IMG/VR virus record: IMGVR_UViG_3300025910_000035
Coordinates: 1 to 24,156 of that record
Length of the DNA stretch: 24,156 bases
Source of the DNA: a virus
Direction: 5' to 3' (one strand)
In this document: one piece after another, positions 1 through 24,156 of the stretch
How the letters are laid out: every line of letters begins with the position of its first letter
How positions within the stretch are numbered: the first letter of the stretch is position 1
The notes under the pieces: model-generated
Databases searched by the model: none
Seen by the model: only the letters and a program-made list of their open reading frames with translations
Told to the model about the DNA's origin: nothing
Position numbers and translations under genes: made by a program

Positions 1-528
1 AGCAACATTGATAACACGCCGCCAGTTGGGGTTGCGGACCTTGGCACCGGGTCGGCCACTGGGCAGATTCGTAATGCCACTAGTTCTGCGAACAGCAACT
101 TCGACGCTAACCTGACGACTTACGCGACGGCTGGGGTTGGAGCCAGCGATACGGTCCTCGCGGTACAGGAAGTTGTTGTCACCGCCGCACCTGTTAGCAC
201 CAGTGCCAAGCAGGGCACCTTCGGCATCTCGTCCAATCCGGTGATCGCGAATGTCGCGTTGGGTACTGGCGGCGTCTCAGGGGCGTTCTGGTCAGGGACC
301 GCTGCGGGCACTTATGCCACTGGCTGGAAGATCAGCTTCGGTGCATTGACGACCAGTCCTACGGTGACTGTAGGCTCGTCTCCCGTGGCCCGCATTACTC
401 AGGTCACATCCTCAACTCGTATTGCGATGGTCTGCTTCATGGCCTTGTACGTCGCGTGGACCCCAGCCGCAGTCGCCGCAGGTCAGATTCCCTACACTAA
501 TCCAATGCTTCAGCTTTTACCGCAGTAA
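1..528 (+). CDS. C-terminal part of a small virion-type protein of unknown function
   Basis: The reading frame is open from the first base and stops at TAA 526-528, so the start lies outside the window and at least 175 residues are present. I do not recognise a named family. The composition is rich in Ala, Gly, Ser, Thr and Val with few charged residues and many beta-prone stretches, like phage surface proteins, and it ends in a proline/leucine-rich tail (PMLQLLPQ). A hydrophobic stretch near the end (RIAMVCFMALYVAWTPAAVAA) could look like a membrane segment but fits a buried beta region equally well. Its stop overlaps the ribosome site of the next gene, so the two are probably co-expressed. 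A role as an accessory virion protein is inference from composition and neighbours. Confidence 0.75.
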   Translation, partial: SNIDNTPPVGVADLGTGSATGQIRNATSSANSNFDANLTTYATAGVGASDTVLAVQEVVVTAAPVSTSAKQGTFGISSNPVIANVALGTGGVSGAFWSGTAAGTYATGWKISFGALTTSPTVTVGSSPVARITQVTSSTRIAMVCFMALYVAWTPAAVAAGQIPYTNPMLQLLPQ

Positions 529-537
529 GGAGACGCC

Positions 538-1035
538 GTGTCGGGTAGCTTGTACACAATCACCATGGCGTCTGCGACCGTTATCGCCTCTGGTGAGATC
601 ATCACGATCCGCGCCGCGACCGCGCTCTCCTCGCGTGCCTCGATCCTCCAGATTTACTCCATGTCCTGCGGTCAGCATGGGACGAGCACCAGCCAGGAGT
701 TGGGTATCCGTTGGGGCCTGAAGGCTTCGGCGTTCTCGACTATGAGCACCGCTACTCCCGCTCCAACCATTCAGGGCATCGTGGCCTCGGCCATTACTGG
801 CTCGACCTCGGGCGCCGCATCATCGTGCGGTGTGAACTCTTCCTCTAACGGTGGTGGTACCTTCACGGTCATGGGTCAAGAGGGTTTCAACAACCTCAAT
901 GGCTGGATCAAGATATTCACTCCCGAGGAGCGGCCGCTCGTCCTCATCGACCAGACCTTCACGCTGGCTTTAGTCGGTACACCGACCACGCTGACAAGCT
1001 GGGAAGCCATGTGCACATTTGAGGAAATCACGTAA
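538..1035 (+). CDS. Small phage structural-type protein, conserved FNxLNGW / FEEI family
   Basis: 165 residues starting at GTG 538 behind AAGGAG, which overlaps the preceding stop. The C-terminal third carries a pattern I recall from many unnamed phage virion proteins: an EGFNNLNGW segment, then TPEERP, then a closing TFEEI. The rest is Ser/Thr/Ala-rich and beta-like. In other phages such proteins sit near capsid or fibre genes and have no firm function; decoration or fibre accessory roles are possible. It is followed 31 bases later by an HNH endonuclease gene with its own promoter, so the transcription unit may originally have run on to the gene at 1615. Family recognition is from memory, not from a search. 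Confidence 0.7.
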   Translation: MSGSLYTITMASATVIASGEIITIRAATALSSRASILQIYSMSCGQHGTSTSQELGIRWGLKASAFSTMSTATPAPTIQGIVASAITGSTSGAASSCGVNSSSNGGGTFTVMGQEGFNNLNGWIKIFTPEERPLVLIDQTFTLALVGTPTTLTSWEAMCTFEEIT

Positions 1036-1050
1036 CCTAGTTCTGTCATG

Positions 1051-1059
1051 TGATAGAAT
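1051..1059 (+). promoter_or_regulatory. Extended -10 promoter for the HNH gene, predicted leaderless
   Basis: TGATAGAAT is an extended -10 element: TG at 1051-1052, one spacer base, then TAGAAT at 1054-1059. The first base of the HNH ATG (1067) falls 8 bases after the hexamer, where transcription normally begins, and there is no ribosome site between. This predicts a transcript starting at or next to the start codon. No good -35 hexamer is visible at 17 bases, which is tolerated with an extended -10. Leaderless mRNAs are common in actinobacteria. Confidence 0.5.
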
Positions 1060-1066
1060 AGGCTCC

Positions 1067-1633
1067 ATGAGCACCAAAGAGCAGCATCGGATCAAGAATG
1101 CCAAACGGAGAGCAGAGAGGATCGCGGCCGGGGAACACATCAAGCCTCAGCGGCACACGAGAGAGACGTTGATCGAAACCCTAGCGCGTAGGTCTATCCG
1201 AGACGCAAACGGGTGTCTCTTGTGGACTGGGTACGTTGATAAGCGTACGGGCTACGGAGTTATTGGCATCGCTCGACAATTGACTAAGGTACATCGAGCC
1301 GCTTGGGAATTGGCTAATGGTCCGATTCCTAAAGGAATGAGTGTTTGCCATCACTGCGACGTGCGTAACTGCATTGAGCCAACCCATCTGTGGCTTGGGA
1401 CCTACGCAGACAACAACAGGGACATGTTCGCGAAAGGCCGTCATCGCTCAATGGGCGGTTGGAACAAAGGCATACCGCACAGCACAGTGACGAAGGCCAA
1501 GATCGCGGCGAAAGCTACGGGTCGTTTGCACCAACCACATACAGCCGAGGCTCGCGAGAAAATGTCTCAAGCGCGAGCGGCGTGGTGGAAACGACGCAAA
1601 GAAAAGGAGGCCCAATGGCTAAAGCAACCCTGA
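1067..1633 (+). CDS. HNH homing-type endonuclease with NUMOD3-like tail
   Basis: 188 residues. The HNH_3-type core spans about residues 75-120: KVHRAAWELANGPIPKG, then CHHCDVRNCIEPTHL, then GTYADNNRDM. Candidate catalytic or metal residues are H76, H95/H96, N101, H107 and N116/N117. C94, C97 and C102 lie inside the core. Residues about 136-172 (GIPHS, GRLHQPHTAEAREKMS) resemble the NUMOD3 DNA-binding repeats that accompany phage homing endonucleases. I chose ATG 1067 because it lies just after an extended -10 promoter; the frame is also open upstream to a TTG at 1019 inside the previous gene, which has no ribosome site. The 3' end overlaps the next gene by 19 bases and carries that gene's ribosome site. 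Such genes are usually free-standing mobile passengers between structural genes; no intron boundaries are seen. Confidence 0.88.
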   Translation: MSTKEQHRIKNAKRRAERIAAGEHIKPQRHTRETLIETLARRSIRDANGCLLWTGYVDKRTGYGVIGIARQLTKVHRAAWELANGPIPKGMSVCHHCDVRNCIEPTHLWLGTYADNNRDMFAKGRHRSMGGWNKGIPHSTVTKAKIAAKATGRLHQPHTAEAREKMSQARAAWWKRRKEKEAQWLKQP

Positions 1634-1914
1634 AGACCAAGGATGGTAAGCCTTTCGCGGATGGGGATAGCGGCACCTTCACGTTGCAGCACGGCGTCTA
1701 TGAAGACGTACATGAGGGGCGGCCGGATCACGGCAAGGCGGGCGAACCCGTGCTCCGCACGGTGAAGGGCACCATCCATCACTTTGATCAGGTCGAACGG
1801 GTCTACGACTCCGAAGGGATCGCGGTCGGCAAGCGGACCGAGGAGCACTGGGAAATCGTGACCGACGACGGTGCGGTGGGCTTCTTACCGGAGCATTTAC
1901 TCAGCCGCGAGTAG
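1615..1914 (+). CDS. Hypothetical 99-residue protein, basic N-terminus, acidic C-terminus
   Basis: Starts at ATG 1615 behind a strong AAAAGGAGG (1603-1610 region), which is encoded in the Lys/Glu-rich tail of the HNH gene that it overlaps. The protein begins MAKATLKTKDGKPF and has several beta-like segments with conserved-looking glycines, a His/Asp pair (IHHFDQVERVY) and a final segment EHWEIVTDDGAVGFLPEHLL that reads like an SH3-like or small beta-barrel fold. I do not recognise a family. It is the last gene before a rho-independent terminator, so it closes the first transcription unit. A small virion or accessory protein is the most that can be inferred. Confidence 0.7.
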   Translation: MAKATLKTKDGKPFADGDSGTFTLQHGVYEDVHEGRPDHGKAGEPVLRTVKGTIHHFDQVERVYDSEGIAVGKRTEEHWEIVTDDGAVGFLPEHLLSRE

Positions 1915-1929
1915 CGGCGATTGAAATAA

Positions 1930-1954
1930 GGCCCGCCATTTGGCGGGTCTTTTA
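1930..1954 (+). terminator. Rho-independent terminator after 1615-1914
   Basis: Perfect 7-bp GC-rich stem CCCGCCA (1932-1938) with TGGCGGG (1941-1947), extendable by a G-U and a G-C pair, followed by TCTTTT (1948-1953). The apical TT loop means the top A-T pair probably opens to give an ATTT loop. It sits 15 bases after the stop codon at 1914. Confidence 0.8.
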
Positions 1955-2002
1955 GTTGGAGGCGTTATGCGCCGTCATCCTCGGTATCGCAAGGAGCTAC
2001 CA

Positions 2003-2824
2003 ATGGCACATCCCAAGATCGTACTGGGCGGAGAGGTTTCTACGGAGATTCAGCGTGTCCGCACCTCGGACATCGTGGACTTCTCCATCATGCGTAATCG
2101 CAAGGTCGAGCAGCACCTCCATCTCGGCCCTGACCAGGTTCATGCCTTCATCACCCACGCCGATGGGACCATTGATGATCTGGGCGTCAGCCATAACCTG
2201 CTGACGAACGTCGGCCGCGACCTGTGGGATCAGGCATTTGGTAATTCACTTGGCAAGGACGGGGCAGCTACCACTGTGACGGCTACTGCTGTCACTCCGT
2301 CTGGTGGTGGCATGACCACCGACCAGTACAAGGGCTGGCGCGTTTTCATGCCAGTGACTGGTCTGACTACGGCTCCGGTCTATGGCAACATCGGCACGAA
2401 CTCCGCCACCATCCTGACCATCGACGGCTGGTGGGTTGGTACTTCAGACACGATGACGGGCACGACTCCCGCCAACACCAACGGCTATCACGTTCAGCCG
2501 ACCTGCACGCCGCGCTTCATGGGCGTCACCGCCGATACAGGTGGTGCAGGTGCAGGCAACACGACCCTAACCTCGGAGCAGACGGGCAACGGTCTGGGTC
2601 GCGCCAAGACGACCTTTGCTCACACTGGCGGCAACAACTTCTACACCGCCGCCAACACATTTGCGGTGACCGGCACCGTGACCGTTCACCGCATGGCGCT
2701 GTTCACCGCCGCAAACACGACTGCTGGTGGGGTCATGGTCTTCGAGGCCGTGCTTAACGCAGACGCGGTAGTGGTCAACACGGATTCGCTCACAATCACA
2801 TCGACGGTGACCACGACGGGTTAG
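2003..2824 (+). CDS. Virion structural / fibre-like protein, 273 residues
   Basis: ATG 2003 is preceded by AAGGAG with six bases spacing. An in-frame ATG at 1967 also has GGAGG four bases upstream and would add 12 residues (MRRHPRYRKELP); the choice is not certain. The N-terminal third is mixed and charged and contains HNLLTNVGRDLWDQAFGN, a segment I recall from phage tail-associated proteins. The remainder is Thr/Gly/Asn-rich, low in charge and beta-like, ending VMVFEAVLNADAVVVNTDSLTITSTVTTTG, a typical ending of virion surface proteins. It lies between a terminator and the hairpin-rich leader of the giant repeat gene. Function beyond surface or fibre-type protein is unknown. Confidence 0.75.
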   Translation: MAHPKIVLGGEVSTEIQRVRTSDIVDFSIMRNRKVEQHLHLGPDQVHAFITHADGTIDDLGVSHNLLTNVGRDLWDQAFGNSLGKDGAATTVTATAVTPSGGGMTTDQYKGWRVFMPVTGLTTAPVYGNIGTNSATILTIDGWWVGTSDTMTGTTPANTNGYHVQPTCTPRFMGVTADTGGAGAGNTTLTSEQTGNGLGRAKTTFAHTGGNNFYTAANTFAVTGTVTVHRMALFTAANTTAGGVMVFEAVLNADAVVVNTDSLTITSTVTTTG

Positions 2825-2843
2825 AGCGTCCCCATTAGCCAAG

Positions 2844-2933
2844 ACAGTATCGACCAGAGATGGAGATACTGTGGTGGTAAGTCACAAGCTGACCGACTGG
2901 CCGCCGTAAGCGGCCACTCCAATTCAATGGAGT
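2844..2933 (+). other. Hairpin-rich leader ahead of the giant repeat gene
   Basis: The 151 bases between 2824 and 2976 hold three consecutive perfect stems: ACAGTATC (2844-2851) with GATACTGT (2865-2872); TGGCCGC (2898-2904) with GCGGCCA (2910-2916) around a five-base loop; and ACTCCA (2916-2921) with TGGAGT (2928-2933). None is followed by a T-tract, so this does not look like a simple terminator. A short GTG frame with GGAG in front (2871-2909) ends with TAA in the loop of the second hairpin. A weak promoter guess, TTGACC (2933-2938) and AATTCT (2956-2961) at 17 bases, also lies here. The downstream ATG at 2976 has no ribosome site. Confidence 0.45.
2871..2909 (+). other. Possible 12-residue leader peptide
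   Basis: GTG 2871 has GGAG at 2862-2865 and encodes VVVSHKLTDWPP followed by TAA 2907-2909. The stop lies in the loop of the TGGCCGC/GCGGCCA hairpin, so a terminating ribosome would open that hairpin. This is suggestive only: frames this short with a GGAG in front arise easily by chance. Confidence 0.2.
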
Positions 2934-2975
2934 TGACCGAGGCATTACCGTGCCGAATTCTCGCGTGACAACTGA

Positions 2976-5900
2976 ATGAGTCGCGGCCGTATCTTTCGGC
3001 GGTATCCACAGCCTTTTGTTCCGCGCCCCGGCGTTCCCGTCAGTGGGCCGAATCAGTGGACCCGGACTACATCTGAGGCTCCGACTACTTCTGATGTTGC
3101 GACGCGCGTTGGCTCTTTCAACCGCACTACATCTGAAGCGCCCACTAGTTCTGATGTCGCCATCAGGGTAGGTAGTTTCAATCGGACAACCTCCGAAGCG
3201 CCCGTTACTTCGGATGTCGCGACGCGGCAGGTTGCGTTCAACCGTACGACTTCCGAGAGCCCTACCACCTCCGATGTTGCCACCAGGGTTGGCACGTTCC
3301 ACAGGACCACATCTGAAGCTCCAACCAGCTCGGATGTAGCGACTCGTTCTGTTGCTTTTCTGCGGTCCACGACCGAGGCTCCTACCACTTCGGATGTAGC
3401 GACTCGGACGGCGAGCTTCAATCGCACGACCTCCGAGTCTCCTACAACCTCTGACGCCGCAACTCGCACCGGCACATTCAACCGGACGAGCGCAGAAGCG
3501 CCCACGACCTCCGATGTTGCCACCCGCACGGGGACATTCAACCGAACAACGTCTGAGGCTCCGACCACCTCTGATGCGGCGGTGGCAGTCAAGACCGCCA
3601 ACCGCACCACGTCGGAATCACCTACGACATCTGATGTCGCCACGCGACAGGTTGCCTTCTCGCGCAGCAGCACTGAAGCTCCGACGACTTCTGACGCAGC
3701 CACGCGAACTGGCTCATTCAACCGGACTGATTCTGAATCTCCGACTACCTCTGATGTCGCCACTCGTACCGGGACGTTCAATAGGACGACCTCGGAGAGC
3801 CCTACCACTTCGGATGCGGCGACTCGTCAGGTTGCTTTCTCTCGTTCGACCACAGAATCTCCCACCACCTCCGATGTTGCGACTCGCCAAGTTGCCTTTA
3901 GCCGTTCTACGACTGAGGCGCCCACTACCAGCGATGTGGCGATTCGTCAGGTCGCGGCATCTCGAACTACATCTGAGAGCCCGACAAGCTCAGACGTAGC
4001 CACGCGGACAGGTTCCTTCAATCGGACCACCAGCGAAGCGCCGACGACCTCGGATGTCGCGACTAGAACTGGATCATTCCAGCGGACCACATCTGAGTCC
4101 CCGGTAACCTCGGATGTTGCGACGCGGGTCGTCGCATTCGCAAGGACTACCGCCGAGAGTCCGACTACCTCGGATTCTGCGACCCGCACGGGTACGTTCT
4201 TCCGTACCACTTCTGAGTCTCCGACCACTTCGGACGCGGCTCTGGCTGTCGCTGGTGAGAGCCGCACCGACAATGAATCGCCGACCAGCTCCGACGTTGC
4301 GACTCGGACAGGTACGTTCAACCGCGTTACTTCTGAGGCGCCGACTACTTCGGACGTTGCTACCCGGTCGGTTGCCTTCACTCGCACAACGTCTGAAGCT
4401 CCCACCACCAGTGACGCCGCCACTCGTACAGGTTCATTCCAGAGGTCCACCTCTGAAGCACCGACAACCAGCGATGCGGCCACTCGTACCGGCAGTTTCA
4501 ATCGGGATGACGCTGAGAATCCCACTACCTCAGACATAGCAACTCGCAGCGTTACTTTCAATCGCAGTAGCACCGAATCGCCACAGACCAGCGATGTTGC
4601 AACTCGCACTGGGAGTTTCAACCGAATAACCGCCGAGTCGCCCACGACCAGCGATGTGGCGACGATGCTGATCGGTCACACGACCAGCTTCACCGCAGAT
4701 GCGGTCATCGCCTCGGGGACTCAGGTAGCGTCCTTCACTCTCGACGCGATCCTGCTGCGGACGCAGAGCGTTTCGCTCACCGCGGATGCCATCATCCTAC
4801 GGACCCAGGCAGCCAGCCTCACAGCGGATGCCGTCCTGTTCCGCTCGCAGTCGGCGAGCTTCACGGCGGATGCAGTCCTAACCAAGACCCAGGCTGCAAG
4901 TCTCACCGCAGATGCGGTTCTGTTCAGGACTCAGGCCGCTTCCCTGACCGCTGACGCGGTTCTGTTCAAGAGTCAGTCAGCGTCCTTCACCGCCGATGCG
5001 GTACTCCTGCGAACGCAATCCGCGTCGCTGACTGCGGACGCCGTTCTATTCCGCACTCAGACCGCGGCGCTGACCACCGACGCGGTGATCTTCAGGACCC
5101 AGGTCGCCGCGTTCACTCTCGACGCGACGATCATGCCGGTCTTCAGTCTGGATGCGGTCCTGCTGAAGACGCAGACGGCTGCGCTGACGGTCGATGCGGT
5201 CATCATGCCGCGCTTCCGGCTGGATGCCGTCATCCTCGCTCCACAGAGCGCGTCATTCACTCTGGATGCCTTCGTCGGCGGAGTCGGCTTTACCGCCTTC
5301 AGCATCGACGCAGTTCTCCAGGCCACCCAGACCTCATCGCTTACCGCCGATGCAGTCATTCAGCGGTCGCAGTCGGCCAGCCTGACCCTCGATGCAATTC
5401 TCAAGCGAGAACAGAGCGCCGCAGTCACCCTCGATGCAATTGTCCGAGCGACGGTTTCAACTTCGCTCAGCCTTGATAGCGTCATACAACGCACGCAGGC
5501 CAGAAGTCTTGCCCTCGACGCTATTGCAAAGCGCGCTCAATCTGTTACATTCACCACCGACGCGGTTCTGCGGCGAACGCAAAGTGCTTCGTTCACCGTT
5601 GACGCGATCCAGCGGAAGACAACTTCGGCTTCGATTACAGCCGATGCGGTGCTTCGCAAGGCTCGCCAGGCGAGTTTCACCGCCAACGCGGTACTGCTGT
5701 CCCCGCGAAGCGCCTCTCTTACGCTCGATGCCGTTCTGGCACCGACCGCCAAGGCGTTCACGCTCAACGCGGTCATCACCCGGACTCAGGCCGCCTCCCT
5801 CACGCTCAATGCGGTCCTGCGCCGTTCTCAGAGCGCGTCATTCACAGCCGATTCCGTTATCAAGGTTGCTCGCTCGGCGAGCTTCACCGCCCATGCGGTT

Positions 5901-6239
5901 CTATTCAGGACCCAGACTCCTGCTCTCACCGCCGACGCGGTACTCAAGCGAGAACAGGCCGCATCCTTCACCATCGACGCTTGGATCGCTGGGATTCATC
6001 CGTCCCACATCAGCGCCGATTGTTCTGCGGCGGTCATCAGTGCCGACCTAACGGTTTCGTCCATCGTCTCAGACCTGCAAGTCCACAGCATCCTTGCAGA
6101 CCTGACCACGAGTGGTATCACCGCTGATCTGACCGCCACTGCCACTACTTCCGATCTCGGGGTCGCCGTACACCGCAGGTCGTTCAGCATGAATGCCTAC
6201 ATCGCCCATTCATTGACCATTGACGCGGTTATCGTCTAG
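2976..6239 (+). CDS. Giant tandem-repeat fibre-like protein, 1087 residues
   Basis: Residues 1-29 are a short basic/proline-rich lead (RRYPQPFVPRPGVP). Residues 30-569 are 27 uninterrupted 20-residue units close to RTTSESPTTSDVATRTGSFN. Residues 570-1009 are 32 units of mostly 14 residues close to ASFTADAVLFRTQS. Residues 1010-1087 hold nine-residue ISADLTVSS-like units and a closing SLTIDAVIV. No enzyme motif, signal peptide or membrane segment is seen. The regular, low-complexity, beta-prone architecture fits an elongated virion fibre; this is inference, and I do not recognise a named family. It is followed ten bases later by a BppU-like gene, which supports a tail or baseplate role. The only in-frame start is ATG 2976, directly after a TGA and without a ribosome site. 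The next gene but two is a glycosyltransferase, which could act on the many Ser/Thr residues. Confidence 0.88.
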   Translation: MSRGRIFRRYPQPFVPRPGVPVSGPNQWTRTTSEAPTTSDVATRVGSFNRTTSEAPTSSDVAIRVGSFNRTTSEAPVTSDVATRQVAFNRTTSESPTTSDVATRVGTFHRTTSEAPTSSDVATRSVAFLRSTTEAPTTSDVATRTASFNRTTSESPTTSDAATRTGTFNRTSAEAPTTSDVATRTGTFNRTTSEAPTTSDAAVAVKTANRTTSESPTTSDVATRQVAFSRSSTEAPTTSDAATRTGSFNRTDSESPTTSDVATRTGTFNRTTSESPTTSDAATRQVAFSRSTTESPTTSDVATRQVAFSRSTTEAPTTSDVAIRQVAASRTTSESPTSSDVATRTGSFNRTTSEAPTTSDVATRTGSFQRTTSESPVTSDVATRVVAFARTTAESPTTSDSATRTGTFFRTTSESPTTSDAALAVAGESRTDNESPTSSDVATRTGTFNRVTSEAPTTSDVATRSVAFTRTTSEAPTTSDAATRTGSFQRSTSEAPTTSDAATRTGSFNRDDAENPTTSDIATRSVTFNRSSTESPQTSDVATRTGSFNRITAESPTTSDVATMLIGHTTSFTADAVIASGTQVASFTLDAILLRTQSVSLTADAIILRTQAASLTADAVLFRSQSASFTADAVLTKTQAASLTADAVLFRTQAASLTADAVLFKSQSASFTADAVLLRTQSASLTADAVLFRTQTAALTTDAVIFRTQVAAFTLDATIMPVFSLDAVLLKTQTAALTVDAVIMPRFRLDAVILAPQSASFTLDAFVGGVGFTAFSIDAVLQATQTSSLTADAVIQRSQSASLTLDAILKREQSAAVTLDAIVRATVSTSLSLDSVIQRTQARSLALDAIAKRAQSVTFTTDAVLRRTQSASFTVDAIQRKTTSASITADAVLRKARQASFTANAVLLSPRSASLTLDAVLAPTAKAFTLNAVITRTQAASLTLNAVLRRSQSASFTADSVIKVARSASFTAHAVLFRTQTPALTADAVLKREQAASFTIDAWIAGIHPSHISADCSAAVISADLTVSSIVSDLQVHSILADLTTSGITADLTATATTSDLGVAVHRRSFSMNAYIAHSLTIDAVIV
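3063..4682 (+). repeat. 27 tandem 60-base units (20-residue repeats)
   Basis: Exact 60-base periodicity with no indel over 1620 bases. Invariant or nearly invariant positions are R1, E5, P7, S10, D11, A13. Most units end in one of two cassettes, TG(S/T)F or (Q/S/V)VAF, with EAP/ESP and DVATR/DAATR as further two-state positions. Units 9 and 20 deviate in the same place (AVAV and ALAV instead of ATR). DNA copies differ strongly at synonymous sites, for example T-S-D as acttctgat, acctccgat, accagcgat or agctcggat. Confidence 0.95.
4683..6002 (+). repeat. 32 tandem units of about 42 bases (14-residue repeats)
   Basis: Unit consensus ASFTADAVLFRTQS; core pattern is S-(F/L)-T-x-D-A-(V/I)-(L/I). 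Four consecutive units near 5101-5258 are 12 residues, one is 13 and the first is 15; the others are 14. The alternation of small/hydrophobic and polar residues suggests a short beta strand and a turn per unit, as in beta-solenoid or triple-beta fibre shafts. That structural reading is inference. Confidence 0.92.
6003..6165 (+). repeat. Short nine-residue ADL repeats at the end of the fibre
   Basis: About five or six units related to I-(S/T/L)-(A/S)-D-L-T-x-x-x: HISADC, VISADLTVSS, IVSDLQVHS, ILADLTTSG, ITADLTATA, TTSDLGV. After them come two diverged copies of the 14-residue type (SFSMNAYI and SLTIDAVIV), so the protein closes with its second repeat family. Confidence 0.8.
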
Positions 6240-6248
6240 GAGGGCCGC

Positions 6249-6572
6249 ATGGCAAGTGAAATCCAGCTCGTACAAGGCGACACGAAACCTGATCTGCTGG
6301 CGACCCTCAAGGATTCAGTTAGCGGCGATCCTATCGACCTATCTGACGTAGATAGCGTGCGATTCCAGATGCGCGAGGCATCCGACCGCCGCTACACTGT
6401 CAATGCCAACGCCGATATTCCTGATGCGCCTAACGGCAAGGTCAGTTATTCATGGGCCGCAGATGATCTCTCGCGTCCAGGTACCTATCAGGTACAGTGG
6501 GAGCTGCACTACAGCGATACCACGATTCAGACCACTGATCCGCCTTGTACGCTGATCGTGAGGCGTCAATGA
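6249..6572 (+). CDS. BppU-like N-terminal domain protein (baseplate upper protein family)
   Basis: 107 residues from ATG 6249 behind AGGAGGG, ten bases after the fibre stop. The sequence follows the pattern of the BppU N-terminal domain: an early LVQGDTKPDL, a loop with GDPIDLSDVDSVRFQM, a middle NGKVSYSWAADDLSRPGTYQVQWE and a closing ILIV-like strand (TLIVRRQ). In lactococcal siphophages BppU links receptor-binding proteins to the baseplate; here only the attachment-type domain is present, without a receptor-binding extension. It directly follows the giant repeat protein, so it could attach that fibre, or another, to the tail; this partnership is inference. Its stop overlaps the next start as ATGA. 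Confidence 0.8.
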   Translation: MASEIQLVQGDTKPDLLATLKDSVSGDPIDLSDVDSVRFQMREASDRRYTVNANADIPDAPNGKVSYSWAADDLSRPGTYQVQWELHYSDTTIQTTDPPCTLIVRRQ

Positions 6573-6760
6573 TCCGAACTTATATTTTGAACCGCGCGTC
6601 TGGGATCGTTCACCTGATGCTCGATTCCAAGACCTCGGAATCCTGCAATATTGATGACATCAAGCGGAAGTCGATCTTCACAGGTGAGGGTGGACGCGGC
6701 GACGTGGAGCACCTGATCCGGGCTGGAAACGCGAGAACCTGCCTTCGCTGCTGGACATGA
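6569..6760 (+). CDS. Small 63-residue protein with CxxC end
   Basis: ATG 6569 overlaps the preceding TGA as ATGA, giving translational coupling. The sequence reads NRASGIVHLMLDS, then SCNIDDIKRK, and ends ARTCLRCW, a layout I recall from small unnamed phage proteins with a late CxxC. Three cysteines (one mid, two at the end) and a histidine could bind a metal, but this is not certain. Its own stop overlaps the glycosyltransferase start, so it belongs to the same operon. Function unknown. Confidence 0.7.
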   Translation: MIRTYILNRASGIVHLMLDSKTSESCNIDDIKRKSIFTGEGGRGDVEHLIRAGNARTCLRCWT

Positions 6761-7992
6761 GCCGCTGTTTATGGATTGGCGACTGGGCGGCAACAGGGTT
6801 CGGGAGAGCCTCAGAGGAACTGTGTAATCGGCTGGTGGATCGCGGCCACGAAATCACGGTCCTCGCTGTCAATTACCGCGGCGATGCTAAGCCATCGCGG
6901 GTCAGCTTGATGATGGCAAACGGCAAAGAACAGAAGGATGTCTACGGCTACAGCCGAGTGGTCGAGGCTTTAGGCGCCGTGGAACCCGACGTGGTAGTCC
7001 TGTTCAATGACCCGCCGATTCTGATCCATTACCTGTTCCGCAATTCCTTCGACCCCGAGCTGGTGCTGCTGAAGTACCGCCCGCTGATTACCTATCAGAC
7101 CCGCGATGGTCTGAACGGGCCGCGAAGCTGGGACGCCCTGCGGTCTATCAAGGTCAACGGCGAGCCGTGGCAGGTGTCTAACGAGATCGCGATGAGCAAG
7201 TTCGGCCAGAACCAGATGCCCGGAGCGGACCTCGCCTATCACGGCATTGACCCGCAGGTCTTCCATCCGGCCACGCCGCAGACTCCGGTGTACTTCAAGG
7301 ATCAGCGGATCACATCTAAGCGTGAGGCCAAGGAAGCACTCGGAGAGTCAGCAGATCAGTTCCTGATCCTGCGTGTGGACAAGAACTCGTGGCGTAAGGA
7401 TTTCGCGGCGACGTGGAAAGCCCTTCTGCCAGTGATGAAGCGCCACTCCGACATCACCGTGCGTTTCCACTGCGGCAAGAGCGATTACGCGGGCGGCGTG
7501 CAGATGCCCGAGCTATTCACCCGCGATACCGAGACAGCGGCGCGATTCAAACTGCCCGAGAACTTCAGCGATTACACCGGCTGGTCAGTCTCAGAGCTGG
7601 TGACGCTGTACAACGCCGCAGACTTGTTCGTGACGACCTCGATGGGCGAAGGATTCGGCTTGACGATTGCCGAGGCTCTGGCTTGCGGGGTTCCAGTCAT
7701 CGCCCAGAACGTGAGCGCCATTCCAGAAGTGGTGGGTCCGGGCGGCATCCTGATCGACGGCGGCTATGAACTGACCGCACCAGGTGGTCAGGATGTGTAC
7801 GCGGCGAACATTCCAGCCTTCACAGAGGCAATCGAGCATCTGTACCTGAACGCCGGATTCCGAAAGCGCTACGCCAAGGTAGGTATGGCCCACGTCCGCG
7901 AAACCTTCAGGTGGGATACGGCCGCAGACACCTTCGACAAGCACATTCGGGACCTGCACGCGAACACGGAGTTAGTTCCCGTCAGCGCGTAG
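6757..7992 (+). CDS. GT4-type (GT-B fold) glycosyltransferase
   Basis: 411 residues from ATG 6757, overlapping the previous stop as ATGA. The N-terminus has the glycine-rich acceptor-side loop (WIGDWAATGFGRASEELCNRL). The C-terminal half has the GT4 hallmarks: RVDKNSWRKDF-type nucleotide-sugar region, LVTLYNAADLFVTTSMGEGFG, and the E-x7-E motif at residues 298-306 (EGFGLTIAE) followed by ACGVPVIAQNVSAIPEV. It should transfer a sugar from an activated donor with retention; donor and acceptor cannot be read from sequence. Its place among fibre, baseplate and head genes makes a virion protein the most likely acceptor, with host envelope glycans or DNA as alternatives. Full length, no broken motif. 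Confidence 0.9.
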   Translation: MSRCLWIGDWAATGFGRASEELCNRLVDRGHEITVLAVNYRGDAKPSRVSLMMANGKEQKDVYGYSRVVEALGAVEPDVVVLFNDPPILIHYLFRNSFDPELVLLKYRPLITYQTRDGLNGPRSWDALRSIKVNGEPWQVSNEIAMSKFGQNQMPGADLAYHGIDPQVFHPATPQTPVYFKDQRITSKREAKEALGESADQFLILRVDKNSWRKDFAATWKALLPVMKRHSDITVRFHCGKSDYAGGVQMPELFTRDTETAARFKLPENFSDYTGWSVSELVTLYNAADLFVTTSMGEGFGLTIAEALACGVPVIAQNVSAIPEVVGPGGILIDGGYELTAPGGQDVYAANIPAFTEAIEHLYLNAGFRKRYAKVGMAHVRETFRWDTAADTFDKHIRDLHANTELVPVSA

Positions 7993-8006
7993 AGGAGGGC
8001 AGCAAC

Positions 8007-9830
8007 GTGCCGTACTCCTCGAACTCCGATCTACCCGCCGCGACTTCCCAATATTCAGACCGTTGCAAGACGGTATTTCGTCGTGTCTTCAATGACACGC
8101 TGTCTACCCACGGCGATGAGTCCCGCGCCTTTGCCACAGCTCATACCGCCGCGAAGAATTGCCAGGAGGCGACCAAGCAAATGGAAAACTCGAATGCGGC
8201 TGAAAACCGCAATCCCGAGGGGCCACACTTCAAGATCGCCTCGGGGGCCATGCATCCACTCTCTCCCACGGGCGACGGTCGTAAGCGGTTGCGTACCATC
8301 GCGTCCTCATCCATCGAGGATTTGAGCGGCGATGTCGTAAGTCGATCCGCGCTGGACATGATGGCCGAGTCTGCCAAAGGCAAGACCATCTTCCGCAACC
8401 ACTCGTACAAGGTGCCGGATGACGTATTCGGCCATGTCGAGAACGCCTACGTCCAGCAGTCCAAAACCTTCGACAACGATGGCAAGCCGATCTGGGACCT
8501 CGTGACCGACATCGTGCTGGCGAAGGACGAGAAGTCCGAGAAGATTTACGACCTCGTGGAAGGCGGATCGCAGCTCGGCGTTTCCATTGGGGCGCGGATT
8601 CCGAAGGGCAGCGCCAAGAAGAACGCCTCGGGTGGCTACACCTTCGATGCTCTGAAGCTGATGGAGGCGTCCATCGTCGGCATCCCTGATAACCCGCGGG
8701 CCTTTGTGCTGAACGCGGTCAAAGCCGTGAAAGAACTGGGTCTGGACGCCGAGGAGCCAGAGGACACCAACGAGGAGTTCTTCACCGCTTCATCTGAGCC
8801 CTCCGTGACCTTCACCACATCCTCTCCGAGTACGACCACGACGGTCGATACATCGAAGGCCAAGGTCTGGGTATCGCACGATGGGAAGGGATCAACCGTG
8901 ACTGTAGATACTGACGGCCCGGTTGATACCGGAGCGCCGACCGAGAACGAGACTGCGGCGTCTAACAAGAAGGCCAAGAAAGATGCCGAGCCCGAAGTTG
9001 AGAAGGCTGCTGATCTGGAAGTCGTCGCCGAGCGAGCGCTAGACCGCATAGACGATCTCCTAAAGGACCTCGATGTTGACTGGGAGAACCTGCCAGAAGG
9101 CGATCAGGCTGCGGCCGATGCGCTGTACGCCGAGATGGACGCTCTTGAGGCTGGCAAGGAGGAGGTCAGTTTTGCGGCCGAGGTCGAACTGACCAAGGCG
9201 CCGCTGACCGGCGAGGCACGTTCCAATCTGTCCGAGTCGCAGTTCGCGTGTCCAGCCAAGCGCAAGTACCCCATTCCAGACAAGGCTCACATTCGCAACG
9301 CCCTAGCGCGCTGCGGTGATCCTTCGAACGACCAGTGCGGTTGCGACACGGTTCGTGCCGCAGCACGCAAGGCCGGTATTGGCGAGTCCTCCAAGGAGGC
9401 TACTCCCGAACTCATCAAGGAATCCGTTGTCGTCGCGGAAACTCCTGATGAGACTCCAGCGCAGGCGCTTGAGCAAAGCCTACCTGAGTCCGCTGGCTCG
9501 GCCGCAGATAGCGGCGAACAGGCCCTGCTGAACGACACCATCTCCCGCTCTGCCATGGCCCTTGCAGACCTCGTGAAGTCTCAGACTTCTGAACTTCATG
9601 GGCTTCGCAAGCAGGTCGAGACGGTCAGCGGCGAGCGTGATGCGCTCAAGCAGGAACTTCACGACGCCCGTGTCAATCTGAAGTTGGCAACCGAGATCGT
9701 GAAGGGAATTGCCAAGACCCCCCTCGGACGCAAGGCGGTGGTCGCCGACAAGGTTTCGCAGTTTGAAGACCTCGAAGCCAGGTTCGGCGGCATCTACAGC
9801 GCCAGCGTCCTCAAGTCGCTGGAGAAATAG
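8007..9830 (+). CDS. ChaB-like / HK97-type prohead protease / scaffold multi-domain protein
   Basis: 607 residues from GTG 8007, with GAGGAGGG in front; longer starts would run into the glycosyltransferase. Residues about 4-52 resemble ChaB (SNSDLPAATSQYSDRCKTVFRRVFNDTL). Residues about 92-235 match the S78/U35 prohead protease: SSIEDLSGDVV, FRNHSY with candidate H132, LGVSIGAR with candidate S193, then LKLMEASIVGIPDNPRA. Residues about 405-455 resemble DUF6582 (FACPAKRKYPIPDKAHIRNA) with an unusual C-x20-C-x7-C-G-C set. Residues about 512-570 are a predicted coiled coil (ADLVKSQTSELHGLRKQVE). No separate scaffold gene lies before the capsid gene, so the C-terminal part probably serves as scaffold; this is inference. 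The acidic linker around residues 245-345 is Ser/Thr/Glu-rich. Confidence 0.85.
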   Translation: MPYSSNSDLPAATSQYSDRCKTVFRRVFNDTLSTHGDESRAFATAHTAAKNCQEATKQMENSNAAENRNPEGPHFKIASGAMHPLSPTGDGRKRLRTIASSSIEDLSGDVVSRSALDMMAESAKGKTIFRNHSYKVPDDVFGHVENAYVQQSKTFDNDGKPIWDLVTDIVLAKDEKSEKIYDLVEGGSQLGVSIGARIPKGSAKKNASGGYTFDALKLMEASIVGIPDNPRAFVLNAVKAVKELGLDAEEPEDTNEEFFTASSEPSVTFTTSSPSTTTTVDTSKAKVWVSHDGKGSTVTVDTDGPVDTGAPTENETAASNKKAKKDAEPEVEKAADLEVVAERALDRIDDLLKDLDVDWENLPEGDQAAADALYAEMDALEAGKEEVSFAAEVELTKAPLTGEARSNLSESQFACPAKRKYPIPDKAHIRNALARCGDPSNDQCGCDTVRAAARKAGIGESSKEATPELIKESVVVAETPDETPAQALEQSLPESAGSAADSGEQALLNDTISRSAMALADLVKSQTSELHGLRKQVETVSGERDALKQELHDARVNLKLATEIVKGIAKTPLGRKAVVADKVSQFEDLEARFGGIYSASVLKSLEK

Positions 9831-9833
9831 CAC

Positions 9834-11138
9834 ATGGCAATTGATCCAACCTTGCAGAAGATTTACGAGGCGCTGGAGGAGCACGTCAAGACCGGCGCCC
9901 TCGACAAGCTCAATGACACGCCGGACAGCCCCGTCGCCGCGATTAGCGGCTCGGGAAGCGGCAACAAGTTCATGCAGCGCTCCGATCTGATCGACATGCG
10001 CGACAAGATGCTCACCAAGAGCGAGTCGCAGCTCATGGCGATCTGGTCTGAGCAGACCCAGCGCCGCGATGTCGGCGTTCCACTCGAATCGTGGGTCGGG
10101 CGGCAGGGCAACACTCAGGCGATCTATCAGGCCATCCAGAGCAACGAGATGCTGCTGCGGGCTGTGGATTCGGCTGGTGCCGCACCTCTGATCCGGCAGG
10201 ACCTCGATCCTGTGGTTCACGCTCTGTTCGTCAAGCGCTTCCCAGGCTGGGAGCGTTTCCGCAAGACCCCGGCCAACGGACTCGTCCACGCCTTCAACCA
10301 GCAGCTCACCTACGGCGACGCGCAGTTCATTTCCGAACTGGGTACCGTCGTGGACGACCAGAACACCTACAACCGCGCGACCGCACCCATCTCGGTGCTC
10401 GCTCGGCGCATCGGTGTTGGGCTGAAGGCTTCTCTGGCGGTTCAGGCTGGCGGCGCTGGCTATGACCTTCAGGACCTTGAGCTCCAGGGCGGACTGACCG
10501 CCATGGCCCACAAGCTCCAGAAGACCATCTTCCAGGGCAACGCCACTGCTTCTGGCGGCACGGCCGACGACGAGAACGGCCTGTACGACGCCAATGCCTT
10601 CGATGGGCTGCGGCTGCTGCTCAAGAGCAACACCAACGACGTGAACATCGATATCTCCTCGGCCACTCTTGCCAACAGGGCCAGCGTGACTGACGGGATC
10701 AACCTCGCCGCATCCAACATCAGCGATGCTGGTGGTAACCCATCCGTGGTTTACTCGCGCTTCGCCGAGCACACCGAGTGGAACCGCCAGAACACGCAGT
10801 TCGTGCGGATCATCAACGCTCAGGATCGCGTGAACTTCGTCCCCGGCGTGGACGTGACCGCGATTGCCACGAACGTCGGAATCCTGCCATTCGTGGGAGT
10901 CCCCGGCGATTCGATTGGGTTCTACGACTACTCAGGCAAGGACAACGCCGACATCTACGTGCTCGATGAGTCGGGCTGGGTGATGCCGTACCTCGGTTCG
11001 GATACCGTCACCACGATTGAGATTCCGATGGGTGTCGGTGGACAGCTCGTCCGCTACTTCATCGTGTACATCATGGTCGGACTCGCGCAGCTCACGCCTC
11101 CGTTCAGCGCGAAGGTTCGCGCTCGCTTCGAGGCGTAG
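9834..11138 (+). CDS. Major capsid protein, HK97-fold type
   Basis: 434 residues from ATG 9834, three bases after the protease stop, with GGAGAA as ribosome site inside the end of the protease gene. Position directly after a prohead protease, size and sequence character fit a major capsid protein: a helical charged N-terminus (LQKIYEALEEHVKTG), a long mixed middle, a region with RVNFVPGVDVTAIATNVGILPF typical of the loop before the P-domain strand, and a C-terminus ending in LTPPFSAKVRARFEA. The first 60 or so residues could be a delta domain removed by the protease. I cannot assign a named subfamily. A 10-bp hairpin follows the gene. Confidence 0.82.
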   Translation: MAIDPTLQKIYEALEEHVKTGALDKLNDTPDSPVAAISGSGSGNKFMQRSDLIDMRDKMLTKSESQLMAIWSEQTQRRDVGVPLESWVGRQGNTQAIYQAIQSNEMLLRAVDSAGAAPLIRQDLDPVVHALFVKRFPGWERFRKTPANGLVHAFNQQLTYGDAQFISELGTVVDDQNTYNRATAPISVLARRIGVGLKASLAVQAGGAGYDLQDLELQGGLTAMAHKLQKTIFQGNATASGGTADDENGLYDANAFDGLRLLLKSNTNDVNIDISSATLANRASVTDGINLAASNISDAGGNPSVVYSRFAEHTEWNRQNTQFVRIINAQDRVNFVPGVDVTAIATNVGILPFVGVPGDSIGFYDYSGKDNADIYVLDESGWVMPYLGSDTVTTIEIPMGVGGQLVRYFIVYIMVGLAQLTPPFSAKVRARFEA

Positions 11139-11145
11139 ACCATTT

Positions 11146-11182
11146 GGAGGCGGCTGGTGCCGATCTCAGCCGCCTCCTTCCT
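11146..11182 (+). terminator. Strong hairpin after the capsid gene, probable partial terminator
   Basis: Perfect 10-bp stem GGAGGCGGCT (11146-11155) with AGCCGCCTCC (11168-11177) and a 12-base loop, eight bases after the capsid stop. The following TTCCTC is only weakly T-rich, so it may attenuate rather than stop transcription, or protect the 3' end. It would lower expression of the connector genes relative to capsid, as expected for the needed ratios. Confidence 0.55.
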
Positions 11183-11200
11183 CACTCTCGGAGGTAAGCC

Positions 11201-12085
11201 GTGGTTTCTTATCTGACAACGGCTGCCTACCGCAACTCAGGTTTCGGCGCTGATCTGTCGCCGTTCTCGGATGCGGAATTGCGGGCCATCCTGCAAGGTG
11301 CAGCGGCACGGGTGAATACCTACTGCACCACTCCAAACCTGCCACAGCCGCACGATTTTCGCGGCGGGATCACCACCGATGAGCGACACGTCTGGAATAT
11401 CAATGCGGCACAGCGCCGCGTCTACCCGTGGCACCAGCCACTCAAGAGCATTGACTCCTTTCGCATCTTGGTCACTAACCAGAACTACATCGACATTCAG
11501 ACCACCGATACGGTCATCAACAACTCCGCGGGCTACGTCGAGATCGTGGCGTTGACGCTGGGTATCGGAATCTTCCCGCAGATCGCCAACCTCGGTCTGT
11601 CGGTCCCGATTGCCTCGATCAACTATCACTACGGCTCATCATTCCCGGTGATCGGCGAGGAACTATTCGAGACGGACGGCCAAACCTTCCGCGCCGCGAA
11701 TCAGTGGTGGGATACGGCCGTGACTCCAACGATCTACATCGACGGTAGCGTCTCGACTGGGAACTTCACCATCGACTACAACGAAGGCACCGCCGAGCAC
11801 GACGACACCGAACTGACTGCGGGTGCGGTTGTAACTGCCGACTACAACTACACCCTTGCTCCGGCCATCGCACGAGCAACGGGCGTGATTGCTACGGACA
11901 TGATCGCCAAGAGCCGCATCGCGGCCCGCGGATTGAGTGGTCTGACTGCCCTGCGCGTAGGTCCAGGTGAAGTCGAGATGCGGCCGAGCGTCGCTACGCT
12001 GCCTAGGACCAGCAGTTCGGGTATGCCTGACATCCCCGATGAAGCCGCGTGGCTGCTTGAGCCGTTCAGGTTCCACGCGCTGTGA
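11201..12085 (+). CDS. Head-tail adaptor-like connector protein with an inserted beta domain
   Basis: 294 residues from GTG 11201 behind CGGAGGTAAG. The N-terminus (LSPFSDAELRAILQGAAARVNTYC) and the C-terminal helices (PAIARATGVIATDMIAKSR, then LTALRVGPGEVEMR) read like the two helical halves of a head-tail adaptor. Between them, about residues 145-225, lies a beta-rich segment with GNFTIDYNEGTAEHDD and GAVVTADYNYT, a pattern I associate with small beta modules in phage virion proteins. Adaptors of this type bind the portal ring and are usually much shorter (100-200 residues). Position right after the capsid gene and its GTGA overlap with the stopper-like gene support the call; the fold itself is inferred. 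Confidence 0.68.
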   Translation: MVSYLTTAAYRNSGFGADLSPFSDAELRAILQGAAARVNTYCTTPNLPQPHDFRGGITTDERHVWNINAAQRRVYPWHQPLKSIDSFRILVTNQNYIDIQTTDTVINNSAGYVEIVALTLGIGIFPQIANLGLSVPIASINYHYGSSFPVIGEELFETDGQTFRAANQWWDTAVTPTIYIDGSVSTGNFTIDYNEGTAEHDDTELTAGAVVTADYNYTLAPAIARATGVIATDMIAKSRIAARGLSGLTALRVGPGEVEMRPSVATLPRTSSSGMPDIPDEAAWLLEPFRFHAL

Positions 12086-12438
12086 TTAGCCCTTCAGAGA
12101 TCGCGGCGCTACAAGGTATCGCCGAGTTGCAGATGACGACTCCCGTCGTCGTCATGCGTGAGACGATCATCGAAGGAGCCGAAGGCGATGACGTGTCGGT
12201 GTACGCCACGGTCGGGTTCCCGTCTGGCTGGCTGTCGTCGCGGACCACGCCAGTCATCACCATCGTCGGCGGCATCCAAGCGCTGGTGAATACCTACCGG
12301 CTGTACTTGCCAGTGGGGACCGATATTGAATCAGGGGATCAGGCGATTATCGAGAGCCGCACATTCACCGTCAGCGATACCACGGCCGAATCTACGCTTC
12401 AGCCCATGCTCGAAGTTTCATTGAGGAGAGCCGAGTAA
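12082..12438 (+). CDS. Head closure (stopper)-like protein
   Basis: 118 residues from GTG 12082, overlapping the adaptor stop as GTGA. The protein has a short helical start and then a beta-barrel-like series of strands (VVVMRETI, VSVYATVGF, YRLYLPVGTDIESGDQAIIESRTFTV, PMLEVSLRRAE). The segment LPVGTDIESGDQAIIESRTFTV matches the usual pattern of head-closure proteins, in which a GD-type turn precedes the last strands. It sits between the adaptor and a decoration-like gene, the expected place for a stopper that seals the filled head. Its stop overlaps the next ATG as TAATG. Confidence 0.7.
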   Translation: MISPSEIAALQGIAELQMTTPVVVMRETIIEGAEGDDVSVYATVGFPSGWLSSRTTPVITIVGGIQALVNTYRLYLPVGTDIESGDQAIIESRTFTVSDTTAESTLQPMLEVSLRRAE

Positions 12439-12884
12439 TGGGTCGGGACTTCATCGGGCAGCACGCGCACGTTTCCAGTCAGGTCTATGCCGATGACTTC
12501 GAGCAGCCCGCCTACGCTGCGGCTGAAGGGGCGACAGCCTTCTGGACGTATGACTTCTCTGTTCACGGCGGCGCGCAGGGCACCATCGTTCTTGCTGGCG
12601 ATCCGGTCCCCGATAAGACCTTCGTGAATGCGGCGTTCGTGCAGGTTATCGAGGGTCTGACCTCAAACGGTTCTGCGATGGTGGCTCTTGGAACAGGTCA
12701 AGCGAGCAACGACATCAAGACCGCAGTGGCCTATAACAATGCCGCGTACGCAACGGGGATTCATGCTCTGCTGGTGCATGTCCTTCTCAGCGCGCAGCGT
12801 CAGCCGACCATCACCATCTCCGTAGCTGACCTGACTGGCGGCAAGCTGAAGATGACACTCGACAACATCGACGGCTGGGACTAA
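12438..12884 (+). CDS. Decoration-like virion protein, 148 residues
   Basis: Starts at ATG 12438 inside TAATG. The pattern YDFSVHGGAQGTIVL, then GDPVPDKTFVNAAFVQV, then LTSNGSAMVALGTGQASNDI matches a family I recall from many phage structural clusters, usually near the capsid gene and thought to be a capsid or tail decoration-type protein. The second half is hydrophobic with beta character and ends ITISVADLTGGKLKMTLDNI. The location among connector genes is slightly unusual but typical of this family's variable position. Function is inferred from context only. Confidence 0.62.
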   Translation: MGRDFIGQHAHVSSQVYADDFEQPAYAAAEGATAFWTYDFSVHGGAQGTIVLAGDPVPDKTFVNAAFVQVIEGLTSNGSAMVALGTGQASNDIKTAVAYNNAAYATGIHALLVHVLLSAQRQPTITISVADLTGGKLKMTLDNIDGWD

Positions 12885-13207
12885 TGACCGTCCGTTTCAA
12901 CGCCGCGAAGCTCTACGCCCAGTACGCGGCGCGAATCGAAGCTGCCGTGAATGAAACCGCTGAAGCTGTTGCGGCCGATGCACAGAAGCGGGCTCCAGTA
13001 CTGACTGGTCGCCTGCGTGCCGAGGTCCATGCCGAACCCGCTGCTGGCGGGCCTGTTTTCGTTGCCCGAGTCGTATCGCCCACCCCGTACGCCAAGTACC
13101 AGGAGTTCGGGACGCGGCACAATCGGGCTCAACCTTACCTTCGTCCGGCGCTGGCCGCACAGCGGTCTGCTTACCGGGCGCGTCTAGCTAGGGCGATTGG
13201 CAAGTGA
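12884..13207 (+). CDS. HK97 gp10-like neck/tail component
   Basis: 107 residues from ATG 12884 inside TAATG. It follows the HK97-gp10 pattern closely: a helical N-terminus with alternating charges (LYAQYAARIEAAVNETAEAVAADAQK split by the window of the helix), the hallmark APVLTGRLR, a beta segment, then YAKYQEFGTRHNRAQPYLRPAL. In HK97-like phages these proteins lie at the head-tail junction. Gene order, between stopper-like and tail-terminator-like genes, agrees. The stop overlaps the next start as GTGA. Confidence 0.85.
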   Translation: MTVRFNAAKLYAQYAARIEAAVNETAEAVAADAQKRAPVLTGRLRAEVHAEPAAGGPVFVARVVSPTPYAKYQEFGTRHNRAQPYLRPALAAQRSAYRARLARAIGK

Positions 13208-13620
13208 CGACGACCACCGAGCAGCCAATCGTCCAAGCCCTCGTGGCAACTCTGCGGGCCAACCTGACCCTCAAGGCCGCGGTCCATGGCATCCACGAGG
13301 AAGTAGCACCCAAGGACACCGACTATCCGTTTCTGACCTATGGCATGGTGTCAGCGCCGTATGACGACGACTTTTCCGGCCGCATCATCCGGGCCAGTTT
13401 CGATGTCTGGGCTTGGGCGCGCGATCAAGTTGCAGCCAGTGATCTAGATCAGATGGTTTCATCCACGCTGGAGAACTCGCTGCTGCCGGTAACTGACCAA
13501 GGAACGATGTACTGCCGTCGCAAGGAGGGTCTGCGAATCACCGAATTGGATGAGACGGGCAACCGTATCTATCGCAGGGGCGGCACGTACGCCATCTGGA
13601 CCCAACAGACTTTCGCCTAA
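13204..13620 (+). CDS. Tail terminator / completion protein (DUF3168-like)
   Basis: 138 residues from GTG 13204 (GTGA overlap). The layout is that of tail terminators: an N-terminal helix (PIVQALVATLRANLTLKAAV), a short loop VAPKDTDYPFLTYGMV with the common YPFLTY-type core, a beta segment with FDVWAWARDQVAASDLDQMV, then a final strand pair (IYRRGGTYAIWTQ). Such proteins cap the growing tail tube and join it to the neck. The next gene is the tail tube, as expected. It is the last member of the tightly overlapping connector operon; 64 bases without clear structure follow. Confidence 0.78.
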   Translation: MTTTTEQPIVQALVATLRANLTLKAAVHGIHEEVAPKDTDYPFLTYGMVSAPYDDDFSGRIIRASFDVWAWARDQVAASDLDQMVSSTLENSLLPVTDQGTMYCRRKEGLRITELDETGNRIYRRGGTYAIWTQQTFA

Positions 13621-13684
13621 GAAGCGAATTCAAGACCTGAGCGTGCCCACGCGCCGCGGTCCCCACTAGGAATGGAGACTGCAA

Positions 13685-14074
13685 GTGGCAAACAGCGATA
13701 CCAGAATTTCAGGAGCAAATGCTGCGATCTACATTGGCGGCACGAAAGTCGCAGCCAAGGCGCAGTGGACGCTCAACCGAGCCCGCGACACGATTGAGGT
13801 CACGAGCTTCGGCGATACCAACAAGACCTACGTGGTCGGTCTGCCCGACATCTCAGGGTCCTTCTCCGGATTCCTCGACTCCTCGGGTGACATCCTGCTC
13901 ACCAACGCCGCAACCACGACTCCGGTGTCCATTGCCCTGTGGGCCGTGGATGGCACAACCGAAGTGGCTCACGGCTCTGGCTACGTGGATGCGACCGTGA
14001 CCGCAGGTGTCTCCGACGCCGTGCGTATCACCGGGAACTTCCGCGCCTCTGGGAACTGGATTCTCGACCTGTAG
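13685..14074 (+). CDS. Major tail (tube) protein
   Basis: 129 residues from GTG 13685 with TGGAG in front. The sequence shows the compact pattern of siphovirus tube proteins: GANAAIYIGGTKVAAKAQWTL split by the tube fold, then IEVTSFGDTNKTYVVGLPDISGSFSGFLD, and a closing VRITGNFRASGNWILDL. The ITSFGD-like and GDISGS-like motifs are typical of gpV/TP901-type tube proteins. It lies between the tail terminator and the assembly chaperones. A long base-paired RNA ending in a T-tract follows, which would let the tube gene be transcribed at a higher level than the genes after it. Confidence 0.82.
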   Translation: MANSDTRISGANAAIYIGGTKVAAKAQWTLNRARDTIEVTSFGDTNKTYVVGLPDISGSFSGFLDSSGDILLTNAATTTPVSIALWAVDGTTEVAHGSGYVDATVTAGVSDAVRITGNFRASGNWILDL

Positions 14075-14110
14075 GAATCCGACCCTCTACTAGCACCCAT
14101 CCCCTACACT

Positions 14111-14181
14111 GACGCCAGCCTGATCCGATTACACCCCACGCGAATGAGCGTGAAGTAGTCGGTGATGGCTGGCGTCTTTTT
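14111..14181 (+). terminator. Three-tier RNA structure with T-tract after the tail tube gene
   Basis: Stem 1: GACGCCAGCC (14111-14120) with GGCTGGCGTC (14167-14176), 10 perfect pairs. Then a symmetrical TGAT (14121-14124) / TGAT (14163-14166) internal loop. Stem 2: CCGATTAC (14125-14132) with GTAGTCGG (14155-14162), eight pairs including one G-U. Then ACCC/AA. Stem 3: CACGC (14137-14141) with GCGTG (14148-14152) around GAATGA. TTTTT follows at 14177-14181. It should stop or attenuate transcription; the elaborate upper part is more than termination needs. Confidence 0.75.
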
Positions 14182-14204
14182 GTTGTATTGGAGGCCCACC
14201 TCTT

Positions 14205-14531
14205 ATGCCCGATGATGTCGGATTCTCTATCAACAAGGTCAGCGGCACTGACGGTTCGGTGCGATTGCCGGATGTCGGCGTGCTCGTCGGCTGGTTTTCC
14301 ACTTGGAGCCTGTCCAAGAAGAACCCGCTCGATTCCACCTACGTCCTCAAAGCCACCTTCGGCCATGTCAACGAGACGCTGTGGAACCAGGATTACCGCA
14401 AGGAATTCACCGTTAAATTGTCCAAGGACAAGGTGTATTCACTGGCCCAGCCAGATGGTGCGAAGGTTGAGTTGAATGGTAATCAGCTCACGATGGAGCA
14501 GGTATCTCTAACGGCGATTGACAATGGATAG
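14205..14531 (+). CDS. Small tail protein of unknown function, 108 residues
   Basis: ATG 14205 is preceded by GGAGG (14190-14194) with ten bases spacing. A short GAGG-CCCA-CCTC hairpin (14191-14202) could partly mask this ribosome site. The protein (DDVGFSINKVSG, VLVGWFSTWSL, HVNETLWNQDYRKEFTVKL, ending MEQVSLTAIDNG) is beta-rich and mixed in charge; I do not recognise a family. Its place between the tube gene and the assembly chaperones suggests a second tail protein, for example a tube-associated or minor tail component. Its stop TAG 14529-14531 lies inside the start region of the HNH gene at 14524. Confidence 0.7.
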   Translation: MPDDVGFSINKVSGTDGSVRLPDVGVLVGWFSTWSLSKKNPLDSTYVLKATFGHVNETLWNQDYRKEFTVKLSKDKVYSLAQPDGAKVELNGNQLTMEQVSLTAIDNG

Positions 14532-15033
14532 CGAGGAAGAGCGTCGAGCTAAGCATGCCACTTACCAGAGGGCTTATTGGAATTCTCACCCAGAATTTCG
14601 AGAGCGGCAGAAAGAGAAGCGCAGACAATATTTCCTCAAGCCAGGGGTCAAAGAACGGTACGCAGCTCACCAGCTTCGGTACCGTAATAACAACATAGAA
14701 GCTGCCAGAAAGCGGGCTCGGCAGTGGCACATTGACAATCCAGAAAAGGTTAGAGCGCAGATTCTGGCACGTCGTGGAACAACACTAGAGTGGTTCAGAA
14801 ACCAACTCATTGGGCAAGCAGGTCGATGTGCGATCTGCGGGTTCGTGTTTCCCTCGTCCAAAGCTACCCATGTGGATCACGATCATAAGACGGGACGTGT
14901 AAGAGCACTACTGTGTAGTCACTGCAACGTACTGCTAGGAGCGGCACGAGACAGACCTAAGATTTTGTTCAAGGCCGCAGCGTATTTGAGGAGTTCAGAA
15001 TGCCCGCCAGACGATCAGGACTCGCAGTCGTGA
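14524..15033 (+). CDS. Endonuclease VII-type HNH nuclease
   Basis: 169 residues. The C-terminal part is a clear recombination endonuclease VII domain: C102-A-I-C105, VDHDHKTGRVRALLC (D118, H119, D120, H121, C131), then C134-N135-V-L-L-G and a closing DRPKILFKAAAYL. The two CxxC pairs should hold zinc and the HDH region with N135 the active site. Residues 1-90 are highly basic and helical with repeated YRxxxxE-type charge patterns, probably for DNA contact. ATG 14524 overlaps the previous gene by eight bases and has no ribosome site, so translation is probably coupled. The gene is richer in A and T than its neighbours and separates a tail gene from the chaperones: signs of a mobile insertion rather than a packaging Endo VII. 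Confidence 0.88.
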   Translation: MDSEEERRAKHATYQRAYWNSHPEFRERQKEKRRQYFLKPGVKERYAAHQLRYRNNNIEAARKRARQWHIDNPEKVRAQILARRGTTLEWFRNQLIGQAGRCAICGFVFPSSKATHVDHDHKTGRVRALLCSHCNVLLGAARDRPKILFKAAAYLRSSECPPDDQDSQS

Positions 15034-15326
15034 GCGAGAACAACAGCCTATTCGCAGCCAAGACCGTCGAGATCGGCGGCACCACCTATACCGTCAATGA
15101 ACTCGATGGCGGTACCTATGACGAGTGCATCGAGAAAGCCAAGACCGAGACTGGCATCGACACCAGCGCTCTCCTCAAGTTCATGACCGAGAAGGCAATC
15201 AGCCCCAAGCTGACGATTGCCGAGATCAACAAGCTGCCGTTCACCAAGCGCGGTCAGTTGTATGACGCGGTGAATGACGTTCATTTCCCAGCCCGCGAAT
15301 CAGTGGGAAAAGCGGACAACGCCTGA
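15000..15326 (+). CDS. Tail assembly chaperone, short form (gpG-like)
   Basis: 108 residues from ATG 15000, which has GAGGAG seven bases upstream inside the HNH gene. GTG 15030, with a GTGA overlap to the HNH stop, is an alternative that removes ten residues (MPARRSGLAV); the first conserved-looking residues (FAAKTVEIGGTTYTVNELDGG) lie after both. The segment YDECIEKAKTETGIDTSALLKFMTEKAI and LTIAEINKLPFTKRGQLYDAVNDVHF is typical of chaperones encoded just before the tape measure gene. It carries a slippery GGGAAAA near its end, so a longer product is expected too. Confidence 0.82.
   Translation: MPARRSGLAVVSENNSLFAAKTVEIGGTTYTVNELDGGTYDECIEKAKTETGIDTSALLKFMTEKAISPKLTIAEINKLPFTKRGQLYDAVNDVHFPARESVGKADNA
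15305..15311 (+). promoter_or_regulatory. -1 ribosomal frameshift site GGGAAAA
   Basis: The heptamer is in phase with the chaperone frame (G GGA AAA), the canonical X XXY YYZ layout. Slipping one base back continues into an open frame that runs to TAA 15500-15502. A small CTGAG/CTCGG hairpin (15323-15335) lies 11 bases downstream. The same site type and gene position are well known in lambda (GGGAAAG in gpG/gpGT) and most siphoviruses. Confidence 0.8.
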
Positions 15327-15502
15327 GCGACTCGGAGTTCTGGCAGCACATCGTTGCAATGGCGTATGGCAAATGGCCTGACGAAGTAGCGTCGCGCCCT
15401 GCTGCCCAGTATCGAAAGATGCTCTGGGCGGTGCTCGACAAAGTTGACTACGAAGCTGAGGCGTGGCAGAAGAAGCCTGAAGACGAGATCGACGTGGAGT
15501 AA
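15311..15502 (+). CDS. Second tail assembly chaperone domain, reached by frameshift (gpGT-like)
   Basis: This frame has no useful start of its own and is read after a -1 shift at 15305-15311, giving a fused protein of about 167 residues (104 from the first frame, 63 from this one). The added part has the conserved T-domain look: SDSEFWQHIVAMAYGKW, then RPAAQYRKMLWAVLDKV, then an acidic end PEDEIDVE. In lambda the gpGT fusion binds the tube subunit and tape measure protein during assembly; the same role is expected here. The stop lies three bases before the tape measure ATG. The frame shares only the overlap at its beginning with the first chaperone gene. Confidence 0.78.
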   Translation, partial: SGQRLSDSEFWQHIVAMAYGKWPDEVASRPAAQYRKMLWAVLDKVDYEAEAWQKKPEDEIDVE

Positions 15503-15505
15503 CGA

Positions 15506-18500
15506 ATGGCCGAAGACGAAATCTCGGGCCTAAGCGCCGAGATAACTGGAGACACGACTGGCTTGCAGGCCGCTTTTGAGCGGGCTGCGGGTATGTACCG
15601 TGCCTTCGACCAGAAATATGGTCGCCTCACTGTCCAGATCACCGCCAACGTCGCGCCGCCCAGTCAACAGGCTGTCGCCGCTACAGCTCGTGCGGCAACC
15701 GAGGCCACGGCACGCGGCGGGACAGCGGTTGCGATTCCCACTGCTCTTTCGGCTCCCACTCGTCAGCAGGCCGCGGTCCTTCGCGAACAGACCACGCGGC
15801 TGCTTCAGGCGGAGGCTGCCGGAGCGTCCATCGTTCCGGTCTTCCGTGCTCCGTCTGGAGCACCGGGTGGTATCGGTGGGCGGTTCATCTCTCCAGCACA
15901 GGCCGCTTCGCTCACGCCGCAACTCGACCAGGCGCTCAAAACTCACGATGCCCAACTGGCGACCGAGGTCAACGCCGCTTCCCAAACGGCACGTAGCAAT
16001 GTCCGCCAGTCTTTGGTGCCGATCATCTCGCGGCCGCAGATCGCGGTCCCGGTAGCTAACCAGATTCCCGAGGAGGAGATAAGAGCACAGGCCCAGAGCC
16101 GCGCTAATGCTCTAGGACGCGCGGTCCAGTTCCCAACCGCCGCAGGCATCGGGCGTGTCTTCCCGACTGGTAGAGGCGGTCCTGTTGGGGCAGAGGGCGT
16201 CGAATCAATAGGCGGCGTGCCGCTACCGCCAGGAGCACGAGCGTTCACTAGAGGAAACCCACAAGCGGAGGAAGAAGCTGCTCGATTCCGTGCTGAGAAC
16301 ATACAACTGCGGCAAGCCGCTGGACTCACTGCTCCAGGTGGCGCTTGGAGGAATACTCCACAGGCACAAGCAGGGAATGTCTCTCTAGTTCCAATCCCGC
16401 TCCTCAATCGGATGCGAGAACTTGAACGCTCTGGACCTCAGTCCCGTGAAACGATTGAGAGAATAAAGGCTTCGATACAGCAGCGCGGTTTGGATGAACC
16501 GCTTGGAATCGACTATAGCGTGGCCGATAGGGCTGCTTCCCTTACTGAAGGTCACCATCGTCTTATCGCGGCCCAAGAACTTGGCTATACGGCTCTCCCC
16601 GCCCATGTAATGCGTCGGGAAGGACCACTAAGCGGACGCTCTGGGAAGCTTCCTCCACTTCCAGTCGAACAGCCAATAGAGCCTGACGAATTTGGCTATG
16701 TGAAGGGTAACTTCCCGCCATCTCGGATATTCCCTCCGACTCGTGGGATTCGCGGTGCGCAGGAAGCAGGCGCCGCACCCGGATTGAGCGAGATCGTCCG
16801 TTCTCAAGCTGCACGGATCACCGAGCTTGAAGGGCAATTGGGACGCGGACGACCAGTTCAGCCCGGAGCGCTATTCGATCCTCGTCTCGCGGCCACTGGC
16901 TCACAATTCCGCGCTCCTGCTGGAGCACGCGGAGCAGCCGGAGAAGCCATCGGTGGACGGGTCGTTGCGGCTCCAACCGACACTCCAGCACAGCAGGCCC
17001 TCCGCCGTGTCCAGACCGAACTGACTCAGAACGAGGAAACCCTTACTCGGGCGCGCCGCACTGAACTTACCCAAACTCAGCAGTTCCTCCAGCAGATCGT
17101 GCGGCTTACGCCGCGCCAGCAGATCGAGACTGCCCAGACCGCCTCGCTGCAACGACCCGCTCCAGGTGGCGCAGTCCAAGCAACAGAACTACTGCGTCAG
17201 GCGATTACTGGAAGCCTTCTCCCGGCTCCGGTATATCCAGCGGCTAGGGTTGCTCCCATCGTTCGTCCCGCGATCCAGGTTCCGGTTGCAGCGGCTGGAC
17301 CAGCAGCCCCAGCGCCTGTCACCGAGGAACATCTGCGAGCCTTTGCCAACGTGCCATACGGCGGTCGCAAGGTAGGAGAACTGCCACGCGAGCAGCAGAT
17401 CAAGACCATTGGCTCGTTGCTGGCATCGGGAGTTCCGGTACCTCAGGTGCCACGGCCGCTGGAGGAAGTCGCGGCTACCGGCCTTCCCACCGCAGGTGAG
17501 GCACTACCTGAGCGAGCTGCCCAACTTCCTGAAATCGCTGAGGCTCGCGCGCAGCGAGTCACAACTGCGGGCGAAGCGCGTGTCGGTAGCTTGCGTTCCA
17601 CGATCTCGTCGTTGTTCTTCACGATCTCCGGTGCCCGTGGCAAGGTCGCCGAACTTGAAGATCAGCAGCGCGATTTCACTTCCAAGATCGTCGCGAATAT
17701 CAAGGAAGAAGAAAACATCACCAAACGGCTGCCTGCCGAACATGCGGCTGCCACGGCCGCTATCGGTGAGCCTGAGAAGTTCGAGAAGCTCAACGCCCAG
17801 TACGAGTTATCAGGCAAGCGGCTCGGTGAACTACGGGGTCAGCTTCCGGCGCTGCGCGAAGGTCTGGCAGGTGTCAATAAGGAACTCGGCGCGCTGAATA
17901 CCGGAGGCTCGGCGCTGGCCGCGTCCTTCGCTGGTGGTGTGATCGGTGGACTCGCCTTCAGCGTTGCGATGCAGGGTGTCACGGCCGTTGTAGGACTGGC
18001 AGCCAAGGCTCTTGATCCAGCCATTGAGCGGGTCACCGGCTTCACCACGCTAACGAATTCGCTGACCGATGCACTTTCGGATCAGAGCCGCGCTCTGAAG
18101 GGTAATACTGAACTAGCGGTGGCGGCCAGTTTTGCGCAGTCTGGACTTTCCGAGAGCGTCGCCGCCAGTATTCGTCCTCTTATTGAACAGCGCACGTCTT
18201 TGGAGGCAGGCGGCAAGGCACTTCAGGACCAGATCGACCAGATCAATGCCGCCTCGCAACTCCAGAATCAGCTAAGGCTGGCTGGCACGGGTCAGGCGGT
18301 TGGCTTTGGACAGACGCCGGGTGCTATCCCTGGGATCAGCACGGGCATCGGCGGATTCCTCAATACGCCGCTATTCCAGACGCCAGGAGCCATAGAGCAA
18401 CTTGCTCGTCTGACACCGCAAGGCGCTGCACAGCAGCGGGCTATCGGTGGAGCAGCCATCGGCGGCGGAGCTGGCATTCTCGGTGGTGCCCTTGCTGGTG

Positions 18501-20872
18501 GTGTAGCGGGTGGTATCGCAGGCGGCGGAGTGTTCTCGTTGCCTGCTGCTGGCATTGGAGCAATCCTTGGAGGCTTGGCTGGGGCTGGTATTGGCGCTGG
18601 CACCGCGAATGGCCTGCCGAGTATCGGTCTGCCGGGAATTTCTGGGAATCCTGCCGACTTCCAGAGGAACCTGCGCTCTCAAGCTCAGACTGGTCAGGCC
18701 GCTCAAGACCTGTCGGTCTTTACGCTGGCTATCAAGGACCTCGATGATGCTGCCAAGCGGGGTTCCCCAAATGTGCGGGACCTTGGAACCGCGATCAGCG
18801 GCTCTACCAATCAGAGTCAGATCGACCAGACGCAGAAGCTCCTCGAAGCACTCAAGGTTCCCGAGGACCAGCGAGAGAATCTCAAGCAGGCTGGATTTGT
18901 CCTACAGAATGCCTTTGGCGGCGTACAGAATGTCCGACAGGCTACGCAATTCTTCCAAGGTGCAACTCGTGGCGCTGCCATCCCTGCCCCACAAGAAGCC
19001 CTTGCTCAACTGCGCGAGCAGACCATTCCGGCGCGGCAGTTCCAGGTCCAAGCTCAGGCTGCGGCCCAGCGCGATCAACTTCAAGCCCAGATTGCCATTG
19101 CGCGCGCCGCACAGCCGTTCCTGCCAGCAGGTGTCACGGTTCCAGGTGGACTGAGTGCCGTCAGTTCCCAGATCACCGCACTCATCGGAAACTCGATCAA
19201 GGGTATTGACACCATCCAAGCGCAGCGGATTGAGGCTGGACGGGTCCAGATTCAGAACATCACCTCGGGTCTGGGGCCGCAGGCTCAGGCTGCGGCGGGT
19301 GCCGATTTCACTAGGATTCAGCAGCTCGGTGGACAAGCTGCCGCACTTCAGACAGGGATCACCCAAGAACAGGTTGGGCTACAGACAGCACAGTACAACG
19401 AGCAGATTCGCCAGCAGAAGCTGGCCCTGACTGACCTTGCCCAGATCACCGGGCGCATCGGGTCAATCGCCGGAGACAATCTCGGCATCTACGAGAAGCA
19501 GGCGATTGTCCTTGGGCGGCAGAGCGCCGAACTCACCCTTCAGTCGCAGCAACTCCAGCTTCAGAGTCAGTCCCTCCAGCTTCAACTTGCCCAGCGCCAA
19601 CTCAACTTCCAAGTCGCCGTCGCAGGCTTCGCGGGCGGCCCTGGTGAATCTCCCGAGGAAGCCGCACTGCGACAGGAAGCCGCCAAGCAGCAGGCAGCCT
19701 TCGCGCAGAAGCAGCTCGACATTCAGAAGGAACAACTGACTCTCGGCGAGAAGCAGGTTGCTTTAGCAGGCCGCGCCCTGCCGATCAGTTTCCGCATCGA
19801 GGACATCCAGCACAACCGCGACTACATCACCGCGGTCCATGCCCTGTCACTACTTGAACGGGCGCGGCAGGTCACGATTGACACGGCTGGCGCACAGGAA
19901 GCCTTACAGCGTATCCAAGCCGAGATCGACGCTTCCACCGCCGACCTGAATACCTATCTCCAAGCTGGCGAGCAGTTGATTCAAGGTGTCATCAGCGACG
20001 CCGCAGGCTTCATCCAACAGTACAAGCAGTCCGCTGAGACTCTGGAGCAAAGCGCCGCAGCCTTCTTCTCGGGCACCTCGACCGCATTCAGCAGTGCGTT
20101 CAACACATATCTGAAGAACGTCACGGGTCAGATCATAAACGTCACGTCTCAGCTTGCTGGAGTAACAACGGGCGGTACACCTAGTCGCGGGTTCTTTGCC
20201 CAGACCGGCTATCTAGGTAGCGTCAGTAATGACACTACGTTCCATGCTGGTGAGGCGGGGACCGAAGCGGTAGCAGTTCTAGCTCAACCGCGCGATGTCA
20301 CGGTTCATCCGACTGGCGCAATGCAGATGACGGTCGGACAAGCCAAGGGCCAGACCGTCGGTATCGTCAAGAACCCTCCGAAGTTCGCGGAAGGCTATGT
20401 CGGTTACATAGACCATCGCTCGATTTCTGAGACGAATCGGACGAACCAGGTCAATAACACGGCTCGCTACGCGACTGGCTATGTCGGATACGTGGACCGA
20501 ACTTCGCGCCTTTCTGACATCTCTCGGTTCTCAGATATTGCTCACCACGCTAAGGGTTACGTCGGGTACCTGAGCCAGCGATTCGCTGATGGCTATGTCG
20601 GTTCCATGCCTGCGGCTCCGCGCTATGCCGAAGGCTACTTTGGTTCGATGGGCTCAGAGCCGCACTACGCCGCGGGCTTCGCAGGCATTACCTCGCCGCA
20701 GACCATGTTCTCTAGCTCTAGCGGCGTCACGGTCAACATCACTATCACCGGAAATACGATCCGCTCCGACGAGGACATCGACAAACTCGCCGCGAAGGTG
20801 AGTGACATCGTGACCCAGCGCTTCGGCCGCACTTCCTCACTTCTCGGCTTCCGCTTGCCCAGCGGGTCCTAA
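15506..20872 (+). CDS. Tape measure protein, 1788 residues, with inserted ParB-like domain
   Basis: ATG 15506 has GGAG six bases upstream. The N-terminus (EISGLSAEITGDTTGLQAAFERA, split) is the usual start of these proteins. Residues about 292-372 look like a ParB/sulfiredoxin-fold domain: RETIERIKASIQQRGLDEPL, then EGHHRLIAAQELGYTALP with G349-H-H-R352. Hydrophobic or glycine-zipper segments lie near residues 803-837 and 977-1035, and a Gln/Leu heptad-like coil near 1345-1372 (LQLQSQSLQLQLAQRQL). The C-terminal part has GEAGTEAVAVL, typical of tape measure ends, then six copies of a YAxGYVG-type repeat (about 1626-1728) and a final NITITGNTIRSDEDID. It sets tail length; 1788 residues at about 0.15 nm each suggests a tail of roughly 250 nm, less if the inserted domain does not span the tube. 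Confidence 0.92.
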   Translation: MAEDEISGLSAEITGDTTGLQAAFERAAGMYRAFDQKYGRLTVQITANVAPPSQQAVAATARAATEATARGGTAVAIPTALSAPTRQQAAVLREQTTRLLQAEAAGASIVPVFRAPSGAPGGIGGRFISPAQAASLTPQLDQALKTHDAQLATEVNAASQTARSNVRQSLVPIISRPQIAVPVANQIPEEEIRAQAQSRANALGRAVQFPTAAGIGRVFPTGRGGPVGAEGVESIGGVPLPPGARAFTRGNPQAEEEAARFRAENIQLRQAAGLTAPGGAWRNTPQAQAGNVSLVPIPLLNRMRELERSGPQSRETIERIKASIQQRGLDEPLGIDYSVADRAASLTEGHHRLIAAQELGYTALPAHVMRREGPLSGRSGKLPPLPVEQPIEPDEFGYVKGNFPPSRIFPPTRGIRGAQEAGAAPGLSEIVRSQAARITELEGQLGRGRPVQPGALFDPRLAATGSQFRAPAGARGAAGEAIGGRVVAAPTDTPAQQALRRVQTELTQNEETLTRARRTELTQTQQFLQQIVRLTPRQQIETAQTASLQRPAPGGAVQATELLRQAITGSLLPAPVYPAARVAPIVRPAIQVPVAAAGPAAPAPVTEEHLRAFANVPYGGRKVGELPREQQIKTIGSLLASGVPVPQVPRPLEEVAATGLPTAGEALPERAAQLPEIAEARAQRVTTAGEARVGSLRSTISSLFFTISGARGKVAELEDQQRDFTSKIVANIKEEENITKRLPAEHAAATAAIGEPEKFEKLNAQYELSGKRLGELRGQLPALREGLAGVNKELGALNTGGSALAASFAGGVIGGLAFSVAMQGVTAVVGLAAKALDPAIERVTGFTTLTNSLTDALSDQSRALKGNTELAVAASFAQSGLSESVAASIRPLIEQRTSLEAGGKALQDQIDQINAASQLQNQLRLAGTGQAVGFGQTPGAIPGISTGIGGFLNTPLFQTPGAIEQLARLTPQGAAQQRAIGGAAIGGGAGILGGALAGGVAGGIAGGGVFSLPAAGIGAILGGLAGAGIGAGTANGLPSIGLPGISGNPADFQRNLRSQAQTGQAAQDLSVFTLAIKDLDDAAKRGSPNVRDLGTAISGSTNQSQIDQTQKLLEALKVPEDQRENLKQAGFVLQNAFGGVQNVRQATQFFQGATRGAAIPAPQEALAQLREQTIPARQFQVQAQAAAQRDQLQAQIAIARAAQPFLPAGVTVPGGLSAVSSQITALIGNSIKGIDTIQAQRIEAGRVQIQNITSGLGPQAQAAAGADFTRIQQLGGQAAALQTGITQEQVGLQTAQYNEQIRQQKLALTDLAQITGRIGSIAGDNLGIYEKQAIVLGRQSAELTLQSQQLQLQSQSLQLQLAQRQLNFQVAVAGFAGGPGESPEEAALRQEAAKQQAAFAQKQLDIQKEQLTLGEKQVALAGRALPISFRIEDIQHNRDYITAVHALSLLERARQVTIDTAGAQEALQRIQAEIDASTADLNTYLQAGEQLIQGVISDAAGFIQQYKQSAETLEQSAAAFFSGTSTAFSSAFNTYLKNVTGQIINVTSQLAGVTTGGTPSRGFFAQTGYLGSVSNDTTFHAGEAGTEAVAVLAQPRDVTVHPTGAMQMTVGQAKGQTVGIVKNPPKFAEGYVGYIDHRSISETNRTNQVNNTARYATGYVGYVDRTSRLSDISRFSDIAHHAKGYVGYLSQRFADGYVGSMPAAPRYAEGYFGSMGSEPHYAAGFAGITSPQTMFSSSSGVTVNITITGNTIRSDEDIDKLAAKVSDIVTQRFGRTSSLLGFRLPSGS
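20381..20691 (+). repeat. Six degenerate YAxGYVGY repeats near the tape measure C-terminus
   Basis: Copies: KFAEGYVGYIDHR, RYATGYVGYVDRT, HHAKGYVGYLSQR, RFADGYVGSMPAA, RYAEGYFGSMGSE, HYAAGFAGITSPQ. Core (R/H/K)-(F/Y/H)-A-x-G-(Y/F)-x-G. Spacing shrinks from about 26 to about 14 residues along the series. The aromatic/glycine pattern resembles choline- or sugar-binding type repeats in look only; no function can be assigned. Confidence 0.8.
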
Positions 20873-23500
20873 ATGAACATCGTGATCTCGGTGGATGGCA
20901 CCGACATCACCAATGACGTTGTGCTCGAAGCGGCGACCTTCACCTCGATGGCGAATGGCCGAGCAGGTTCCTGCAACTTCCGGGTGAGGGATTCGGCGCA
21001 CGTCTACACCTTGGTCGTGGGCAAGCAAGTCACGCTCGATATTGACGGTGTGCGGACATGGGGCGGCTTCATCAGCCAGATCGAGCGCGGGTACTTCTTC
21101 GATGCGTACGACTGCCGCTGCCGCGTACATGCCGTGCCACGCTACCTCGAAGTGCATGGCACCGACTACAACGTCCTGTTCCAGAAGCGGTTTCTGGAGG
21201 ATTTCTCCGAGCCGCGCAATGTGATTATGACCAGCTTCCCGGCCGATACCTTCGACTCGGTGGTCATCGACTACTACGTGGCGAACCACCTCGATCTCTC
21301 GGGCGACGGGATCAGCACGTCTCTGGTGCAGCACGTCTCGACTCCATCGACCGACGAGCTGATCTTCGGGCAGGCGGGCATGAACTGGGATGCGTTCATG
21401 CGGCGCATGGCCTTCAATACCGGGGCGATCTGGTATCTCGATCCCGATAAAAACCTAGTGTACGCCGACGTAGAAACCGAGGATGCGCCATTCGGAATCT
21501 CCGACGATCCGGGCGTGGGGCAGATCGGCTGCCGCGACATGGAAATCCTGTTCGACGGCGCGGACCTTATCAACGACGCGCTGGTTTGGGGACTGGACCA
21601 GGCGACCACGAGCCCAGTGTTCTCCCGCGTAGAGGATGCAACCTCGATCAGCGATCACGGCCGCTGGCAGCACGCCGAGCCCACTATCAGCGCCTTCAAG
21701 CAAGCGACCGTGGATCGCACCGCGAGCACCTTCGTCAATGGCTCGCCGCAATCCCTTCGCGGCCACAAGGACGATGCCAAGGCCATCAAATGCGCGATCT
21801 TCGTTCCAGGTTTCCGCGTGGCCCAGAAGGTCCATGTCGTCTCAGATGTGTTCGGCTTCGATGACACGATCCCGATTCGCGCCATCAAGGTCACTTTTCC
21901 GACGACTGAGCAGGCTCGCTGGGACCTGACGATTGCGACCGAGTACGACACGCCGTGGATCGGCTTCGACGTGGTGCCGTTTCATTTCGGCATTCCAAAT
22001 CCGATTCCGTTGAACATCACCATTCCGCGTATCGGTCCTGTAATCGGACCATGCAGCGGGTTTGTTCCCAGCGTATGCAGCACGGTTGATACCTTCAACC
22101 GCACGTTTGTTGGCGGATGGGGACTCAGTGAGATCGACGGCTTTCCGTGGAATCCTTCTGGCCCTGCTTCCAAATTCTCGGTAACTCCGAGCGCGGCAAT
22201 CGTCAGCGGCACGACCGATTACAAGCACATGACTCTCGCTCTGCCAGAAGGTTCTACGACTTCGCCTATCGAGATTCTGACAACGATCATCATTCCGTCT
22301 GGCGGCAATAACTACGTAATGAGCGTGGCGCTAGAAGGGAACGGTTTTGATCCCAGCTATGACATCGACTTCACTCGGAATGGCACAAGCCTAGACCTAT
22401 ATGCCTACGGTCAGAACCAAGGCGGCGGCTTTTTCGATGCGAGCCTGAACGGGCAGCTCACTGGCTTCGCGGGCCAGCCGATCAAGGTCAGGATGCGAGC
22501 AGACGGCAATCTGCATATCAAGACGTGGTTCGCGTCTGCCTCGGAACCTGGACCGTGGACCATTGAGATCACACTGGATGGGACCGTCGGCGGCGGTCAC
22601 TTTATGCGCTACTACTTCGGAAATACGACCGACGCCACGGCGACGATCTCATACCTGGAATTCGTTAGCGGCTATGCCTGCGGGGGAGCATTTGTCGGCG
22701 GCACGCCCACCACCGTTTACGCGGTTCAGAACGCCGACATCAACCACATTGGCGATGCACAATGGTCATCGCTCACTACTGGCGTGCGAGTGCTGTATAA
22801 CGGAGTCAACACGGCGATCCTTTATACCGCTGTAACGCCTATCAGCGAATGGCCCGCCAACCCATTGCGGGAATGGCTGGTCCTTTCGACTGGAGCCGTT
22901 CCCACGACGTATTCCTTGGCATTTCACAATGCCGCCTATGCGACACGGCTTGGCGTCTACCAGCTCGGTGACGTGACGACCGGAACGACCGCTGGTAATT
23001 CCGCTGCTCTGGCCCTGCTCAACATCGATCCTTTATTCACGGTCGCCGCTGGAGAAAGTTTCACCTTGACCAGCGGGACCTATCACCTGTCTCCTCAAGG
23101 CGGAACACCGATTGTTGGAACGGAGACGTACTGGCTCGGCGATGCTGCCAACGAATTCGATATACCAGGCCATGACGCTTGGATACTGACCAGCGACTAT
23201 CTGTACGGGGCAACATGGTGCAATCAGGTGACTCCTGTGACCCCACCTAACGGTCCAACCTGTCTGGTTCCGACTGCGGCCGCGAATCCGCCTGACACCA
23301 ACTATCAGTATTTCAATGTCGGCGGCAGCTATCAGGCTGGGACATCTCAGCTCTGGGTGGATGGGCTGTTCATGCGCGCCGCGAACCAGTACATCGAACT
23401 GCCCGATCAAGGGCTCATCGGTATTGACAACCTGATCCCGATTACCGGCGACTCTACCCTGTGGTTCTGCGCCAACTTTGAAGTGGCCGTGATTGCATGA
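20873..23500 (+). CDS. Tail-tip / baseplate hub-like protein with an inserted jelly-roll-type domain
   Basis: 875 residues; ATG 20873 follows the tape measure TAA directly, so translation is probably coupled. Residues 1-390 form the hub-like part: SVDGTDITNDVV, then VYTLVVGKQVTLDIDGVRTWGGFISQIE, GTDYNVLFQKRF and AIWYLDPDKNLVYADVE. This is the part shared with the next gene. Residues about 405-600 (DTFNRTFVGGWG through ATISYLEFVSG) look like a concanavalin A/LamG-like beta sandwich, a fold often used for sugar binding. The last 270 residues are beta-rich with tyrosines and Gly/Thr runs (WVDGLFMRAANQYIELPDQG), like receptor-binding ends. A role in the tail tip and host recognition is inferred. 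No protease or lysozyme motif is seen. Confidence 0.78.
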   Translation: MNIVISVDGTDITNDVVLEAATFTSMANGRAGSCNFRVRDSAHVYTLVVGKQVTLDIDGVRTWGGFISQIERGYFFDAYDCRCRVHAVPRYLEVHGTDYNVLFQKRFLEDFSEPRNVIMTSFPADTFDSVVIDYYVANHLDLSGDGISTSLVQHVSTPSTDELIFGQAGMNWDAFMRRMAFNTGAIWYLDPDKNLVYADVETEDAPFGISDDPGVGQIGCRDMEILFDGADLINDALVWGLDQATTSPVFSRVEDATSISDHGRWQHAEPTISAFKQATVDRTASTFVNGSPQSLRGHKDDAKAIKCAIFVPGFRVAQKVHVVSDVFGFDDTIPIRAIKVTFPTTEQARWDLTIATEYDTPWIGFDVVPFHFGIPNPIPLNITIPRIGPVIGPCSGFVPSVCSTVDTFNRTFVGGWGLSEIDGFPWNPSGPASKFSVTPSAAIVSGTTDYKHMTLALPEGSTTSPIEILTTIIIPSGGNNYVMSVALEGNGFDPSYDIDFTRNGTSLDLYAYGQNQGGGFFDASLNGQLTGFAGQPIKVRMRADGNLHIKTWFASASEPGPWTIEITLDGTVGGGHFMRYYFGNTTDATATISYLEFVSGYACGGAFVGGTPTTVYAVQNADINHIGDAQWSSLTTGVRVLYNGVNTAILYTAVTPISEWPANPLREWLVLSTGAVPTTYSLAFHNAAYATRLGVYQLGDVTTGTTAGNSAALALLNIDPLFTVAAGESFTLTSGTYHLSPQGGTPIVGTETYWLGDAANEFDIPGHDAWILTSDYLYGATWCNQVTPVTPPNGPTCLVPTAAANPPDTNYQYFNVGGSYQAGTSQLWVDGLFMRAANQYIELPDQGLIGIDNLIPITGDSTLWFCANFEVAVIA

Positions 23501-24156
23501 CCGACCTGCCCTCGACAATCTCGATCACCTATGACGGGAACGAGATCAGTACATCAGTCGAGTATTCCAATTGCTCGTTCGAGTCGCAGCTTTCGGCGCA
23601 ACCTGGAACCTTCGAGCTGACCGTCAATGATCCAGATCAGGTCTATACCTTCGTCACTGGCAAGGAAGTCACGCTGACCATTGATGCGGTGCAGATGTTC
23701 GGCGGCTACGTGACGCAGGTCAGCCGCACCTTTGCGACCATCGTGGACACCTCGACTCCTTCACAGGTCAAGGTCCGCCAGTGGGTGCTGCGCGGAGTGG
23801 ACTACAACATCCTGTTCGACAAGCTCGTGTTCCGGGTCACGACCGATTACACCCACGCGCCGCCCAATGAAGCCAACACCTCCTACGACGGCGATCTGGT
23901 GCAGCTTCTATGTTCGACCTACCTCGACATTCCGGCTGGCTTCGATACCACAACCCTCGTTGCAAACACGACCCAGCCTGCTATCGACGCCGCGTTCTTC
24001 CAGTGGAAGTCCACCGGGCAGAATATTCAGGGCACGACATGGCGCTACCAGATGGACTATCTCGCGATCAACTGCGGCACGATCTACTACATCAACGCCG
24101 CGAAGCAACTGGTCTATAAGGCCATCGAGGATGCGGTCGCCATCTGGGGCTTCTCT
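23497..24156 (+). CDS. Second tail-tip / hub-like protein, paralogue of 20873-23500, cut by the window end
   Basis: ATG 23497 overlaps the preceding TGA as ATGA and the frame stays open for 220 codons to the last base. It aligns along its whole visible length with the previous protein: VYTFVTGKEVTLTIDAVQMFGGYVTQVSR against VYTLVVGKQVTLDIDGVRTWGGF, GVDYNILFDKLVF against GTDYNVLFQKRF, and MDYLAINCGTIYYINAAKQLVY against MRRMAFNTGAIWYLDPDKNLVY (all shortened). This shows an old tandem duplication. The second copy may form the other ring of a hub or carry a different receptor-binding end; its C-terminus is outside the window. Confidence 0.82.
   Translation, partial: MTDLPSTISITYDGNEISTSVEYSNCSFESQLSAQPGTFELTVNDPDQVYTFVTGKEVTLTIDAVQMFGGYVTQVSRTFATIVDTSTPSQVKVRQWVLRGVDYNILFDKLVFRVTTDYTHAPPNEANTSYDGDLVQLLCSTYLDIPAGFDTTTLVANTTQPAIDAAFFQWKSTGQNIQGTTWRYQMDYLAINCGTIYYINAAKQLVYKAIEDAVAIWGFS

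Follow-up and report, generated by a model that had tools for sequence, protein, structure and literature searches.

The usual view of tape measure proteins (TMPs) is that of rulers and membrane channels. They are ejected from the tail tube (PMC13277306) and have a role at the inner membrane while the genome is injected (PMC13190303). Contractile injection systems use effectors that derive from TMPs and contain an endonuclease or another domain, as described for Tme (PMC11126660) and Sle1 (PMC13277306). The locus described here would share with these two the ejected TMP-like protein, the effector- or endonuclease-type domain and the exchangeability of functional domains. It differs in that their effector is C-terminal and belongs to a contractile injection system of the cell's own, while our sequence is from a phage with head genes and the putative slot is located in the N-terminal half of the protein. 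An enzyme motif embedded in a TMP is also known from mycobacteriophage TM4 (Piuri and Hatfull 2006, cited in PMC13277306). As far as that citation describes it, this is a peptidoglycan-hydrolase motif directed at the cell wall during entry, whereas the modules of the group studied here are of a nucleotide- or DNA-acting type.

Polyvalent proteins, which occur in phages and in conjugative elements (Iyer et al. 2017, PMC5512222), combine disparate enzyme domains, ParB/Srx-type domains included, in one polypeptide linked to virion genes. Tape measure proteins are not mentioned there, whereas in our case the polypeptide that combines the domains is a TMP, with EGHHR as its ParB motif. A survey of the ParB-CTPase fold (2025, PMC12704722) also reports domain fusions and NTP versatility in phages, but names no tape measure fusion. 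The closest relatives of our domain in the phage collection (34.7-37.6% identity, motif EGNHR) are Bxz1-like (Bixzunavirus) proteins such as EasyJones gp85. In contrast to the protein studied here, EasyJones gp85 has 575 aa, is encoded outside the tail genes and is not a TMP; in our own reading it consists of a segment like an ADP-ribosyltransferase (ART), a ParB and a second ART-like segment (L005:2338-4065).

Polyvalent proteins, TMPs with enzyme motifs and TMP-derived effectors are known. What would be new is a phage TMP with a cargo slot whose contents are shuffled. The open-licence literature searched does not connect polyvalent proteins with tape measures and names no tape measure fusion of the ParB fold, which does not establish priority. 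In a 2023 survey of mosaicism among phage proteins, no genuine recent case could be confirmed for TMPs (PMC10684548); by sequence comparison, two pairs described below (the window and L002, L019 and L020) look like such cases.

The tape measure gene and its inserted segment

The window, which is the whole stretch of DNA analysed, is an entire IMG/VR virus record of 24,156 bases. It contains a head-tail block in the order glycosyltransferase, prohead protease-like protein, major capsid protein, connector genes, tail terminator and major tail protein, followed by two small genes which flank an endonuclease VII-like gene, the ORF 15506-20872, an 875-aa protein and a YqbQ-like start. The features needed here are:

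13685-14074, plus strand: major tail protein (phrog_10528, 1e-7), kept in relatives
14205-14531, plus strand: small gene, by its position a likely tail-assembly chaperone, kept upstream of the TMP in relatives
15000-15326, plus strand: second small gene, also by position a likely tail-assembly chaperone and kept upstream of the TMP in relatives
15506-20872, plus strand: TMP gene, 1788 aa, assigned by position and by a core homologous to ORFs at the TMP position of relatives
16199-16732, plus strand: inserted segment, residues ~232-409, from the protein and DNA alignment with L002 and the codon-usage extreme
17849-20854, plus strand: conserved core of the TMP, residues ~782-1783 (matched by an iterated profile built on the L004 core, E 6.8e-202)
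17909-17971, plus strand: predicted transmembrane stretch, residues 802-822
18512-18571, plus strand: predicted transmembrane stretch, residues 1003-1022

The ORF 15506-20872 follows the tail terminator, the major tail protein and the two small genes and is by this position the tape measure protein. It is the long ORF between the major tail protein and chaperones on one side and the distal tail genes on the other, and homologous ORFs occupy the equivalent place in related contigs. The protein contains no cysteine and has two predicted transmembrane stretches. No TMP profile of PHROG was matched directly by it; the N-termini of the corresponding proteins of L019, L017 and L048 match the TMP models phrog_1538/5062. 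Single-sequence scans with the TMP or its ParB domain revealed no close DNA or protein relatives, and the same kind of scan with the downstream 875-aa protein found no relatives.

The nearest relative is L002, with a capsid protein 66% identical and a TMP 64% identical overall. In the TMP alignment a gap of ~175 residues lies opposite window residues ~232-409, with a few residues at the right edge uncertainly placed. The DNA alignment places the insert at about nt 16199-16732, nearly equal to the boundaries 16200-16770 which the first-pass annotation had given from the sequence alone. That annotation had also asked which related TMPs lack the segment. The ParB domain was not found in the TMPs of L002, L003, L004, L008, L015 and other relatives, so its presence in all relatives, which was looked for as well, was not observed. 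Since the domain is missing from so many of them, it is simpler to assume that the window lineage gained it than that it was lost repeatedly, and on these alignments the ParB/Srx segment is a recent in-frame insertion.

The composition of the segment is foreign. Its GC content is 55.2% against 61.0% in the remaining gene, and GC3 is 42.7% against 61.9%. When windows of 178 codons were sampled every 10 codons along the gene, the synonymous-codon distance peaked in the window starting at codon 231 (76.6, median 38.8). The insert contains 6 of the 11 ATA codons of the gene, and its GAA:GAG ratio is 12:4. A deviating codon usage, as proposed before, is seen, but AGA is less frequent than the proposal suggested, with two codons in the insert and four in the whole gene; ATA and GAA contribute more to the deviation. 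The Pro/Gly-rich linkers described around the domain were supported.

The two small genes enclose the endonuclease VII-like gene (14518-15033, Pfam 1e-19), which lies 0.5 kb ahead of the TMP gene. The counterparts of the small genes in L002 overlap, with nothing in between and without an endonuclease VII-like gene; this gene therefore looks like a second recent insertion in the window.

Fold, pocket and relatives of the ParB/Srx domain

The following features are located within the inserted segment:

16373-16633, plus strand: ParB/Srx-fold domain, residues 290-376 (PHROG and Pfam matches, AlphaFold2 model, Foldseek and VIA comparisons)
16418-16429, plus strand: E305..R308 of an RE[LFY][ED]R motif that follows strand 1, without variation in the five closest homologues
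16547-16561, plus strand: E348-G-H-H-R352, putative nucleotide-pocket motif
16634-16732, plus strand: Pro-rich C-terminal extension of the module ('EPDEFGYVKGNFPPSRIF'), common to L052 ('DPDQFGYVPGQMTPTQIG')

Residues 290-376 of the TMP form a ParB/Srx-fold domain. With the whole protein as query, residues 307-369 match several ParB families of PHROG at E-values of 2e-4 to 2e-3 (best named matches phrog_4715, 2e-4, and phrog_620, 5e-4) and one unnamed family with 9e-6. If the segment is searched alone, the ParB scores improve to 1.9e-5, 4.1e-5 and, for phrog_3951, 7e-7. The Pfam family ParB_N gives 0.008, short of its curated cut-off. An AlphaFold2 model built on an alignment of 13 sequences has a mean pLDDT of 72, with 84-94 in most 10-residue blocks of the core, and its element order E-H-H-E-E-H-E is the ParB/Srx arrangement. 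All top PDB structures in a Foldseek search with this model are ParB/Srx proteins (ParB, Noc, sulfiredoxin), and VIA-align gives a Z of 11.7 to plant sulfiredoxin 6ky4 (rmsd 2.3, 88 aligned) and of 10.3 to ParB 7bnr. As the alignments for this model and for that of the L019/L024 domain described below were seeded with the window domain, the PHROG and Pfam matches are the more independent support. A ParB-like domain at residues about 292-372 had been read from the sequence before; both the profile matches and the structure prediction bear this out, and a model lacking the ParB/Srx fold did not occur.

In the five-member close subfamily E348, G349, H351 and R352 are invariant (EG[HN]HR), and G349 and R352 of the GxxR pocket motif are invariant in 13/13 sequences. 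The five closest members also conserve a proline, and the window copy keeps every conserved residue. At the aligned place of the solved Noc/ParB chains the motif is GERR. This motif of the canonical ParB/Noc CTP clamp is absent from the window domain, and a function as CTP clamp was rejected on that ground. The helix-turn-helix (HTH) and dimerisation domains which follow in ParB/Noc are not present in the insert; no HTH family was matched, and the insert ends ~30 residues past the fold. A sulfiredoxin function was also rejected, as the cysteine of GCHR is replaced by His and the TMP is without any cysteine. The free serine kinases SerK/SbnI are a further candidate for comparison: the motif is GxHR as in SbnI and the VIA Z is 8.8, while the C-terminal domain is missing. 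The invariant E305 lies near the region of the catalytic Glu of SerK (E30, after strand 1), which is a matter of proximity only. DdrB-like ParB domains are characterized by an Asp/Asn ending strand 2 and an extra helix with a Tyr (PMC5512222).

Some phage fusions of the ParB-CTPase fold, including those to DUF6551 and DUF1983, bind ATP (PMC12704722). Because of these fusions, and because the motif is neither GERR nor GCHR and resembles GxHR of SbnI, the EGHHR domain is likeliest an NTP-binding enzyme of the ATP type. The ParB/Srx-type domains of polyvalent proteins were proposed to be NTP-regulated DNases (PMC5512222), and a nuclease activity of the same kind is possible for the window domain.

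The closest homologue is a 645-aa protein on a different viral contig (L052), whose neighbour gene matches a DNA-polymerase exonuclease family. The similarity continues beyond the fold ('EPDEFGYVKGN' in the window, 'DPDQFGYVPGQ' in L052), and for this reason the module seems to reach the right edge of the insert. Further homologues are L053 (184 aa), proteins of Bxz1-like mycobacteriophages (L055, L061, EasyJones gp85) and very large multidomain ORFs with 2100-2700 aa (L060, L062, L063). Judged by these homologues, the donor-type proteins are phage polyvalent-like proteins, and elsewhere the EGHHR subfamily occurs in multidomain and stand-alone ParB-like proteins of phages.

Modules in the tape measure proteins of relatives

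About 25 distinct related TMPs were gathered by a scan with the capsid protein alignment and a scan with the TMP core. A core of ~870 aa is common to them. Its start varies from residue 327 to residue 1672, and the N-terminal part is correspondingly variable (327 to 1672 aa). Most of the long N-terminal regions show no recognised domain, but several carry modules.

The TMPs of L019 and L024 contain a second, diverged ParB/Srx domain, identical in the two copies (phrog_2159, 0.004; held-out profile E ~1e-4; structure model with Z 9.9 to sulfiredoxin). HNH domains were identified at residues 669-712 of the L027 TMP (Pfam 5.7e-10), with intact motif residues (CxxC..DH..N..CxxC), and at residues 810-875 of the L021 TMP (phrog_7785, 2.5e-9). 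DUF7178 is present in L048 (5.6e-27), L019 (1.3e-18), L024 and L020, in the latter cut by the contig end; in several phage records DUF7178-like proteins are labelled 'glycosylase' or 'N-glycosylase/DNA lyase'. A DUF7178-like stretch also occurs within a gene annotated as portal protein in Tunturiibacter phage Tunturi_3 (PP885686.1, 74429-74971), which has the lowest E-value among the phage-collection matches listed.

The most important case is the 2538-aa ORF L048:3482-11095, which unites modules with the conserved TMP core (E 1.2e-212) on a contig with the same capsid gene. Ahead of the core it contains an HEFGHAVD motif and a C-x2-C segment, and it weakly matches zinc peptidases (E 0.07-0.2) and GNAT (0.009). 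Disparate domains in one virion-gene-linked polypeptide, as in polyvalent proteins, are found both here (DUF7178 with the TMP core) and in the window (ParB with the TMP). The ORFs of L019 (11314-15228), L020 (6098-10177), L024 (5515-9249) and L017 (7692-10247) leave their contigs before the core and are therefore TMPs by position and N-terminal similarity. They are mosaic arrays of modules with recurring RxMAGGPx linkers in between. ART-like segments in L019 and L020 have no Pfam match and are not claimed as ART.

L019 and L020 share a stretch of 231 aa which is 90% identical, between flanks of 48-67%, and L020 is without the part of L019 containing the ParB module. By this comparison modules are exchanged among L019, L020 and L024. 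The L019 ParB module is bracketed by imperfect 30-nt repeats (80%) encoding KRRMxGGPA. No DNA repeats were found to flank the window insert or the L027 HNH domain, so that repeat-mediated exchange of modules is only a hint.

As a control we used 70 TMP-like ORFs with a PYxVGE motif from other phages, mostly generic TMPs. None of them carries ParB or DUF7178, the lone match being L019's own record, and this rate is approximate because contig ends truncate part of the control ORFs.

A putative cargo slot and its alternatives

To our preferred reading we give slightly better than even chances: the TMP of this phage group would be a polyvalent cargo carrier, and the ParB/Srx domain of the window an injected NTP-binding enzyme. 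The conserved N-terminus and the conserved C-terminal core would do the tail job, while the Pro/Gly/Ala-rich region between them would be a slot which accepts whole enzyme-like domains in frame. In the window phage a ParB/Srx-fold domain belonging to the EGHHR subfamily would recently have entered this slot. We infer that the domain is packaged in the tail within the TMP, is ejected alongside it at genome delivery and then reaches the host membrane or cytoplasm. There it would bind an NTP and act on a target as an NTP-regulated nuclease or phosphotransfer enzyme, and thereby either help the entering DNA or disarm the host. Entry into the host and action at the first moment of infection, as the first-pass annotation had suggested, would be in keeping with the polyvalent proteins (PMC5512222), with ejected TMPs (PMC13190303, PMC13277306) and with the nuclease effector Tme (PMC11126660).

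The reading as injected cargo is suggested by E305, R308, E348, G349, H351 and R352, which are kept despite divergence, and follows the same logic as for the TMP-derived effectors Tme and Sle1. The slot is suggested by the recurrence of ParB/Srx, HNH and DUF7178 modules in the relatives, set beside the 0/70 controls with ParB or DUF7178. Against the cargo reading stands that the window phage has just one recognisable module, that most of the long N-terminal regions in relatives show none, and that a folded domain of ~10 kDa must fit into the tail lumen or unfold there. Access to the cytoplasm is uncertain, because the membrane is considered the usual end point of TMPs. A broader version, which we regard as tentative and somewhat below an even chance, is a polymorphic TMP delivery platform with a fixed core and a slot. 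In it DNA-directed modules (ParB/Srx, HNH, the glycosylase-like DUF7178, perhaps a zinc peptidase and an acetyltransferase) would be swapped through recombination within Gly-rich linkers and injected with the genome.

It is rather unlikely that the segment is a recent chance insertion, tolerated in a flexible linker and so far without a selected function. A recent event is indeed indicated by the foreign composition and by the absence from a 64%-identical relative, and the N-terminal regions of the TMPs differ greatly in length. A chance event does not sit well with an entire domain in frame with the subfamily-invariant residues intact, nor with DNA-enzyme-like modules recurring in relatives while ParB and DUF7178 are missing from 70 control TMPs.

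The domain could alternatively be a structural or assembly accessory without a host job, a clamp in the tail which binds NTP or DNA and grips the end of the genome, controls the pace of ejection or assists assembly. We consider this unlikely. Its location speaks in favour, as the N-terminal part of a TMP points to the head if other siphophages are a guide. The ParB fold is a general module for NTP binding, and ATP is bound by phage fusions, one to DUF1983 among them (PMC12704722). Yet relatives assemble without the domain, and a single assembly role would not explain why unrelated enzyme types (HNH, DUF7178) are found in the equivalent region.

A selfish insertion of the homing type, mediated by an intein or an HNH enzyme, is very improbable, even though an endonuclease VII-like gene is located 0.5 kb upstream of the TMP gene, L002 is without one, and nuclease genes are reported to mark boundaries of phage exchange (PMC10448857). 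No Hint/intein family (Pfam) was matched, the protein has no cysteine and the TMP reads through without a stop, on which grounds the intein and homing readings were rejected; the cysteine evidence applies to Cys-type inteins. ParB folds are not known as homing enzymes, and homing could account for the arrival of the module but not for its job. That the metagenome assembler joined a ParB segment to a TMP is hardly credible: there is one contig, and a search for a second copy of the exact junction found none, but both junctions are in frame within a homologous TMP which matches L002 on both sides, and comparable modules occur in other contigs.

If the cargo reading is true, a slot for foreign modules would make TMPs a class of injected effector carriers, so that TMP-derived effectors, known from contractile injection systems, would occur in phages too. 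The wider point beyond the single phage first noticed would be the module slot across the whole group. Two questions would then become testable, namely what portion of a TMP gets into the host and whether the length of the tail depends on the entire protein or on the core alone, given N-terminal parts of 327-1672 aa and a core of ~870 aa.

Some observations concern the rest of the window. The major capsid protein has no match at 1e-3 in the phage collection, and the sole cellular relative of its gene lies on a contig of a MAG labelled Anaerolinea (L029 / L066), with a TAA inside the capsid frame and a different TMP downstream. No relative of the capsid protein was found in other genomes among 400 of that MAG's phylum. 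In most relatives, too, the family-4 glycosyltransferase (6757-7992 in the window, Pfam GT4-conflict) is kept next to the genes for protease and capsid. A 1087-aa ORF at 2976-6239 consists of two degenerate repeats ('TTSEAPTTSDVATRTGSFNR', 'ASLTADAVLFRTQ'), and the repeat protein is also present in L002 and others.
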